Below, one piece after another: positions 1-64,000 of a stretch of DNA of 64,000 nucleotides; the stretch's first letter is position 1; every line of letters starts with the position of its first letter. This stretch comes from Gordonia jacobaea (GTDB taxonomy: Bacteria > Actinomycetota > Actinomycetes > Mycobacteriales > Mycobacteriaceae). A program made the position numbers and the translations under genes. The notes below the pieces were generated by a model, which saw only the letters and a list, made by a program, of their open reading frames with translations, had not been told where the DNA came from and ran no database searches. The stretch is from the NCBI RefSeq assembly GCF_001186365.1, contig NZ_LDTZ01000017.1, positions 248,001 through 312,000 of the forward strand. Direction: 5' to 3'.

Positions 1-519
1 TTCGCGGCCATCGCGCTTGCCGTGAATTTCCCGCACATCAAAGATCAACAGGAGGCCATCACACGCCACAGTTCGAGCATCGTCTCGGTGGTCGCGATGG
101 TGCTCGCCGCTGCGGTGTTGACCGGAGTGTTCAGTGGGACCGGGATGGTGGACGCCATCGCACATTGGATGGCCGACGGGATTCCGAGCGCGATGGGTCC
201 GCACATGGCAATCGTCATCGGGATCGTTTCGATGCCGTTGACATTCCTGATGAGTAACGATGCGTTCTATTACGGTGTCCTTCCGGTCCTCTCGGAGACC
301 GCCTCGCGGTACGGCATCGATCCCGCAGAGATGGCACGCGCCTCGATCACCGGCCAGACCGTTCACATGCAGAGCCCGCTAGTGCCCGCGATACTCCTGC
401 TGGTCGCGCTCGCGGGGGTGTCACTGGCCGACCATCACAAGAAGGTCCTGTGGCGAGCAGCACTGGTATCGGTGACGATGCTCGCTGTGGGCGTCGCGGT
501 CGGCGCGATCCCGTTCTGA
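1..519 (+). CDS. CitMHS-family citrate/divalent cation transporter, C-terminal part
   Basis: The reading frame is already open at base 1, so this is the last 172 codons of a membrane transporter. Several hydrophobic segments are visible (around SSIVSVVAMVLAAAVLTGVF, a central segment, and a C-terminal pair ending in GVAVGAIPF). The stretch MSNDAFYYGVLPVL followed by the Q-T-V-H-M-Q-S-P-L-V-P motif is typical of the CitMHS family, proton symporters that import citrate complexed to Mg2+ or Ca2+. A CitA/DcuS-type sensor kinase starts 47 bases downstream, which supports a carboxylate-uptake role because such transporters and two-component systems are commonly paired. The substrate itself is an inference from family and context. 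Confidence 0.85.
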   Translation, partial: FAAIALAVNFPHIKDQQEAITRHSSSIVSVVAMVLAAAVLTGVFSGTGMVDAIAHWMADGIPSAMGPHMAIVIGIVSMPLTFLMSNDAFYYGVLPVLSETASRYGIDPAEMARASITGQTVHMQSPLVPAILLLVALAGVSLADHHKKVLWRAALVSVTMLAVGVAVGAIPF

Positions 520-566
520 GTTCGAACTCCAACCGCCGCGCCACTGCCGACGCCTAGGCTCTACAC

Positions 567-2231
567 ATGCGATTACGGACGCAGGTTCTTCTGCTGCAAC
601 TGTCCGTCATCGCGGTGAGCCTCGGCGTCGGTTTCGGCGTCGTGCTCGCGGGTACCGACGACCGTAGCCGCGACGAGTACGCGCAACGCGCGCTCGCGAT
701 CGCGCAGTCGGTGGCGGCCGATCGCGAAACGGTCAGCGAGGTCGCGGAAAGCGACCGCAGCGACCTCGACGTCAGCGAACTGGCGAACGGTCCGATTCAA
801 GCCCAGGCGTCTGCCGTGCGTGAGCGGACCGGAGCGTTGTTCGTCGTGATCGCGAACGCCAACGGCATCCGGTTGTCGCACCCCGATCGGGGCGAGGTCG
901 GGAAGCACGTGTCGACCGATCCCACCAAGGCGCTGTCGGGGCAGGCCGACATCACCACCGATCGCGGCACGCTCGGCGAGTCCGTGCGCGCGAAGGTGCC
1001 CATCGTCGACGACGGTCGCGTTGTCGGACTGGTGAGCGTGGGTGTCTCGACGGCCGACCTTGCGGCAGCGACGCGTCGGGCAATCGGGACCACGGTGCTG
1101 ATCGCTCTGGCGGCGCTGGCCGTCGGCGCGGTGGGATCAATCCTGCTCGCGCGTCGCTGGCGTCGGCTCACTTTGGGTCTCGAGCCCGACGAACTGGCCG
1201 AACTGGTCCGCGATCAGGGTGCCGTGCTGCATGCCATGGCCGACGGCGTCCTGGCTGTCGACGCGACCGGTGTCATGCGCGTCATCAACGACAAGGCACG
1301 TCAGCTGCTCGACATCGCTGATGATGTCGGTACCAGCGTCGACGATCTCAAGCTCAGCGACCGGATCAGGGCTGTACTGCGCACCCCGACCCCCGACCCG
1401 GTCGCCGCGACCGTCGGCGACCGCATTGTGCTGGTGTCGTCGCACCGCGTCGATGTCGACGGGCGTGACCTCGGTATCGTCGCGTCGATCATCGATCGCA
1501 CCGACATCGAAGAGCTCACCCGCGAGATCGATTCGATGGGCGCGATGAGTACGGCATTGCGCGCGCAACGTCACGAGACGGCGAATCGGCTGCACGTACT
1601 CGCCGGCCTCCTGCGTCGCGGCCACGTCGACGAGGCGCGCGCATACCTATCCGAATTGACGGGCAGTGCAGGTCATTTCGGTCTGGAAGGAATCGAGAAC
1701 ATCGAAGAGCCCCATCTCGCCGCATTCCTCGACGCCAAGGCCTCTCATGCCAGGGAACGCGGCGTCGTACTCGGTCTCGGCGATCAGACGTGGGTGCGCG
1801 GGACGCTGCTCGATCCGATCACCGTCACGACCGTCGTCGGCAATCTCGTCGACAACGCGATTGATGCCGCAGCGCAACGCATCGGAGAGTCCGATGTCGA
1901 CAACGATTCACGACCACACGTCGACGTGGACGCGATTACGGAGGGCGACGAATTGCTGGTCACCGTCACCGATTCGGGGCCGGGAATCGGATTCGACGAT
2001 CCCGCAACCATCTTCTCCGACGGTGTCACGACAAAGGAAGCCCCGTCGGTGCCGGGAGGACGAGGAATGGGTCTGGCGTTGTCGCGGCAACTCGCCCGGC
2101 GACTGGGAGGCGACATCGTCGTCGTCGATCCTGGTGGAGAGCGTCGGAACGACGTTGAAAACCGTTGGGGCGGTGCGGTTATCGTTGCACGAATCCCCGG
2201 CGTGTTCGATTCGACGGTGGTTGCCCGATGA
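567..2231 (+). CDS. CitA/DcuS-like sensor histidine kinase
   Basis: A 554-residue membrane sensor kinase. Residues about 7-29 form the first transmembrane helix. An extracytoplasmic Cache/PASC-type domain follows (about 30-170, with DRGEVGKHVSTDP near its middle), then a second helix (IALAALAVGAVGSILLA), a cytoplasmic PAS domain (about 205-300) and the kinase core. The phospho-acceptor is predicted at H336 in the Q-R-H-E-T-A-N-R-L box of the SpoOB-like type used by citrate and dicarboxylate sensors. The ATPase domain carries DNAIDAA (N box), GPGIGF (G1) and GRGMGLALS (G2). The stop codon overlaps the start of the response regulator by 4 bp. It probably senses citrate or another carboxylate handled by the upstream transporter. 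Confidence 0.92.
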   Translation: MRLRTQVLLLQLSVIAVSLGVGFGVVLAGTDDRSRDEYAQRALAIAQSVAADRETVSEVAESDRSDLDVSELANGPIQAQASAVRERTGALFVVIANANGIRLSHPDRGEVGKHVSTDPTKALSGQADITTDRGTLGESVRAKVPIVDDGRVVGLVSVGVSTADLAAATRRAIGTTVLIALAALAVGAVGSILLARRWRRLTLGLEPDELAELVRDQGAVLHAMADGVLAVDATGVMRVINDKARQLLDIADDVGTSVDDLKLSDRIRAVLRTPTPDPVAATVGDRIVLVSSHRVDVDGRDLGIVASIIDRTDIEELTREIDSMGAMSTALRAQRHETANRLHVLAGLLRRGHVDEARAYLSELTGSAGHFGLEGIENIEEPHLAAFLDAKASHARERGVVLGLGDQTWVRGTLLDPITVTTVVGNLVDNAIDAAAQRIGESDVDNDSRPHVDVDAITEGDELLVTVTDSGPGIGFDDPATIFSDGVTTKEAPSVPGGRGMGLALSRQLARRLGGDIVVVDPGGERRNDVENRWGGAVIVARIPGVFDSTVVAR

Positions 2232-2902
2232 GTACTCCAATGCGCCAACTCGGGGTGTTGATCGTCGACGACGACTTTCGCGTCGCCGGACTCCACGCGG
2301 CGATCGTCACCGCACTGCGCGGCTTCCGGGTCACCGCGACGGCAGGGTCGCTCACGCAGGCCCGCGAGGCCCTCGCTTCGCATCCCGACACCGACCTGGT
2401 CTTGCTCGACGTTCATCTGCCCGACGGCTCCGGGATCGACCTCCTCGCCGAGTTGGAGTGTGACTGCTTCATCGCCGGTGCAGAGACCGATGCAGCCGCT
2501 GTGCGTCGAGCGCTGCGTGCCGGTGCCCTCACCTACCTCATCAAACCGTTCGACGACACCGAACTCGCACGACGTCTTGCCGGCTACGCCCACTACCGGC
2601 GTGCACTCAGCGCTGAGCACATCGACCAGGTGGCCGTCGACGCCGCGCTGTCGGCCATGCGCACGGGTACTCGACCCGTCACTCACGCCGGCGACAGCGG
2701 TTCGCACACCGAGCGCACGATCCTCGACCAGTTCACCGCTGGCGAGCCGATGTTCGCCGACGAGGTCTCAGCACGAATCGGGGTCTCACCCGCGACTGCG
2801 CGGCGTCACCTCGCGGCGCTCGTCGACAGTGGCAGGCTGCTCATGTCTCTGCACTACGGCAGCACGGGCCGTCCACGACAGGTGTACCGGCTGCCGGGGT
2901 GA
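2228..2902 (+). CDS. CitB/DpiA-like response regulator
   Basis: A 224-residue response regulator that starts inside the kinase stop codon (ATGA), implying translational coupling. The receiver domain has the acidic pocket (IVDDD), the predicted phospho-acceptor D61 in LLDVHLPDG, and the conserved Lys in LIKPFDD. The C-terminal third holds a helix-turn-helix (DEVSARIGVSPATARRHLAAL), as in the CitB/DcuR/DpiA group that controls carboxylate transport genes. An upstream extension of the frame reads through the kinase gene and is not used. It most likely regulates the adjacent CitMHS transporter gene, although no operator was identified. Confidence 0.92.
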   Translation: MSTPMRQLGVLIVDDDFRVAGLHAAIVTALRGFRVTATAGSLTQAREALASHPDTDLVLLDVHLPDGSGIDLLAELECDCFIAGAETDAAAVRRALRAGALTYLIKPFDDTELARRLAGYAHYRRALSAEHIDQVAVDAALSAMRTGTRPVTHAGDSGSHTERTILDQFTAGEPMFADEVSARIGVSPATARRHLAALVDSGRLLMSLHYGSTGRPRQVYRLPG

Positions 2903-3050
2903 GATCTCCGGCAAATACCACTCCCGGGTAACACTCTGGGCGAATTTACGGTGAAGAGTCGCGCGCGCGGCTTGGTGTCCGCGTAGAACTGATGGAAGGG
3001 GGAATGGATAAGAGCACCATCAGGAGTCGACGAGTTCGAAGGGAACCCGC

Positions 3051-5471
3051 ATGACCGAGGTCTCCACCCAACAGCGCGCGTACGAGCAGGCGGATCTTGA
3101 CGCCGACCTGCGATGGTGGGCGGCGGCGAATTACCTCACCGTCGCCCAGATTTATCTGCAAGACAATGTCTTGCTGCGCGAACCACTTTCGCGCGACCAC
3201 ATCAAGCCTCGGCTGCTCGGCCACTGGGGAACCAGCCCGGGACTCTCGGCGATCTATACGGTGCTGAATCGGATCATCAAGGAGTCCGACAGTTCGTGGC
3301 TGTACATCACCGGCCCCGGACATGGCGGCCCGGCGCTTGTCGCGAACACCTACCTCGAAGGCACCTACACCGAGGTCTACCCGAAGATCTCTCTCGACGC
3401 CGACGGCGTGAAGCGTCTCTGCCGTCAGTTCTCGACGCCCGGCGGCATCCCGAGTCACGTGAGCGTGCAGACCCCGGGAAGTATCCACGAGGGCGGCGAG
3501 CTCGGATATGCACTGGTACACGCAGCGGGCGCGGCCTACGACAATCCCGACCTGACCGTCGCATGTGTCATCGGCGATGGTGAGGCCGAGACCGGACCGC
3601 TGTCGGGATCGTGGAAGATTCCCGCCTTCCTCAACGCCGCGCGCGACGGCGCCGTGCTGCCGATCCTGCACCTCAATGGAGCGAAGATCGCAGGTCCGAC
3701 GGTCCTCGGCCGCAGTACCGATGCCGAGGTGACCGACTACCTGCGCGGTCAGGGCTGGATCCCGACGTTCGTCGAGGGCGACGATCCGGCTCAGGTGTTC
3801 TCCGATCTGCGTGCTGCGATCGTGGAGGCCCGTCGTCGGATCGGTGAGATCCAGTCCGAGGCGCGCGCCGACGGCGCCGGGTCGACGCTGCCCGACACCC
3901 ACTGGCCCGCAATCGTATTGCGCACACCCAAGGGCTGGACTGGACCGAAAGAGGTCGACGGCAAGAAGATCGAGGGCACGCACTGGGCGCATCAGGTGCC
4001 GCTGTCGGGTGTGCGGGAGAACCCCGAGCACCTCGCGATCCTCGAGGAGTGGCTGAAGTCGTACAAGCCGGAGGAGATCTTCGACGACAACGGCGCCATC
4101 GTCGAATCGATTGCCTCGCTTGCACCTGTGGGTGATCTCCGGATGGGTGCGACGCCGTATGCCAACGGCGGACGGTTGCTCTCGCCGCTGCGACTGCCAC
4201 CGATCGAGCAGTACGCACTCGACATTCCCGAACCCGGCGACGTCTCGTTCGAAACGACCCGTGTTCTCGGCGAGTTCATGCGCGACATCTACACGCAGAA
4301 CTCCGACGCCGACGGCGGAGGCACGTTCCGACTCTTCTGCCCGGACGAGACGTCGAGTAATCGACTCGGAGCGGTCTTCGAGGTCACCGACCGCGCGTGG
4401 CAGCTTCCGGTCACCGAATACGACGACAACCTCTCGCCGTCGGGTCGTGTGATGGAGGTGCTCAGCGAGCACCTGTGCCAGGGCTGGCTCGAGGGCTACA
4501 CGTTGACCGGTCGGCACGGAGTGTTCGCGACCTACGAGGCGTTCGCGATGGTGAGCGCGTCGATGGTGGTGCAGCACACCAAGTGGTTGCAGCACGCGGC
4601 GACGCTCCCGTGGCGTGAGCCCGTCGCGTCGCTCAACATCTTGCTGACGTCGACGTGCTGGCGAAACGACCACAACGGGTTCTCCCACCAGGGCCCCGGA
4701 CTGATCGACCTCGTGCTGCCACTCTCGCCCGAGGTGGTTCGGGTGTGGCTGCCGCCGGACTCGAACTCGCTGCTGTCGATCTCCGATCACTGCTTCCGCA
4801 GCCGCGATCACGTCAACCTGATCGTCGTCGACAAGCAGCCCCACCTGCAGTACCTGTCGCTGGAGGAGGCCAACAAGCAGGCCGCCGCCGGAGCGTCGAT
4901 CTGGGATTGGGCAGGCACCGAGAACGTCGAGGGCGAGTTGCCCGACATCGTGCTCGCGAGCGCGGGCGACGTCCCGACCCAGGAGATCCTCGCCGCCGCG
5001 CAGTTACTTCGCGAGTGGGTGCCGTACCTGCGTGTGCGTGTCGTGAACGTGATGGACCTGATGGTGCTGCTGCCGCAGAATGATCACCCGCACGGACTCT
5101 CCGACGACAAGTTCAACGAGCTGTTCACGCGCGACGTCGACGTTGTGTTCGGCTTCCACGGCTACCCGCGCGCGATCCACCAGTTGGTGCACGGGCGTAC
5201 CCATCCGGGTCGCTTCCACGTGCGCGGCTTCTCCGAACAGGGCACGACCACAACACCGTTCGACATGGTGGTGCTCAACAAGATGAGCCGCTACCACCTG
5301 GTGATCGAGGCGCTGCGTCGAGCTCGCCGTGCCCCTGAGAAGGCCGAGGAGCTGGTGGCGTACTGCAACAACCAGCTCGCCCGCCACCACGACTACGTCC
5401 GCGAGCACTTCGAGGACCTCCCCGAGGTGCGCGACTGGAAGTGGTCATCCCCGAGCGGCTCGCGGGACTAG
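3051..5471 (+). CDS. xfp: xylulose-5-phosphate/fructose-6-phosphate phosphoketolase
   Basis: An 806-residue, full-length thiamine-diphosphate enzyme that cleaves xylulose 5-phosphate or fructose 6-phosphate with phosphate to acetyl phosphate plus glyceraldehyde 3-phosphate or erythrose 4-phosphate. Family signatures seen include YLTVAQIYLQDN near the N-terminus, ITGPGHGGPALVANTYLEG, the ThDP-binding GDGEAETGPL and the C-terminal NDHPHGLSDD and HVRGFSEQGTTTTPFDM segments. AGGGAA lies just upstream of the ATG. It is cytosolic and provides a bypass from sugar phosphates to acetyl phosphate. No acetate kinase or phosphotransacetylase gene is adjacent, so the unit appears monocistronic and is followed by a hairpin. 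Confidence 0.97.
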   Translation: MTEVSTQQRAYEQADLDADLRWWAAANYLTVAQIYLQDNVLLREPLSRDHIKPRLLGHWGTSPGLSAIYTVLNRIIKESDSSWLYITGPGHGGPALVANTYLEGTYTEVYPKISLDADGVKRLCRQFSTPGGIPSHVSVQTPGSIHEGGELGYALVHAAGAAYDNPDLTVACVIGDGEAETGPLSGSWKIPAFLNAARDGAVLPILHLNGAKIAGPTVLGRSTDAEVTDYLRGQGWIPTFVEGDDPAQVFSDLRAAIVEARRRIGEIQSEARADGAGSTLPDTHWPAIVLRTPKGWTGPKEVDGKKIEGTHWAHQVPLSGVRENPEHLAILEEWLKSYKPEEIFDDNGAIVESIASLAPVGDLRMGATPYANGGRLLSPLRLPPIEQYALDIPEPGDVSFETTRVLGEFMRDIYTQNSDADGGGTFRLFCPDETSSNRLGAVFEVTDRAWQLPVTEYDDNLSPSGRVMEVLSEHLCQGWLEGYTLTGRHGVFATYEAFAMVSASMVVQHTKWLQHAATLPWREPVASLNILLTSTCWRNDHNGFSHQGPGLIDLVLPLSPEVVRVWLPPDSNSLLSISDHCFRSRDHVNLIVVDKQPHLQYLSLEEANKQAAAGASIWDWAGTENVEGELPDIVLASAGDVPTQEILAAAQLLREWVPYLRVRVVNVMDLMVLLPQNDHPHGLSDDKFNELFTRDVDVVFGFHGYPRAIHQLVHGRTHPGRFHVRGFSEQGTTTTPFDMVVLNKMSRYHLVIEALRRARRAPEKAEELVAYCNNQLARHHDYVREHFEDLPEVRDWKWSSPSGSRD

Positions 5472-5479
5472 GCGCGCCC

Positions 5480-5508
5480 GACGTCGGGTAGTCGCGCCAC
5501 CCGACGTC
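5480..5508 (+). terminator. hairpin after phosphoketolase gene
   Basis: A perfect 10-bp stem (GACGTCGGGT paired with ACCCGACGTC) with a 9-nt loop starts 9 bases after the xfp stop codon. There is no T-tract, as is usual for actinobacterial terminators. Its position between xfp and the next gene supports a terminator or attenuator role. Confidence 0.55.
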
Positions 5509-5598
5509 GAGCAGCCGTGCGCGGGCCCAACCACCCGGCCCGACGCCGAGCGCCGACATCGCCCGCGGCGCGGCCCGCACGCGGACTAGAGTGTCCGC

Positions 5599-6900
5599 AT
5601 GACGATGCACGTGGACGCAAGCAACCCGGACCTCATCACCGTGGACGTGCCGACGCACTGGTACAACCTCGCGGCCGAGCTCTCCGAGCCGATCCCGCCG
5701 CACCTGCATCCGGGCACCAAAGAGCCCGTCGGACCCGACGACCTGGTCGCGCTCTTCCCGAGCGGACTGATCGCGCAGGAGGTCTCGACCGAGCCGTACA
5801 TCGAGATCCCCGAACCGGTGCGCGAGATCTACAAGATGTGGAGGCCATCGCCGCTCATCCGTGCGCGACGCTTCGAGGAGTCACTCAACACGGGCGCGCG
5901 AATCTACGTGAAGTACGAGGGCGTCAGCCCCGTCGGCTCGCACAAGACCAATTCCGCTGTCGCGCAGGCGTATTACAACAGCGTCGACGGTGTCCGGAAG
6001 CTCACCACCGAGACCGGGGCCGGCCAGTGGGGCAGTGCGCTCGCGTTCGCTGGTGCACAGTTCGGCATCGACGTCGAGGTCTGGCAGGTGCGCGCCTCTT
6101 ACGAATCGAAGCCCTACCGCGGCTATCTGATCCGCACGTACGGCGGCACGATTCACTCGAGCCCGTCGACGCTGACCGAGTCGGGCCGCGCGATTCTCGC
6201 GAAGACCCCCGACACCACGGGCAGTCTCGGGATGGCCGTCAGTGAGGCCGTCGAGGTCGCTGCCAACGACCCCGACGCCCGGTACGCGCTCGGCAGCGTG
6301 CTCAATCACGTTGTGCTGCACCAGAGTGTGATCGGTCAGGAGGCTGTCGAACAGCTCGTCGCCGTCGAACCCGGTGGTGCCGACGTCGTATTCGGTTGTG
6401 CGGGTGGCGGTTCCAATCTGGCTGGTCTGTCGTTCCCGTTCCTGCGCGAGAAGATCCACGGTCGGTCGAACCCGAGGGTGATCGCCGCGGAACCCTCCGC
6501 GTGCCCGTCGATCACGCAGGGCGAATACCGCTACGACCACGGCGACGTCGCGGGACTGACTCCACTTCTCAAGATGCACACTCTCGGAATGGATTTCGTG
6601 CCCGACCCCATCCACGCAGGTGGTCTGCGCTACCACGGCATGGCGCCCGCGTTGAGCCACACCGTCGAGCAGGGCCTGGTGCAGGGAGTGGCGATCGATC
6701 AGCACGACGCGTTCGCCGCGGGCGTGCAGTTCGCGCGCACGCAGGGCATCGTGCCCGCGCCCGAGTCGACGCACGCCATCGCCGCGTGCGCCCAACACGT
6801 CGCCGACAATCCTGCCGAGCAGGTCGTCGTGATCGGTCTGTCGGGTCATGGTCAACTCGACCTTCCTGCCTACGCGGAGTTCCTCGACGGAAAGATCTGA
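5599..6900 (+). CDS. TrpB2-like PLP-dependent tryptophan synthase beta-chain homologue
   Basis: A 433-residue fold-type II PLP enzyme of the TrpB2 class, longer than canonical TrpB. The Schiff-base Lys lies in GSHKTN (KYEGVSPVGSHKTNSA context, about residue 117), and the phosphate-binding Gly/Ser loop is GCAGGGSN. The C-terminal region has the PAPESTHA and GLSGHGQLD motifs. TrpB2 enzymes make tryptophan from indole and serine, or act on phosphoserine. This gene stands alone, away from any trpA or trp operon, so a salvage or alternative role is possible. ATG at 5605 is an alternative start two codons downstream. Confidence 0.9.
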   Translation: MTMHVDASNPDLITVDVPTHWYNLAAELSEPIPPHLHPGTKEPVGPDDLVALFPSGLIAQEVSTEPYIEIPEPVREIYKMWRPSPLIRARRFEESLNTGARIYVKYEGVSPVGSHKTNSAVAQAYYNSVDGVRKLTTETGAGQWGSALAFAGAQFGIDVEVWQVRASYESKPYRGYLIRTYGGTIHSSPSTLTESGRAILAKTPDTTGSLGMAVSEAVEVAANDPDARYALGSVLNHVVLHQSVIGQEAVEQLVAVEPGGADVVFGCAGGGSNLAGLSFPFLREKIHGRSNPRVIAAEPSACPSITQGEYRYDHGDVAGLTPLLKMHTLGMDFVPDPIHAGGLRYHGMAPALSHTVEQGLVQGVAIDQHDAFAAGVQFARTQGIVPAPESTHAIAACAQHVADNPAEQVVVIGLSGHGQLDLPAYAEFLDGKI

Positions 6901-6902
6901 GC

Positions 6903-7640
6903 GTGATCACCGCGGGCGTCGACCTCTCTGCCTCGCCCGCGTCGACCGCAGTCGCCGTCGTCGAATGGCGTGAACACGGTGGGTATTCGGCTGTGCTCCG
7001 CGAATTGGTCACTCCCGCAGACGATTCGACGATCCGTGCGCTCGTCGACGCCGCTGATCGCTGCGGCATCGACTCGCCGTTCGGGTGGCCCGACGCCTTC
7101 GTCGAGTTCGTCAGCGCTCACCACCGGGGCGATACGCCGAAGGATTCGCGGCTCGACGACATCGCGTCACGTCGCCCTCTCGCATACCGACGCACTGATC
7201 GCTACCTCGTCGAGCACGGGCTCGGGCGACCGCTCAGCGTATCCGCGGATCAGATCGCGCACGTAGCGTTCCGCTGCGCGGGTCTGCTTGCCGACCTCGG
7301 TGTGTCGGACCGGGTCGACGGCTGGGCCATCGAAGCGTATCCCGCTGGCGCACTGAATCATTGGGGACTGACGTCGCGGGGATACAAGCGTTCGACGCAT
7401 CGCGCCGTGCTGGCCGGGCTCGTCGACGACCTGCGAGCGGCGGCACCGTGGCTCGACCTGGAGTCACACTCTGCACTCATGGCCGTCAACGACAACGCAT
7501 TCGACGCCGTCGTCACCGCACTGATCGCCCGTGCGGCAAGTCTCGGGGGCACTGGACTTCCGTCGGCGGACGACCTGCCGATCGCCCACCGCGAGGGCTG
7601 GATTCACGTTCCGACGGGCACGCTCGACGACCTGCGATAA
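6903..7640 (+). CDS. DUF429 domain protein
   Basis: A 245-residue protein starting at GTG two bases after the TrpB2 stop. It begins with an RNase-H-like GVDLS strand motif and contains the DSPFGWP, RRTDRYL and EAYPAGALNHWG segments characteristic of DUF429. The family is thought to have an RNase H-like fold, but no reaction is established. The frame can be extended further upstream, but that would overlap trpB2. Tight spacing suggests cotranscription with trpB2. Confidence 0.8.
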   Translation: MITAGVDLSASPASTAVAVVEWREHGGYSAVLRELVTPADDSTIRALVDAADRCGIDSPFGWPDAFVEFVSAHHRGDTPKDSRLDDIASRRPLAYRRTDRYLVEHGLGRPLSVSADQIAHVAFRCAGLLADLGVSDRVDGWAIEAYPAGALNHWGLTSRGYKRSTHRAVLAGLVDDLRAAAPWLDLESHSALMAVNDNAFDAVVTALIARAASLGGTGLPSADDLPIAHREGWIHVPTGTLDDLR

Positions 7641-7754
7641 CCCGGGCGGGCGTCGTCGTATCTAGGTCGGAGCCTCGGTTGCGGTTGCCCACAGGCGCGG
7701 AATCCGAGCGTCTGGGCAACCGGAAGTTCGCGGCCGACTCTCCGTCGACCCTTC

Positions 7755-8093
7755 CTATACGAGCGCAGCGGTGAGAAGCACGACGATCGTCGTCAGCACC
7801 GCGACAGCCGTCGTCATGATGGCCGCTGTGTCCGAGCGGTGGAGCGGGGCGGAGTGCTCGCCGAGCACTCGCCGACGTCGACGTCCGATGACGTCAACCA
7901 CGACGGAGGCGACGGCCGCGACGGCACAGAGCGCGTAAATCAGCGGCGTCGGAGACGAACTCGGTCGCAACACCTCGCGACCGGCGACGAGAAGACCGTT
8001 GACGAGAATCGCGAATGACGTTCTGCTCCATGCGAGGTCGGTGCGCTGTGGTTGCAATCCGGCGCGCATCGCGGGGTCGGACCGATCGCTCAT
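7755..8093 (-). CDS. DUF202 membrane protein
   Basis: A 112-residue integral membrane protein with three predicted helices (FAILVNGLLVAGREVL, LIYALCAVAAVASVVVDVI and the C-terminal IMTTAVAVLTTIVVLLTAALV). The N-terminal LQPQRTDLAWSRTSFA segment matches the DUF202 R-T-x-L-A-W-x-R-T signature. Its ATG overlaps the stop codon of the upstream DUF202 paralogue by 4 bp, so the two are translationally coupled. Function is unknown; paired small DUF202 (YidG/YidH-like) proteins are a recurring arrangement. Confidence 0.8.
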   Translation of the reverse strand: MSDRSDPAMRAGLQPQRTDLAWSRTSFAILVNGLLVAGREVLRPSSSPTPLIYALCAVAAVASVVVDVIGRRRRRVLGEHSAPLHRSDTAAIMTTAVAVLTTIVVLLTAALV

Positions 8094-8464
8094 GGCCGCG
8101 CGACGATCAATGCGGTGATGACCGCTGCCGCTGCGATCACCGTCAATGCGACACCCAGCACTGCAATCAGTGAGCTTCTCGGCAGTGGCCGCTCGTGTCG
8201 GATCGCGTCGTCGTTCTGCTTCCACCGGATGAGGCCGCCCGCGGACACGACGATTGCGAGGAGTCCGAGAGCCAGTCCGAGTCCGTACCGAAACGCGGGG
8301 TGCGTCGGATCGGGCAGGAACTGCAACGCAGCGATCGCGGCGGCGAGGAGTCCGAGGGCCGTGCGTTGCCACGCGAGGAACGTGCGCTCATTTGCGAGCG
8401 TGAAGCGGTAATCGGGCTCGCGCGGTGGCGCGACGGATGACTCGTTCGTGGCGTTGTCGGGCAC
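8090..8464 (-). CDS. DUF202 membrane protein, YidH-like
   Basis: A 124-residue protein with the DUF202 signature LANERTFLAWQRTALGLLAAAIA and three hydrophobic helices. A charged loop (RWKQNDDAIRHERPLPRSS) separates helices two and three. It is the first gene of a two-gene minus-strand unit with the smaller DUF202 protein. Immediately upstream lies a 21-bp tandem repeat array that may contain or disturb its promoter. Confidence 0.82.
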   Translation of the reverse strand: MPDNATNESSVAPPREPDYRFTLANERTFLAWQRTALGLLAAAIAALQFLPDPTHPAFRYGLGLALGLLAIVVSAGGLIRWKQNDDAIRHERPLPRSSLIAVLGVALTVIAAAAVITALIVARP

Positions 8465-8498
8465 CTTTCCACTGTGGCTGATCGCGTCGGCCTATGCA

Positions 8499-8624
8499 CA
8501 GTCGACGCTCAGAAGCGCCCAGTCGACACTCTCGAGCGCCCAGTCGACGCTCAGAAGCGCCCAGTCGACACTCTCGAGCGCCCAGTCGACGCTCCGAAGC
8601 GCCCACTCGGCATTCTCGGGCGTC
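8499..8624. repeat. six-unit 21-bp tandem repeat, alternating A/B type
   Basis: Six 21-bp units in direct tandem. Units 1 and 3 are identical (CAGTCGACGCTCAGAAGCGC plus C), units 2 and 4 are identical (CAGTCGACACTCTCGAGCGC plus C), unit 5 is a one-base variant of type A and unit 6 a diverged type B. The array is therefore a 42-bp A-B unit repeated. It lies between the divergent DUF202 and LURP-one-related genes. All six frames can be read through parts of it, but no recognised protein results. The unit length is close to two helical turns, so all copies face the same side of the DNA. Confidence 0.9.
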
Positions 8625-8659
8625 GCTATGGTGGGCGGTACGGCGGAAGAGGGTGCATC

Positions 8660-9151
8660 GTGTCGAGGCTGTACATCAAGCAGAAGGTCTTCTCGGTCGG
8701 CGAGAAGTTCACGGTGTTCGGCGAGTCCGAGCAACCGCGCTACTAAGTGCAGGGCAGCTTCATGCGGGTGCCGAAGCGCTTCACCGTGACCGACGGATCA
8801 GGCGCTCCGATCGCGGAGATCACGAAGACCGCGTTCAGTCTGCTGCCACGGTTCACGGTCGAGATGCAGGGCGTCGAGGTCGCGACGATCCGCAAGGAGT
8901 TCAGCTTCAAGCCGAAGTACTTCATCGAGGGTGCTGCGCTGGAAGTCTCCGGTGACTGGTGGGACATGAACTTCGACGTGTCGCGCAGTGGTCAGCGGGT
9001 CGCCAGTATTCGCAAGAAGTGGCTCAGCTGGGGCGACACCTACGAGGTCGACATCTTCGACGACGCGCTCGAAGCGATGATCATCTCGCTCGTCGTCGCC
9101 ATCGACCGCGTTCGCGCCGACGCCGCCAGCTCATCGGCGGCAACGATGTGA
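8660..9151 (+). pseudogene. LURP-one-related (DUF567) gene interrupted by in-frame TAA
   Basis: The frame opening at GTG 8660, with AAGAGGG six bases upstream, encodes the N-terminus of a LURP-one-related protein (SRLYIKQKVFSVGEKFTV ... EQPRY). It meets TAA at 8744-8746 and continues in the same frame as VQGSFMRVPKRFTV ... SWGDTYEVDIFDD. Family members read straight through here (R-Y-x-V-x-G), so a single base change restores a protein of about 163 residues. LURP-one proteins have a tubby/scramblase-like beta barrel thought to bind membranes or lipids. Alternatives are a sequencing error, readthrough, or re-initiation at GTG 8747 giving a truncated 134-residue product. Confidence 0.8.
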
Positions 9152-9173
9152 CCGCTGCGCCCTACTCGCAGCC

Positions 9174-10403
9174 CTACTCCAGGTACCGGCCGAGGTACTT
9201 CTCCGCGGCCCGCGGGGTCTTGGCCTTGAAGCCGTCGCCGACGGCGCGCATCTTCCAGTCCCCGCCGCTGCGCGACATCACAGCCATGAGGACGCCGGTG
9301 AACGGCATCCCGCCCTGCAGCGTGAAGCGCGCCAACTCGGCGCCGGTCGTGTCGTCGACGAGTCGGCAGAAGGCGTTGTCGATCGCCTCGAAGGTCTGCC
9401 CGCGGTACGACGTCACGATGAACGCGAGATTGTCGATCTGCGGTGGGATCGCCTGCAGGTTCACGCGGATCACCTCGTCGTCGCCCTCGCCCGCCCCGGT
9501 CAGGTTGTCACCGGAGTGGACGATCGAGTTGTCCCGACTCCGAAGATGGCCGAAGAAGACGGTCTCGGCGAGCGAACCGCGCGAATACATCAACACCGAT
9601 GCGTCGAGGTCGATGCTCTGCGACCCGCCGCCGAAGAAGCCACGCTGCTTGACCGGGTCCCATCCGAGTCCCATGCGGACCTGGGTGAGCGCGACGCCGC
9701 CATCCTTGCGCAACGTCACCTTCTGACCCTTGGCCAGGTTGACGCGCTTGTTCTTGGACAGGCTGATCTCGGCAGGCTGCTGTGGTGGGGCGGGCTGCGC
9801 CTGCGGTGGGGCCGGCGGAGGAGTGAACTGAGCCGGCGGCACGGACGGAGCAGGCGGCACCGGCGGAGCAGGCGCGGGCGCAGCGGGCGCGGCAGCGGCG
9901 GGGGCGTCGTCGACCGAAACCCCGTGATCCCGAACGAGATCGGCGAAACCGCCCGCGTAGCCCTGGCCGATGGAGCGCACCTTCCACCCCGTGTCCCGGC
10001 GATAGACCTCAACTGCCACCACGACGGTCTCGCTGCTCAGGTCGGGGATGGTGAACGAGAACAGCTCGGTGCCCGCGGCGTCGAAGACACGCGCGATGGG
10101 CGGTGGCGTCCTACCGAAGGACGACGACGCGTCGTCGAGTGTGATCACCGCGCGCACCGCGTGGATCTCGGCGGGCACCGCGGCGGGTGTGATCCGTAGC
10201 GTCTGCCGGCCGGTGGCGGGCGCAAGCGTGACGCCTGCTCCGGTTGGCTGGTTGTAGAAGACGAAGTCGGCGTCGGAGCGCACGCGCATATCGGGAGTGA
10301 CCAACAGCGCCGAGAGATCAACCGGCGCAGCAACATCCACGGAGATCGCGATCTCGCCCGCAGGTAGCGGTGCGTTCTGGCCTTTCGACAACACTGTCGT
10401 CAT
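9174..10403 (-). CDS. double-domain TerD-family protein with proline-rich linker
   Basis: A 409-residue protein with two TerD domains. The first (about 1-165) is degenerate in its Ca2+ motifs. A Pro/Ala/Gln-rich linker of about 50 residues follows. The second domain (about 220-409) is canonical, with GLGWDPVK, IDLDAS and HSGDNLTGAGEGDDE. TerD domains bind Ca2+ and form part of bacterial tellurite, stress and phage-response complexes. It is the last gene of a six-gene operon; its ATG overlaps the HAD stop as ATGA. A slightly longer frame begins upstream at 10445, but the start at 10403 gives the family N-terminus (TTVLSKGQN). The LURP-one gene converges on it 22 bases away. Confidence 0.92.
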   Translation of the reverse strand: MTTVLSKGQNAPLPAGEIAISVDVAAPVDLSALLVTPDMRVRSDADFVFYNQPTGAGVTLAPATGRQTLRITPAAVPAEIHAVRAVITLDDASSSFGRTPPPIARVFDAAGTELFSFTIPDLSSETVVVAVEVYRRDTGWKVRSIGQGYAGGFADLVRDHGVSVDDAPAAAAPAAPAPAPPVPPAPSVPPAQFTPPPAPPQAQPAPPQQPAEISLSKNKRVNLAKGQKVTLRKDGGVALTQVRMGLGWDPVKQRGFFGGGSQSIDLDASVLMYSRGSLAETVFFGHLRSRDNSIVHSGDNLTGAGEGDDEVIRVNLQAIPPQIDNLAFIVTSYRGQTFEAIDNAFCRLVDDTTGAELARFTLQGGMPFTGVLMAVMSRSGGDWKMRAVGDGFKAKTPRAAEKYLGRYLE

Positions 10404-11239
10404 ATCGCCGTCCTTGCTTGTCGGGTCACTGCGTCGAGTAACCATTCGAGTATCTCTTCACCTGCCAGCGCACCCGACTGTGCCGTGACGGTCACCGTCG
10501 GATGCTGCCAATCCAACTCGGCCAACTCGCCGTGAGCGGGCCGGATACCGGCATGGGCAAACTCCAGTAGGTCGACGTCGAGCCTGCCGTCGCCCGCGGC
10601 GAAGACCGGGTCGCCAGCTGACAACAGACCATCGTCGACGCAGCGTCGGCATACCTCCTCGACGGCAGCGGATTTGGTGACCGCCTCGGGCACGGCGTAG
10701 ATCTTGCGACCCTGCTGGGAGGCGACCCACCCGTGCCGGGCACACCACCGCTCCCACTCGGGCAGAAAGTGCTCAGGCTGGCGCTTGGTGTCGACGACCA
10801 GGTAGCAGAACAGGTCGTCGGCGGTACGCAGCGTGCTCACCCAATCCTCTTCTGCCACAACGGCCAATCGCGCAACAACTTCATCGAGCGGCGCAGAACC
10901 AGCGGCAACGGCACGTTCGACGCCGCTTCGCCACCTGTGGTCGTCGACACCGTCGACGAGGATGCGGCCGCCGCTGCTGACGACACTGTAGTGAGGTGTT
11001 CCTCCCGGGAGCTGGACACGGCCGAACTGCTCGGGAGTCCGTGTAGTCACCGGAACGAAGGGTGCGTGCGCACGAAGATCGGTGAGAAGCGCGATCGCCG
11101 AACTCGTCATGTACGAGAGCGGAGCGTCGCGGTAGATCTCGACGCACACCGGCGACGTATCGCGGAACTGATTCTCTCCCATGGCGTCACGCGAATAGAT
11201 CAGCGTACGGTCCAGATCGCTCGCCACCAATCCGGTCAC
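10400..11239 (-). CDS. HAD-superfamily phosphatase of the Ter biosynthetic operon
   Basis: A 279-residue Cof-type HAD hydrolase starting at GTG behind AAGGAGGAC. Motif I is DLDRT (nucleophile and acid Asp near the N-terminus, SDLDRTLIY), motif II is in PVTTRT, and motif IV is AAGDGRLDVDLL. It overlaps the upstream StiP-family gene by 4 bp (GTGA) and the downstream TerD gene by 4 bp (ATGA). In Ter-associated operons such a phosphatase is proposed to act with two phosphoribosyltransferases and a CitE-like lyase to make a nucleoside-like metabolite; that role is taken from comparative work on the family. Confidence 0.88.
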   Translation of the reverse strand: MTGLVASDLDRTLIYSRDAMGENQFRDTSPVCVEIYRDAPLSYMTSSAIALLTDLRAHAPFVPVTTRTPEQFGRVQLPGGTPHYSVVSSGGRILVDGVDDHRWRSGVERAVAAGSAPLDEVVARLAVVAEEDWVSTLRTADDLFCYLVVDTKRQPEHFLPEWERWCARHGWVASQQGRKIYAVPEAVTKSAAVEEVCRRCVDDGLLSAGDPVFAAGDGRLDVDLLEFAHAGIRPAHGELAELDWQHPTVTVTAQSGALAGEEILEWLLDAVTRQARTAI

Positions 11240-12378
11240 GAGTCCTCCTTGATCAAACCCATGCAGGAGTACGCGAGGTCGGCGCGCACTTCGACGGGTA
11301 CTCCGCGCTCGGCGGCGAGGATTCGAATGTGTCGATGCTCGGGTAGGTCGTTGTCTCGCACAAGAACGCGCCACGGTACGCGCCGCAGCAGTACCCGTGT
11401 GGTCTCCCCGACACCGGGCTTGACGAAGTTCACCGACGAGAGTCCGTACTCTGCGCGGATTGCCTCCACGGATTCCCAGCCCGCCCAGGTCGGCGTGCGA
11501 TCGGCGGCATCCAGAGCCGAGACGTGCGAGGCGACGGCGTCGCGCACCACGTCGAACTGCGCGGACACGACGTCGAGGAAGTGGTTCGACATGTCGTGTT
11601 CGGCGAGGTGGCGATAGAACTTGGCGCCGTGGAACTCGCCGTGGCCGATGTGGTCGGCGTTGAGGACCGTTCGTGAAATCAGCCCGGAGACGGTCGAATT
11701 CAAGCACGCCGAGGCGATGAGGAAGTCGTCGCGCGTACCGAAGGTGGTGGTGGCGAAGCCGGGGTCGGCGAGAACGGCGAGTTCGTCGGCGAGGCGTGGC
11801 CCACCGTCTCGAGCGTAGGCGTCGAGCGCGGCCGTCAGCTCGCGCTGGATCGCGCCCTTGCCTGTCCACCCATCGATGAACACCACGGATGTGGGGTCGT
11901 GGCGGTCGGTGATGTGGTCGAGGGCGACCGTGTCGATGCCGCGGTCGCGAACTATCGAGATCGTGTAATGCGGTGCGGCCCAGCCATGAACATGGCGCAA
12001 CCAGCGTCTCAGCAGGATTCCGATGGGCGTGCCTGCCCGCGCGAGCGACACCAGCGTCGGCTCGCGATGTCGCTCGGCAACGATGAGCTCTCCGACGACG
12101 CCGACAGCGTGCGCGAGGCGCTGCGCCGAGTCGTCGAGGGTGTCGGCAAACAACTGCTGGTATGCGGCTCCCGGCTGATACTCGATGGGCAACGACTCCG
12201 CGTAATGCGCTGTGCCCGCCTGGATTCGGCGCTCTCGGACCGCCAGGTCGGCCTCGAGTTCGATATGCGAGAGGTCTTTCAGGAGCCAGGTCACCTCATC
12301 GGGTGCGTACGAACCGAAGTCCGGTCCGCGTAGCTCGGAGTTCCGCGCTTGCGGTGGGGTGAGTCGCTGAGCTGTCAC
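11236..12378 (-). CDS. StiP/PRTase_1 family protein of Ter operon
   Basis: A 380-residue protein starting at GTG 12378. The core contains a phosphoribosyltransferase-like strand and loop, VVFIDGWTGKGA (about residues 168-179), preceded by VSLARAGTPIGILLRRW. The family (Pfam StiP, also named PRTase_1) has been labelled a cysteine protease in some databases, but its motifs and operon context fit a PRPP-binding transferase better. Other features are HGEFHGAKFYRHLAEHDMSN and SSVNFVKPGVGETTRVLLRR. It is coupled by GTGA overlaps on both sides. Its substrate is unknown. Confidence 0.85.
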   Translation of the reverse strand: MTAQRLTPPQARNSELRGPDFGSYAPDEVTWLLKDLSHIELEADLAVRERRIQAGTAHYAESLPIEYQPGAAYQQLFADTLDDSAQRLAHAVGVVGELIVAERHREPTLVSLARAGTPIGILLRRWLRHVHGWAAPHYTISIVRDRGIDTVALDHITDRHDPTSVVFIDGWTGKGAIQRELTAALDAYARDGGPRLADELAVLADPGFATTTFGTRDDFLIASACLNSTVSGLISRTVLNADHIGHGEFHGAKFYRHLAEHDMSNHFLDVVSAQFDVVRDAVASHVSALDAADRTPTWAGWESVEAIRAEYGLSSVNFVKPGVGETTRVLLRRVPWRVLVRDNDLPEHRHIRILAAERGVPVEVRADLAYSCMGLIKEDS

Positions 12379-13700
12379 GAGTCGCTCCGTGCGTCGCGCA
12401 GCGCGCATTGGCCGGTGGCAGTAACTTTCGCGACGACGACGTCGTGGCCTGCCGCGGTCATCACATCGAGGACCCCACCCGGTGCCGTCAGGTCGGGGGT
12501 GTCGGCGGGGTCGTCGATGATCAACACGATCCGCGGAAGGTCGGGCGAGCCGTCTGGGTCGAGCAGGTTGTAGACGAATCGCGGTGTACCGGGGTCGTGT
12601 TCGGGCGCGGTAAAGGTCAGGCCGCGGCGCAGCGGGTAGCCGTCGACGTCGCGGACGAATGCGGGTGAGCGCGTGGTGGTCTGGAACGTCGTGGGGATGC
12701 CGGCATGTGCAAGCCCCTCGGCGATGCAGAGCGGCAGATACATCAGCTCCTCGTGGCCAACCACCACAGTGCTTGTCGACGACTCGAGTTCTGGCAGCAG
12801 TGTCGCCACCGCTTCGTCGACAGCGTTGGTGAATCCCGTTGTGTCCGAATGTAGGAAGCCATGGCGTCCGCCCTCGGGCACATCGGCGGGCCACGGTAGT
12901 GCCACCGTGGTGACCTCACCCCGGACGCCGATCGGGTTGAGTTGCGTCGAGGGTGACTCCCACACCGCGTCGGTGAGCCCTTCCGGAAGGTTGATGCTGC
13001 CCTGCGCAAGCGACACGTACTCGATTCGGACGCCATTGTTGGACGCGAAATCGGCTGTAGCTGAAAGATGTTCGGGTGATCGCAGGTCGACGAGCGAAGC
13101 GACCACATAGTCACGTCTGCCGGTGATCTCGTGTATCGCGGTGATGGCGCGCAACGCGGTTGTCCCGGTAGAGATCTCGTCGTCGACGAGGATCAACGGA
13201 CTGTCGGGGTTGGCGGACAGCAACTCGATCGAACTCGGCTGCAACAGATGAGTTGTCGCGTGCGAGTGGCCCTCTTCGAACGACCCGACGGTGAGCGCTC
13301 CCGGTGGGCGTCGACGAGTGGAGTGCAGATACGCGTGAGCGGTGAGCCCATGGAAGACGGAGTGGCCCAAGCCCGTTGCCGTCTCCGCGAACCCGAGGAC
13401 CGTCGACTTGTCAGCCGCGTCGGCGCCGATGCGATCACGGATGAGCGCTGCGAGGTCGTCTGCGGCCCGTCGGACGCGTTCTGGAGGGGTGGGGATGTGC
13501 TTGCCGAGAACAGTCGACACGAGCAGGTGTGCGCGCCTGCGATTGCGGCGCAGTCCGAGGACGACGAGTTCGTCCATGCTCCAGTCGGATCGAGGGTCGA
13601 CAGTGGTGTCTGCGATCCTCACCCCGAAGGTGTCGGCGACCCAGCTCGACGTGTCCGCGGAGTCGACGACGTGTGCTGCGGGGGAACCGGTAGCTGTCAC
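12375..13700 (-). CDS. PRTase_2/TRSP phosphoribosyltransferase-like protein of Ter operon
   Basis: A 441-residue protein. The N-terminal part (about 25-250) is a PRTase with the PRPP-binding motif LILVDDEISTGTTALRAI and a GFAETATGLGHSVF segment. The C-terminal part (about 290-430) matches the TRSP domain found attached to PRTase_2, with GHEELMYLPLCIAEGL and TRSPAFVRDVDGYPLRRG, the Thr-Arg-Ser-Pro of the name. It starts at GTG overlapping the lyase stop and ends overlapping the StiP start, each by 4 bp. It is likely to work with the other operon enzymes in assembling a phosphoribosylated metabolite. Confidence 0.9.
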   Translation of the reverse strand: MTATGSPAAHVVDSADTSSWVADTFGVRIADTTVDPRSDWSMDELVVLGLRRNRRRAHLLVSTVLGKHIPTPPERVRRAADDLAALIRDRIGADAADKSTVLGFAETATGLGHSVFHGLTAHAYLHSTRRRPPGALTVGSFEEGHSHATTHLLQPSSIELLSANPDSPLILVDDEISTGTTALRAITAIHEITGRRDYVVASLVDLRSPEHLSATADFASNNGVRIEYVSLAQGSINLPEGLTDAVWESPSTQLNPIGVRGEVTTVALPWPADVPEGGRHGFLHSDTTGFTNAVDEAVATLLPELESSTSTVVVGHEELMYLPLCIAEGLAHAGIPTTFQTTTRSPAFVRDVDGYPLRRGLTFTAPEHDPGTPRFVYNLLDPDGSPDLPRIVLIIDDPADTPDLTAPGGVLDVMTAAGHDVVVAKVTATGQCALRDARSDS

Positions 13701-14899
13701 GAGAGATCCATCGCGGTGAGGAGGTCGACGAAGCCGACGCCGGGGTGGGTGACCCCGAACACGGCTGCCCTGTCGATCACCCGCGACGCCCAATTCCGGT
13801 GTGGCTTACGTTCGTTCATCTTGTTCCGATACGTCGATGCCTGCACGCCGCCGGTGTCGGAGGCGAGTACGTCGAGCGCGTCGTGGTACTCCTCGTGGGT
13901 CACCGCGCTGAGTGCGTGCACCGCGGCGGCATGGCTCGGATGGATGACAGTCTTGCCCTGCATCCCGTTCGCGCGGTCGAGTGCGATCTCCCGCAGCAAT
14001 CCGTCGAGATCTCTGCGAACCAACTGGCTGCGGAACCACACGGCGCCCTGTTCCTGGAACGGCGTTTGCCGGAGTGCCGGTTTGAACAGGCGCTCGTGAT
14101 CGGCGAAGTACTCCCACACCGGTCCGGTGATGACGTGCCCCGAGGAGTCACATCGCCCCAACCGATTGATGATGGACGCTATTGCGTCTGCGGCAACGCG
14201 GACGTCGTAGATGGTCAGGTCGCGATCGCGGCGGATGCCGAACAGTCCGCACATGTCCGTGGCGCCGATGCGAATGGCGAGCACTCGGGACCGGTGCTCG
14301 TCGACAGCCTCGCCGATCACCGACAGGTGGTGTTCGCGACTCTCGCGGTGAACGATCCCCGCGGATTCGAGTACCGGCATGGCCCAGAAGTGCCTACCGG
14401 CACGAATACCGGCGTCCCGCACCGCAATCAAGAACTCGTGCGCGTTCTCGGCGTCGAACTTCGGCAGCACGAATCCCATGAGCGAGTCGGACGAGCCGAT
14501 CGCCTCGCTGATGGTCGCGATCTGATCGGCCGAACGGACGCGAACGAACAGCATCATCTCTGCCGCGGCGGTCGAATCGAGTCGGCGTAGTGCGTCGACG
14601 GCGCTCTCGATGGCGGTGGCCTGGTCACCGTCGGCGACAGCGTCTTCGAGGTCGATGACCATCGACACGACACCGTCGGCGTGCCGGCGGGTGATCACCT
14701 CGGCGAGGTCGGGACGCGTCGCAGGTACGTAGAGGGTGGCCCCGAGCGCGATCGCGAGGCGGTCGGTCGACCATGACGTAGAGACCGGCGATGGCTGCGC
14801 GACGAACAACCGTTCCCGCGTCGACTCAGGTAGGTGACGAAAGTGCCTGGCGCCGTTGCCTGCCCGACTCGCACTGGGCGCATCGGTTGTGAGTGTCAT
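13697..14899 (-). CDS. CitE-like (HpcH/HpaI, C-C bond lyase) TIM-barrel enzyme of Ter operon
   Basis: A 400-residue protein of the CitE/HpcH aldolase superfamily, in the Ter-linked C-C bond lyase subgroup. Visible motifs are ATLYVPATRP, VIDLEDAV (metal and phosphate region), LMGFVLPKFD, RIGATDMCGLFGIRRDRD and GMQGKTVIHPSHAAAVHAL. It overlaps its upstream and downstream neighbours by 4 bp. Enzymes of this superfamily cleave or form C-C bonds of carboxylated or CoA-linked substrates using Mg2+; the actual substrate in the Ter pathway is not known. Confidence 0.9.
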   Translation of the reverse strand: MTLTTDAPSASRAGNGARHFRHLPESTRERLFVAQPSPVSTSWSTDRLAIALGATLYVPATRPDLAEVITRRHADGVVSMVIDLEDAVADGDQATAIESAVDALRRLDSTAAAEMMLFVRVRSADQIATISEAIGSSDSLMGFVLPKFDAENAHEFLIAVRDAGIRAGRHFWAMPVLESAGIVHRESREHHLSVIGEAVDEHRSRVLAIRIGATDMCGLFGIRRDRDLTIYDVRVAADAIASIINRLGRCDSSGHVITGPVWEYFADHERLFKPALRQTPFQEQGAVWFRSQLVRRDLDGLLREIALDRANGMQGKTVIHPSHAAAVHALSAVTHEEYHDALDVLASDTGGVQASTYRNKMNERKPHRNWASRVIDRAAVFGVTHPGVGFVDLLTAMDLS

Positions 14900-16077
14900 C
14901 GCCTGGCCACCTGCCCCCTCATCCGCTCGACGATCTCGACGATGCGGCGCTCAATTGCTGTCAGCTCTGTTGAATACGTCCAGTAGTCCGGATGTACCCG
15001 ATCGAGGGCACTCCGTGAACGGACAATTCGGTCGGCCTGAGCATCGAGCACTGAGCCCCATTCGTCAACCAGAGCGTTGTCGACGGCGAAGTGTTGAGCG
15101 TCTCGCAGGCGGAATCGCACGCGCTGTTCGAGAGCGCCGGGGTCGGCGCGCACCTCGCGCAGACCGCGCAGCCTCTCGGCGACCGCATCCACGGCCTGTT
15201 CTGCGCCATCGAGTTCGTCGCGGGCGGCTTCGGCCTCGCTGATGGCGAGGTCAGGGGCGTCGGAAAGGTGGGAGCGGGCCTGCGCCAATCGGCCATCGGC
15301 GGCGGCGAGAAACCGCGAGAACACCTCCTGATTGTCTTGCAGATCGAGCGAACACTCGAGGCTGAACTCTCTGCGGAGGGTCGAGAGTTCGCCCGGCATG
15401 CGCTCGGCACGAGTCATGATCCCGCTGCGGCGTGTGTCGACCGAGCGGATGACCCGCTGGCCGCGCTCGGTGAGTGACGGCGCATCGGCGAGCGCGTCGT
15501 CGAGCGATTGGCGCGCGGCGAGCACGCGTTGAGCGGTCGCCCGTCTGTCGAGCAGACCCGTTGCCGCCCGCTGTTCGGCCAGCGCGGCGTCGAACCTCTC
15601 GGCGGCGACGCGGACGCTCCGCAGCGTCGTCAGGTTCGCTGGTGCCTGCGCGAGTGTGCCGCGCACCTGCGTCGCCGCGACCTGAGCCCGATGTTCGAGC
15701 GATGCGACTTCGTCGACGGTGCGCGCCGCACGGCCGAGTTCGGTGGCGTTCGCGTCGGCGAAACGCTGCATCTCGCCTTGGAGTGACCGCAACGCTTCTG
15801 TGCACCGCGCGAGTTCGCTCGGCGTCGGTCGTGGTGCATTCGAGAGGTTGAGATAGCCGTCAGTTGCTTGGGAGTAGCGCTCTCGCAACGCATTCCACTC
15901 CCCCCGCAGCCGCGACCGAGGGTCGAGCTCCTGAGCCGTTGCGACCGCACCGTCTATGCTGCTCAAGGTCTGTTCGGAGTCCAGGAAGGCCGTGGTCATC
16001 TGTTGGACGGACGCAGCGGTGTCGGCGGGCACACCTGAGCTGCCACGCTCTCCCCGTCGCCAGAACCTACTGCCCAC
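14896..16077 (-). CDS. coiled-coil protein heading the Ter operon, function unknown
   Basis: A 393-residue hydrophilic, highly charged protein with no membrane segment and no recognised catalytic motif. Nearly all of it is predicted helical with heptad-like spacing, for example repeated E/R/A-rich stretches such as RDELDGAEQAVDAVAERL. It begins the six-gene operon and overlaps the lyase gene by ATGA. A scaffold or TelA-like accessory role in Ter complexes is possible, but I see no specific TelA signature. Its start lies only 43 bases from the divergent AIM24 gene, so the promoters are back to back. Confidence 0.75.
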   Translation of the reverse strand: MGSRFWRRGERGSSGVPADTAASVQQMTTAFLDSEQTLSSIDGAVATAQELDPRSRLRGEWNALRERYSQATDGYLNLSNAPRPTPSELARCTEALRSLQGEMQRFADANATELGRAARTVDEVASLEHRAQVAATQVRGTLAQAPANLTTLRSVRVAAERFDAALAEQRAATGLLDRRATAQRVLAARQSLDDALADAPSLTERGQRVIRSVDTRRSGIMTRAERMPGELSTLRREFSLECSLDLQDNQEVFSRFLAAADGRLAQARSHLSDAPDLAISEAEAARDELDGAEQAVDAVAERLRGLREVRADPGALEQRVRFRLRDAQHFAVDNALVDEWGSVLDAQADRIVRSRSALDRVHPDYWTYSTELTAIERRIVEIVERMRGQVARR

Positions 16078-16120
16078 CGTCTGATGCTATCGACTAGTTT
16101 CGTCAGGGTACGACGAGAGG

Positions 16121-16747
16121 ATGAACGTGCAACTGGTACAGCGATCCAAGCGGGTGATCGAGGCGCGTCTGAACAACACCTCGGTTCGCGCGCTTTCCGG
16201 TTCGATGGTCGCCTTCGAGGGCCAGGTCAGTTTCAAGTCCGCGGGGTTCGGTGGCGGCGACGGACTCGTCGCCGGGATCAAGCGTCGCGCAACCGGCGAA
16301 TCGCTGTCACTCATGGAGGCCGGCGGTACCGGCGTCGTCTACTTCGCGCACAACGCCGCCGAGACGACGATCATCGAGCTCAACGGTGAAACGCTTCAGG
16401 TGGAGTCGCAGCAACTGATGGTGCTCAACGGCAACCTTCAGACCAACGTCACGTTCGCGGGCATGCAGGGCGCGACAGCCGGTCAAGGACTGTTCACCAC
16501 GACGGTCAGCGGGCACGGGCAGGTGGGCATCGTGTCGCACGGTGGGCCGCTGATTCACCTCGAGGTCTCGCCGCAGTACCCGCTGATCGTCGACCCCGAC
16601 GCGTTCGTCTGTGCGCGCGGTGCACTCTCGCAGTCGTTCGTGACCGATGTGTCGTGGCGTTCGGCCGTCGGACAGGGCAGTGGCGAGGCATTCTCGCTGC
16701 GTTGGGACGGAACCGGCGTGGTGTCGATCCAGCCGGCGGAACGGTAG
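16121..16747 (+). CDS. AIM24-family protein 1
   Basis: A 208-residue beta-rich protein of the AIM24 (DUF124) family. Recognisable segments are GSMVAFEGQVSFKS, the central GGTGVVYFAH repeat-like strand, GQGLFTTTVSGHGQVGIVSHG and the terminal VDPDAFVCARG ... VSWRS. AIM24 domains share a barrel fold related to lipid-scramblase/tubby proteins and recur in Ter gene neighbourhoods. No signal peptide is seen. First of three tandem paralogues on the plus strand, divergent from the Ter operon. Confidence 0.88.
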   Translation: MNVQLVQRSKRVIEARLNNTSVRALSGSMVAFEGQVSFKSAGFGGGDGLVAGIKRRATGESLSLMEAGGTGVVYFAHNAAETTIIELNGETLQVESQQLMVLNGNLQTNVTFAGMQGATAGQGLFTTTVSGHGQVGIVSHGGPLIHLEVSPQYPLIVDPDAFVCARGALSQSFVTDVSWRSAVGQGSGEAFSLRWDGTGVVSIQPAER

Positions 16748-16754
16748 GCGAAAC

Positions 16755-17465
16755 GTGTTCACCAAGGTCAACAGCAAGGTCGTGTCGGTCGACGTCGCGC
16801 AGTCCGGACCGGTGGTCGCTCGCAGGGGCGCGATGTTGTTCTACACGGGCGACGTCCGGTTTCAGCCGCATCAGATCGCCGGTATGGGAGCGGGCTCTGG
16901 TGGGATGTCGGGAATCGGAGGTGCCATCGGGCAGCGACTCGCAGGCGAACACGAGTCGACGCTGCTCGCCACCGGACACGGGGTCGTGCACTTCGGGTTC
17001 CGGGGCATCGAGGTAGAGATCGTCGACGTCGGCAGGGTCGGCGGCCTGATCCGGGTCGAAGCGTCGCGCACGCTGGCCTACACGTCCGGCCTGCAGGCGT
17101 CTGTGGTGTCGGTGACCGCGCAGGGCGGCGGCGGTGGAGGCGGTGGTGGCGGACTGTTCGGATCGCTTCGGTCCGCCGCTGCGGGCGCGGTCACTGGGCA
17201 GGGCATGTTCACCACTCAGCTGTCCGGTCAGGGGCAGGTGGTGATTCTCGGCCACGGCGGAGTCTTCGAACTCGGTGTCGCCCCCGACCGACCGCCCGTC
17301 ACCGTCGATCCCCAGGCGTATGTCGCGGCAGCGGGGCAGGTGACCACCACGCTGACGTCGAACGTGAGTTGGCGCAACGTCGGCCGAACCGGTGGCGAAG
17401 CAATGCAGTTGCAGTGTGCGGGTCATGGAACCGTGTACGTACAGGCGTCGGAGGAGAAGCTGTGA
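16755..17465 (+). CDS. AIM24-family protein 2
   Basis: A 236-residue paralogue starting at GTG 16755, eight bases after the first AIM24 gene. It retains ARRGAMLFYTGDVRFQPH, GHGVVHFGFRG, GQGMFTTQLSGQGQVVILGHGG and VDPQAYVAAAGQ. It differs from its neighbours by a Gly-rich insertion of about eight consecutive Gly residues (17127-17154) before GLFGSLRSAAAG. Its TGA overlaps the GTG of the third paralogue, so the second and third are coupled. Confidence 0.88.
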   Translation: MFTKVNSKVVSVDVAQSGPVVARRGAMLFYTGDVRFQPHQIAGMGAGSGGMSGIGGAIGQRLAGEHESTLLATGHGVVHFGFRGIEVEIVDVGRVGGLIRVEASRTLAYTSGLQASVVSVTAQGGGGGGGGGGLFGSLRSAAAGAVTGQGMFTTQLSGQGQVVILGHGGVFELGVAPDRPPVTVDPQAYVAAAGQVTTTLTSNVSWRNVGRTGGEAMQLQCAGHGTVYVQASEEKL

Positions 17466-18226
17466 GCGCACTCAACACCGTGTGGAATCCGATGTCGCTG
17501 CCGGTCGACGACAACATCGAGGGCAACGACTACTCGTTCTGCATCGAGCTCAACTCCCCGTGGTTCATGTCGAAGGGCGCGATGATCGCGTTCTACGGGC
17601 AGATGAAGTTCAGCTCGTTGCAGCACGGGTTGAACGGTCAGCTCCTCAAGATGGTGGCCCAACAGTTCTCTGCGCCTTTGTATCTCGGCGATTTCGTGGT
17701 GGCCGAGGGACACGGGAAGCTGATCATCGGAGACCGTGGCTACAACATCAACTCCTACGACCTCGAAGACGGCAACCTGACGATCAGAGCCGCGAATCTC
17801 CTTGCGTTCCAACCGCAACTCTCGTTGAAACAGTCGATCGTGCCCGGCTTCCTCACCCTGCTCGGCACGGGAAAGTTCCTCGCATCGTCGAACGGCCCGG
17901 TCATGTTCGTCGAACCCCCGGTGCGGGTCGACCCGGAAGCGCTTGTGGGCTGGGCGGATTGCCCGTCACCGAGTCACCACTACGACCAGTCGTGGGTCAC
18001 CGACCTCATCGCGGCAACCGCTCACCGGATGGGTGTGCAGTCGGGTGAGGAAAAGCAGTTCGACTTCACCGGCAGCGGAACGGTTCTCGTGCAGTCGAGC
18101 GAGAAGGTTCGCAGCGACTTCTCCATCGTCCGCACCATTCAAGGACAGTTGTCCGGACTCTCGGTGCCGGGTCTGCAGCAGATCAACCAGGAGGTTTCCC
18201 GGCAGTTGGGGCAGCAGCAGGGCTGA
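17462..18226 (+). CDS. AIM24-family protein 3
   Basis: A 254-residue paralogue whose GTG start overlaps the preceding stop by 4 bp. It has WFMSKGAMIAFYGQMKF, VVAEGHGKLIIGDRGY, GTGKFLASSNGPVMFVEPP and VDPEALVGWADCPSPSHHYD, then a C-terminal tail rich in Gln (QQINQEVSRQLGQQQG). It is the most diverged of the three. The three AIM24 proteins may form a hetero-oligomeric shell or lipid-associated complex; that is an inference from their retention as a set. A strong hairpin follows. Confidence 0.86.
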   Translation: MSALNTVWNPMSLPVDDNIEGNDYSFCIELNSPWFMSKGAMIAFYGQMKFSSLQHGLNGQLLKMVAQQFSAPLYLGDFVVAEGHGKLIIGDRGYNINSYDLEDGNLTIRAANLLAFQPQLSLKQSIVPGFLTLLGTGKFLASSNGPVMFVEPPVRVDPEALVGWADCPSPSHHYDQSWVTDLIAATAHRMGVQSGEEKQFDFTGSGTVLVQSSEKVRSDFSIVRTIQGQLSGLSVPGLQQINQEVSRQLGQQQG

Positions 18227-18261
18227 GGCGTGGCGCTGTCAGAGCTGCCACATGAACCACG

Positions 18262-18303
18262 AGAACCCGGTTACGACAACGAATGTCGTCGTAACCGGGT
18301 TCT
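18262..18303. terminator. bidirectional terminator between AIM24 and TerA-like genes
   Basis: A perfect 16-bp inverted repeat (AGAACCCGGTTACGAC and its complement) with a 10-nt loop lies between two convergent stop codons at 18226 and 18322. It can form the same hairpin on either strand, so it is likely a shared terminator. Confidence 0.85.
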
Positions 18304-18321
18304 GCGGTTTCGTCGTACGCG

Positions 18322-18930
18322 CTACTTGCGGCCCGCTGTCCAGTTCATCCCGAAGCCGTAGGCCTCGTCGATGTGCCGCTGCGCGCCTTGGATGTAGCGA
18401 ACCTCGCGGCTGACGCTGAGCTCGTTGCCATTGCTGGTGAGCATTGCGATGGCACAGGAGACCGCGCGGTCGTCTGCTGAATCCAGGCGAACCTCGACCT
18501 GCGGCCCCGAACTCGGGAACAGTGTCACGACGCCATTGGCCGACGACCAGTTCGGGGTGCCCTCGTAGATGTAGGCGAAGATCAGGACCCGACGGAAGCG
18601 TCCGATGTCGGAGAGGTTGATGTGCAGATTCTCGCCGCCGGTGCTGCTTCCACTGCGATCATCGCCGTCGAGCAAGATATAGGGCGCGCGATCGAGCGAG
18701 CCGAACGAATTGCCCAGCGCCTGCACGACGCCCCTACTGCCATCGGCGAGCTCATACATGGCCCCGAGGTCGAGGTCGATGCCCGAGGAGCGCTTGAAGA
18801 ATCTACCTCCACCGGACCCCTGGTCCCAGTTGAGGTTGACGCGCATGTTTCCCTGGCCGTCACCCCTTTTGGCGAGCGAGATCGTCGGGGTCGATTTGCT
18901 CAGTGTCACCTTGTTCATGTTGATCGCCAT
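18322..18930 (-). CDS. TerA-like TerD-superfamily protein
   Basis: A 202-residue TerD-superfamily protein. It keeps the N-terminal KVTLSKSTPTISLAKRG, NLNWDQGSGGG and SGIDLDLG motifs, but the usual GDNxTGxGxGDDE Ca2+ segment is replaced by DGDDRSGSSTGGENLHINL. Such divergence is typical of TerA-type members. The C-terminus has VRYIQGAQRHIDEAYGFGMNW. The start at 18930 is chosen because AAGGAAAAT precedes it and the family N-terminus begins there. Its start lies 71 bp inside the end of the upstream DUF475 gene, an unusually long overlap. Confidence 0.85.
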   Translation of the reverse strand: MAINMNKVTLSKSTPTISLAKRGDGQGNMRVNLNWDQGSGGGRFFKRSSGIDLDLGAMYELADGSRGVVQALGNSFGSLDRAPYILLDGDDRSGSSTGGENLHINLSDIGRFRRVLIFAYIYEGTPNWSSANGVVTLFPSSGPQVEVRLDSADDRAVSCAIAMLTSNGNELSVSREVRYIQGAQRHIDEAYGFGMNWTAGRK

Positions 18931-20020
18931 CGGATTTTCCTTCCGGGGTGTCTTCGGGGTGGTTGCGGCGTCGAATGATGCTGGAGACCAAAGCCGCGAT
19001 GATGAGTACGACGCCGACAAGGCCAGTGACCACTTCGGGGACGTGGGTGCCGATCGAGTACATGAGGATCAGCGCCAGTGCGCCGATCGCCCAGTGAGCG
19101 CCGTGCTCGAGGTAGACGTACTCGCTGAGCGTGCCCTTGCGAACAAGGAAGACGGTCAGCGAACGTACGAACATCGCGCCGATGAAGCCGAGGCCCAACG
19201 CGATGATGATCGGGTCGGCGGTGATGGCGAATGCTCCGATGACGCCGTCGAACGAGAACGACGCGTCGAGCACCTCGAGGTAGAGGAACAGGAAGAAGCC
19301 TGCTTTGCCTGTCGCCTTGGCGAGTTCGCTGGGGCCCGAGCGAGGCAGCGATTCCGATTCGGCGCCTTCTTCGAGCTCTTCTGGGGTGTTGAACAGTTCG
19401 CCGAGCCCGTTGACCAGGATGTAGGTGGTCATACCCAGTACGCCGGCGAAGAGCACCGTCGAGCGCTCGTCGTCGGGTGCGATCCATTCAGCGGTGATGA
19501 CGAGGACGGCCACAGCGACGACAACGGAGAGTTGGTCGAGCCTGCCGATGCGCTCGAGCGGTCGCTCGATCCACCGCAGCCAGTGGATCTCCTTCTCCTC
19601 GAAGACGAAGCCGAGGAACAGCATCAGCAGGAACATGCCACCGAACGCCGCGATCTGCGGGTGCGCGTCGGTGATGATCTGCTCGTAGGTCGGAGAGCCG
19701 TCGGTCGGCGGGTTGAGCGCGAGACGCAGCGCCTCGACGGGATTCAGCTTGGCGCTCAACCAGACGATCACGAGCGGAAAGACCAGCCGCATGCCGAAGA
19801 CCGCGATCAGCACACCGATGGTCAAGAAGATCTTCTGCCAGAACGCGCTCATGCGTCGCAGCACGGTCGCGTTGATGACCGCGTTGTCGAAGGAGAGCGA
19901 CACCTCGAGGATGCCGAGGATGAGTGTGAGGAACAGGGCGGTGGGGCCGCCATAGATGAATGCGACCACCAGCGAGGCGATCGTGATGGCGATGGACAGC
20001 CCGAATATTCGGAAGATCAC
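18860..20020 (-). CDS. DUF475/TerC-like integral membrane protein
   Basis: A 386-residue polytopic membrane protein with about nine hydrophobic segments. LEVSLSFDNAVINATVL near the N-terminus and LEVLDASFSFDGVIGAFA in the second half are the paired acidic intramembrane motifs of the TerC/DUF475 group, thought to bind or move metal ions and to dock Ter proteins at the membrane. The C-terminal tail is hydrophilic and acidic (about residues 350-386) and encodes the region overlapping the TerA-like gene. A hairpin separates it from the upstream TerD gene, so it probably has its own promoter. Confidence 0.9.
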   Translation of the reverse strand: MIFRIFGLSIAITIASLVVAFIYGGPTALFLTLILGILEVSLSFDNAVINATVLRRMSAFWQKIFLTIGVLIAVFGMRLVFPLVIVWLSAKLNPVEALRLALNPPTDGSPTYEQIITDAHPQIAAFGGMFLLMLFLGFVFEEKEIHWLRWIERPLERIGRLDQLSVVVAVAVLVITAEWIAPDDERSTVLFAGVLGMTTYILVNGLGELFNTPEELEEGAESESLPRSGPSELAKATGKAGFFLFLYLEVLDASFSFDGVIGAFAITADPIIIALGLGFIGAMFVRSLTVFLVRKGTLSEYVYLEHGAHWAIGALALILMYSIGTHVPEVVTGLVGVVLIIAALVSSIIRRRNHPEDTPEGKSDGDQHEQGDTEQIDPDDLARQKG

Positions 20021-20099
20021 GGTGGAGCGGCCTTTCTTGCATCACCGAAGTAGGGAGACCACGTGTCCCGATGCCGGGCTCACGCGGTCAAACAAGCCA

Positions 20100-20132
20100 G
20101 ATGCCGCGCCTGCGAATGTCAGGCGCGGCATC
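20100..20132 (-). terminator. terminator after terD
   Basis: A perfect 13-bp stem (GATGCCGCGCCTG with CAGGCGCGGCATC) and a 7-nt loop lie 13 bases past the terD stop codon. On the minus strand the hairpin is followed by a T-richer stretch (TGGCTTGTTTGACC), fitting an intrinsic terminator between terD and the DUF475 gene. Confidence 0.82.
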
Positions 20133-20145
20133 GTAGCGACGTGGA

Positions 20146-20721
20146 TCAGACGTTGACGCCGAAGTCGCGGGCGATACCCGCGAGGCCGGACGCGTAGCCC
20201 TGGCCGACGGCGCGGAACTTCCAGTCGGCACCGCTGCGGTACAGCTCTCCGAAGACCATCGCGGTCTCGGTCGACGCGTCCTCGGACAGGTCGTAGCGGG
20301 CGATCTCGGAGCCGTTGGCGCGATTGACGACGCGGATGTAGGCGTTGCGAACCTGACCGAACGACTGACCGCGCGAGTCGGCGTCGTAGATCGAGACCGG
20401 GAAGACGATGGAATCGATGTTGGGAGGGGTGCCCGCGAGGTCGACGTTGATGACCTCGTCGTCGCCGTCACCCTCACCGGTCGTGTTGTCGCCGGCGTGT
20501 TCGATGGAGCCCTCCGGCGAGCGGAGGTTGTTGAAGAACACGAAGTGCTGGTCGGAGAGCACCCGCTTGTCGGTACCGCACGCGATTGCGCTGGCGTCGA
20601 GGTCGAACTCGACACCGGTGGTGGTCCGCGCATCCCAGCCGAGGCCGACTGCGACAGCCGTGAGGCCGGGAGCCTCCTTGGTCAGCGATACGTTTCCACC
20701 CTTGCTCAGGCTGACGCCCAT
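20146..20721 (-). CDS. terD: TerD-family Ca2+-binding stress protein
   Basis: A 191-residue canonical TerD/TerE protein. It starts [20 protein letters not shown] and has [48 protein letters not shown] and [14 protein letters not shown], with all expected Ca2+-ligand acidic residues. It is cytosolic and is a component of the tellurite/oxidative-stress Ter system. Shine-Dalgarno-like AAAGGC lies upstream of the ATG. It is a single-gene unit ended by its own terminator. Confidence 0.93.
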
Positions 20722-20944
20722 GTTTCGTGCCTTTCTGCCGCGGTGTGGCGGGAGCCACTGTCGAATGACGGTCACATCGTAAGTGACAAGTCGGACATAT
20801 TGCCGACGCGCCCGCCACCCTACCCACGGACGGCTGACGGGAACATAGAAGCTGGTTGGCCGTAGGCCGAGGGAATGATGTCGATCCGGGTGGCGGGGCG
20901 TCGAACGCCGCCGGTGGTCGAACCGCGACGGCCGAACGGACTGG

Positions 20945-22363
20945 TCACTGCGTCAACAGCTTCTTCTGCACCTTGCCCATCGCGTTGCGTGGAAGTGAGT
21001 CGACGCGCCTGATCTCCCGGGGCCGCTTGTGCTGGGACAGCTCGGTGGCCACGAGCCCGATGAGCTCGTCGTCGGGGACTGCCGTCCCGACCACATATGC
21101 GACGATCCGCTGCCCGAGGTCGTCGTCGGGAACGCCGATCACCGCGACCTCGTCGACGGCGGGGTGCCCGAGTAGGACGGTCTCGATTTCGCCCGCGCCG
21201 ACACGAAATCCGCCCGACTTGATCAGATCGGTCGACGCACGGCCGACGATGCGGTGCATGCCGTCGTCGCCGATCACTGCGACGTCGCCCGTCGCGAACC
21301 AGCCGTCGGCGAGCCAACTCTCGGCCGTGGCCTCCGGCCGGTTCAGGTATCCCGACCCGACCATCGGTCCGCGCACGTGGAGGTCGCCGACCGACTCGCC
21401 GTCGTGCGGTAGATCCGTTGCACCGGAGTCGATCTCGCTGCTGCGCAGCCGTGTTTCGACGCCGCGCAGCGGTATTCCCACCCAGCCTGGTCGGCGCTCG
21501 CCGTCGAATCGGGTCGACACGGTGATCATGGTCTCGGTCATGCCATATCGTTCGACGATCTCGTGTCCGGTCAGCTCACGAATCCTGTCGAACACCGGGA
21601 CGGGTAGCGGGGCACTTCCCGACACCAGCAGTCGTGCTGAGGAAAGTGACTGCGCTGCAGCAGGATCGGCGCCGATACGGGTCCAGACCGTCGGTACTCC
21701 GAAGAACATCGACGCACCGCGAGCGGCCGCGGCGGCGTAACCCGCGGGGGTGGGCTTGACGGTGTGAATCAGCTTGCCGCCGCGGCGCAGTGGGCCGAGA
21801 ACGCCGAGGATCAGCCCGTGGACATGGAACAGCGGCAAGCCGTGGGCGAGAGTGTCGTCGGAGGTCCACGCCCACGCATCGGCCAGCGCGTCGAGTCCCG
21901 CGGCGATCGCGCGGCGGGTGATCGGCACGCCCTTGGGAAGCCCGGTCGTGCCCGAGGTGTACAGGATCAGCGCGGTGGACTCGCCGGGAGGTTCGGGATG
22001 CGAATGCCACGAGCGGGCGAAGCGTCGGATCGGGATGACCGGCAGTGTCGTCGAATCGGGTGCGGCGCCGAGCCACGCCTGCGCACCCGAGTCGGTCAGA
22101 ATGTGCTCGAGTTCGCGCGGGCCGGAATCCGGCGGAACGGGAACGATCGCAACTCCCGCAATGAGGCCGCCGACGACGGCGAGAACTGTCTCGATCGTCG
22201 GATGGGCGAGCACGGCCAGCGTGCGTGCTCCGCGAATCCGTTCTGCGACAGCGGTTGCCGCACCGACGAGGTCTTCGCGCGAGAGCGCGTCGTCGCCGAC
22301 GGTCACCGCGTCGGGGTCATCGGGCGCGGCGGGGACGAGGTAAGGCAACAACACGTCTCTCAC
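20945..22363 (-). CDS. fadD36: acyl-CoA synthetase, FadD36-like
   Basis: A 472-residue adenylate-forming enzyme, shorter than most FadDs and close in length to mycobacterial FadD36. It carries the P-loop [26 protein letters not shown] (A5), [10 protein letters not shown] (A7), [21 protein letters not shown] (A8) and the catalytic Lys in [13 protein letters not shown] (A10). It converts a carboxylic acid, ATP and CoA to acyl-CoA. The N-terminus [17 protein letters not shown] resembles FadD36 proteins as I remember them, so the subgroup assignment is moderate. The start at 22363 is close to a possible GAAGG-type site. Confidence 0.85.
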
Positions 22364-22415
22364 TGTGCCACGGCCTTCCTTGTGGCACTATCCTCCTCGG
22401 CCACGATCATCAGAC

Positions 22416-23345
22416 TCATACCAGCAGCGCGACCTTGCCGCCCGCGTGTCCGCCCGAGACGAGTTCGAGAGCCGCGCGCGCTTGTGACAGGTGGAAGGTG
22501 TGGGCGACCGGAACCACCAGGTCGCCTGCCGCGGCGTGCGCGATCAACTCCGCCCGAACCGAATCGCGGTAGGCGGCACTCTCTGGCTGTGTACCGCCAA
22601 GAGCTACGAATCCGTCTCGCTGGGCGCGGTCGCGCGCCACGATGGTGACGATGCGCGAGCGGTCGGCGACCAACTCCTCGGATGTATCGATGGCCTCGTC
22701 GGTACCGGCCGCGTCGAGTGCGGCGTCGACGCCGTTCGGAGCCAGCGCGCGAACACGATCGGCCAGCCCTGGGCCGTATTCGACTGGGAGACCACCGAAT
22801 TCGACGACCCGCTCAAAACTGTGCGGACTCGCCGTCCCGATCACGGTGATGCCGCGCAGCAGCGCGAGTTGCAACACCGCCATGCCGACCGCGCCCGACG
22901 CGCCGTGTAGGAGAACCGTGTCGCCGGTCGCCGCGCGTGACGCCCGTAGCATGTCGGCGGCGGTCGTGCCCGCGAGCAGCAGGTTTGCAGCCGAGGCCTC
23001 ATTGAGCGTCGAAGGCTTTGCGAACACCTTCTCCGCGGGCACAGTCAACGCTGTCGCGTACCCGCCGTATACCCGGAATGCGAGGACGTCGTCGCCGGGA
23101 GATGCTGCGCCAGAGGCAATCTCGGTGCCCGGGCCGAGTGCCGCGATCACTCCGGACACCTCGTAGCCGACAGGGACGGGAAACTCCGATGCGGTCAGCG
23201 TGTGCTTGAGGTCCGCGGGATTGACGCCTGCGGCGAGCACTTCGATACTGACCTCGCCCGGCCCTGGTGGATGGAGCTGATCATCGATGAATGCGAAGTC
23301 GTCGAGACCGCCGGGACCGGTCGCCACCCACCGTTGCACGCGCAT
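22416..23345 (-). CDS. NADP-dependent MDR oxidoreductase (quinone reductase-like)
   Basis: A 309-residue medium-chain dehydrogenase/reductase of the Zn-independent quinone oxidoreductase type. It has AAGVNPADLKHTL, VGYEVSGVIAALGPGT, GTTAADMLRAS and the nucleotide-binding LLHGASGAVGMAVLQLA. No Cys/His zinc ligands of alcohol dehydrogenases are evident. It probably reduces quinones or enones with NADPH. The stop is 53 bases from the start of the FadD36-like gene, so cotranscription is possible. Confidence 0.87.
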   Translation of the reverse strand: MRVQRWVATGPGGLDDFAFIDDQLHPPGPGEVSIEVLAAGVNPADLKHTLTASEFPVPVGYEVSGVIAALGPGTEIASGAASPGDDVLAFRVYGGYATALTVPAEKVFAKPSTLNEASAANLLLAGTTAADMLRASRAATGDTVLLHGASGAVGMAVLQLALLRGITVIGTASPHSFERVVEFGGLPVEYGPGLADRVRALAPNGVDAALDAAGTDEAIDTSEELVADRSRIVTIVARDRAQRDGFVALGGTQPESAAYRDSVRAELIAHAAAGDLVVPVAHTFHLSQARAALELVSGGHAGGKVALLV

Positions 23346-23394
23346 GGTTCAACACTACTGATCAGCGCGGAGGCGTCGGCTTGCATTCGCGGGT

Positions 23395-24009
23395 TCACAG
23401 TTGCTCGGGGCGCACCCAACCGTCGGCGATGAGTGCGAGCAGCAGCTCGGCCTTGTTGGAGACGGGCCTGCTGGCGTTGAGATACCGCTGCCGAACCCGA
23501 CGATAGTGCTCGCGTGCCGTGCTCTCGGCGATGAAGAACCGGCGAGCCGTCTCGCGCAGCGTCGCGCCGAGGACGTACGCGGTGAGGATCTCGCGCTCGC
23601 GTTCGGTGAGGTGGATGCGGGGGACGCGGGGTTGGGCCGACTCCGACCTTCCGGCCAGCGCGGCCAAGACGTCGAGCGCGTGTCCGGGGTCGGTGATGTC
23701 GATGCTGCGCGCGTCCGACACAGGCACGCCGATCGCGCCGATCACGGTGCCGTTCAGCGCGCGAATGGACCGGACCTGAGCGACGCGGCGCGCGGACCGC
23801 ACGATCGTGATGCCAGGGGCGTCGAGTCCGCCGAGTGAATCGGTCGCGTTGTCGAGGTCGATGATGACTGCGCGATGTCCGGCGTCCTCGACGAACACGG
23901 CCAGCGCCGAGTCGATGACGTCGTGTTCTGCGATGATCACCGCGGTGGGTGCGGTCCTGACGGCCTCCAAAGGTGCGGTGTCGAGTTCGCTGACGACGTC
24001 GGCAGTCAT
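23395..24009 (-). CDS. LuxR-type HTH regulator with degenerate receiver-like domain
   Basis: A 204-residue regulator. The N-terminal 120 residues resemble a receiver fold (AVIIAEHDVIDSALAVFVEDAG, RAVIIDLDNATDS), but the phosphorylation pocket is not clear. The C-terminal LuxR/GerE HTH reads LTEREREILTAYVLGATLRETARRFFIAESTAREHYRRVRQRY. The start at 24009 follows a purine-rich GGGGGGACCTCA site; an ATG at 24075 would add 22 residues. Divergent from the next regulator across a 235-bp intergenic region. Confidence 0.78.
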   Translation of the reverse strand: MTADVVSELDTAPLEAVRTAPTAVIIAEHDVIDSALAVFVEDAGHRAVIIDLDNATDSLGGLDAPGITIVRSARRVAQVRSIRALNGTVIGAIGVPVSDARSIDITDPGHALDVLAALAGRSESAQPRVPRIHLTEREREILTAYVLGATLRETARRFFIAESTAREHYRRVRQRYLNASRPVSNKAELLLALIADGWVRPEQL

Positions 24010-24244
24010 TGAGGTCCCCCCGGAAAATGCGCAGCGCGCGAGTGTGCATTTGATGTACTCGAGCAAATCGAGCATAAAGAATCCTGCCCCCGGCGGCTGC
24101 GCAAGTCAGCACTTGTGATGACATATATGTGCGGGGTTCACGCACGAAAACGCCTGACGCAAACATGTGCGTGCAAGATCGCGCATGAAAAGTGGCATGG
24201 GATGCGTAATCACGCATGCGAACCCGCGCTCGAGGGGAGTGGCC
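24010..24244. promoter_or_regulatory. divergent promoter region with inverted repeat
   Basis: 235 bp separate two divergently transcribed regulators. It contains ATGCGT-AATC-ACGCAT (24202-24217), a perfect 6-bp-arm inverted repeat, and related TGCG-rich words (GTTCACGCACG near 24138 and TGCGTGCAAGATCGCGCA near 24168). These are candidate operator sites. The region also reads as short ORFs, none supported. Confidence 0.5.
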
Positions 24245-24976
24245 ATGGAAGGGATGCGCATCCTGATCGCATCACCGCTTGGGCATGTGGTGGCCGAACC
24301 GGTGCGTTCGGCTATCGAGGGTGCCACTGTTGTCGTGGCCCGCGACCAGGAGGAATTCGTCCGCAGCGTGTCCGGGCGCGTACGGTTCGACGTCGTTTGC
24401 GCCGACCTCATCTGGAATCGACCCGACATCGAGTGGACGTTCGACGGTCTGGACGTCCTCGACGGCCTCCATCATGCCGACCGCCTCGCGCCGGTGCTGT
24501 TGGCGACCCAGGGACACTCCATGGAGATCGATCATCTCGAAGAAGCACGGCTGCGGCCGGATGTCTGGGGCGTGGTCGCCAAGGCCGACGGATTCGGCTC
24601 GCTGATCGCGGCGCTGCGCACCGTCGCTCACGGCTCGAAGCTCGACGACCGGGTGCCCTCGCCGACTCACCCGCCGCTGTACGAGTTGTTCTCCGGCAGG
24701 CGCGGGATCACGGCGGCGCGCATGGCGGGCGCCATTGCCGCGGGAAATGCGTCGGACAACGCGACGTTGGCGTCGGTTGCGAAGGTGTCGCACAACACCG
24801 CGAACAAGGTGACCAGCCACTACCTCGGTCCGCTGCTGCTCGAGCGCCGCGAACACGACGACCGCCTGCCGCTCACCCAGGCGTCGGTGTACCGATGGTG
24901 CGGCCTGCACGCGCGCTACATCGTGAGCTGGTGCCGACGACACGGACACGAGGACGTGTTGGCGCCGCAGGCGTGA
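24245..24976 (+). CDS. HTH transcriptional regulator with receiver-like N-terminus
   Basis: A 243-residue protein. Residues 1-130 look like a receiver-type alpha/beta fold (MRILIASPLGHVVAEPVRSAI, FDVVCADLIW) without an obvious phospho-acceptor Asp. Residues 155-230 form a helical region with NATLASVAKVSHNTANKVTSHYLGPLL, likely an HTH. ATG 24245 follows GAGGGGAGTGG; upstream in-frame ATGs lie in the intergenic repeats. The domain order mirrors the divergent LuxR-like protein, suggesting an old duplication or a regulatory pair. Confidence 0.7.
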   Translation: MEGMRILIASPLGHVVAEPVRSAIEGATVVVARDQEEFVRSVSGRVRFDVVCADLIWNRPDIEWTFDGLDVLDGLHHADRLAPVLLATQGHSMEIDHLEEARLRPDVWGVVAKADGFGSLIAALRTVAHGSKLDDRVPSPTHPPLYELFSGRRGITAARMAGAIAAGNASDNATLASVAKVSHNTANKVTSHYLGPLLLERREHDDRLPLTQASVYRWCGLHARYIVSWCRRHGHEDVLAPQA

Positions 24977-25019
24977 GCGTCGCTGCCCGGGGTCGCTGAC
25001 ACAACCCCCCACACACGAC

Positions 25020-25057
25020 GATGCCCCTCGGTCCGGGGGTCCGGACCAAGGGGCATC
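25020..25057. terminator. bidirectional terminator between regulator and ino1
   Basis: A 17-bp inverted repeat (GATGCCCCTCGGTCCGG and CCGGACCAAGGGGCATC) with one C-A mismatch, which becomes a G-U pair on the minus transcript, and a 4-nt loop. It sits between convergent stops at 24976 and 25087. It suits ino1 best. Confidence 0.85.
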
Positions 25058-25086
25058 GTGTGGCGTGACGGGGTCAGACCGTCGGA

Positions 25087-26175
25087 TCAGCCCTCGATGA
25101 ACGTCTCGAGCTGCTGGCGAGCGACGTCGTCGGCGAGCTGCTCGGGCGGGCTCTTCATCAGGTAGGCCGAGGCGGGCAGGATCGGTCCGCCGATGCCGCG
25201 GTCCTTGGCGATCTTCGCGGCGCGCACGGCGTCGATGATGATGCCTGCCGAGTTGGGGGAGTCCCAGACCTCGAGCTTGTACTCCAGGTTGAGCGGCACG
25301 TCGCCGAAGGCGCGTCCCTCGAGGCGGACGTAGGCCCACTTGCGGTCGTCGAGCCATGCGACGTGGTCCGACGGTCCGATGTGGACGTTCTTGTCCTCGA
25401 CCTTGCCGGCGAGCGAGCCGGTGAGGTTCGACGTGACGGCCTGGGTCTTGGAGACCTTCTTGGACTCGAGACGCTCGCGCTCGAGCATGTTCTTGAAGTC
25501 CATGTTGCCGCCGACGTTGAGCTGGTAGGTGCGGTCGAGTGCGACGCCGCGATCCTCGAACAGCTTGGCCATCACGCGGTGGGTGATGGTCGCGCCGACC
25601 TGGCTCTTGATGTCGTCGCCGACGATCGGCACGCCTGCGGCGCGGAACTTCTCGGCCCACTCGGGGTCGGAGGCGATGAACACCGGCAGGGCGTTGACGA
25701 AGGCGACACCCGCGTCGATCGCGCACTGTGCGTAGAACTTGTCAGCCTGCTCGGAGCCGACGGGGAGGTAGGAGACCAGGACGTCAACGTCGTTGTCCTT
25801 GAGAGTCTTCACGACGTCGACGCCGTCGCCGTCGGCCTCGGTGATGGTCTGCAGGTAGTACTTGCCGAGACCGTCGAGGGTGTGGCCGCGCTGCACGGTG
25901 ACACCGGTCGGCGGGACGTCGGCGATCTTGATGGTGTTGTTCTCGCTCGCGAAGATCGCGTCGGAGAGGTCGAAGCCGACCTTCTTGGCGTCGACGTCGA
26001 ACGCGGCGACGAACTCGACGTCGCGCACGTGGTACTGACCGAACTTGACGTGCATCAGACCGGGGACGGTCGAGTTCTCGTCGGCATCCTTGTAGTACTG
26101 AACGCCCTGGACCAAGGATGAAGCGCAGTTTCCTACGCCCACTATGGCCACGCGCACCTTATTGGGCTCACCCAT
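25087..26175 (-). CDS. ino1: myo-inositol-1-phosphate synthase
   Basis: A 362-residue NAD-dependent enzyme converting glucose 6-phosphate to inositol 1-phosphate, the first step toward phosphatidylinositol mannosides and mycothiol. It begins [22 protein letters not shown] (NAD loop GxGxxx) and has the [27 protein letters not shown] and [10 protein letters not shown] signatures of actinobacterial Ino1. The length matches the family. Its ATG overlaps the upstream padR stop by 8 bp, so the pair is an operon, as in mycobacteria. Confidence 0.97.
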
Positions 26176-26863
26176 GGTCGGGTTCTCCTTCTTTTTCTCT
26201 GGGACCGCGAACGTCGCTGGACCCTGGAACGTGGGTTACCGCCGGCGAATTCTGCGTCACCGGGGTGGTGTCGAGCGCAGCCGATTCCGGCGGCTCGGGT
26301 GTTTCCTGTGTCCCGTCGCGAACCGGCTGTGGGTTCGCGTCCGGAAGTGTGTGTTCTGCGGCGATGAGTTCGTTGAGCCAGCGCACCTCGCGCTCGCTCG
26401 ATTCGAGACTCAGCTCGTGCAGTTGGCGGGTGTAGCGATCCGACGCGCGTGTCGCGCGCGTGACGAGTTCGCGCAATCCCTCACGCCGTTCCTCGACCTG
26501 ACGCCGACGCCCCTCGAGAATCCGCATCCGGGCCACCGCGGGGGTGCGGGAGAAAAAGGCCAGGTGGACGCCGAATCCGTCGTCGGTGTAGTTCTGCGGT
26601 CCGGTGTCGGCGACCAGCTCGTTGAAGCGGATACGACCCTTCTCGGTCAGCTGGTAGACGCGGCGGCCGCGACGCACCTTCATGCCCGCGGGTGTGCTCG
26701 CTTCGTCGATCAGGCCGTCGGCCTGCATCCTGCGCAGCGTCGGATACAGCGATCCGTACGAGAACGCGCGGAATGCGCCCAGCAACCCCGTAAGGCGTTT
26801 GCGCAGCTCGTAGCCGTGCATGGGCGATTCGAGCAGCAATCCGAGAATGGCGAGCTCCAGCAT
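26168..26863 (-). CDS. PadR-family regulator upstream of ino1
   Basis: A 231-residue PadR protein. The winged helix spans about residues 1-85 ([48 protein letters not shown]), followed by a helical dimerisation region and a Pro/Thr-rich tail of about 55 residues. The start at 26863 is preceded by an excellent GAGGAGGTG site; a much longer frame upstream is not needed. Gene order padR-ino1 is the same as Rv0047c-Rv0046c, suggesting control of inositol synthesis. Confidence 0.92.
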
Positions 26864-27103
26864 GGGTGCGCACCTCCTCGGAGTCTCATGGCTGATCGCG
26901 CACGCCGAGAAAGTCCGATGGGACGGCACGGCATGTCGCGTCGATGTGGTTTCCAATGTATCGCACCGATATAACTGTGTCGACGGGGGAGTGTCCACAA
27001 CATGTCGCGCGGGTGTCCGGCGGGCGACCCGCGCGTTTGCGAGGCTCGACGCGGCGCGCGTCCGCGCGGACGTCCCCGAGCGCGACGACGTACCCTGAAA
27101 CAC

Positions 27104-27493
27104 GTGCGCCAGATCGTCGACTACGCCTTGCAGCGTCGGTCCCGACTGTCCGATGTCCACTCCGGCCGGACAGCCGTCGCCGACGTGTGCGATGCGAATC
27201 CCTACCTGCTGCGCGCCGCGAAGTTTCACGGGCGCCCGTCATCGACGCTGTGCCCGATCTGCCGCAAAGAGCAGGTCACGCTGGTGTCGTGGGTGTTCGG
27301 CGACCGGCTCGGCCAGGTGTCGGGATCGGCGCGTACCGCAGAAGAGATCGCCTCACTCGACGCGACCGCCGAAGAATTCACCGTGCACGTCGTCGAGGTC
27401 TGCCGTACATGTAGCTGGAACCATCTCGTCCAGTCGTACGTTGCGGGTCTGCCGCCACGATCGACACGACGTCGTCGTCGGGTGGCCGAATAA
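27104..27493 (+). CDS. DUF5318 zinc-ribbon protein
   Basis: A 129-residue actinobacterial protein starting at GTG 27104. Two cysteine pairs (LCPICRKE and VCRTCSW) form a likely zinc ribbon. Conserved words are VDYALQRRSRLSDVHSGR and CDANPYLLRAAKFHG. The C-terminus is Arg-rich (RSTRRRRRVAE). It is conserved upstream of ponA1 (Rv0049 position) in mycolic-acid bacteria; function is unknown. Confidence 0.88.
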   Translation: MRQIVDYALQRRSRLSDVHSGRTAVADVCDANPYLLRAAKFHGRPSSTLCPICRKEQVTLVSWVFGDRLGQVSGSARTAEEIASLDATAEEFTVHVVEVCRTCSWNHLVQSYVAGLPPRSTRRRRRVAE

Positions 27494-27509
27494 CTGTTGT
27501 TTCCACGTT

Positions 27510-27539
27510 CGTCGACGAGAGATAAGGCGCTCGTCGACG
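27510..27539 (+). terminator. hairpin after DUF5318 gene
   Basis: A perfect 10-bp inverted repeat (CGTCGACGAG and CTCGTCGACG) with a 10-nt loop begins 17 bases after the DUF5318 stop. No T-tract follows. The rest of the 238-bp gap to ponA1 shows no other clear feature and should hold the ponA1 promoter. Confidence 0.5.
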
Positions 27540-27731
27540 TTCTGACGTGTGTGGTGTGTGCCGCAGGTTTTTGCCGCGCGACCGCCGCATACGTCACAGT
27601 GGAGTGGGCTCGATGCGATGGAGAAGTACTGTGAGGAACGGTAAACCGACCACGGTGGCGGTTCTGACCTCGAACAACACGGCACAGGCGCGCGTGAGCG
27701 GGACCTGGATCGCGGTGCGGAAAGGTGATCG

Positions 27732-30044
27732 ATGAGCGGGACGGAGTCGTCGCGCGGCACGGGAAAACGGCCGACTCGATCGGCCAAGAAAGATGCCGAG
27801 CAGACAACGCAGTCACGGCATCGCGTGATCGCCTGGACGCTTGGCATTCTCGGCGGGCTGGTCCCCGCGGTCATCCTGATCGGCATCCTTGCTTTCGCGA
27901 TCGCCTACGCGACCGCGACGGTGCCGAGCCCTGGCGATATCAAGCAGAACCAGGTTGCGCTGATCACCGACTCGACGGGCAAGACGCTTGCCAAGGTCGT
28001 GCCGCCGGAGGGCAACCGCACCGACGTCAAGATCACTGACATCCCCAAGTCGATGCAGGACGCGGTGATCGCGGCCGAAGACCGTCAGTTCCGCAGCAAT
28101 GAAGGCTTCTCGGTGACGGGTATCGGCCGTGCGGTGCTCGGTCGTTTCACCAACAACGCCGACGCCGGTGGTGGTTCGACCATCACGCAGCAGTACGTCA
28201 AGAACGCGCTCGTCGGTGACGAGCACAGCTACGAGCGCAAGTTCAAAGAGCTCGCGATCGCGACCAAGATGTCGGGACAGTGGTCCAAGGACGACATCAT
28301 GGCCGCCTACCTCAACACCATTTACTTCGGCCGCGGCGCCTATGGTGTGTCCGCAGCCTCGCAGGCCTACTTCCGTAAGGACGTCAGCAAGCTGACCCCC
28401 GAGGAGTCCGCGGTTCTGGCAGCTGCGATCCGTTCGCCTTCCTACTACGACCCGGCCGTCGACAAGGTCGCCTCCGAGGGTCGCTGGAACTACGTGCTCG
28501 ACGGCATGGTGCAGACCGGTTCGCTCACGCAGTCCGAGCGTGCGTCGATGCAGTACCCGAAGGTCTACCCGCAGCCCGCGGCGGCCGTCGAGACGCCCGG
28601 GCCCAACGGTCTGATCAAGCGCCAGGTGATGGCCGAGCTGAACAAGCTGAACATCTCCGAGCAGCAGGTGCGGACCGAGGGTCTCAAGATCACCACCACC
28701 ATCGATCCCAAGGCGCAGAACGCCGCCGTGCAGGCCGCGTGCCGCGAGAACAAGATCTACTCGTGCGACAACGGCGTGCTCAACGGCGAGCCCGACAAGA
28801 TCCGCGACGCCGTCGTGTCGATCGATCCCAAGACCGGTGGAGTTCGCGGCTACTACGGCGGCGACGACGGCCAGGGTTGGGACTACGCGCAGGCAGGTCT
28901 GCAGACCGGATCGTCGTTCAAGGTGTTCGCGCTCGTCGCTGCACTGCAGCAGGGAATCCCGCTGTCGAAGGTGTACAGCTCCGCGCCGTATCAGACGTCG
29001 TCGGGTCTGACCGTCGAGAACTCCGACGGTGAGAGCTGCGGCTCGTGCAACCTCGCCACGGCGATGAAGATGTCGCTCAACACCGTCTACTACCGCCTGA
29101 TGATGGACCTCAACGGTCAGGCGCGCGCTGTCGCCGACGCCGCGCACACCGCGGGTGTCGCCGAGTCCTTCGGCGACATCAAGCAGACGCTCCAGAACCC
29201 CGACGGTCAGGTCGAGGGCGGCGTCGTGCTCGGTCAGTACCCGTCTCGGGTCATCGACATGGCGTCGGCGTACGCAACCCTCGCAGCGTCGGGTGTGTAT
29301 CGCGAGCCGTACATGGTGCAGAAGGTCGAGACCTCGACCGGCGAGGTGCTCTACGAGCATCAGCAGAACGACGGCAAGCGCGTCTTCCCCGCCAAGGTCG
29401 CCGACAACGTGACCTCCGCGCTCGAGCCGATTGCCGCGTACTCGAACGGCAACGGACTCTCCGACGGCACCTACGGCACACGTCCGTCGGCGGCCAAGAC
29501 CGGCACCGCGCAGCTCGGCGACACCGGGCAGAACAAGGACGCGTGGATGGTCGGATACACGCCGCAGCTGTCCACGGCCGTCTGGGTCGGTACCGACAAG
29601 GGCACCGCGCTGACCAATTACGGGGGTTCGCCGGTCTACGGCAGCGGACTGCCCTCGCAGATCTGGCGCAAGTCGATGAACAATGCGCTCGAGGGCGACC
29701 AGATCGAGCAGTTCCCAGAACCCGCGGCTGTGGGTGGTCAGGCAGGTGCGCCGACCGAGGCGCCGACGCAGACGTACAACCCCGACTACAACACGCCGCG
29801 GACACGCGCGCCGCGGGAGAACACCCCGCAGATTCCGCAGATTCCGGGCAACGGAAACGGCGGTGGCGGAGGTGGCGGCATCACCCTCGCTCCCGGCGTG
29901 ACGATCCCGCTCCCAGGTAATCCGGAGCCGGGAAACGGCAACGGCACCACCGGTAACGGTGGTGCGGGCAACGGCGGTAACGGCGAGGGCAATACCGGCA
30001 CCGGCAACGAGGGCGGAGTCACCCCTGAGCCGCCGGTCGGCTGA
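27732..30044 (+). CDS. ponA1: bifunctional class A penicillin-binding protein PonA1
   Basis: A 770-residue peptidoglycan synthase with one N-terminal transmembrane helix (about 36-58). The GT51 glycosyltransferase domain has its catalytic Glu at E116 in AAEDRQF and the GGSTITQQYVKN motif. The transpeptidase domain has S394-S-F-K397, S448-L-N450 and K589-T-G. The C-terminal 110 residues are low-complexity, with Pro/Thr-rich and then Gly/Asn-rich repeats (GNGNGG-type), likely threading the cell wall. It lies in the conserved Rv0050 position. It is essential-type machinery for polar growth in this group. Confidence 0.96.
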   Translation: MSGTESSRGTGKRPTRSAKKDAEQTTQSRHRVIAWTLGILGGLVPAVILIGILAFAIAYATATVPSPGDIKQNQVALITDSTGKTLAKVVPPEGNRTDVKITDIPKSMQDAVIAAEDRQFRSNEGFSVTGIGRAVLGRFTNNADAGGGSTITQQYVKNALVGDEHSYERKFKELAIATKMSGQWSKDDIMAAYLNTIYFGRGAYGVSAASQAYFRKDVSKLTPEESAVLAAAIRSPSYYDPAVDKVASEGRWNYVLDGMVQTGSLTQSERASMQYPKVYPQPAAAVETPGPNGLIKRQVMAELNKLNISEQQVRTEGLKITTTIDPKAQNAAVQAACRENKIYSCDNGVLNGEPDKIRDAVVSIDPKTGGVRGYYGGDDGQGWDYAQAGLQTGSSFKVFALVAALQQGIPLSKVYSSAPYQTSSGLTVENSDGESCGSCNLATAMKMSLNTVYYRLMMDLNGQARAVADAAHTAGVAESFGDIKQTLQNPDGQVEGGVVLGQYPSRVIDMASAYATLAASGVYREPYMVQKVETSTGEVLYEHQQNDGKRVFPAKVADNVTSALEPIAAYSNGNGLSDGTYGTRPSAAKTGTAQLGDTGQNKDAWMVGYTPQLSTAVWVGTDKGTALTNYGGSPVYGSGLPSQIWRKSMNNALEGDQIEQFPEPAAVGGQAGAPTEAPTQTYNPDYNTPRTRAPRENTPQIPQIPGNGNGGGGGGGITLAPGVTIPLPGNPEPGNGNGTTGNGGAGNGGNGEGNTGTGNEGGVTPEPPVG

Positions 30045-30120
30045 CCGTCGCTCGTCGTCGGGAAAGCACTTCGACGACGCCGCGTCGGCGCAGTCACAGC
30101 AGCGATCGATTCCTGGCGGG

Positions 30121-31752
30121 GTGATTTCCGACGGGGTAGCGAGCCCGGTTGCGCTGTCTGATGACCTTCGGGTCGACGACGCGCGCGTGATCCCGAGCAG
30201 GACCGACGTCGTCGCGCGCGACGCGAGTCGTGTGATCGGCGGCCCGCTGGGTACGCACGGGGCCGTCGGACGCAGTCGGCGTTGGACACCGATCCGTGTG
30301 CTGTTCCTGCTGTCACTGTGTGCGTTGGCCCTCAGTTGGTACGGCAAGGCCGGCTGTCTGCAGCAGGCTCCGGCGACGTCGGAGGCCAACGACGCCGGGC
30401 ACTCGATGCGACTCGACTGGGACAACCAGCGTCAGTTCACCAATCTCTGCTACTCCGACGTGATCGCGCTCTACGGCGCCGAACAACTGGACAAGGGTGC
30501 GTTCCCCTACAAGACGTACTGGTTTCAACAAGACCAGAACGGCAACACCATCAAGCGGTACATGGAGTACCCGGTGCTGACCGGCCTCTACATGTACGCC
30601 GCCGCGCAGGCTGCGCACGGTTGGCAGTGGTTGCATGACGAGTTCGGCATCCCCGGGGCGCTGAGCGTCGTCTTGTTCTTCAACCTCGTGGCGCTCGGCC
30701 TCGCGCTGTTCTGGCTCGTCGTCGTCTGGGCGACGGCGCTGACCGCTCGTACGCGCATCTGGGCGGCGTGGTTGGCTGCGCTCTCACCACTGGTGATCGT
30801 CCACGCGTTCACCAACTTCGACGCAATCGCGGTGGCGATGGTCGCCGTCGCGATCCTGGCGTGGGCGCGCAATAAACCCTGGCTCGCGGGGTTGTTCATC
30901 GGACTCGGTGTCGCGTCGAAGTGGTATCCGATCCTGCTGCTGTTCGTTCTTCTCGTGCTATGCCTGAGGGCAAGGCGGGTCACCGATTTCTTGACCGCAG
31001 CGGCGGTGGCGGTGCTGACGTGGGTCGTGGTGAATCTGCCGATCCTGGTGCTGTATCCGCGCGGCTGGTACGAGTTCTTCCGCTACAACAGCGAGCGCGG
31101 CGCCGACTCCGACACCCTCTTCCGCATCCTCGCCAAAGCGTTTGGTTTCACATGGAACATCACGCTGCTGAACGCGATCACACTAGGTTTGCTGGCCCTG
31201 ATCGCGTGCGGGATCGGCTACCTGGCTCTGCGCGCGCCGACCCGACCGCGTCTCGTGCAGTTGGCGTTCCTCATGGTCGCGGGCTTTCTGCTGGTGAACA
31301 AGGTGTGGAGTCCGCAGTACTCGCTGTGGCTCGTGCCGCTCGCTGTACTGGCCATTCCGCATACGCGACTGCTGATGACGTGGATGGTGATCGACGCCCT
31401 GGTGTGGATTCCGCGGATGTCACTGTTCCTCGACCCATCGCGCCGCTGGCTCCCCGAGGGTTGGTTCACCCTGGCCGTTGTCGTTCGCGCTCTGATGGTG
31501 ATCGTGCTGTGCATCGTCGTGATCTGGCAGATCTACCACCCCGAGGACGACCTGGTGCGTCGAGATCGACGCGGCAGACCGCTCGACGATCCGGCGGGCG
31601 GACCACTCGACGGCGCCGTCGGCGCGTATCCGCCGCGTGATGCCGCGCGCCTCGACGGCGTCGCTGGAAATGTCGCGGCAGGAAATGTCATGGCGGGAGA
31701 CGTCACGGCAGGAAAATCAGGTGGAACCGAGCGGCGGTTCTCGACGTCCTAG
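30121..31752 (+). CDS. GT87 (DUF2029) polyprenyl-phosphate mannosyltransferase-like membrane protein
   Basis: A 543-residue polytopic protein in the Rv0051 position. A charged N-terminal segment of about 55 residues precedes the first helix (IRVLFLLSLCALALSWYG). The first extracytoplasmic loop holds CYSDVIALY, MEYPVLTGLYMY, typical of the GT87 fold. About ten helices follow, with LGVASKWYPILLL and NKVWSPQYSLWLVPL as conserved words. The tail is hydrophilic with GNVAAGNVMAGDVTAG repeats. The family uses polyprenyl-phosphomannose donors for mannolipid or arabinomannan assembly; the acceptor is unknown. GTG 30121 is the most plausible start, though the frame is open further upstream. Confidence 0.85.
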   Translation: MISDGVASPVALSDDLRVDDARVIPSRTDVVARDASRVIGGPLGTHGAVGRSRRWTPIRVLFLLSLCALALSWYGKAGCLQQAPATSEANDAGHSMRLDWDNQRQFTNLCYSDVIALYGAEQLDKGAFPYKTYWFQQDQNGNTIKRYMEYPVLTGLYMYAAAQAAHGWQWLHDEFGIPGALSVVLFFNLVALGLALFWLVVVWATALTARTRIWAAWLAALSPLVIVHAFTNFDAIAVAMVAVAILAWARNKPWLAGLFIGLGVASKWYPILLLFVLLVLCLRARRVTDFLTAAAVAVLTWVVVNLPILVLYPRGWYEFFRYNSERGADSDTLFRILAKAFGFTWNITLLNAITLGLLALIACGIGYLALRAPTRPRLVQLAFLMVAGFLLVNKVWSPQYSLWLVPLAVLAIPHTRLLMTWMVIDALVWIPRMSLFLDPSRRWLPEGWFTLAVVVRALMVIVLCIVVIWQIYHPEDDLVRRDRRGRPLDDPAGGPLDGAVGAYPPRDAARLDGVAGNVAAGNVMAGDVTAGKSGGTERRFSTS

Positions 31753-31757
31753 GGTGC

Positions 31758-32708
31758 ATGACAACACCCGACCTCCCAGCTCCCACCGAACTCATCGAAT
31801 GGGCCGCGCATGCCGACCGCACCGCAGCCCTCATGACCGACACCGTGCAGATCGACGGCAACTGGTGGCGCGACGAGCTCGTCGCCGCAGGCCTCCCCGA
31901 CGCCGGGATCGGCACATCCCGTTCGCGCGCCGAGTTGTTCGACCTCGGCACACTCGCGTCCACGAGCCCCGACGCGGCGCTCACCCTCCTCTGGAACTCC
32001 GTCGCGTTCTGCACCGGGCGCGCCGTCTCCGACAACCGCAAACGCATCATCGCGGTGAGCGCTAATCGCAGCCGAGTCGCCCGCGTGCTGCAGGAGGCGG
32101 CAGCCATCGCGTCAACCGATCCGGACAAGGCCTACGACATGCTGCGTCCCGGACGCACCAACCGCATCGACCGACTCGGGCCGAGCGGCTTCACCTGGTA
32201 CCTCTACTTCGCGGGAGCAGGCGCCGCCGACCATCCCTGCCAGGTGATCGAGCCCGCGGTGGCACGCGCGCTGCGGTGGGCCGGATGGGACAGCCTGAGC
32301 ACCACCAACTGGTCGGCCGACGAGTACGTCGCCTATCTGGGCCTGCTACGACGCTGGCGCACCGAGATCGGCGTCGAACGACTCGACGTCGTCGTCAACG
32401 GTCTCGTCGCGATAGCACCACCGAGCGGGTGGGATTACGGATGGCAGTCGTGGCACCGCGACACGTGGCAGGAGGAGCCATACGACAGGTGGGTTCCGGG
32501 GCCGCTGAATGCCAACGACCTGAAGCTCGTCTACCACTGGATGGGCATGCTGTCGGAGATGAACCCCAGCTCGCCTGCGGCAGAACACTTTTCCAAGATT
32601 GGAGCGAAGATCATGCGGGCTATCGGAGACGTGGGCGAGCCGGGCTACCTGCGTCACGACGAGTTCGGACGATACCGCGACGGCCGAATCGGGATGTCTT
32701 ACCCGTGA
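31758..32708 (+). CDS. hypothetical protein, OGG-fold (HhH-GPD)-like
   Basis: A 316-residue soluble protein starting five bases after the GT87 stop. The central segment DRLGPSGFTWYLYFAGAG, followed by CQVIEPAVARALRWAGW and a YLGLLRRW helix, resembles the 8-oxoguanine glycosylase OGG-fold family of unknown role. The N-terminus has ALTLLWNSVAFCTGRA. The classic HhH-GPD catalytic Lys/Asp pattern is not obvious. It converges on the GNAT gene with a 10-bp overlap of stops. If the fold is right it may bind nucleic acid or a small base, but this is tentative. Confidence 0.5.
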   Translation: MTTPDLPAPTELIEWAAHADRTAALMTDTVQIDGNWWRDELVAAGLPDAGIGTSRSRAELFDLGTLASTSPDAALTLLWNSVAFCTGRAVSDNRKRIIAVSANRSRVARVLQEAAAIASTDPDKAYDMLRPGRTNRIDRLGPSGFTWYLYFAGAGAADHPCQVIEPAVARALRWAGWDSLSTTNWSADEYVAYLGLLRRWRTEIGVERLDVVVNGLVAIAPPSGWDYGWQSWHRDTWQEEPYDRWVPGPLNANDLKLVYHWMGMLSEMNPSSPAAEHFSKIGAKIMRAIGDVGEPGYLRHDEFGRYRDGRIGMSYP

Positions 32709-33280
32709 TGTGAGATGCGCTGCAGCAGTGCGTCTCTCGCAGCGGGCCAGTCGTCGTCGGTCATGGCGTACTGCGCGGTGGTGCGCCATCCGTCGGCCCA
32801 GCGTCGATGTTTGCGGAGGAGTCCCTCGAACTCGGCGCCGAGTTTCGCGATCGCCGCCCTCGACTGCGCGTTGTTCTCGTGCGTGTGCCACACGACGCGT
32901 ACGGCGCCGCAGTCGTCGAAGGCGTGATGTAGCAGAAGGTATTTCGCGGTCGGATTGACCGCCGTGCCCTGCGCCTTCTCGGCGTAGAAGGTGTACCCGA
33001 TCGCGACGGAGAGGTTGGCGTGGTCGATGTCGTAGTAGCTCGTCGAGCCAACCAGCCGTCCGTTGCTGTTGTCGACGACCGCGTAGGCGATGCGCGCATC
33101 GTCGGCGTGTGCGGCGGCAATGTATTCGCGCGCCGACTCCTCGTCGTGTGGCACCGATGTCCAGGCGAAGCGCTGCGGATCGTCGACAACTTGCGCGAGT
33201 GCGGGAGCGTCGTCGAAGGTCAAGGGTCGCAAGGTGACCCGCTCGCCGACGAGCGGGGCGTCGCCAAGCCATTCGTTCAT
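32699..33280 (-). CDS. GNAT N-acetyltransferase, RimJ/RimL-like
   Basis: A 193-residue acetyltransferase with LVGERVTLRPLTFDDAPALAQVVDDP, the strand motif VGSTSYYDID, IGYTFYAEKAQGTAVNPTAKYLLLHHAF (CoA-binding region) and VVWHTHENNAQSRAAIAKLGAEFEG. These are typical of RimJ/RimL-type enzymes acetylating protein N-termini or small amines. The start at 33280 gives the full domain. It runs ten bases upstream of the next minus-strand gene's stop, so it follows that gene in a likely operon. Confidence 0.88.
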   Translation of the reverse strand: MNEWLGDAPLVGERVTLRPLTFDDAPALAQVVDDPQRFAWTSVPHDEESAREYIAAAHADDARIAYAVVDNSNGRLVGSTSYYDIDHANLSVAIGYTFYAEKAQGTAVNPTAKYLLLHHAFDDCGAVRVVWHTHENNAQSRAAIAKLGAEFEGLLRKHRRWADGWRTTAQYAMTDDDWPAARDALLQRISHHG

Positions 33281-33290
33281 GTCGACTCCT

Positions 33291-34742
33291 CTACGACGAC
33301 GTCGCGAGCACGGGTTCGGGGTCGTCGGAGGGCCGTGGGCGTCGAGCGACCATGGTGGCCAACGGTTCCCGCAGCGGGGCACGCACGAACGCGAAGATCA
33401 GGTAGAGGTGGATCGCGGCGGTCACCCAGACGCCGATGTTCACGCCCGCCATCACCCACCACTGCATCGGCGCGTGCGCCGTGTAGATGCCGAACAACCG
33501 GAAGATGGTGGTGTCCAACAGGAAGTCGGCGATGAGGTAGGCGACAATGATCGGCCACCGCGTCTTCAGGAGCACGAAGAACGGGAGGATCCACAGCGCG
33601 TACTGCGGCGAGTGGACCTTGTGGAACAACATGAATCCGGCGAGCATCGCACCCGAGACGCCGATCCACGGATAGGTGCCCGACTGCAGGTACACCCGCC
33701 ACCCCAGATAGACCGCGAGCGCGAAGGCGCACAGGATCAGCAGTGGTGACAGCATGCCGACGAGCGAGTTGTACGTGTCGGTCTGTCCGCCGGTGAAATG
33801 TCGAAGTCCCCAGTACCAGATGGAGTTGGTGTCGACGTCGGACTTCCGCTTGCCCTGGAACGAGAGTGCGGCCTTCCAGCCCTCGAAGCCGACGATCATG
33901 AACGGCAACTGAATCGCGATCACCGTCACGGCAGCCGCCGCGGCCGTCATGATCGCGCCGGTCCAATCGAGATCTTCGGTTCGACGACGCGCGTTGATCA
34001 TGCCGCCCGCGCCGCGCGTCAGTACGTACAGCGCTAGCGGCAGCGCGAAGAAGCCCGGATAGAGCTTGAGGCAGAAGCCGATTCCCAACAGCACGGCCGC
34101 GAGCATCGCCGACGTTCGTAGTGAGAGTCGACGCTCGCCGGTTCGTGGATTGGTCGACGCACCCCACGCCATCACCGCGACGGCACCGACCGCTGTCGCG
34201 ACGACGGGCAGCTCCCAGTTGTGAAAGGCGTAGAGCACGAGCGGCGGCGTGGCTGCCCACAGAAGAACCCACCAGCGGGTCATCAACGCCAGCATGATGG
34301 TGATCGCGAAGGCGAACGGGGCGAGCAGCAGTGCGGAATGCTGGAAGAACTCGGTGTCGGTGTTGGCGCCGATCGCGCCGAGGTACATCAACATCCCCGA
34401 CAGCACCGGGTACTCGACAACGCCGCCGAACAGGTGACCGTTCGGGCCGATCCCGCCGTGGATGTACGGGAAGATGTGGTTGTTGATGTCGCGCCCGACC
34501 CACAGGTACATCAGGTCGGAGTAGCAGGGGACCACGGCGTCGACGTCGCCGACGGGGAAGCGATGCGACCGACCGTCGGGAAAGAACGGCTCGCCGCCGC
34601 ACTTCACCTTGATGACATAGGACCAGTACAGAGCCACCGACGTGAGAAGGAGCGAGACCAGAAGGATCAACGCCGTCTCGCCTCGGCGAGACAGTGTGTA
34701 CTGCCCGAAGCCCATGGTCGGAGAGAAGCGGAGCGCGGGCAT
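33291..34742 (-). CDS. second GT87 (DUF2029) mannosyltransferase-like membrane protein
   Basis: A 483-residue polytopic protein and diverged paralogue of the 30121-31752 product. It keeps PCYSDLMYLW, VEYPVLSGMLMYLGA, LGIGFCLKLYPGFFALPL and HKVHSPQYALWILPF, matching the shared GT87 core, with about ten helices. It lacks the long N-terminal charged extension. It is transcribed away from rpsF and precedes the GNAT gene. Presumably also a polyprenyl-phosphosugar-dependent glycosyltransferase of the envelope. Confidence 0.83.
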   Translation of the reverse strand: MPALRFSPTMGFGQYTLSRRGETALILLVSLLLTSVALYWSYVIKVKCGGEPFFPDGRSHRFPVGDVDAVVPCYSDLMYLWVGRDINNHIFPYIHGGIGPNGHLFGGVVEYPVLSGMLMYLGAIGANTDTEFFQHSALLLAPFAFAITIMLALMTRWWVLLWAATPPLVLYAFHNWELPVVATAVGAVAVMAWGASTNPRTGERRLSLRTSAMLAAVLLGIGFCLKLYPGFFALPLALYVLTRGAGGMINARRRTEDLDWTGAIMTAAAAAVTVIAIQLPFMIVGFEGWKAALSFQGKRKSDVDTNSIWYWGLRHFTGGQTDTYNSLVGMLSPLLILCAFALAVYLGWRVYLQSGTYPWIGVSGAMLAGFMLFHKVHSPQYALWILPFFVLLKTRWPIIVAYLIADFLLDTTIFRLFGIYTAHAPMQWWVMAGVNIGVWVTAAIHLYLIFAFVRAPLREPLATMVARRPRPSDDPEPVLATSS

Positions 34743-34893
34743 GGCCTACAGGGTAAGAGATGGCGGGCCGGTGGTCTGCGTCACCTACCCGTCGGCCGGC
34801 GTCGTCTCGGCGGGGCGGGGTTGTGCGTTGCAGCGCGATTTCGCTGGTCAGGGGTGCCCCGTGTATGGTGGAGCGGTTGCCGACGCAGGCGAC

Positions 34894-34936
34894 CCTCCTG
34901 CCACGGACAGTCCGTGGCCGATGAGCCCATAGGAGG
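34894..34936 (+). promoter_or_regulatory. candidate S6:S18 autoregulatory leader of rpsF
   Basis: CCTCCT (34894-34899) can pair with the rpsF Shine-Dalgarno AGGAGG (34931-34936). Inside lies a perfect hairpin, CCACGGA-CAG-TCCGTGG (34901-34917), followed at once by an unpaired CCG (34918-34920) in a 13-nt 3' bulge. A hairpin with a bulged CCG that closes over the SD is the arrangement known for rpsF leaders bound by the S6:S18 complex. A possible promoter element TATGGT lies at 34864-34869. Confidence 0.55.
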
Positions 34937-34948
34937 TGATGTGGTCTT

Positions 34949-35230
34949 ATGCGTCACTACGAATTGATGGTCATTCTCGATCCTAATCTGGACGAGCGCA
35001 CCGTCGCCCCTTCACTCGATACTTTCCTCAACGTTGTCCGTAACGACGGCGGCAAGGTGGATAACGTCGACATCTGGGGCAAGCGCCGACTCGCGTACGA
35101 GATCTTGAAGCACAGCGAAGGCATTTACGCCGTCATCGATCTCAACGCCGAGCCCAAGACGGTCAGCGAGCTCGATCGTCAGCTGAAGCTCAACGAGTCG
35201 GTTCTGCGCACGAAGGTTCTGCGCAAGTAA
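34949..35230 (+). CDS. rpsF: 30S ribosomal protein S6
   Basis: A 93-residue protein beginning [17 protein letters not shown] and ending [13 protein letters not shown], matching S6 throughout, with [18 protein letters not shown] in the centre. S6 forms a heterodimer with S18 on the platform of the 30S subunit. It heads the rpsF-ssb-rpsR-rplI operon, with a strong AGGAGG site that may be sequestered in a leader structure. Confidence 0.98.
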
Positions 35231-35356
35231 CCCACAGATCCCTGATCGACCGAACGAATCCATCGATCTCGTCGGTGTCGACACCTAGGGTTGAACTCAA
35301 CTCGCGGTGCACATCGATTTCGACGAGTGCCCACACGTAGACCTAAGGGGAAACAC

Positions 35357-35878
35357 ATGGCAGGCGACACGGTCATCACGGTCATCGGCAACCTCACGGC
35401 TGATCCGGAACTCCGGTTCACTCCGTCGGGCGCGGCGGTGGCCAATTTCACGGTGGCGTCGACGCCGCGCACATTCGATCGTCAGACGAACGAGTGGAAG
35501 GACGGCGAAGCGCTGTTCCTGCGCTGCAACATCTGGCGCGAGGCCGCGGAGAACGTGACCGAGAGTCTGACCAAGGGATCCCGGGTCATCGTGCAGGGCC
35601 GTCTCAAGCAGCGGTCGTACGAAACCCGCGAGGGTGAGAAGCGCACTGTTGTTGAGCTGGAGGTCGACGAGATCGGCCCATCGCTGCGGTACGCCACCGC
35701 GAAGGTCAACAAGGCCTCGCGCGGTGGGGGCGGCGGCGGAGGCTTCGGCTCGTCCGGCGGCGGAAGCCGCAGCGGCGGGTCGGGCTCGGGCCAGCAGGTC
35801 GCCGACGACCCGTGGGGCAGTGCACCCGCGAGCAGCGGCGGAAACTTCGGCGGCGGGGACGACGAACCCCCCTTCTGA
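35357..35878 (+). CDS. ssb: single-stranded DNA-binding protein
   Basis: A 173-residue SSB. The OB fold covers about residues 1-110 ([54 protein letters not shown]). A Gly/Ser-rich flexible linker follows and the protein ends in the acidic tip GDDEPPF that recruits replication and repair proteins. ATG 35357 follows AAGGGG. It lies between the two ribosomal protein genes as in all relatives. The 126-bp gap after rpsF has no evident extra gene. Confidence 0.98.
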
Positions 35879-35939
35879 ACCGCGACGACGCCCTTCATGT
35901 GAAAGAAGCGTTCTCGCAACAACTTTGGAGTAAGTACAC

Positions 35940-36197
35940 ATGGCAAAAGCTAAGAGCACCCGGAAGGTGCGCGTCGAGAAGGTCACCAAGACCAAGGCGT
36001 GCTCCTTCTGCAAGGACAAGAAGGCCGACATCGACTACAAGGACACCGCGCTGCTGCGTCGTTTCCTGTCCGATCGTGGCAAGATCCGGTCGCGTCGCGT
36101 GACCGGCAACTGCGTCCAGCATCAGCGCGACGTCGCTGTGGCCGTCAAGAACTCGCGTGAGGTGGCACTGCTGCCCTTCACCTCGACCGCCCGATAA
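35940..36197 (+). CDS. rpsR: 30S ribosomal protein S18, zinc-binding form
   Basis: An 85-residue S18 with [27 protein letters not shown] as its core. ACSFC and the NCVQH motif supply cysteine and histidine ligands, so this is the C+ (zinc-ribbon) form, matching mycobacterial RpsR1. Zinc limitation paralogues (C- S18) are usually elsewhere and none is seen here. Partner of S6. Confidence 0.97.
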
Positions 36198-36215
36198 GCC
36201 GGAGGGGATAACGAC

Positions 36216-36668
36216 ATGAAACTCATCCTCACCGCTGCCGTGGAGAACCTCGGCGAAGCAGGCGACACCGTCGAGGTCAAGGACGGCTACGGCCGCAACT
36301 TCCTGCTGCCCCGCGGCCTGGCCATCAAGGCCACCCGTGGTGCCGAGAAGCAGGTCGAGACCATCCGACGCTCGCAGGAGGCCCGCGAGGTCCGTGGCGT
36401 CGAGCACGCCAACGAGCTCAAGCAGGCACTCGAGAACCTGTCGGGCATCAGCCTGTCGGTCAAGACGCACGATTCGGGCAAGCTGTTCGGCTCGGTCACC
36501 GCTGGCGATGTCGCCGGCGCGATCAAGTCCGCAGGTGGCCCCGCAGTCGACAAGCGCACCGTCGAACTGCCCAAGGGGCACATCAAGTCGACCGGCACCT
36601 TCCCGGTCGTCGTGAACCTGCACCCTGACGTCACCGCGACCGTTCAGGTCGACGTCGTCGCTGCTTGA
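36216..36668 (+). CDS. rplI: 50S ribosomal protein L9
   Basis: A 150-residue L9. The N-terminal rRNA-binding domain has [21 protein letters not shown] and [12 protein letters not shown], then a long connecting helix and the C-terminal domain with [16 protein letters not shown]. Normal length. Last gene of the rpsF operon, 18 bases after rpsR, and followed by a terminator. Confidence 0.98.
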
Positions 36669-36710
36669 TTTACCCGCTGCCTGATACGCAGTAGCTTTAC
36701 ACCGGGCGAA

Positions 36711-36738
36711 AGCCGGGCGGACGCCGTTCCGCCCGGCT
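36711..36738 (+). terminator. terminator of rpsF-ssb-rpsR-rplI operon
   Basis: A perfect 11-bp stem (AGCCGGGCGGA with TCCGCCCGGCT) and 6-nt loop located 42 bases after the rplI stop, followed by CTCGTCGTCTGT. It also marks the left edge of the accessory island. Confidence 0.8.
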
Positions 36739-36779
36739 CTCGTCGTCTGTGGGGCACGGGTACGAGACGCGGAAGATGG

Positions 36780-37748
36780 CTACCGCACCTCGTTACACGC
36801 CAGCACCGACAAGAGCTCGTATCCCACATGGGCTGCGGCGATACCTGTGACCTCCGCGTGGTCATAAGCTGGCGCCACTTCGACGATGTCAGCTCCGACG
36901 ATGTTCAGCCCCACCAAGCCACGCAACGTGTTGAGCAACTCACGTGAGGTCATACCTCCGGCCTCCGGGGTGCCGGTCCCGGGGGCGTGCGCCGGATCGA
37001 GGACGTCGATGTCAATCGACACGTACACCGGTCCACCGGAAACGCGCCGGACAATTCGATCGATGATTGAACGCACACCGTCGAACTGGTAGTCGTCGCT
37101 TCGGACTACCTGGAAGCCGAGAACCGCATCGTCCTCGAGGTCCTGTTTGCCGTACAAAGGGCCGCGGGTCCCGACGTGCATGGACCGTTCCATGTCGATC
37201 AGGCCCTCTTCGCTGGCCCGGCGAAACGGGGTGCCGTGTGTGAACGGCGCCCCGAAATATGTATCCCAGGTGTCGAGGTGGGCGTCGAAGTGCAGCACCG
37301 CTATTTTCCCGTGCAACTTGTGCATCGCGCGCAGCAGCGGCAGTGCCAGTGTGTGATCACCGCCCAGCGTGAGTAGTCGCGAGCCGTTCTCGCTCAGAGC
37401 CGTGGCCGCGTGGTCGACGGTGTCCAGAGCCTCCACGATGTCGAACGGATTGACCGCGATGTCGCCTGCATCGGCCACCTGATGAACGCCGAACGGCGCG
37501 ATGTCCAGGCCAGGATTGTAGGGCCGCAACAACTTCGACGACGCTCGGATGTGTCCGGGTCCGAATCGTGCGCCCGGCCGATAGCTGACACCCGTGTCGA
37601 ACGGGATACCGACAATCGTGACCGCGGCATTGCCCACCTCGGACAGTCGAGGTAGACGCGCAAACGTGCCGGGCTCGGTGTAGCGGGGTGCACGGCTTGC
37701 GTCCGGCGGGCCCAGGATGGTCGTATCGTTAATAGTGTTGTCCGACAT
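36780..37748 (-). CDS. agmatinase-family ureohydrolase (SpeB-like)
   Basis: A 322-residue member of the arginase/agmatinase superfamily. The two-Mn2+ site ligands are visible in [21 protein letters not shown] and [24 protein letters not shown]. The superfamily hydrolyses guanidino or formimino groups to urea or formamide. Closest in form to agmatinase, guanidinobutyrase and guanidinopropionase; the sequence alone does not fix the substrate. It is the last gene of the eight-gene minus-strand island operon, six bases after the aldolase gene, suggesting release of urea from a pathway intermediate. Confidence 0.9.
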
Positions 37749-37754
37749 CGTGTT

Positions 37755-38519
37755 TCACTCCCTGTAGTCGGGTGCGACGCGCTCGACCAATCGCAACATC
37801 GCCTGCCAGGCGAGTTCGAGGCCTACGTCGTCGGTGTAGTCGTCGCCGGCATCTTGGCCACTCAGCTGCTGTGCGGTGTGCTCGGCGATCGCGGGATCCG
37901 GCAGTATCACCTCTCCGGCGCGCGTTGCCGCTACTTGGATCTCGCATGCCTTGTTGAGATAGTGCATCCGCAGGAACGCCTGTCCCGGAGTACGACCCAC
38001 CGTCAGCAGACCGTGATTGCGCAGGATCAGCGCGGGATGATCGCCGATGTCGGCAATCAGCCGCTTCTGTTCGTCGAGGTTCAGCGCCACGCCCTCGTAG
38101 TCGTGATAGCCAACTCTGTTGTAGAACTCCATCGAGATCTGGTTCAGCGGAAGCAGACCCGACGACGAAGCGGCCACCGCACACCCGGCCAGCGTATGGG
38201 TGTGCAGCACACAGTGTGCATCCTCGCGTTCGCGGTGAATGGCGCTGTGGATGACAAAGCCAGCCGGGTTCACGGTGTGGTCAGAGTCGCCGACGACTCG
38301 GCCGTTCAGGTCGATCCGCACCAGATTCGACGCGGTGATCTCCTCGAACAGCAGGCCATAGGGGTTGATGAGGAAGTGATCGTCGGGACCGGGCAGCCGC
38401 ACCGAGATGTGGGTGAAGATCAGGTCGGTCATCTTGAAGTGCGCTACCAGCCGATACACCGCGGCCAGTTCTCGCCGCAGTTGCGCTTCGGTCGGCTCGA
38501 CCGCGTCGACCGTCCTCAT
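37755..38519 (-). CDS. class II aldolase/adducin-family protein
   Basis: A 254-residue class II aldolase domain protein. Zn2+ ligands are seen in VLHTHTLAGCAV (His pair) and ALILRNHGLLTVGRT (third His). HISVRLPGPDDHFLINPYG is the typical N-terminal phosphate and substrate region. Family members are L-fuculose-phosphate-type aldolases or decarboxylases. The start at 38519 shares one base with the Rieske stop (TGATG), giving tight coupling; an alternative upstream start overlaps that gene. Confidence 0.87.
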   Translation of the reverse strand: MRTVDAVEPTEAQLRRELAAVYRLVAHFKMTDLIFTHISVRLPGPDDHFLINPYGLLFEEITASNLVRIDLNGRVVGDSDHTVNPAGFVIHSAIHREREDAHCVLHTHTLAGCAVAASSSGLLPLNQISMEFYNRVGYHDYEGVALNLDEQKRLIADIGDHPALILRNHGLLTVGRTPGQAFLRMHYLNKACEIQVAATRAGEVILPDPAIAEHTAQQLSGQDAGDDYTDDVGLELAWQAMLRLVERVAPDYRE

Positions 38520-39715
38520 CAGTACCCCGCCCGCTGTGCCACCAGCTGTTGGAATGCGGCGGTGATTTGATCCCAATGAGTCACCAGGTTGGTGAAGTTC
38601 GATGCGGGAGAGTGTCGTCCGGCCTGCATGCGGTACAGGATGGGCACATCCTGCTCGTTTACCTCGAAGAGAATGTCGGTGAGGCTCTTTCGAGCCGCGC
38701 TGTATCGCTCCCCACCGGCCTCGGCGTCGACGAAGATTGCCATGTGCTCCATTGTGCGGTCCGGCGCCGTCGGGTCGAAACCGATCACTTGGAACCAGTC
38801 GGCCTCCAAGAACAGCAGCGCATTGGGAAAGACGCAGAAGATGTCCTGACTTTCGGTTCGCTCCGGTGGCACATCACCCAAAAATGGCAGTGCATCGTCG
38901 GTTTTGGCTGCCTTGCCCGCTGCGCCTCGTGGGTAGGTCCCGCCGAGAATATGGTCTGCGAGCCACACATCGTCGACGTCAAGTGACGCACTCACCGGCC
39001 CGACCTGCGGATGTATGAAGGGCAGGTGGTAGAAGTCGAGAAAGTTCTCGACGATGAGCTTCCAATTGGCGCCGATGTCGAACTCGCGTTCTTGCGCGAG
39101 GTGGAGGCGCGAGAAGTCGATGTGATTCCAGCGCTGCAAGATTGGCGAAAGCATCCCTTCGAAGTCGGCTGCAGCTGCCTCGGTTGAATTGAACTCGACG
39201 CCGAGGTTGACGAAGACCATCCCGGCCCAGACGTGCGACGAGACGCCAAGTAGTCCAAGGTGCTCCGCGCCTTGGGGCACTTCCCGGCCACGTTCACGCT
39301 TGAGATACGGCGTGGCATTGAGGCTGCCGTCGAGCTTGTACGACCAGCAGTGATAGGCGCATTGGATTCGACGTCGCACCTTTGCGGGTTCCTCCATCAT
39401 CACCATGCCGCGATGTCGACATGAGTTGTGGAACACCCGAATGCGCTGCTCCTCGTCGCGCACGATCAACAGCGGCTTGCCGCCGATGGACACCGGATGC
39501 ACTTTGCCCGGTTCGTCCACCCAGTGGGCGAAGCCTGCCCACACCCAACCCGACGAGAACACCCGCTCCTGCTCGAGTGCGTACTCAGCGGTTCCCGTAT
39601 AAGCCCGTGTCGGGATGATCGAGTGTTGGCTCGAGTCAGAAGTCAATGGCCCTGCGATGATGCGGTTGCCGCTACCGTTGACCACTGTGGCGGGTGCCGG
39701 ATTGTCTACAGTCAT
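38519..39715 (-). CDS. Rieske oxygenase alpha subunit (betaine/carnitine monooxygenase-like)
   Basis: A 398-residue Rieske non-heme iron oxygenase. The [2Fe-2S] ligands are in NSCRHRGMV and CAYHCWSYKLDG, and the mononuclear iron ligands in ENFLDFYHLPFIHPQ (D-x2-H-x4-H). The overall form is closest to the GbcA/CntA group acting on quaternary amines, with aromatic dioxygenase alpha subunits as an alternative. No reductase or beta subunit gene is nearby, so electrons must come from elsewhere. It overlaps the TIM-barrel gene by ATGA. Confidence 0.88.
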   Translation of the reverse strand: MTVDNPAPATVVNGSGNRIIAGPLTSDSSQHSIIPTRAYTGTAEYALEQERVFSSGWVWAGFAHWVDEPGKVHPVSIGGKPLLIVRDEEQRIRVFHNSCRHRGMVMMEEPAKVRRRIQCAYHCWSYKLDGSLNATPYLKRERGREVPQGAEHLGLLGVSSHVWAGMVFVNLGVEFNSTEAAAADFEGMLSPILQRWNHIDFSRLHLAQEREFDIGANWKLIVENFLDFYHLPFIHPQVGPVSASLDVDDVWLADHILGGTYPRGAAGKAAKTDDALPFLGDVPPERTESQDIFCVFPNALLFLEADWFQVIGFDPTAPDRTMEHMAIFVDAEAGGERYSAARKSLTDILFEVNEQDVPILYRMQAGRHSPASNFTNLVTHWDQITAAFQQLVAQRAGY

Positions 39716-40602
39716 CGGATGACTCCCGTGTAGTCGTGGGTTGACGAGTGCAAGGCGAGCGCAGCGTCGAATTCCTCTGTGGCCCAACCCTTGAGGATCA
39801 GTGCGTCGGCCCACCGGTCCGAGATCTCATTGCCGCCCATATCGGTGATGGCGTAGGGGCGTGTGCCGAGTTCGGTGCAGAACATGATTTCCGCTTCGGC
39901 ACCTCGGCGGGCGAGAATCTGCTCGAAGCCGGTACGCCACCAGTCTCGGAATCGCTTCTCCCACGGTCTGGCTGCGGGCGATTCGACCGGAACCTGCACC
40001 TGGCCCCTCGTCGCGATGCGTCCCTGAAGCGATCCACACCGGCTGAGAACTTTCGCAAAGAGAGTGTCGTGCTCGGCGGTCGGTTCTTCGGGAAGTTCAT
40101 TGGCGCAGACGAAATGGGAGAAATCGCCGGCGAGTTCGACTCGTTCGTCGAGATAGTCCAGCAGCCATGCGGTGAAGCGGAGGTCGTTGGTCACCGTGTT
40201 TCGGTGTGTCTCGATCTCGATGTGGATGCCTGCGTCGGAGCCGATCTCGTACCAACGCAAGAGGGTGGCGGCCAATGGTTTCGGATCAAACCCGTAGATC
40301 TGGGCGCACAACACCATCCGATCTGCCCCGACTCGTTGTGCATAGGCTACGGCCGAACGTACTGCGTCGTCGTCGGAGACGAAAGCGAATACTGCTGTGC
40401 GCAAGCCGCTTCCGGCGAGAAGCGGCACGAGTTGCTCGGCGGAAGGTGCCTGACGTGCACCCAGATCTACGGCAAGGCCCGCAAATCCCGATCCTGCGAT
40501 GCGTTCGATCTGTTCTGCGAGCGTCCAACTATTTCGGACCGTGGGGAGGTCTTCCATCGCCCAGAGGGACTGGTACACAAACAGGTTGGAGGTATTCAGC
40601 AT
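39712..40602 (-). CDS. AP-endonuclease-2/xylose-isomerase-like TIM-barrel protein
   Basis: A 296-residue sugar-phosphate isomerase/epimerase-type TIM barrel. Metal-ligand candidates are the Glu in IHIEIETHRNT, the Asp-His in LAGDFSHFVC and the late Glu in EIMFCTELGTRPYA. Members isomerise or dehydrate sugar and keto acids. It ends overlapping the Rieske start and begins 7 bp inside the end of the dehydrogenase gene, so it is part of the same operon. Confidence 0.82.
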   Translation of the reverse strand: MLNTSNLFVYQSLWAMEDLPTVRNSWTLAEQIERIAGSGFAGLAVDLGARQAPSAEQLVPLLAGSGLRTAVFAFVSDDDAVRSAVAYAQRVGADRMVLCAQIYGFDPKPLAATLLRWYEIGSDAGIHIEIETHRNTVTNDLRFTAWLLDYLDERVELAGDFSHFVCANELPEEPTAEHDTLFAKVLSRCGSLQGRIATRGQVQVPVESPAARPWEKRFRDWWRTGFEQILARRGAEAEIMFCTELGTRPYAITDMGGNEISDRWADALILKGWATEEFDAALALHSSTHDYTGVIR

Positions 40603-41573
40603 GTCGAGACCGCCGGATCATTGATCGGATTGAGTGGCCGCCCGTCGCGTAGCCACGCCACTGCATTACCTGCCTGCGCGTCGATGTAGCCGGTCGATGT
40701 CGTCTGCGAGAGATAGGCGATGTGAGGGGTGGTGAGCACTTCGGGATGGTTGAACAGTGGGTCGTCGGCGGCAGGTGGTTCGGGGTCAATGACGTCAAGC
40801 GCCGCGCCGGCGATATGCCCGGACTGCAACGCGGCCAGCAGCGCCGCGTTATCGATGAGGCCGCCGCGCGCGACATTGACCAGATAGGCGCCGTCTCGCA
40901 TGCGAGCGATCAGGTCTGCACCGACGATTCGCCGGGTTTCGTCGGTGAGTGGGAGGTGCAGTGAAAGCACATCGGAGTTCTCGATGACGGTGTCCAAATC
41001 GGTGATCGTCACGCCGGCGGGACCCGAACTCTGGCTGCTACCGGAGTCACATGCGATGACCTGCGCACCCATCGCGGCGGCATACCGGGCGTAGGTCCGA
41101 CCGGTGCGGCCGAGACCCACCACACCGATGGTCAATTCGGACAGTCTGCGCGGCAGCGTATCTGGTCGATCCAACCACGATGTGCGGAGGCCGGAGCCGC
41201 TGAAGTAGACCAGTCGCCGAACCAGTGCGAGGGTCAAAGTCCACGCGTGGGTGGCCACCTCTTCGGTGGCCAGGTCGGCGACAGTGCTGACCCAGATACC
41301 GCGCGCGCTCGCGGCGCCGACGTCCACGTTGTCGAATCCGCGTGACAACAAGGCGATGACCCGTAGATTCGGTAGCCGGTCCATCAGTTCGGCATCGATC
41401 GGTGCGTATCCCACCAACAGGGCGGTTGCCTCGGCTGCCGCTCCGGCGATGACGTCGGCATCCTCGGTCTCGAGTTGATCAACGCGAAAACCGTTGTGCT
41501 CCAGCATCGCGACGCCCGACGCTGCATCGAGATCGCCGACGTCGGTGTACACCGCGAGCGGTGTGGTCTTCAT
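40596..41573 (-). CDS. D-isomer-specific 2-hydroxyacid dehydrogenase
   Basis: A 325-residue NAD(P)-dependent dehydrogenase. The Rossmann motif is TIGVVGLGRTGRTYARYAAA, the catalytic Arg lies in NVARGGLIDN, the Glu in DVIDPEPP and the His in TTPHIAYLS. It would interconvert a 2-oxo and a D-2-hydroxy acid. A 57-bp gap separates it from the ABC ATPase gene upstream. Within the island it probably handles a 2-oxo-acid intermediate. Confidence 0.9.
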   Translation of the reverse strand: MKTTPLAVYTDVGDLDAASGVAMLEHNGFRVDQLETEDADVIAGAAAEATALLVGYAPIDAELMDRLPNLRVIALLSRGFDNVDVGAASARGIWVSTVADLATEEVATHAWTLTLALVRRLVYFSGSGLRTSWLDRPDTLPRRLSELTIGVVGLGRTGRTYARYAAAMGAQVIACDSGSSQSSGPAGVTITDLDTVIENSDVLSLHLPLTDETRRIVGADLIARMRDGAYLVNVARGGLIDNAALLAALQSGHIAGAALDVIDPEPPAADDPLFNHPEVLTTPHIAYLSQTTSTGYIDAQAGNAVAWLRDGRPLNPINDPAVSTC

Positions 41574-41630
41574 CTTTGGTGCTCCATCTCCGAGTAAATG
41601 AGAAACGTTCGGTTCTCAGCGACACGGTGT

Positions 41631-42398
41631 TCAGTGCAGGTGGGAAAGAAACTGTCGAGTACGGGGATGCTGGGGATCATCGAAAAAGGCGCTGGGTTCG
41701 CCGGATTCGATGATGCGTCCGTGGTCGAACAAGGCGACCTCATCGGCGACCCGACGCGCGAAACGCGTCTCGTGGGTCACCACCACCATGGTCATTCCCT
41801 CATCGGCGAGCTTCTCCATCACGGCGAGAACCTCCCCGACGAGTTCTGGGTCGAGGGCAGAGGTAGGTTCGTCGAACAGCATGACTGTGGGGTTCAGTAC
41901 CAGAGCGCGTGCGATTGCCACCCGCTGCTGCTGTCCGCCGGACAACTCGCTCGGATAGTGCTTGAGCCGATGACCCATGCCCACGCGCTCCAGCATCACG
42001 GCGGCGGTCTCCGCGGCCTCCTTCTTGGACATGCCTGCGACCTCGGTAAGTGCAAGTGTCACGTTGTGCAGCACATCGAGATGCGCAAATAGGTTGAAGC
42101 GCTGGAATACCATTCCGATGTCGCGTCGCTGCTTTGCCAACTGCGCTTCGCGCAGCGGGCGCGTGGTCCCATTGGTGTTGGTCGTGACGCCCACCTGCTT
42201 TCCGTTGAGCAGGATCTCTCCTTCGTCGGCAGGCTCGAGCAGGGCGATGAGTCGCAGGATCGTCGACTTGCCCGATCCCGACGGCCCGAGCAGGGCCTTG
42301 ACCTCACCTCGATCAAGCGACAGGTCAACACCTTTGAGCACTTCGGTATCGCCGTACGTGCGGTGAAGGTTGAGCGCTTCCAGGACCGGTCGATTCAT
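41631..42398 (-). CDS. polar amino-acid-type ABC transporter ATPase
   Basis: A 255-residue ATPase of the GlnQ/HisP class with Walker [13 protein letters not shown], the signature [15 protein letters not shown], Walker [15 protein letters not shown] and the switch His in VVVTHE. It overlaps the permease gene by ATGA. It powers import by the adjacent permease and lipoprotein. Confidence 0.94.
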
Positions 42399-43129
42399 GC
42401 TGGGACCTCCTGACCGGCAGCGGGCACCGGGGTGGATTCGGTGTGCTGGCCTTTCGAGATCCAGCGATAGCGTGCCTCGACGAAGTATTGACAGGCCATG
42501 GCGACGCTGACGATCACCAGGTAGTAGACCAGCGCGGCCGAGTAGTACTCCGCGTACCGGAACGTGTTTGACACCTCGGATTGCGCGGTGGTCAGAAGCT
42601 CGCGCAGTGAGATGACAGACGCGAGCGACGTGTACTTCAGCATTGCGATGAATTCGTTCCCGCTTGGTGGAATGGCCACCTTGATTGCCTGTGGCAGAAC
42701 CACTTTGAACAGCACCTTGTGGGGTGGCAGGCCGACTGCCCTGGCCGCGATGTGCTGCCCCTCGTCGACGCTGAGCAGTGCTGAGCGCAAGATTTCGGCC
42801 ATGTACGCGGCCTCGACGACTGTAAAGCCAATAAAGGCAGCCAGGAATGGGGTAAACCAGTTCTCACGCAAGGCGGGAAACAGCTGCGGTCCGGCGTTCC
42901 AGATCAGTAGTAGCACCAGCAGCGTCGGAATGGCCCGGAAGAACCACACATAGGTCCAGCCGACCAATCGGGCAGCAGGGTTCCTCGCGATACGCAGCAG
43001 AGCCACCACGAATCCGACGATGCTGGCCGCGATCATCGCCGTTACGGCCAGCGCGAGCGAGAGCAGCGCACCACGAAAGAAGGCTTCCGACGTCAGTGCG
43101 CTGACGAAGACTCCCCAATCGAAGGTCAT
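42395..43129 (-). CDS. polar amino-acid-type ABC transporter permease
   Basis: A 244-residue HisM/GlnP-type permease with five or so membrane helices ([30 protein letters not shown] at the N-terminal family signature, [21 protein letters not shown]). The EAA-like loop is [22 protein letters not shown]. Its partner ATPase and binding protein flank it, with two-base spacing to the latter. A single permease probably forms a homodimer. Confidence 0.93.
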
Positions 43130-43131
43130 GA

Positions 43132-43968
43132 CTACTTCGTCACGATCTGCTTGGGATCGAGTCCGTATTTCGTGGCGATCTTCTCAAGAGTGCCGTTTTC
43201 CTGCAACTGTGGAAGTGCCTCGGCCACAGCGCTACTCAACGGGGAGCCCTTGCGGGTGAAGACCCCGAACTTGGTATCAGTGGGAAACACGCCGGGAACA
43301 CTCTTGAGTTTCCCGTCGGACTTGTTCACCATCTCGACGACTGCGACGTCGGTCTCGATCAGAGCCTGGGCCTTCCCATTCGTGACGGCCGCGACGGTCT
43401 CCGCGGTTTTGGGGTATGGCTGGATGGTGATCGGCTCCTTGCCTTCGCTCGTGAACTTCTTTGAGAGTTCCTTGAGAGTCAGCTCGTTGCTTCCGCCTCC
43501 CTGCACGGCAACCGTCTTGCCTGCGAGGTCATCGGAGGTTGTGATGTCGGTGGTGCCTGATGGCACGATCAGCCCCGGGCCGGTGTTCATGAATGGTGTA
43601 CCGTCCGCCACCTGAAGGCGTTCCGGGCTCAAATACAGTGCCGCCCAGAGTATGTCGCACCGCTTCGCCTGAAGCGCTGGCATCAGACCGTCGAATGCGG
43701 TGTTCTGCCAACTGATCTCAAGGCCCCACTTGTCGGCTAGGGCACGAGCGGCGTCCGGATCGAAACCCACGGGGTTAGACGTGTCGCCGCCCTGAAAGTA
43801 CTCCATCGGCGGGTACTCGGGATCGGTGCACACAGAAAGCTTTCCGTTGCTCAGTAGGCCAGCGGGTGCGTCGCCGGACGCCTGGGTGCCTTCGCCGCCC
43901 CCGCCACATGCGGCCAGTGCAGCTGTGGCTGCGAATGCGACGACAGTTGCCAGGACTTTTCGTGACAT
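43132..43968 (-). CDS. ABC transporter substrate-binding lipoprotein
   Basis: A 278-residue extracellular solute-binding protein of the family 3 type. The lipoprotein signal peptide ends LAACGGGG (lipobox Cys about residue 21). Ligand-binding landmarks are LSVCTDPEYPPMEYF, GFDPDAARALADKWG, DGLMPALQAKRCDILWAAL and GKTVAVQGGGSNE. These proteins bind amino acids, opines or related amines. It heads the island operon, and the 209-bp gap to the divergent Lrp gene should contain the promoter. Confidence 0.92.
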   Translation of the reverse strand: MSRKVLATVVAFAATAALAACGGGGEGTQASGDAPAGLLSNGKLSVCTDPEYPPMEYFQGGDTSNPVGFDPDAARALADKWGLEISWQNTAFDGLMPALQAKRCDILWAALYLSPERLQVADGTPFMNTGPGLIVPSGTTDITTSDDLAGKTVAVQGGGSNELTLKELSKKFTSEGKEPITIQPYPKTAETVAAVTNGKAQALIETDVAVVEMVNKSDGKLKSVPGVFPTDTKFGVFTRKGSPLSSAVAEALPQLQENGTLEKIATKYGLDPKQIVTK

Positions 43969-44183
43969 GAGGGTTCCTCAATTGTTCAGTGGGGCTGATG
44001 GGTGGACGCGCCAGTGGATCGGGGACCACACTAAGGACGTGGCACTTCGGCCGCAATGCAAGTTGTCAGCCAGATGGTGGTCTCACTGCAATAGTGACTA
44101 GAATCGGCGCATATTGTCCGCGCTGAAGCTGCTTCGAGCCGGAGACGCTGAAGATCTGATCGTCGTGACAAGGGGCATTGGCA
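43969..44183. promoter_or_regulatory. divergent promoter region between ABC operon and lrp-like gene
   Basis: About 215 bp. It contains TCACT-GCAAT-AGTGA (44083-44097), a 5-bp-arm inverted repeat of the size bound by Lrp/AsnC dimers, as a candidate operator. No other clear elements. Confidence 0.4.
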
Positions 44184-45122
44184 TTGTTAACTTCTCGTGA
44201 GGTCGGTCGCGCTGCGACCTCGGTAGGAATGTCGGGCGCGGACCTGCAGATTCTGGAGGCACTGCGTTTCAACGGCCGCATCACCACTCAAGAGCTTGCC
44301 GACCGTGTGGGATTATCGCGGTCGGTCGTCGCCCGTCGGCTGTCCCAACTCCTCGACGACGAGGTGATCCGGGTGGTGGGCATTGTGCACCCGCTGACGC
44401 TAGGCATCCGTTCCCTTGCCCATGTCTCGCTGAGCGTCGACCGGCCGGTGCGCCGCGTAGCCGACGAGTTGTCCCGATTGCCTGACGTGCCATTTGTCTC
44501 GCTTACTTCGGGGTCCTGTCCGCTGATTGCTGAGGTACGCAGCAGAAGTGACGACGACCTCGCACGCGCGCTAGATCGCGTGCGATCGATTGACGGCGTT
44601 CGTGCAACCGAAACGCTCTTCTACACGAAGCTCGTGGCGGATGTGCTACGCCCGAGTCATGCCGAAAACGTCGAAATCGATGCGGTCGACGGTCGGCTGT
44701 TGACGCTTCTGCAGGAGAACGGGCGCATGGCTTTCACCACACTGGGGGATAAGGTGGGTGTGTCCACCGGGACCGCACGGACACGAGTGTTACGGATGAT
44801 CGACACCGGCGTCGTCCGGATCGGAGCCATCTCTCGCGCGGGTCGGCGAGACACCAGAGTCGATGTAGGAGTAGGACTTTCGGTACTGGGGCCGGCATCG
44901 AGTTGTACTGACCTGTTGTCTGAAATGCCCCAGGTGCGGTTTCTGGCCGAGACGATCGGTCGCTACGACTTGCTAGCCACCGTCGATGCCGATTCGCTGG
45001 CTGAGGTCGTTAGTGTTCTGGATCGGCTGCGCGGGCTCAAACCGGTTCTGCATCTGGATAGTTGGGTCCATCTGAGCACAGTGAAAGAGAGCTATACCTA
45101 TCCGCTGGAGGTTCTATCGTGA
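44184..45122 (+). CDS. double-domain Lrp/AsnC-family regulator
   Basis: A protein of about 312 residues made of two Lrp-like halves. Each has an HTH (ILEALRFNGRITTQELADRVGLSRS and LLTLLQENGRMAFTTLGDKVGVST) and an RAM-like ligand segment, so it is a fused dimer. TTG 44184 is eight bases after AAGGGG; TTG 44178 and ATG 44229 are alternatives. It is divergent from the island operon and probably regulates it in response to the imported compound. Its stop overlaps the next gene's GTG. Confidence 0.87.
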   Translation: MLTSREVGRAATSVGMSGADLQILEALRFNGRITTQELADRVGLSRSVVARRLSQLLDDEVIRVVGIVHPLTLGIRSLAHVSLSVDRPVRRVADELSRLPDVPFVSLTSGSCPLIAEVRSRSDDDLARALDRVRSIDGVRATETLFYTKLVADVLRPSHAENVEIDAVDGRLLTLLQENGRMAFTTLGDKVGVSTGTARTRVLRMIDTGVVRIGAISRAGRRDTRVDVGVGLSVLGPASSCTDLLSEMPQVRFLAETIGRYDLLATVDADSLAEVVSVLDRLRGLKPVLHLDSWVHLSTVKESYTYPLEVLS

Positions 45123-45820
45123 GTGCGCAACGATGGCAGGTACCGAGTACGACATCACCTGTGCGTGCACGAGTGACGGTTCCGGCATCGGTAACGCAGT
45201 CGCCGAGCACGGACGGTGCCGTCGCGGTAGCCTTCGCTGCTGCAGGTCTGATAACGGGCGGCACTGTGCTGGTGCGTAATTGGCCGACAGACCTCCCTGC
45301 CGCGGAGTCGATGCTGATGGCTTTCTCGGATATGGGGGGCTACGTAGTGTCATCAGCCGATGGCCTCACGGTCACCGGGCGCTCCACGAGTGGTGCTCTG
45401 GCACCGATCACGGTGGCCTCGGGCGCGACGGAGCCATTCACCCCGCTTCTGCTCGTAACTGCGTGTTTGGCCACCGGACCCAGCGTCTTCTTGGGAACCC
45501 CATCGCCCGCCGACCTCGCGGCCATCAACAATCTGCGACGGGCGGGAGCTGACATTGGGGCCCACAGTGACCGCATCGAGGTATCGCCGCAGCCACTGAG
45601 GTCGATCGAATGGACCACAACCACACCGATTCTCGGTTTGACAGGACTTCTGACAGGGCTCGTCGTCAATGGCGTCGCCGTGTCGGAGTGGGACCGAGTT
45701 GAGAACTTGTGGCCCGGGGTGGCGTCGGAGTGGTCGCGGATGATCAGCGCCGACGAGTATCTCGTGCCCGGAAGCGCCCGTCTGCCGCGTGACTACCTGG
45801 GGCGTGCGTCCTATTTGTGA
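45119..45820 (+). CDS. half-length EPSP-synthase (AroA)-like protein
   Basis: A 233-residue protein starting at GTG overlapping the Lrp stop (GTGA). LITGGTVLVRNWPTDLPAAE, followed by GGYVVSSADGLTVTG and later INNLRRAGADIGAHSDRIEVSP, LGLTGLLTGLVVNGVAVSEWDRVENLWPGVASEW, resembles the repeated beta-alpha-beta units of EPSP synthases and MurA. It is about half the usual 430 residues and lacks the K-E-S-D-R motif, so shikimate-pathway activity is unlikely. Translational coupling to the regulator suggests a ligand-sensing or accessory role. Confidence 0.6.
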   Translation: MSAQRWQVPSTTSPVRARVTVPASVTQSPSTDGAVAVAFAAAGLITGGTVLVRNWPTDLPAAESMLMAFSDMGGYVVSSADGLTVTGRSTSGALAPITVASGATEPFTPLLLVTACLATGPSVFLGTPSPADLAAINNLRRAGADIGAHSDRIEVSPQPLRSIEWTTTTPILGLTGLLTGLVVNGVAVSEWDRVENLWPGVASEWSRMISADEYLVPGSARLPRDYLGRASYL

Positions 45821-46101
45821 AGGCGGGCACGCGCACTCGTTTCGTGAGCGTCCCGGGTGGCGCGAGATCGTGTGGACGATGTAGTTGGCATATCGCGTGA
45901 ACTGCGTACTCGTACGCCGCGACGCGCACGCGCAGCCGCGAAAGTGGGGTAGACGGCTACCCGATACCGCGGGGGCTCGCGCTCTTAGCGTCATGTGCAG
46001 CGAGTTCCCCGGGTCCAGCTCGGTAATGGTGCCCGACGTGGTGTGCCGGTGTAAGGGATTCGCGTTCACAGCTATGCAGTCCCATCTCGGAAGTCACCGC
46101 C

Positions 46102-46713
46102 ATGCACACTCTCTTCGGTCACCAGATCCAGCACAATCCCGTCGCAACAATTCCCTTGCGCAGGTCATCCCAGAACCAGACCCAAACGTCTGTACCGCCC
46201 GTCGTCGTCGGAGTGTGCGGAACGGACGAATCATATTGGGCGGTCGAGTATTGCGCGCGTGCGGTCCGCGCCGAGGCGCCGCTCTACCTCGTCAGTGCCG
46301 TCGCGCGGCAGCGCGCGAATCCCCACCGCAGTCACGAGGAACGACGCTGGCGGGATGAGCTGGGTGTCGACGCCTATCAACTCGAGGAACTCTCGGTGAT
46401 CCATGAAGTTCAGCGACGCGCACGAGAAGTCGCTTCTGCCGCAGGAGCTTCCGATGTTCGAGCGCTGGTGCGCAGCGGTAGTCCCCACGTCGTGTTGGCT
46501 CGTGAATCCCGCGACCTCGACGCGGCCGCAATGGTTCTCGGGTATGCGTCCGGGCCGGGTCGATTGGCCCGAAGGCTCTGCGCCACAACAGATATTCCGA
46601 TCCTGATGGTCAACAAGGGTGTCGATGCGGGGTACCTACTCACCGCTACGCCACGTGGCGTGCGCAACCTGCGTGAGCGGCGTCGAGCAGGCACCCCCGC
46701 GACTGCGGAGTGA
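46102..46713 (+). CDS. universal stress protein (UspA-like)
   Basis: A 203-residue UspA-domain protein with the start strand PVVVGVCGTDESYWAVEYCARAV and a late DIPILMVN strand. The ATP-binding loop is degenerate (ASGPGRLARRLCATT in place of G-x2-G-x9-G-S/T), so nucleotide binding is doubtful. The first 30 residues are poorly conserved; a start nearer 46180 is possible. Located 281 bp after the AroA-like gene with no clear operon link. Confidence 0.7.
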   Translation: MHTLFGHQIQHNPVATIPLRRSSQNQTQTSVPPVVVGVCGTDESYWAVEYCARAVRAEAPLYLVSAVARQRANPHRSHEERRWRDELGVDAYQLEELSVIHEVQRRAREVASAAGASDVRALVRSGSPHVVLARESRDLDAAAMVLGYASGPGRLARRLCATTDIPILMVNKGVDAGYLLTATPRGVRNLRERRRAGTPATAE

Positions 46714-46727
46714 CGGTAGGGGGCCTA

Positions 46728-47348
46728 TCAGCTCGGCGGCGCCGGCACGAGCGGTAGCTGACTCGACGCCTGCAGTGACGCCGGCAGGTAGCGCGGAGCG
46801 GGATTGCCGTTGTGCGCGGTGTCTCCCGCGGGGTAGTAGAACTTGTGGAATCCGGGCGAGAAGATCAGCGCCCGATTGCCGGTGCGGCAGGCAACCTGCG
46901 TGGCTGAGGGCACCGTGCAGGTGACACCCGCGATCGTCACCTGTGTGCCGACACTCAGACGCGGCGGACGGAAGCCCGACGTCGAGCCGAAGCGGTATGA
47001 GGTGCCGGTCAGCAGATCGGGTTCAGGTACCCACCACGGCCCCTGGGCGTCGGCGGTGATGGCTGCGCCCTGGATGACGGGAGGTGCGGTCGCGGGGCGG
47101 CCCTGGCAGCCCACCGAGCGGAACGTCGGGCCGATCTGGCAGTTCCACCGTCCGGTGGTGAAGAACGACCGTCCGTTGTCGTCGTAGGCCAGTGAGCGGA
47201 ACGGCGTCGGATCGACTGGTGTGTACCGCGACAGGTCGAACGCGGCGGGCAGCGGTAGGGGTGCCGCGGATGCCGGGGATGCGTTCAGTAGCGGCACGAG
47301 AAGTGCTGCGGCCGCCAGAAAACACGACGCCAGACGGGAGCGAGACAT
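46728..47348 (-). CDS. secreted protein of unknown function
   Basis: A 206-residue exported protein. A signal peptide covers about residues 1-30 (RLASCFLAAAALLVPLL then SPASAAPLP with an A-x-A cleavage site). The mature part has four cysteines (NCQIG, VGCQG, VTCTV, VACRT), likely two disulfides, and aromatic-rich strands (FFTTGRWNC, GPWWVPEP). The start at 47348 is chosen because the signal peptide begins there. I do not recognise a family. Similar small cysteine-containing exported proteins are common in mycolic-acid bacteria. Confidence 0.72.
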   Translation of the reverse strand: MSRSRLASCFLAAAALLVPLLNASPASAAPLPLPAAFDLSRYTPVDPTPFRSLAYDDNGRSFFTTGRWNCQIGPTFRSVGCQGRPATAPPVIQGAAITADAQGPWWVPEPDLLTGTSYRFGSTSGFRPPRLSVGTQVTIAGVTCTVPSATQVACRTGNRALIFSPGFHKFYYPAGDTAHNGNPAPRYLPASLQASSQLPLVPAPPS

Positions 47349-47965
47349 CCGGTGGCGTCTGCGGGTCGTCGGCACGGGGCCAGTGCACCACATCGCAGCG
47401 TCGGGCGAGGGCAAAACTCAGACAGTGGCGGGTTACGCGGCGCGGCGAAGGCGAATCGCCGCGCATCAATCTTGTTGTTGCGCAGGTCACACCCACTGTT
47501 CACTGCGTTGTAGCGCAATGGTGGTTGTCACCCGCCCACAACACGCCCGGCTGTGAGTTTCCCAAGACACGCCGAGCCAAGAAAAGTTCTTCGTTGTGGA
47601 AATCGCACACAGCATCTGACCTGCGAAGATTGAGTTACACACACATCTACTCCCCAGCGTTCTCCACAGCGGCTGCACAACTGACACGCGGTTGCGCGCG
47701 CGCCGTCCACAGGCCATCCACAAGTTCGTCCACAAGCGCGTTTGAGTGCGACGAGACGAACTCCTACTGTCTTCCATCAGTGCCCGATGGTGTTGCGCGT
47801 CGCGATGTGCGGTCCGACCTGTCAGACCCCTCGGGTATGAACAAAGACGACTCAGCCAGTCAGGCTTCCGGGGGACGGCAGAGTCGTCAGCACACCGCCG
47901 TGTCGACGAGTTGACGGTTGGGGGGCCGTCCATCGTCAGGGTTCGATTTCGAAAGGTTGGCACAC
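47349..47965. other. 617-bp intergenic region before dnaB with DnaA-box-like sites
   Basis: No supported gene; short ORFs here have no conserved features. It holds a cluster of DnaA-box-like nonamers: TTCTCCACA (47660-47668), CCGTCCACA (47703-47711), CCATCCACA (47714-47722) and TCGTCCACA (47726-47734), all on the plus strand, and ATTTCCACA on the minus strand (47595-47603). Starts of the last three plus-strand sites are 11 and 12 bp apart, about one helical turn. The dnaB promoter should lie here too. Confidence 0.7.
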
Positions 47966-50200
47966 GTGGCAGTTGTCGATGATCGCGGCCACGGTGCGGC
48001 TCGGGATTCCGGACGACCAGACGAGCCAGACATGCCGGTCGAGGAATATGGCCGTCAACCGCCGCAAGACATGGCGGCGGAGCAGTCCGTTCTCGGCGGC
48101 ATGATGCTCTCGAAAGACGCGATCGCCGACGTCATCGAAAAGATCCGCACCAACGACTTCTACCGCCCGGCGCACCAGGCCGTCTACGAGGCGATCCTTG
48201 AGCTGTACGGCAAGGGCGAACCCGCCGACGCCGTCACGGTCGCCGCAGAACTCGAGCGCGCGGGCGAGCTGCGCCGCATCGGAGGCGCACCCTACCTGCA
48301 CACCCTCATCTCCACCGTGCCCACCGCGGCCAACGCCGGCTACTACGCCGAGATCGTCGCCGAGAAGGCCATTCTTCGACGCCTCGTCGAGGCTGGCACG
48401 CGCATCGTGCAGTTCGGCTACTCCGGTGCCGACGGTCAGGATGTCGCCGAGGTGGTCGACCGCGCACAGGCCGAGGTCTACGAGGTCACCGAGCGGCGTA
48501 CCGCCGAAGACTATGTGCCGCTCGAAGAGCTGCTGCAGCCGACGATGGACGAGATCGACTCCATCGCCTCCCGTGGTGGCATTTCGCTCGGTGTGCCAAC
48601 GGGTTTCGCCGACCTGGACAAGCTCACCAACGGACTGCACCCCGGGCAGATGATCATCGTGGCGGCCCGCCCGGGTGTCGGCAAAGCGCTCTCGCTCGAC
48701 ACTCCGCTACCGACCCCGACCGGCTGGACCACGATGGGCACGGTGAGCGTCGGCGACGAGCTCATCGATCCGCACGGTAGGCCGACGCGCGTTGTTGCCG
48801 CGACCGAGGTCATGACCGAGCGGCCGTGCTTCGAGGTGGAGTTCAGCGACGGCAGCGTGCTCGTCGCCGACGAACAGCACCAGTGGGTCGCAGAGATCGA
48901 CGACGAGCGCCGCACCCTCACCACCGCCGATCTGCGGGTGCACGTCGGGTGCGCCATGGTGCGCAACACCGAGCCACTCGAGTTGCCGCGCAAGAACTTT
49001 GCCTACGGTCCGTATACCGTTGCCGCACTTGCCGGAATGGCATTCGACGACCCCGAGATCGGCATCCGCATCGACGCCGAGGGCGACGTCGACGTCATGG
49101 CGCTGATGTCAGACCTCGGTGGTCGTATTCCGTATGAGTATCTGCGCGGGTCGATCGCCCAGCGTCGAGCACTGCTCGCCGGACTCCTCGATGCCCGCGC
49201 GAGCGTCGACGAGGACGGATGGATCATCGTTCCCGCCGCTACCCGACACATGACCGCCGTCATCGCCGACCTCGTCGCCGGACTCGGCTACACATACAAG
49301 AGGTCGGCCACCGGCTGGCTCCGCGTCGACACCGGCGACGACGATGTCTTCACCGTTTACCATAAAGCGTTGCGCCACAAGGAGCTTCGCATGCAGTCGG
49401 GAGTTCGACGCGTCGTCGCCGTTCGTCCGGTCCGTAGCGTCCCGGTGCGGTGCGTGCAGGTCGACAACGACGAGCACATGTACCTCGCTGGTGAGGCGAT
49501 GGTGCCGACGCACAATTCGACGCTCGCCATGGACTTCATCCGGTCGTGCTCGATCGGCCATCAGATGACGGCCGCGATGTTCTCCCTGGAAATGAGCAAG
49601 GTCGAGATCGTGATGCGACTCCTCTCGGCAGAAGCCAAGATCAAGCTCGGCGACATGCGTGGCGGTTCGATGTCTGACGACGACTGGACGCGCCTCGCAC
49701 GCCGAATGGGTGAGATCTCCGAGGCGCCGCTGTTCATCGACGACTCGCCGAACCTCACCATGATGGAGATTCGCGCCAAAGCTCGACGCCTCAAGCAGCG
49801 CCACGACCTGAAACTCGTTGTGGTGGACTACATGCAGCTGATGACGTCGGGCAAGAAGGTCGAGTCGCGTCAGCAGGAAGTCTCGGAGTTCAGCCGCCAA
49901 TTGAAGCTGCTCGCAAAGGAACTCGAGGTTCCCGTGGTCGCGATCAGCCAGCTGAACCGTGGTCCAGAACAGCGCACCGACAAGAAGCCGCAGGTGTCGG
50001 ACCTTCGTGAATCGGGATCGCTCGAGCAGGACGCCGACATGGTCATCCTGCTCCACCGTCCCGACGCGTTTGAACGCGACGACCCGCGCGCGGGTGAGGC
50101 CGACATCATCGTCGGCAAACACCGCAACGGTCCGACGGCGACGATAACCGTTGCGCACCAACTACATTTGAGCCGCTTCGTGGATATGGCGCGGGGGTAG
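47966..50200 (+). CDS. dnaB: replicative DNA helicase DnaB precursor with intein
   Basis: A 744-residue precursor starting at GTG 47966 after GAAAGG (10-bp spacing). The N-terminal domain (about 25-130, PPQDMAAEQSVLGGMML) and linker lead to the RecA-type ATPase, whose Walker A ARPGVGK/ST is split after K240 by a 277-residue intein. Downstream are Walker B LKLVVVDYMQLM, SQLNRGPEQR and a Q-D-A-D-M-V-I loop. Excision would give a mature helicase of about 467 residues, normal for DnaB. It unwinds DNA at the replication fork and is essential, so splicing must be efficient. Confidence 0.96.
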   Translation: MAVVDDRGHGAARDSGRPDEPDMPVEEYGRQPPQDMAAEQSVLGGMMLSKDAIADVIEKIRTNDFYRPAHQAVYEAILELYGKGEPADAVTVAAELERAGELRRIGGAPYLHTLISTVPTAANAGYYAEIVAEKAILRRLVEAGTRIVQFGYSGADGQDVAEVVDRAQAEVYEVTERRTAEDYVPLEELLQPTMDEIDSIASRGGISLGVPTGFADLDKLTNGLHPGQMIIVAARPGVGKALSLDTPLPTPTGWTTMGTVSVGDELIDPHGRPTRVVAATEVMTERPCFEVEFSDGSVLVADEQHQWVAEIDDERRTLTTADLRVHVGCAMVRNTEPLELPRKNFAYGPYTVAALAGMAFDDPEIGIRIDAEGDVDVMALMSDLGGRIPYEYLRGSIAQRRALLAGLLDARASVDEDGWIIVPAATRHMTAVIADLVAGLGYTYKRSATGWLRVDTGDDDVFTVYHKALRHKELRMQSGVRRVVAVRPVRSVPVRCVQVDNDEHMYLAGEAMVPTHNSTLAMDFIRSCSIGHQMTAAMFSLEMSKVEIVMRLLSAEAKIKLGDMRGGSMSDDDWTRLARRMGEISEAPLFIDDSPNLTMMEIRAKARRLKQRHDLKLVVVDYMQLMTSGKKVESRQQEVSEFSRQLKLLAKELEVPVVAISQLNRGPEQRTDKKPQVSDLRESGSLEQDADMVILLHRPDAFERDDPRAGEADIIVGKHRNGPTATITVAHQLHLSRFVDMARG
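48686..49516 (+). mobile_element. class 3 intein in DnaB P-loop
   Basis: In-frame intein of 277 residues (precursor 241-517). It begins with Ala1 (ALSLDTPLPTPTGWTTMG), not Cys or Ser. Block B is GSVLVADEQHQW with His at B10 and Trp67 at B12; block F has Cys256 (VRCVQVDNDEHMYLAG); block G is PTHN (Thr275-His276-Asn277), then extein Ser+1. The Trp-Cys-Thr set is diagnostic of class 3 inteins, where the block F Cys is the first nucleophile. The middle retains degenerate LAGLIDADG traces (LLAGLLDARASVDEDG), so the homing endonuclease is probably inactive. Confidence 0.92.
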
Positions 50201-50335
50201 TTGGTGTTTGTAGGTTCTCAAGTTTGACTGCACTTTCTCACGACTGACTGCACCTCGGCGGCATTTGTGCAGACGGACTGAGACACGCCGTCTGGAATCC
50301 GCATAGCGGCATTTCGGAGGTGCGATGGTGGCGGC
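50201..50335. other. region after dnaB with 20-bp-spaced repeats, possible transposon end
   Basis: TGACTGCAC occurs at 50225-50233 and 50245-50253, exactly 20 bp apart. This resembles the spacing of TnsB-binding repeats at Tn7-like ends. It lies between the dnaB stop and a tnsA-like gene. No terminator hairpin was seen. Confidence 0.4.
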
Positions 50336-50830
50336 ATGCCAGAGGTGGGGGCAATGCCACTCCCGAATATTTCGCTGCGCTCAGAGGACTCCTTGAAGGA
50401 ATCCTGCATTGAATGGGACCACGCCTCCCTTGAGCTGATCGGCAATGCGGTGCCGTGGCGGATGTTCCGTTGGCGCCACGGCCAGAAGCACTCGGGTACC
50501 TACTGGTCGGCGACCGACCAAGCGCACGTAGTCTACGAATCTCGATTAGAACTCACCCGACTTTTGTTCGCGGACTTCGATCCTGCGGTGAGTCGAATCA
50601 TTGCGCAGCCGTTCCTGATTCGTACCTCCATCGCGAAGCGTCCGCGCAGGCACGTGCCGGACTATCTGTTGTTGACAGACGATGGACCGGTGGTCGTTGA
50701 TGTGAAGCCGCGCACTCAGCTCGACCCGCTTGGGAGCGCTGTGGGGAGTGGGTCGGGTTTGGACTCCGTCAGGGCGCTGAGTGCAGTCATCGCGGAGGTC
50801 TCAATCGTTGCGATGTCATCGAGCAGCTGA
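50336..50830 (+). pseudogene. tnsA: truncated Tn7-like TnsA endonuclease gene
   Basis: A 164-residue frame whose first 132 residues match TnsA-like endonucleases: WRMFRWRHGQKHSGTYWSAT, HVVYESRLELTRLLFADFDP (catalytic Glu), RRHVPDYLLL (Asp) and VVVDVKPR (Lys). After KPR (near 50715) the family continuation is missing and the frame runs into antisense of the neighbouring BtrH-domain gene. No tnsB or tnsC is present. The catalytic residues remain, but the loss of the C-terminal part and partners indicates a decayed transposition module, broken by the adjacent insertion. Confidence 0.82.
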
Positions 50831-51801
50831 CTCGCTCTTGCGAGATGGTCCGGGCTACCCATAGCACCGGCCTTCTCGATGAGTTCCGCGACGCTCGTCC
50901 AGAGCAGCGCAGACTCGGCGAAGAGGTTCCTTCCTTGCTCTATGACGTCCGCGACCGGCTCACCTTCGAGTAGCCGCTGGCACTCGGTCAAGAAGTCGCG
51001 GTACAGGTTGCGGAACAGTGCGCCTCCGGTGCCCGCGCGTTCCATCAGGGTGGCGATGACGGCGAGGTCGCGGCTGGGATCTTCGACTCGATCGAACCAC
51101 GACTTCACGCGCTTGGCAGCTGTGCGGATTCCTCGGTTGCCGATGTTGGCGATCGGCGGCGCCAGGAAGTCCTCAGCGCATGCAGTAATCGCGGGGATGA
51201 TCGCGGGGATGAGGTGCCCGGCATCCGTGTTCGCCGCCGCCTTCACGGTGAAGGACCGGTGGCGGGCCGACATCGGCCCGCGTGCAGCTCGCGCCCTGGC
51301 CAGACTTTCCAGGCTGGTTGTCACGGCTCCGCCCTGCTGCGCGGTGTCGACCAGATGTGCCCGCTCGGTGTCGTAGCCGTACATGGCGACGACGTGACCG
51401 GCGAAGTGCACACGGGATCCGAAGTACTCCAGGTCATGGCTGTCGAGCTGAAGGCCTACGGGGCTCCCCTGGTCGATCGAGGAGCGGACCTGTTCCCAAG
51501 CCCTTCGCGCGGAGGTGGTCTCGTGTACGTGCAGTTCGAGCCCCAGTCGTTGCGTCAGGTTCTGGGTGAGCACGAAGGGCTTCACCCTGCCGCCCAGGAA
51601 GGGCAGCCCTTGCTGCTTCGAGTCCCAGTAGATGAAAGACAGCCCGCTGCCCAGCCCGAAGAGCATCGGTTCGGAGAGATCGATCCCGGCGCGGCTCAGA
51701 AGCACGCCGAGTGCTGTTGTCTCGCAATGCGCGCCGCCGACCGTGGTGACTCCGTCGATGATCGTCGTGTCGGGTGGCTTGGGCGTGGTCTGTTCACTCA
51801 T
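50716..51801 (-). CDS. BtrH N-terminal-domain protein
   Basis: A 361-residue protein. The N-terminal 170 residues fit the BtrH N-terminal domain (a papain-like acyltransferase fold): GGAHCETTALGVLLSRAG supplies a candidate catalytic Cys26, and HFAGHVVAMYGYD a candidate His. The C-terminal part is helical, like DUF4872. BtrH transfers an acyl group from a carrier protein in butirosin synthesis; related domains occur in peptide and lipid modification. Its start overlaps the padR stop by 8 bp. Its stop lies at the break in tnsA, so the two-gene module seems inserted there. Confidence 0.78.
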   Translation of the reverse strand: MSEQTTPKPPDTTIIDGVTTVGGAHCETTALGVLLSRAGIDLSEPMLFGLGSGLSFIYWDSKQQGLPFLGGRVKPFVLTQNLTQRLGLELHVHETTSARRAWEQVRSSIDQGSPVGLQLDSHDLEYFGSRVHFAGHVVAMYGYDTERAHLVDTAQQGGAVTTSLESLARARAARGPMSARHRSFTVKAAANTDAGHLIPAIIPAITACAEDFLAPPIANIGNRGIRTAAKRVKSWFDRVEDPSRDLAVIATLMERAGTGGALFRNLYRDFLTECQRLLEGEPVADVIEQGRNLFAESALLWTSVAELIEKAGAMGSPDHLARASQLLDDIATIETSAMTALSALTESKPDPLPTALPSGSS

Positions 51802-52321
51802 CGGGTACCTGGACTCGTTTGGCGAGCCACGACCTTTCCGCCTCCAGGAGGCTGAGGGAGTAGGAGAAGACTTCACGCGCTGGGTGCGGTAGGGGAGCTT
51901 GGATCCGCTGGGCTTCCATAACTGATGCGATCCTGGCCTCAAGCTGAGTCAGTCTGCTACGCAGCGCCTCGTCATAGGCACGCTTCGAGACCAGCGGCAA
52001 GTTGGCCAGGCCGACGAGGACCGGATGCGCGACCGCTCGAAGATCTGCGATGAACGCAACGGCTTCATCGACTGCCATTTGCCGCCCCTCCGCGGTGGCA
52101 TGGAACACCCGCCGAGACTTCGCGGCAGGACTGCCCTCAGCGGCCTCGACGAGGCCACGCTTCTCCAGCTTCGCGAGCACGTAATAGATGGATGAGAAGC
52201 CGATGTCCGTCCACTGTCGGATACCGCGCTGCTCGATCACCTGCTGCAGGTCGTAGCCGTGCCGGGGCTGCTCAACGATCAGGCCCAGCACCGTTAGTTC
52301 GGCAGGAGTCAGCACCCGCAT
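51794..52321 (-). CDS. PadR-family regulator of BtrH module
   Basis: A 175-residue PadR regulator with winged helix LTVLGLIVEQPRHGYDLQQVIEQRG, FSSIYYVLAKLEKRGLVEAAEG, RRVFHATAEGR and a C-terminal helical dimerisation domain of the Vir type. Translational overlap with the BtrH-domain gene indicates an autoregulated operon. A perfect palindrome touches its first codon. Confidence 0.9.
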   Translation of the reverse strand: MRVLTPAELTVLGLIVEQPRHGYDLQQVIEQRGIRQWTDIGFSSIYYVLAKLEKRGLVEAAEGSPAAKSRRVFHATAEGRQMAVDEAVAFIADLRAVAHPVLVGLANLPLVSKRAYDEALRSRLTQLEARIASVMEAQRIQAPLPHPAREVFSYSLSLLEAERSWLAKRVQVPDE

Positions 52322-52338
52322 ATTCTAGTACTAGAATA
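52321..52338 (-). promoter_or_regulatory. perfect 18-bp palindrome at padR start, probable operator
   Basis: TATTCTAGTACTAGAATA is a perfect palindrome whose first base is the A of the padR ATG on the minus strand. It would contain the -10 region if the mRNA is leaderless, since no Shine-Dalgarno is present. Binding by PadR would block its own transcription. Confidence 0.75.
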
Positions 52339-52781
52339 GTGTCCGAGAAGGTCACTTCGCCACAAGTGGAGAGGTCCGCCTGGCGCTATGGCGTCAGACC
52401 TCGTCGACGGGCGATCCGACGGCGGTGCCAAAGGTGTTCACGGACGTCGACAATCGGTGTCCGACGAGACCGACAGGGTCAGGGCACGCTCGGATCAGCA
52501 GCATTGCCGAACCGCTCTACTGGCTCCTCAAAACGGGTTGAGACTGGTCAGACCAGCGGCTGCCGAGTTGCGCGCGACCGAGGCTGACTTCAGCTGGGAA
52601 GCGGTCCGCGCCTCGGGTGTCGACGAATCGGGCGGACCAGCTACGCGTTCTCTGTCGGACCTCGGCGTGGGTCACGGGCCACGACGACCCACGGACCGGC
52701 GCTCGACCCTGTGCCGAAACGCTATGCTCTACCCGTAGCGGACGCGCGATCCGCATCACTAACCGGATAGGCTAACCACGA
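52339..52781. other. 443-bp intergenic region, no supported gene
   Basis: Between the divergent padR and tetR genes. Short ORFs on both strands have no recognisable domain and no ribosome-binding site. It may contain remnant sequence from the insertion. The right end carries the TetR-type site described separately. Confidence 0.6.
52760..52777. promoter_or_regulatory. candidate TetR operator, site 1
   Basis: TAACCGGATAGGCTAACC lies five bases upstream of the tetR ATG. Its GGATAGGCTA core recurs near 53389 and, as GAATAGGCTATTC, near 57977. Confidence 0.55.
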
Positions 52782-53360
52782 ATGAACGCAGCGAGGCCCC
52801 TGTCGGCCGCGCAGGCCTCTTCTCGCCGCGCCGACGCCGAGCGCAACCGCGACAAGATCCTCGCCGCTGCCCGCTCTGCGTTCGAGGAATCCGGCAGCGA
52901 CGTGTCCATGGCCGAGATCTCCCGGCGCGCAGGCGTGGGCATGGCGACCGTCTACCGCAACTTCGCCGACCGCCGCGCTCTGCTCGAAGCGCTCTACCAG
53001 GGCGAGGTCCAGGTCATCTGCGACGCAGGCGAGGACGCCCAGGGCGACACGCCTGCCGCAAGGCTCGAGTACTGGCTGCGGAGTTTCATGACGTTCGCGC
53101 TGAATAAGCGCCCATTCGCCGCGGACCTGCTGGCCCATGTCGACGGCGACGAGACGATGTTCGACACCAGCCGGGCGCGAGTGATCGCGTCCGGCCGACC
53201 ACTGCTCATCGCGGCGCAGCACGCGCAGGAAGTCCGCGGCGACCTGTCACTGGAACAGATTCTCGACTCCGTCGTCGCCATCGCGGCCATTCCCGGAGAC
53301 GCGCGCTACCGTCGGCCGATTCTCGCGACCTTCCTGGACGGCCTTCGTATCCCGACGTAG
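52782..53360 (+). CDS. TetR-family regulator
   Basis: A 192-residue TetR protein. The DNA-binding domain (about 20-70) reads RDKILAAARSAFEESGSDVSMAEISRRAGVGMATVYRNFADRRALLEALY. The C-terminal ligand domain is all-helical. It is followed 120 bp later by an SDR gene with a shared operator motif between them. Probably represses itself and the SDR/LLM oxidoreductases. Confidence 0.92.
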   Translation: MNAARPLSAAQASSRRADAERNRDKILAAARSAFEESGSDVSMAEISRRAGVGMATVYRNFADRRALLEALYQGEVQVICDAGEDAQGDTPAARLEYWLRSFMTFALNKRPFAADLLAHVDGDETMFDTSRARVIASGRPLLIAAQHAQEVRGDLSLEQILDSVVAIAAIPGDARYRRPILATFLDGLRIPT

Positions 53361-53380
53361 CTCCTGTGCGTCTCCGCCTC

Positions 53381-53436
53381 TTGCTAACCGGATAGCCTAT
53401 CCGATACTTTAAGTGGAGTACCGCTCCGGTTAGCAA
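53381..53436. promoter_or_regulatory. palindromic operator region upstream of SDR gene
   Basis: Contains the perfect palindrome CGGATAGCCTATCCG (53389-53403) and a wider inverted repeat, TTGCTAACCGG (53381-53391) with CCGGTTAGCAA (53426-53436). The CTAACCGGATAG word matches site 1 upstream of tetR. Confidence 0.65.
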
Positions 53437-53480
53437 GTGCCTGGAAGCGGCGCCGTGAACGTCGAACTCAGGGAGAACCG

Positions 53481-54224
53481 ATGAGTGACAAGCAGATCGC
53501 AGTAGTAACCGGCGCAAACAAGGGGATCGGCCGGGAGATCGCCAAGCAGCTCGCAGACCTGGGCAACGTGGTGGTGGTCGGCGCGCGCAACAAGGAAGCC
53601 GGGGAGCAGGTCGTCGCGGAGATCCGCGCAACTGGCGGCGACGCGGTCGCCGTCGCTCTCGACGTCACCGATCCCGGGTCGGCTGCGGCTGCTGCCGAGA
53701 CGGTGGAGAGTCTGTTCGGGCGGGTCGACGCACTGGTCAACAATGCCGGGATCAGCCACCGGCCGGGTTCGGACTTCTCCGGTCAGCTACCTCGCTCGGC
53801 CAACGTCGACGACATCCGATTCGTGTTCGAGACCAACGTATTCGGCGTCATCAATGTGACGAGTGCCTTCCTGCCACTGCTGCGGAAGTCGAAGGCCGGG
53901 CGCATCGTCAATGTGTCCAGCAGCGCGGGGTCGTTCACGATGATGACGGATCCGCAGACCTTTGAGTCGGCCCCGGTCGCGCTGGGTTACGTCCCGTCTA
54001 AGACGGCGCTGACCGCGATCACCCTGCAGTACGCGAGGGATCTCGCCGCCGACAACATCCTCGTCAACGCGGTGTGCCCCGGCTTCGTCGCCACCGACCT
54101 CAACGGACACCGGGGAGTCCTGACTCCCGCTGAAGGCGCCGTCTCCGCCGTGCGTATGGCGTCGATAACTGCGGACGGACCCACCGGTACGTTCACCGAC
54201 GTCAACGGTCCGGTGGCATGGTAG
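53481..54224 (+). CDS. short-chain dehydrogenase/reductase
   Basis: A 247-residue classical SDR. The cofactor loop is VVTGANKGIGREIA, the structural motif NNAG, the catalytic Ser in IVNVSSSAGS and Y-V-P-S-K (Tyr and Lys). Arg41 region VVGARN suggests NADPH. The N-terminus is typical of carbonyl reductase-like SDRs. GGGAGAAC precedes the ATG. Probably cotranscribed with the downstream LLM oxidoreductase gene, 25 bases away. Confidence 0.92.
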   Translation: MSDKQIAVVTGANKGIGREIAKQLADLGNVVVVGARNKEAGEQVVAEIRATGGDAVAVALDVTDPGSAAAAAETVESLFGRVDALVNNAGISHRPGSDFSGQLPRSANVDDIRFVFETNVFGVINVTSAFLPLLRKSKAGRIVNVSSSAGSFTMMTDPQTFESAPVALGYVPSKTALTAITLQYARDLAADNILVNAVCPGFVATDLNGHRGVLTPAEGAVSAVRMASITADGPTGTFTDVNGPVAW

Positions 54225-54249
54225 GCGCCCGCACCGAGGGAGAAGCGTG

Positions 54250-55101
54250 ATGCCTTCGTTCGGGATTCTCACTGCGCCGCAACAGGTTAACTACTCCGAC
54301 CTACTCCAAGTGTGGCAAGACGCCGACGGCATACCGGCGATCGAACACATGTGGTTGTTCGACCACCTCCTGCCGATCGGTGGACCGCTGGAGGGACCCA
54401 TCTTCGAAGGGTGGACGTTGCTCTCTGCGCTGGCCGCGGTCACCGAGAGGGTGCGGGTCGGAATGCTGGTGACGAGCAACCGCTTTCGTCCGCCGGCGAT
54501 GCTGGCGAAGATCGCGACCACCGTCGACGTCGTGTCCGACGGTCGGCTGGACTTCGGCATCGGCGCGGGCTCCAACCCGCGCATTCCGATAGCTCGCCGT
54601 GAGTACGAGGCAAATGGGTTGCCGTACAACAGTTTCGGGCAATCAGTGGAAGCGCTTGCCGAGGCGTGTGAAGTGATCAAACGGCTCTGGACAGAGGACG
54701 ATCCGTTCGACTTCACCGGCGAGCACGTCGTGTTGACCGGGGCGGTGGGTAATCCCAAGCCGCTGCAGCGTCCGCACCCACCCCTGCTGATCGGTGGCCG
54801 ATCGCGGGCAACACTGCGGGTGGTCGCACAGCATGCGGACATCTGGAACATGCCGGGCGGCGACATCGCCGAGATGGTCGAGCGCAATGCGCTGCTCGAT
54901 CGACTGTGCGACGAGATCGGTCGCGACCCGGCGTCGATCGTACGATCGGTCGCGTTGCCGACGTCCTACGAGCATCCCGCTCAGACGCGGGCGGCTATCG
55001 CTGAGGTCGTCGACGCGGGCTTCACGCACCTAGTTCTCATCCTGCCCGCCCCCTTTCCGGCGCACGCGGCACTCTGGTTGGCGAACAACATCATTGGCTG
55101 A
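54250..55101 (+). CDS. F420-dependent LLM-class oxidoreductase
   Basis: A 283-residue luciferase-like (bacterial luciferase/F420) barrel protein with WLFDHLLPIGG, LAAVTERVRVGMLVTSNRFRPPAMLAKIATTVDVVSDGRLDFGIGAGSN and HPPLLIGGRSRATLRVVAQHADIWNMPGG. These resemble F420-dependent members that are abundant in this group. ATG 54250 is chosen over the preceding GTG 54247; AGGGAGAAG lies upstream. Substrate unknown; pairing with the SDR suggests reduction of an exogenous compound. Confidence 0.9.
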   Translation: MPSFGILTAPQQVNYSDLLQVWQDADGIPAIEHMWLFDHLLPIGGPLEGPIFEGWTLLSALAAVTERVRVGMLVTSNRFRPPAMLAKIATTVDVVSDGRLDFGIGAGSNPRIPIARREYEANGLPYNSFGQSVEALAEACEVIKRLWTEDDPFDFTGEHVVLTGAVGNPKPLQRPHPPLLIGGRSRATLRVVAQHADIWNMPGGDIAEMVERNALLDRLCDEIGRDPASIVRSVALPTSYEHPAQTRAAIAEVVDAGFTHLVLILPAPFPAHAALWLANNIIG

Positions 55102-55122
55102 AGGGCAGACGCAAGTGCCAAT

Positions 55123-57957
55123 TCAATGGCGCTCGCGTTCGTTGAGGACGTCTCGGATCTGGTTCCGGCTACTGATCCCGAGTTTGGGAAACACCTTGTA
55201 GAGGTGTGCCGCAACGGTTCGGTGCGACACGTAGATCTGATCAGCGATCTGACGGTTGCTGAGCCCCGACGCTGCCAGGCGTGCGATTTGCATTTCCTGT
55301 GGGGTCAATTCCGCTTCTACGTCGTTCGTGGGGGTCAAGTCTCCGGGCGATTGCACCCCGGCTGCCCGAAGTTCGGTGCGGGTCCGTTGCACCCACGGCT
55401 CGGCGTCGCGCGATTGGAACGCCCTGAGGGCCGCCGAAAGTTGAACCCGTGAATCGACGATCCGACGCTGCCGACGCAGCCACTCTCCGTAGTTCAGTTG
55501 GGTTCGCGCGTATTCCAGCGACGCTTCGGCACGGGCACCGTCGTGCAGTGCTATCCGGAAGTGTTCTTCGGCGTCGGTACCGTTGCCGGCCAACAATGCT
55601 CGGCTCCGATGCACCAGGGCGAGCAGATATGGGGAGCCCAATGTTGCTGCCTCAGTGTTGATTTCGTCCACCAGCGTGCCAATATTGTCGACGTTGTGGC
55701 TCGCCACCGCTGCCTCCGTCAGATCTGCAATGGCCCACCGACGAGAGCTACGGTCCCGCACCATCTTCGACAATTCCGTGAACGCCTCGTCGTAATCGTG
55801 CCGGATGAGAGCGAGAAGACCACTGGCCCAAGCCAGGTCGTCGATCCAGAGCAGTGATGTGTCCACAGGGAGGTGCTGACGAGCGATTGCCAGTGCGCTC
55901 TGAGCATCGGCGAAGCTCCCGCGCCACGCATGAGCCCGCGCAAGTAGTGCTGCGGCGCTCCCCATGCTGAGGGACATGTCGGAGTCAGTTGCGATACGCA
56001 AAGCGGTTTGCGCACTCATTGCCGCCTCGGGGAGCTGGCCTGCGATGATCTGTGCGCGAGCTGATCCGCGCAGTGCCTCGCATTCGATGCTGGGCGCACC
56101 GCTGGTACGTGCAACTCGAATAGCTCTGTCCCAACATTGCTGAGCCGTCGACAGATCAGAGACTGATTCGGCGGCCAAGCCCATCGACATCAGCAGCATG
56201 GTGTCGTCGTTGGCAGCGGTGTGAAGAGTCGTTGCGTGCGAACGGAACTGGTGCGCGTATTTGGTGTCTTCGACGGTCGCCAACGCGACCTCAATCGCGG
56301 GTTCGTCAAGGACTTCCAGACGGTGCAGGCTGTCTGCCACGAGGTGGCGATCGCCCTCGTCGAGGCCGTGCATCCGACACTGTGCCGCGGCAGCGGCCAC
56401 CAAGTTGACGCGTGCAAGATGGTGCTCCGGTGTGTCGGCGTCGGCGAGTCGATCTGCCAACGACAGCAAGTCGGCGATCGCGGGCACCGCCACACCGGCG
56501 GTGACGCCGAGAGTGAAACGGGCGGTGGCGAGTTCGACGAGATCATCCAGGCCGGTGGCCAACGGTTCGGCCTCGTCGACAATGTTGATCGCCTCCGTGG
56601 TCAACCCCGCTCGACAAGCCGGTTCGATCGCGCGCACCAGGCGGCGCACGCGCTCACCCGGTGTGGTCGACAGTATCGCCGCGCGCCGCCACGCCGCGGC
56701 GGCTTCGGCGTTGGCGCCCCGCTGTCCTGCGGCGCGCGCGACGTACTCGAGTTCTGTAGCGATGACCTCGTCTCGCCCGTAAGAGGCGGCGGCTCGTTGC
56801 CAGGTGGCCTGCGCTGGGTCGCTGGTGGCTTCAGCGAGCGCGCGATGAAACGTCGAACGCTGCGATAACGTCGCTGCGCTGTACGCCACCGATCGGATCA
56901 GAGGATGTCGCACCTTGATGACGCCGTCATCGACAGTGATCAAGCCCGTGCGTTCCAACGGGTCCAAGCAGGTCTCGGGTAGGTCGACGCGCCGTGCGGC
57001 GTCCAACACTTCCGTCAACGACGTCGCGTCGCTCGCCGAGACGAGTGCGAGCATCTGCCTGCTGGGTTCGGGTAGTACGCCGAGTTGTTCGAGGAAGATC
57101 CTTTCGATGCGTCGGGTGGTTGGCAGTGGCGGCGTTCCACCCCAGAGATGGTGGTCGTCCGTCGCGGCGACGGCTTTCGCGAGCTCGGCAATGGCCAACG
57201 GGTTACCAGCCGCCTCGTAAAGCACCCGGCGCTGGGCCAGTTCACTCAACTCCGGTCCGGCCGCGAGTGCCTCGGCGAGCAGAGTTCGTGAGGCCGATTC
57301 GTCGACAGGACCCAACGTCAGACGAGGTAGAGACACGAGCCGGGCCGATTCACCGTCGAGTCCCGGGCGAGCCGCGCACAGCAAGACCGCTGCCGCAGAG
57401 GAGATCCGGCGCCCGACGAACGTCAACACATGCAGAGACGAGCCGTCGAGCCAGTGCGCGTCGTCGACGATGAGCATCAGCGGACGCCGCGCCGACGCCT
57501 CCTCGATCAGCCCGAGCACCGCGACACCGATCAGAAGTGGGTCTGACTCGAAAGGCTCGCCCAATCCGAGCGCACCGAGGAGGGCGCGCTTCTGGTGTGG
57601 CGGAAGGGAATCGGCATTCCCGAGAATCGGGCGTACCAACTCGTGTACTGCGGCGTAGCCCACCTTGGTCTGGCACTGGACTCCGGCGCAGGACAGAACC
57701 GTGAACCCGTTGTCCTTGCCCCATTGCGCGGCCGAGGTGAGCAGCGTCGTCTTACCGATTCCGGGATGTCCCTCGACGACGAGCGCACATCCCTGCTCTC
57801 GGGCGCAGGAAGCGGCAGTGACAATGGCCTCGAATTCTTCGACGCGACCGATCATTGATCCGGCTCGGTTAACTCCCGCCGGACTGCTCGAGCTATCAGT
57901 TCGCCGGCGTGCGTCGGTGCTGTTTCCTGTCCGCATATCCGACTGCAGGAGAGTCAC
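55123..57957 (-). CDS. LuxR-family ATP-binding (LAL-type) transcriptional activator
   Basis: A 944-residue regulator. The N-terminal AAA/NACHT-like ATPase has Walker A EGHPGIGKTTLLTSA and Walker B LMLIVDDAHWLD. The middle is tetratricopeptide-like helical repeat. The C-terminal LuxR HTH is LTPQEMQIARLAASGLSNRQIADQIYVSHRTVAAHLYKVF. GTG 57957 follows AGGGT at eight bases. A palindrome sharing the TetR-site core lies just upstream. Such LALs activate catabolic or secondary-metabolic genes on binding ATP and an inducer; the target is unknown, with the flanking oxidoreductases as candidates. Confidence 0.9.
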   Translation of the reverse strand: MTLLQSDMRTGNSTDARRRTDSSSSPAGVNRAGSMIGRVEEFEAIVTAASCAREQGCALVVEGHPGIGKTTLLTSAAQWGKDNGFTVLSCAGVQCQTKVGYAAVHELVRPILGNADSLPPHQKRALLGALGLGEPFESDPLLIGVAVLGLIEEASARRPLMLIVDDAHWLDGSSLHVLTFVGRRISSAAAVLLCAARPGLDGESARLVSLPRLTLGPVDESASRTLLAEALAAGPELSELAQRRVLYEAAGNPLAIAELAKAVAATDDHHLWGGTPPLPTTRRIERIFLEQLGVLPEPSRQMLALVSASDATSLTEVLDAARRVDLPETCLDPLERTGLITVDDGVIKVRHPLIRSVAYSAATLSQRSTFHRALAEATSDPAQATWQRAAASYGRDEVIATELEYVARAAGQRGANAEAAAAWRRAAILSTTPGERVRRLVRAIEPACRAGLTTEAINIVDEAEPLATGLDDLVELATARFTLGVTAGVAVPAIADLLSLADRLADADTPEHHLARVNLVAAAAAQCRMHGLDEGDRHLVADSLHRLEVLDEPAIEVALATVEDTKYAHQFRSHATTLHTAANDDTMLLMSMGLAAESVSDLSTAQQCWDRAIRVARTSGAPSIECEALRGSARAQIIAGQLPEAAMSAQTALRIATDSDMSLSMGSAAALLARAHAWRGSFADAQSALAIARQHLPVDTSLLWIDDLAWASGLLALIRHDYDEAFTELSKMVRDRSSRRWAIADLTEAAVASHNVDNIGTLVDEINTEAATLGSPYLLALVHRSRALLAGNGTDAEEHFRIALHDGARAEASLEYARTQLNYGEWLRRQRRIVDSRVQLSAALRAFQSRDAEPWVQRTRTELRAAGVQSPGDLTPTNDVEAELTPQEMQIARLAASGLSNRQIADQIYVSHRTVAAHLYKVFPKLGISSRNQIRDVLNERERH

Positions 57958-57976
57958 AATTGGACCCTAGCACCCT

Positions 57977-57989
57977 GAATAGGCTATTC
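57977..57989. promoter_or_regulatory. palindrome upstream of LAL regulator
   Basis: GAATAG-G-CTATTC is a perfect 6-bp-arm palindrome, 20 bp upstream of the LAL start codon. Its ATAG-x-CTAT core matches the palindrome at 53389-53403 before the SDR gene. Confidence 0.55.
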
Positions 57990-58045
57990 CAACCCAGAGG
58001 GATTTGCCCTACACCTAGCGAGGGCGCCGCTGATGGCTGGTGTCG

Positions 58046-58867
58046 TCACTCGCCGAGGAACTCCACGATGTCGCGCCCCAGCGCCGCCTGATAGGCCCCG
58101 TGGATACCGTGCGACGCACCGGGGTAGATGCGAAGAGTGCCGTGTTTGACCAGGTCGATTGCCTTGGCCGCGGAATCGTGGATGGGCACGATCTGATCGT
58201 CGTCCCCGTGAGCGATGAGGATTGGTACCTGAAGGTTCTGGAGATCTTCGGTGAAGTCGGTTTCGGAGAACTGGGCAACGCAGTCGTAGACGGCGGAGAG
58301 TCCTGCCTGCATGCCCAGACGCCAGAATTCGTCGATGAGGCCCTTGGAGACGGCCGCCCCTTCGCGATTGAAACCATAGAACGGCAGAGCAAGGTCTTGC
58401 CAGAAGGCTGAGCGGTCGGCGAGAACGTTGGCGCGGATGTCGTCGAAGGCCTCGATCGGAGTGCCCTCGGGGTTCCGTTCGGAACGCACCATGATCGGCG
58501 GTACCGCTCCGACCGTGACAATCTTGCTGACCCGACCTTGACCGTGGCGGGCTGCATAACGCACGACCTCGCCCCCTCCGGTGGAATGCCCAACGAGTGA
58601 AATATCGGTCAGGTCAAGGGCATCGACGAGACCGGCGAGGTCTGCGGCGTAGGTATCCATGTCGTTGCCGGTCCACGTCTGCTCGGATCTGCCGTGTCCG
58701 CGACGGTCATGAGCGATTGCGCAATAGCCATGGTCGGCAAGGAGTTTCATCTCGACGTCCCACGCGTCAGCGCTCAATGGCCATCCGTGGCTGAAGATCA
58801 CCGGGCGGCCCGACCCCCATTTCTTGTAGAAGATCTGGGCGCCGTCGGCAGCGGTTATGAATGGCAT
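58046..58867 (-). CDS. alpha/beta hydrolase, chloroperoxidase-like
   Basis: A 273-residue alpha/beta hydrolase of the cofactor-free haloperoxidase/esterase type. Oxyanion region FSHGWPLSADAWD, nucleophile elbow GHSTGG, and the His in GASHGIHGAY complete the triad with Asp in AHGDDDQIVP. MPFITAADGAQIFYKKWG is the standard N-terminus, so the start at 58867 is chosen over an upstream ATG. No adjacent partner; probably hydrolyses esters or lactones. Confidence 0.93.
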   Translation of the reverse strand: MPFITAADGAQIFYKKWGSGRPVIFSHGWPLSADAWDVEMKLLADHGYCAIAHDRRGHGRSEQTWTGNDMDTYAADLAGLVDALDLTDISLVGHSTGGGEVVRYAARHGQGRVSKIVTVGAVPPIMVRSERNPEGTPIEAFDDIRANVLADRSAFWQDLALPFYGFNREGAAVSKGLIDEFWRLGMQAGLSAVYDCVAQFSETDFTEDLQNLQVPILIAHGDDDQIVPIHDSAAKAIDLVKHGTLRIYPGASHGIHGAYQAALGRDIVEFLGE

Positions 58868-59014
58868 CTGAGTCTCCCTCACGGATGGCGGCATTGGGAG
58901 CGAACACGATTGGTGACGCCCCAAGACCGATTCTGTTCGGGCCTTCCTGCCTGCGGTATACGTGTGTTGACTGCACAGGGTGTAATCGCGCTGATTTACC
59001 TAACCGAAAATGTG

Positions 59015-59860
59015 CTATCGACCGGTGAGCAGACCGAGCGCGCAGTACCAGACGGGTCCTGCGTTGACGCGCTTCGGGTATCGCCGAAGCATCCGCTTGT
59101 AATACTCGTCAGGACGGTCGACAGTTGCGAGCAGTTCGCGGGCAAAGACCAGGTAGTCGCGGGTCTCGGCGATGCATCGCGGATCGTCGTCGCTCCCTGG
59201 GGCCTTGTGGCCGGCGACGACGAAGGCCGGGTCGAGAGCGGCGATGGTGTCAAGTGCGGCGAGCCAGGAATCGAAGCCGCCGTCAGGTGTCTCCAGGACA
59301 TACTGGTGGACGCCGTTGTAGACAGAGTCTCCGGCGAGTAACAGTCGCAGATCGGGCACCCAGAGCGCGGTCGTGTCTGCAGTGTCGGTGTGGCCGAGGT
59401 CGATCGGAACCAGGTCGTGACCTTCGAGTTGCAGTCCGTCAGGAGGGAACAACTGCGCGATGACGGGAGACGGCGGAATCAGACCACCGAACACGCGGTC
59501 CCACAACCGATCTCGCCCCTCTGTCGCTTCGCCGGGCATCCGCGACAAAGGGCCGGCAGTGGTGTACACCGGCACGTCGCCGAACTCCCGGAGAAGTTCG
59601 TGAACTCCGAGCCAGTGGTCGCCGTGCGCGTGGGTGATATAGACGGCGATGAGGTTTCGTCCCGAATCACGGATCCAGTTGCGGACTCGCTCAACTTGAC
59701 CATAGGTGTACGGCGCGTCGACGAGAACTGCATCCGAACTGCCTTGCACGAGTGTGACTGAGAGTGGCGAGGAGACGATGGACTCCCCGCTCGGGAGGCG
59801 CATGTCCCCGGAACGCGGCGTGCCGTCGAGAACCAAAACGTCGTATGTCAGCTCTGGCAT
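59015..59860 (-). CDS. MBL-fold metallo-hydrolase
   Basis: A 281-residue metallo-beta-lactamase fold protein. The metal motif is ITHAHGDHWLG, with later ligands in PIDLGHTDTADTTAL and VVAGHKAPGSDDD. The C-terminal third is helical (CIAETRDYLVFARELLATVDRPDEYYKRML). Likely a hydrolase of a lactone, thioester or similar; not a class B beta-lactamase by context. An inverted repeat CTAATAC/GTATTAG (59863-59898) lies immediately upstream. Confidence 0.88.
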   Translation of the reverse strand: MPELTYDVLVLDGTPRSGDMRLPSGESIVSSPLSVTLVQGSSDAVLVDAPYTYGQVERVRNWIRDSGRNLIAVYITHAHGDHWLGVHELLREFGDVPVYTTAGPLSRMPGEATEGRDRLWDRVFGGLIPPSPVIAQLFPPDGLQLEGHDLVPIDLGHTDTADTTALWVPDLRLLLAGDSVYNGVHQYVLETPDGGFDSWLAALDTIAALDPAFVVAGHKAPGSDDDPRCIAETRDYLVFARELLATVDRPDEYYKRMLRRYPKRVNAGPVWYCALGLLTGR

Positions 59861-59913
59861 CGCTAATACTCCTTCTGTACTGCATTCGCCGGTATTAGGA
59901 ACTGTGCAGTCGG

Positions 59914-60393
59914 TCAGTCCGACTGCGTGCCAGGCTCTTTCGGAGTATCGCGCGCCGGGATCACGAGATTACCCACTGATACCTGCACCGGCTGATCATT
60001 CTGATTCAGCGTGACGGTACGAACCTTGGCGATGCCGATGAGTGGATTCGATCTCGATCGGCGGACCTCGAGGACTTCACTCGTGACTCGCAGTTCGTCG
60101 CCCGGGCGCACCGGTAGCGGCCACTGCAGATCATCGAATCCCGCTCCGACGACTCCTCCGGAGGGCCGGAACTCGCTGTCGACCAGCAACCGCATGGTGA
60201 CTGCGGCAGTGTGCCAGCCGCTGGCGGCCAGCGTCCCGAAGACGGAATCGGCCGCACCCGCGCTACTGAGATGGAACGGTTGAGGATCGAACTCGGCAGC
60301 GAACCGCTGGATGTCCTCCGCGGTTATCTGGATCGTCGTTGTGCCGGAAAAGCTCTGCCCAGGTGTGAGGTCTTCAAGAAACAACGTTGGCAT
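59914..60393 (-). CDS. MaoC-family dehydratase
   Basis: A 159-residue hotdog-fold protein with TAEDIQRFAAEFDPQPFHLSS, the hydratase-2 type Asp-x-x-x-x-His motif, and GTLAASGWHTAAVTMRLLVD and GFDDLQWPLPVRPGDELRV strands typical of MaoC dehydratases. It probably hydrates an enoyl-CoA. The start at 60393 gives the domain onset. Its neighbours on the same strand are the MBL and SDR genes, so it may belong to a small catabolic operon. Confidence 0.9.
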   Translation of the reverse strand: MPTLFLEDLTPGQSFSGTTTIQITAEDIQRFAAEFDPQPFHLSSAGAADSVFGTLAASGWHTAAVTMRLLVDSEFRPSGGVVGAGFDDLQWPLPVRPGDELRVTSEVLEVRRSRSNPLIGIAKVRTVTLNQNDQPVQVSVGNLVIPARDTPKEPGTQSD

Positions 60394-60450
60394 TGGGAAT
60401 CCGTCCGTGTGTCGTTTTACCGGTATGTATTGCACCTCGTCGCGCAGACG

Positions 60451-61158
60451 TCAGCGAAAGACGGAACTGCGGGCGGCGCGGGTGACGTCGTCGGCAATCA
60501 CTTCGGGTGCGCCGGATTCGATGGCGTCGACGATCTGACGGGCGACATCTGCAGGATCGTTCTTCGGGACGTCGAGGCCCGACACCATGTCTGTGTCGGT
60601 GTAGCCGAGATACACCCCCACGACGTTGATGTTCTGCGGTTCGAGCTCCATACGCAGTGAATTCGTCGCCGACCACAGCGCGGCTTTGGAGCAGCCGTAC
60701 GCCCCGGAACCGGGTATCCACGCCAGCACCGAAGCGACGTTGACGATGGTGGCGGCATCGGTCGCTACGAATTTCGGCAGAAACCCACGGGTCACACGCA
60801 GCGGGCCGAAGAAGTTGGTCTCCATTGCTGCTTCGATGTCGTCGATCGGTGACGTCGACAGCGACTGCCCGGCGAGTAGACCTGCATTGTTGACGATGAT
60901 CGTGGCATCGGCGGCCGCGTCCGCCAGGGCCAGTACCGACGATTCAACTGTGACGTCGAGTGCGACGTTGGCGATCCGTGCGTCGTTGCTGGCTTCAGGT
61001 GTCCGGCTGGTCGCATACACCTTGGTCGCTCCGCGGGCGAGCAGTTCGTCGACGATGGCCTTACCCAAGCCGCGTCGTCCACCGGTCACTACGGCAGTTG
61101 CTCCGCTTACCGTTGTTGTTGTCGCCACATCAGTCTCGCTATCGCTCGGGGTCTCCAC
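60451..61158 (-). CDS. short-chain dehydrogenase/reductase
   Basis: A 235-residue SDR with cofactor loop VVTGGRRGLGKAIV, IIVNNAG, catalytic Ser in IVNVASVLAW and Tyr/Lys in GAYGCSKAAL. It follows a divergent regulatory region with a large inverted repeat and may share regulation with the MDR gene on the other side. 57 bp separate it from the MaoC gene downstream, consistent with one operon. Confidence 0.92.
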   Translation of the reverse strand: METPSDSETDVATTTTVSGATAVVTGGRRGLGKAIVDELLARGATKVYATSRTPEASNDARIANVALDVTVESSVLALADAAADATIIVNNAGLLAGQSLSTSPIDDIEAAMETNFFGPLRVTRGFLPKFVATDAATIVNVASVLAWIPGSGAYGCSKAALWSATNSLRMELEPQNINVVGVYLGYTDTDMVSGLDVPKNDPADVARQIVDAIESGAPEVIADDVTRAARSSVFR

Positions 61159-61190
61159 GGACGAGCTTGATCCAAAGTACGTCTGGACAG

Positions 61191-61241
61191 GTATCCGTCA
61201 GATGACTGTGTATCGATACGCCACAGTCATCTGACGGATAC
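61191..61241. promoter_or_regulatory. 20-bp-arm inverted repeat in divergent promoter
   Basis: GTATCCGTCAGATGACTGTG (61191-61210) and its exact complement (61222-61241) are separated by 11 bases that hold a further palindrome, GTATCGATAC (61210-61219). Each arm contains GTCA-N2-TGAC, itself a dyad, with centres 29 bp apart. Located between divergent SDR and MDR genes, it is a likely operator, probably for the nearby HxlR or another regulator. Confidence 0.75.
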
Positions 61242-61305
61242 CCGCCGCCGTCAGCCTGAGCAAGGATGGGCACAGAGACACCTCGATGAAAGGACTTCGA
61301 TTCTC

Positions 61306-62241
61306 ATGCGCGCTATCAGCCAGGACAGGCTCGGCGGACCAGAAGTGCTTACCGAGGTCGATATCGACACCCCTACTCCAGGGCTCGGCCAGATCCTCGT
61401 TCGGGTGCACGCTGCGGGCGTGAACCCTGTCGATGCGATGAACCGCGAAACGGGCATGTTCGTCGGAAACCCGCCATTCGTCCTCGGCTGGGATGTGTCG
61501 GGGACGGTCGAAAAGGTCGGACTCGGGTCGACGCTGTTTGCGCCGGGAGACGAAGTGGTCGGGCTATTGCCATTTCCGCAGGGGCACGGCGCGTACGCCG
61601 AGTACGTCGTCGCGCCCACCCGTGTCTTCGTGCCGAAGCCCGCTGCTCTCGACCACGTGCACGCAGCGGCATTGCCACTGGCGGGACTCACCGCGTGGCA
61701 GGCTCTGGTCGAGACGGCACACGTGGGGCAGGGGAGCAGAGTCCTGATCACCGGCGCCGCAGGTGGAGTCGGGCACTTGGCAGTCCAGATCGCCAAGGCC
61801 CGCGGCGCCTACGTCTACGCCGTGGCAGGCGCGGCAAGCGCCGACTTTCTTACCGGGTTGGGCGTCGACGAGGTGATCGATTACACGACAACAGATTTCG
61901 TTGATGCCGTCACCGATCTGGATGTGGTTTTCGACGTCATCGGACACGACTATCCGAGCAAGGCTGTGCAGGCACTCAAGCCTGGTGGCATCCTCGTATC
62001 GACTCTTCCCCAGTCATTGCCCGACGTCGCGGAATCGGCTACCGGCAAGGGAATTCGATTGGCCGGCCTGTTCGTGGAGGCCGACCGGCTCGGTATGACC
62101 GAGTTGGCGAAACTGGTATCGGATGGGCGGTTGCAGCCTGTGGTGGCAGCCACTTTCCCGTTGGCGGACGCAGGGCAGGCGCAGAGCAGTAAGGCCGGAC
62201 CCGGCAAGACAGTCCTCACCGTGGTCGAGGACGATTCCTGA
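61306..62241 (+). CDS. NADP-dependent MDR oxidoreductase (quinone reductase-like)
   Basis: A 311-residue zeta-crystallin-type MDR. Segments are HAAGVNPVDAMNRETG, VLGWDVSGTVEKVG, AALPLAGLTAWQALV and the cofactor loop VLITGAAGGVGHLAVQIAKARGA. No zinc ligands. It shares its divergent promoter with the SDR gene and is followed by an hxlR-type gene. Likely reduces quinones or enones. Confidence 0.92.
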   Translation: MRAISQDRLGGPEVLTEVDIDTPTPGLGQILVRVHAAGVNPVDAMNRETGMFVGNPPFVLGWDVSGTVEKVGLGSTLFAPGDEVVGLLPFPQGHGAYAEYVVAPTRVFVPKPAALDHVHAAALPLAGLTAWQALVETAHVGQGSRVLITGAAGGVGHLAVQIAKARGAYVYAVAGAASADFLTGLGVDEVIDYTTTDFVDAVTDLDVVFDVIGHDYPSKAVQALKPGGILVSTLPQSLPDVAESATGKGIRLAGLFVEADRLGMTELAKLVSDGRLQPVVAATFPLADAGQAQSSKAGPGKTVLTVVEDDS

Positions 62242-62323
62242 TCAACCCCGGGCCGCCATGTGCAGCGGCACAAGAGAACTCCTGGGTTGTATAAGCCAAG
62301 TTAGGGTGTGTGACAATCGACGT

Positions 62324-62773
62324 GTGCCAAGAACAGCGTGGACGGACGATGCGTGCCCGATAGCTCGCGCCATGGGGGTGTTGGGCGAACGGTGGTCGGT
62401 GCTCATCATCCGAGAGGCCTTGCGGGGTAGAACGCGGTTCTCGGAGTTCCGATCAGAACTCGGGATCGCGCCCGACGTCCTCAGTGCGCGGTTGGCGTCG
62501 TTGGTTGCTGCAGGCGTATTCGAGCAGGTCGAGTATCAGGAAGTCGGTGACCGTCGTCGGCAGGCCTACGAGCTGACCGAGGCCGGCCACGCGCTGAGTA
62601 CCGTCTTGGCCTCGCTCGCGCAGTGGGGATACAGCTATCTACCTCAGGCCGCAGACAACGGATACCGCTTTGTCGACTCGGCAACGCAGGAACCGGTGCT
62701 GGCCAGCTTGCGTCGTCGGGGCGGAGAAATTGCCGACCCCGCAGGTGTGGCTCTGGTGCGCAAGGGGCAGTAA
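62324..62773 (+). CDS. HxlR-family regulator
   Basis: A 149-residue HxlR winged-helix protein: CPIARAMGVLGERWSVLIIREALRGRTRFSEFRSELGIAPDVLSARLASLVAAGVFEQVEYQ. It starts at GTG 62324, 82 bp after the MDR gene. It may bind the repeats at 61191-61241 and respond to reactive or electrophilic compounds, as HxlR members (e.g. formaldehyde sensing) can; this is inferred. Confidence 0.9.
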   Translation: MPRTAWTDDACPIARAMGVLGERWSVLIIREALRGRTRFSEFRSELGIAPDVLSARLASLVAAGVFEQVEYQEVGDRRRQAYELTEAGHALSTVLASLAQWGYSYLPQAADNGYRFVDSATQEPVLASLRRRGGEIADPAGVALVRKGQ

Positions 62774-62864
62774 GTCGGACTCCCTGGTTCCGCGTCAACG
62801 AGGCGTGCGGCACACCGCTCCGAACAAACGGGAATAGATCGACGCCTACTGGGTTTTACCTGAC

Positions 62865-63344
62865 ATGTCAGCTAATCACCTATCGGCCCGCCAGCTCGAC
62901 GTCTGGCAGCGCTTACAGACCGTGACCGAGACCCTGCGACGCGAGGTTGGTCGGGGACTGAAAGACGCCGGCCTCTCCGAGCAGGAATTCACCGTGTTGG
63001 CTCATCTCGTCGAGGCCGGCGGATCTGCGCGGCCGTCGGATTGCGCACGGGAGATGGGTTGGGACTCCAGCCGACTTGCACACCAACTCGGTCGGATGGA
63101 GAAACGGGGCCTGCTCGAGCGCGGACCGGAGATCGACGGTGATGGTCGCGCGTCGACGATCTCGCTGACCGATGACGGTCGCCGCGCCCACCGAAGGGCC
63201 GTCGGACCACATCTGCGGGCGGCGAAACAGTGGTTCGGTGATGCACTCACCGACGCGCAGTTGACCGCGCTCGGAGACGCCCTGACCGCACTGGAAACCA
63301 ACGCGGCGCGAGTCGCCGCCAACACGCAAGGAGCGCAAGCATGA
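62865..63344 (+). CDS. MarR-family regulator
   Basis: A 159-residue MarR winged-helix regulator: GLSEQEFTVLAHLVEAGGSARPSDCAREMGWDSSRLAHQLGRMEKRGLLERG, DDGRRAHRRAVGPHL. Overlaps the following SDR gene by ATGA, so the two are coupled and the SDR is the likely target or partner. Confidence 0.92.
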   Translation: MSANHLSARQLDVWQRLQTVTETLRREVGRGLKDAGLSEQEFTVLAHLVEAGGSARPSDCAREMGWDSSRLAHQLGRMEKRGLLERGPEIDGDGRASTISLTDDGRRAHRRAVGPHLRAAKQWFGDALTDAQLTALGDALTALETNAARVAANTQGAQA

Positions 63345-64000
63345 CCACTGCAGTACACCCGGCCTGGGAATTGACCACACCGGACCTTCAGGGAAAGACA
63401 GTCGTTGTCGTCGGCGGCTCCGGGGGCGTGGGCGAAGGCGTCGTTCGGACACTGCTCGACGACGGCGCGACGGTCATCGCGACCGGCCGTGATCGCGCCC
63501 GACTCGATGAGCTGCGGGCGAACGTCGTCGACGCGGAGACCGATCAGCGGCTGCACACCGAGGTTCTGGACGCATCGGCGCCCGATCTCGACGCGCAGAT
63601 CGAGGCACTCGCCACAACCTATGGAACGTTCGACGGAGTCGTCGTCGCGGTCGCGTCGTGGGGGAATCAGGGGCGCAGACCCGCGCTGTCACTCAACGAC
63701 GACGAGTGGCAACACTTGCTCGATGCCAATCTGACGACCGTCTTCCGGCTCTTTCGCGGCTTCCTGCCGCACACAGCGCGCACCGGAATGATCCTGCAGC
63801 TCAACGGAATGAGTGCCGACATCCCGTTCCCGGGCGCAGCCGGTGTCGCATTGAGTGCGGCGGCGTCGAAGTCGCTGACGCGGACGATCGCCGCTGAACA
63901 GGATGGTCGTGGCCCGCGGTTCTATCAGGTCATCTTGGGCGTCGTACGGACGCGTGCGCGGCAGCGTGCAGGCGTCGACGATCCGACGTGGCTCGAGGGC
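63341..64000 (+). CDS. SDR-like oxidoreductase, partial (window end), active-site residues altered
   Basis: At least 220 residues, open at the window edge. It has a Rossmann loop VVVVGGSGGVGEGVVRTLLDDGA and a NLTTVFRLFRGFLP helix typical of SDRs. The usual catalytic Ser segment reads ILQLNGMSADIP, and the Y-x-x-x-K motif appears as A-A-A-S-K in ALSAAASKS, with Ala where Tyr is expected. It may be a non-catalytic or changed-mechanism SDR. Coupled to the MarR gene by a 4-bp overlap. Confidence 0.82.
   Translation, partial: MTTAVHPAWELTTPDLQGKTVVVVGGSGGVGEGVVRTLLDDGATVIATGRDRARLDELRANVVDAETDQRLHTEVLDASAPDLDAQIEALATTYGTFDGVVVAVASWGNQGRRPALSLNDDEWQHLLDANLTTVFRLFRGFLPHTARTGMILQLNGMSADIPFPGAAGVALSAAASKSLTRTIAAEQDGRGPRFYQVILGVVRTRARQRAGVDDPTWLEG

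Follow-up and report, generated by a model that had tools for sequence, protein, structure and literature searches.

A class 3 intein with a conserved, apparently dead endonuclease domain in DnaB of Gordonia jacobaea

The dnaB gene of Gordonia jacobaea, located in a window of 64,000 nucleotides (positions 248,001 to 312,000 of contig NZ_LDTZ01000017.1), is interrupted within its P-loop by an insert that, judged from its sequence, belongs to the class 3 DnaB-b inteins, a known family in which redox control has a published precedent. The P-loop helicase intein is already known from mycobacteria; the part worth following is its endonuclease domain, which appears to be dead through loss of both catalytic acids and yet, by codon and identity measures, is constrained by purifying selection about as strongly as the splicing region. 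Such strict conservation of a catalytically dead domain suggests that the domain is needed for something. The initial annotation had called the LAGLIDADG domain degenerate and the intein, for that reason, probably fixed; it was right in that the catalytic acids are lost and the intein is fixed, but it missed the main point, the strong purifying selection acting on the domain. Our literature search found no paper on a Gordonia DnaB intein.

Position, class and distribution of the intein

The frame at 47918-50200 (+) encodes DnaB (Pfam DnaB_C, E 1e-95; DnaB, E 1.9e-34), whose translation, in our own reading of the sequence, more likely starts at GTG 47966, which is preceded by gaaagg, than at the TTG that opens the frame. 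The insert begins directly after PGVGK and stops directly before STLAMD, between the Lys and Ser of the DnaB P-loop, a site named DnaB-b in PMC6195587, and the boundaries proposed in the initial annotation are exact to the base. Just downstream of dnaB, frame 50336-50830 (+) gave a weak match to the N-terminal part of a TnsA-like endonuclease (E 3.6e-4, below the Pfam cut-off), and its end is overlapped on the opposite strand by frame 50716-51942 (-), with BtrH_N (E 6.3e-43) and DUF4872 (E 1.2e-42) domains.

Features of the dnaB locus of the window and of its predicted intein
Feature	Coordinates	Strand	Remark
dnaB precursor frame	47918..50200	+	ORF opens at TTG 47918
Predicted class 3 intein, 277 aa	48686..49516	+	between Walker A Lys and Ser, site DnaB-b
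N-terminal splicing region, residues 1-71	48686..48898	+	A1, C48, D62, H65, W67
Cys48	48827..48829	+	its DnaBi1 counterpart pairs with the catalytic Cys in a redox disulfide
Acid-less LAGLIDADG endonuclease region, residues 72-241 (170 aa)	48899..49408	+	conserved
Arg171	49196..49198	+	replaces the second catalytic Asp
C-terminal splicing region, residues 242-277	49409..49516	+	C256, T275, H276, N277
Cys256	49451..49453	+	block F nucleophile by homology
DnaB C-extein	49517..50200	+	first residue Ser+1; no second intein

The WCT triplet that defines class 3 (PMC6195587, PMC5050341) was found in blocks B, F and G as W67, C256 and T275, and position 1 is Ala, with no Cys, Ser or Thr nucleophile, so that the residue set named earlier is complete. 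Besides D62, H65, T275-H276-N277 and Ser+1, the intein carries two further cysteines, C48 and C89, absent from the initial annotation. Cys or Ser at position 1 had been named there as one of two observations that would refute the proposal; the residue is Ala in all 59 Gordonia inteins, across which all class 3 residues are unchanged, and in 189 of 189 rows of our intein comparison set (two overlapping collections, 145 unique). A phmmer search against the PDB placed 6bs8 (E 9.9e-40) and 6rix (E 1.1e-39) first, both of them class 3 DnaB inteins; the insert is therefore not a chance motif, and in both sequence and fold it lies nearest to these proven class 3 inteins. A Pfam search with the insert alone found no domain, and the TIGR01443 intein_Cterm model fits residues 253-277 at 14.4 bits, below its cut-off of 15.6.

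In solved orthologs, splicing is described as running through a Cys-His-Thr active site, where the block F Cys attacks, followed by transfer to Ser+1 and Asn cyclisation (PMC6195587, PMC7664689). By analogy, Cys256, helped by His65 and Thr275, would attack the Lys-Ala1 bond, the N-extein would be passed on to Ser+1 and Asn277 would cyclise, the Walker A motif becoming complete only afterwards. As the insertion site lies inside this motif, unspliced DnaB is without a complete Walker A; loss of ATPase activity in a P-loop precursor is argued in PMC6195587 by analogy with RadA.

All 59 Gordonia genomes searched (one per species, that of the window included) carry the intein, at a length of 276 aa in 55 and 277 aa in 4. 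The P-loop intein is therefore fixed in the genus as sampled; the DnaB-a intein, by contrast, is sporadic. The DnaB-a insert, which starts with Cys after SDLRESG like M. smegmatis DnaBi2, was seen in the DnaB C-extein of 10 of the 59 (L013, L018, L024, L027, L031, L033, L117, L124, L129, L138). Among the matches listed (80 kept of at least 582), the nearest named relatives are Gordonia sputi, with an intein protein 100% identical and surrounding DNA at 94-95%, and G. aichiensis, at 96%; of the genome loci, L258 was set aside because no junction was obtained. In a wider family sample, an intein match (E 1e-5) was obtained in 227 of 401 genomes and 23 of 31 genera; the weakest of these matches need not lie in DnaB. 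A precise empty site was present in 23 of 23 relatives examined, which represent 20 genera and were drawn from the 174 genomes (of 401) lacking an intein match; the junction reads GVGKST in 22 and GAGKST in one. In the comparison of relatives proposed as a check in the initial annotation, the site is occupied in all 59 Gordonia genomes, which bears out the view that the intein is fixed rather than mobile, and it is empty in all 23 intein-free relatives examined. One near genus has a different 278-aa DnaB-b intein in some species (L170, L175) and an empty site in four (L274-L277), which makes it a good place to study intein gain or loss.

The acid-less domain and the selection acting on it

Both catalytic acids are present in 26 of the 189 rows, all of them 304-417 aa long. 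In the Gordonia/Williamsia type the first acid is absent and Arg stands at the second position in 100 of 100 rows; the window intein has likewise lost both, one to Arg, in agreement with the degeneracy noted earlier, and therefore lacks the two catalytic acids that mark active LAGLIDADG homing endonucleases. The Arg is derived, because the second position is Asp in 76 of 80 viral relatives (80 kept of 270 matches). Five structure models of the intein were made (mean pLDDT 77.3 to 92.9) and the best was kept; in it the endonuclease region has a confidently predicted fold like that of PI-SceI, so that the LAGLIDADG fold appears to be retained and the intein, with 170 residues predicted as folded, is not a mini-intein devoid of an endonuclease domain. 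The strands that follow the LAGLIDADG helix face DNA in such enzymes; after the second helix they span 3-4 residues in the window model versus 5-8 in that of the acid-bearing Nocardia farcinica intein. The region carries a net charge that averages +6.8 in acid-bearing rows and -0.1 in the Gordonia/Williamsia type. Pfam LAGLIDADG_3 was recognised in the N. farcinica and N. takedensis inteins. Two acid-bearing inteins (L188 and L189, 404 and 417 aa) have a Cys-rich insert in the endonuclease region, at about residues 200-280, which in L188 gave a weak double-zinc-ribbon match (E 0.0037, below the cut-off).

The endonuclease region is nonetheless as conserved as the splicing region. Mean pairwise identity among Gordonia inteins is 0.77 in the endonuclease region versus 0.78 in the splicing region, while the corresponding values are 0.66 versus 0.81 for inteins with both acids and 0.49 versus 0.78 for other acid-less inteins. 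Codon omega, estimated under the GY model of IQ-TREE for 57 of the 59 Gordonia sequences (as sets of 28 and 29), agrees with identity, being as low in the linker as in the splicing region or lower; after identical rows were dropped, the Rhodococcus-type set went from 15 to 12 and the acid-bearing set from 26 to 25. Linker dS/dN is about 5.0 (mean dS 0.824, mean dN 0.164). At 26 linker positions, among them R171, H188 and W211, Gordonia/Williamsia have an almost invariant residue that few other family inteins share. Neutral decay of the linker is disfavoured by the codon and matched-divergence tests.

Intein and extein distances are moderately correlated (Mantel r 0.51, with 0 of 2000 permutations as high). 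The intein tree has 43 supported splits, of which 24 are also found in the extein tree and 14 contradict a split that has support there, so some dnaB allele exchange, or tree error, exists. Trees built from the whole intein or from the linker unite Gordonia/Williamsia in one clade (support 1.0), which was not recovered in the tree of the splicing region alone. In a few close pairs the inteins are more alike than the exteins; at its six lowest values the ratio of intein to extein nucleotide distance runs from 0.38 to 0.72. Recent spread or gene conversion as a general cause is unsupported, as dS in the linker (mean 0.82) is no lower than in the extein (0.69-0.77), and a nucleotide-level element hidden in the linker is unsupported on the same ground.

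Why a dead domain may have been kept

The best-supported reading, which we consider somewhat better than an even bet, is that a fixed class 3 intein has become reliant on the dead endonuclease scaffold for its splicing. In the Gordonia/Williamsia lineage, splicing would now require the folded scaffold, and damage there would therefore starve the cell of an essential helicase. Dependence of a splicing domain on its endonuclease has been discussed as HINT-HEN "mutualism" (PMC8966425). Against such dependence, omega in 10 Williamsia and near-genus sequences is only equal in the linker, not lower (0.058 versus 0.054 in the splicing region), the intein and extein trees disagree at the 14 of 43 splits given above, the lineage is missing from the splicing-region tree, mycobacterial DnaB-b mini-inteins are reported to splice without the domain (PMC6195587) and the dead HEN of PhoVMA is reported as dispensable (PMC8966425).

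Perhaps, as a bolder reading that we regard as doubtful, the dead endonuclease was co-opted and contacts DNA, a protein or a ligand, tuning DnaB splicing, or acts after excision. The 26 lineage-specific linker positions and the low linker omega would fit such a role, but newly conserved positions can equally reflect repacking of the core, no partner or pathway was seen, and the fall in net charge from +6.8 to -0.1 speaks against DNA binding, which is disfavoured as the kept function. Still less weight is given to the picture in which a selfish endonuclease was killed in Gordonia/Williamsia, rebuilt and kept as a non-catalytic domain controlling or required for helicase maturation; if this is true, a domesticated pseudo-endonuclease acts on DNA replication while still part of the intein that carries it.

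According to the homing-cycle model, the endonuclease of an intein decays after fixation and is then lost (PMC1654191, PMC3229294), and a Gordonia-wide intein with a dead yet selected endonuclease domain contrasts with such decay. That the domain is a neutral remnant on the way to a mini-intein is quite improbable: even though loss of both catalytic acids is what the model expects after fixation, length is constant and omega low over Gordonia, and a published yeast VMA pair with dead HENs gave a dS/dN of 0.67 for the HEN and 4.41 for the splicing domain (PMC1508164), compared with about 5.0 in the window-type linker. An endonuclease still active through an unusual active site is the least credible reading, for although the predicted fold is kept, all 100 Gordonia/Williamsia rows lack the motif 1 acid and carry Arg at motif 2, the strands behind the second helix are shorter than in the N. 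farcinica model (3-4 against 5-8 residues), and none of the 59 Gordonia genomes has an empty allele. Located in a replication gene that is essential, and in a genus that can be cultured, the intein offers a natural test of splicing dependence on an endonuclease scaffold versus host functions gained.

Cys48, redox control and known inteins

Redox coupling of DnaB splicing, proposed in the initial annotation, is plausible by analogy with DnaBi1, where a Cys48-Cys118 disulfide stops splicing (PMC6195587). The accompanying idea of splicing by a surface Cys does not hold for that ortholog, in which the equivalent Cys118, disulfide partner of Cys48, is described as central in the active site (PMC6195587). 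Cys48 and the block F Cys are both present in all 59 Gordonia inteins, that of the window included, and we hold it possible, though short of probable, that DnaB maturation responds to oxidants through a Cys48-Cys256 switch as in DnaBi1, which is compatible with the readings above. Over 125 residues the splicing region shares 62% identity with 6bs8 and superposes on it at 1.1 Å. Switching by H2O2 has been published for DnaBi1, and switching by reactive chlorine for M. smegmatis and M. leprae (PMC6195587, PMC8557812). Conservation was considered as proof of redox selection, and rejected. Cys48, described as non-conserved in the DnaBi1 paper (PMC6195587), is invariant in the 145 unique family inteins, yet it is also kept in 68 of 80 viral class 3 relatives (80 kept of 270 matches), so its presence does not demonstrate selection for a switch; moreover, every C48 mutant tried in DnaBi1 lost splicing (PMC6195587), the residue being required there for splicing itself, and its conservation alone is therefore no proof of a redox role. 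The invariance of Cys48 in the family bears on the reading of the published DnaBi1 switch.

The closest known systems are M. smegmatis DnaBi1 (6bs8; PMC6195587) and M. chimaera DnaB1 (6rix; PMC7664689), class 3 inteins at the same P-loop site, which have in common with the window intein A1, C48, D62, H65, W67, the block F Cys and Thr-His-Asn; the model superposes on them at 1.1-1.5 Å over 125-129 residues with 60-62% identity. Both are described as mini-inteins (139 and 145 aa) without an endonuclease domain, whereas the window intein keeps its 170-aa acid-less LAGLIDADG region. Acid-bearing DnaB-b inteins (Nocardia, Rhodococcoides, Saccharothrix and others) and phage P-loop class 3 inteins belong to the same family, with GK|A1 insertion, and C48 is found in all family rows and most viral ones; the acid-bearing relatives differ in keeping LGDG and LDTDG, in being more basic and longer (304-417 aa in family rows with both acids), and in being recognised by Pfam LAGLIDADG_3/Hom_end, which did not match the window intein. 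Many of the 80 viral relatives (L034-L113; 80 of 270) lie directly after a GK dipeptide in many different proteins and are followed by Ser or Thr, as in P-loops; several phage matches are annotated as terminase. Unlike the window intein, the PhoVMA intein with a degenerated HEN (7qst; PMC8966425) is class 1, begins with Cys1, resides in an archaeal VMA and is reported to splice without its HEN. Yeast VMA inteins with inactive HENs (PMC1508164) resemble the window intein as fixed-type inteins with dead LAGLIDADG domains, but in one published pair constraint on the dead HEN is weaker than on the splicing domain (dS/dN 0.67 versus 4.41), which is not so for the window-type linker.
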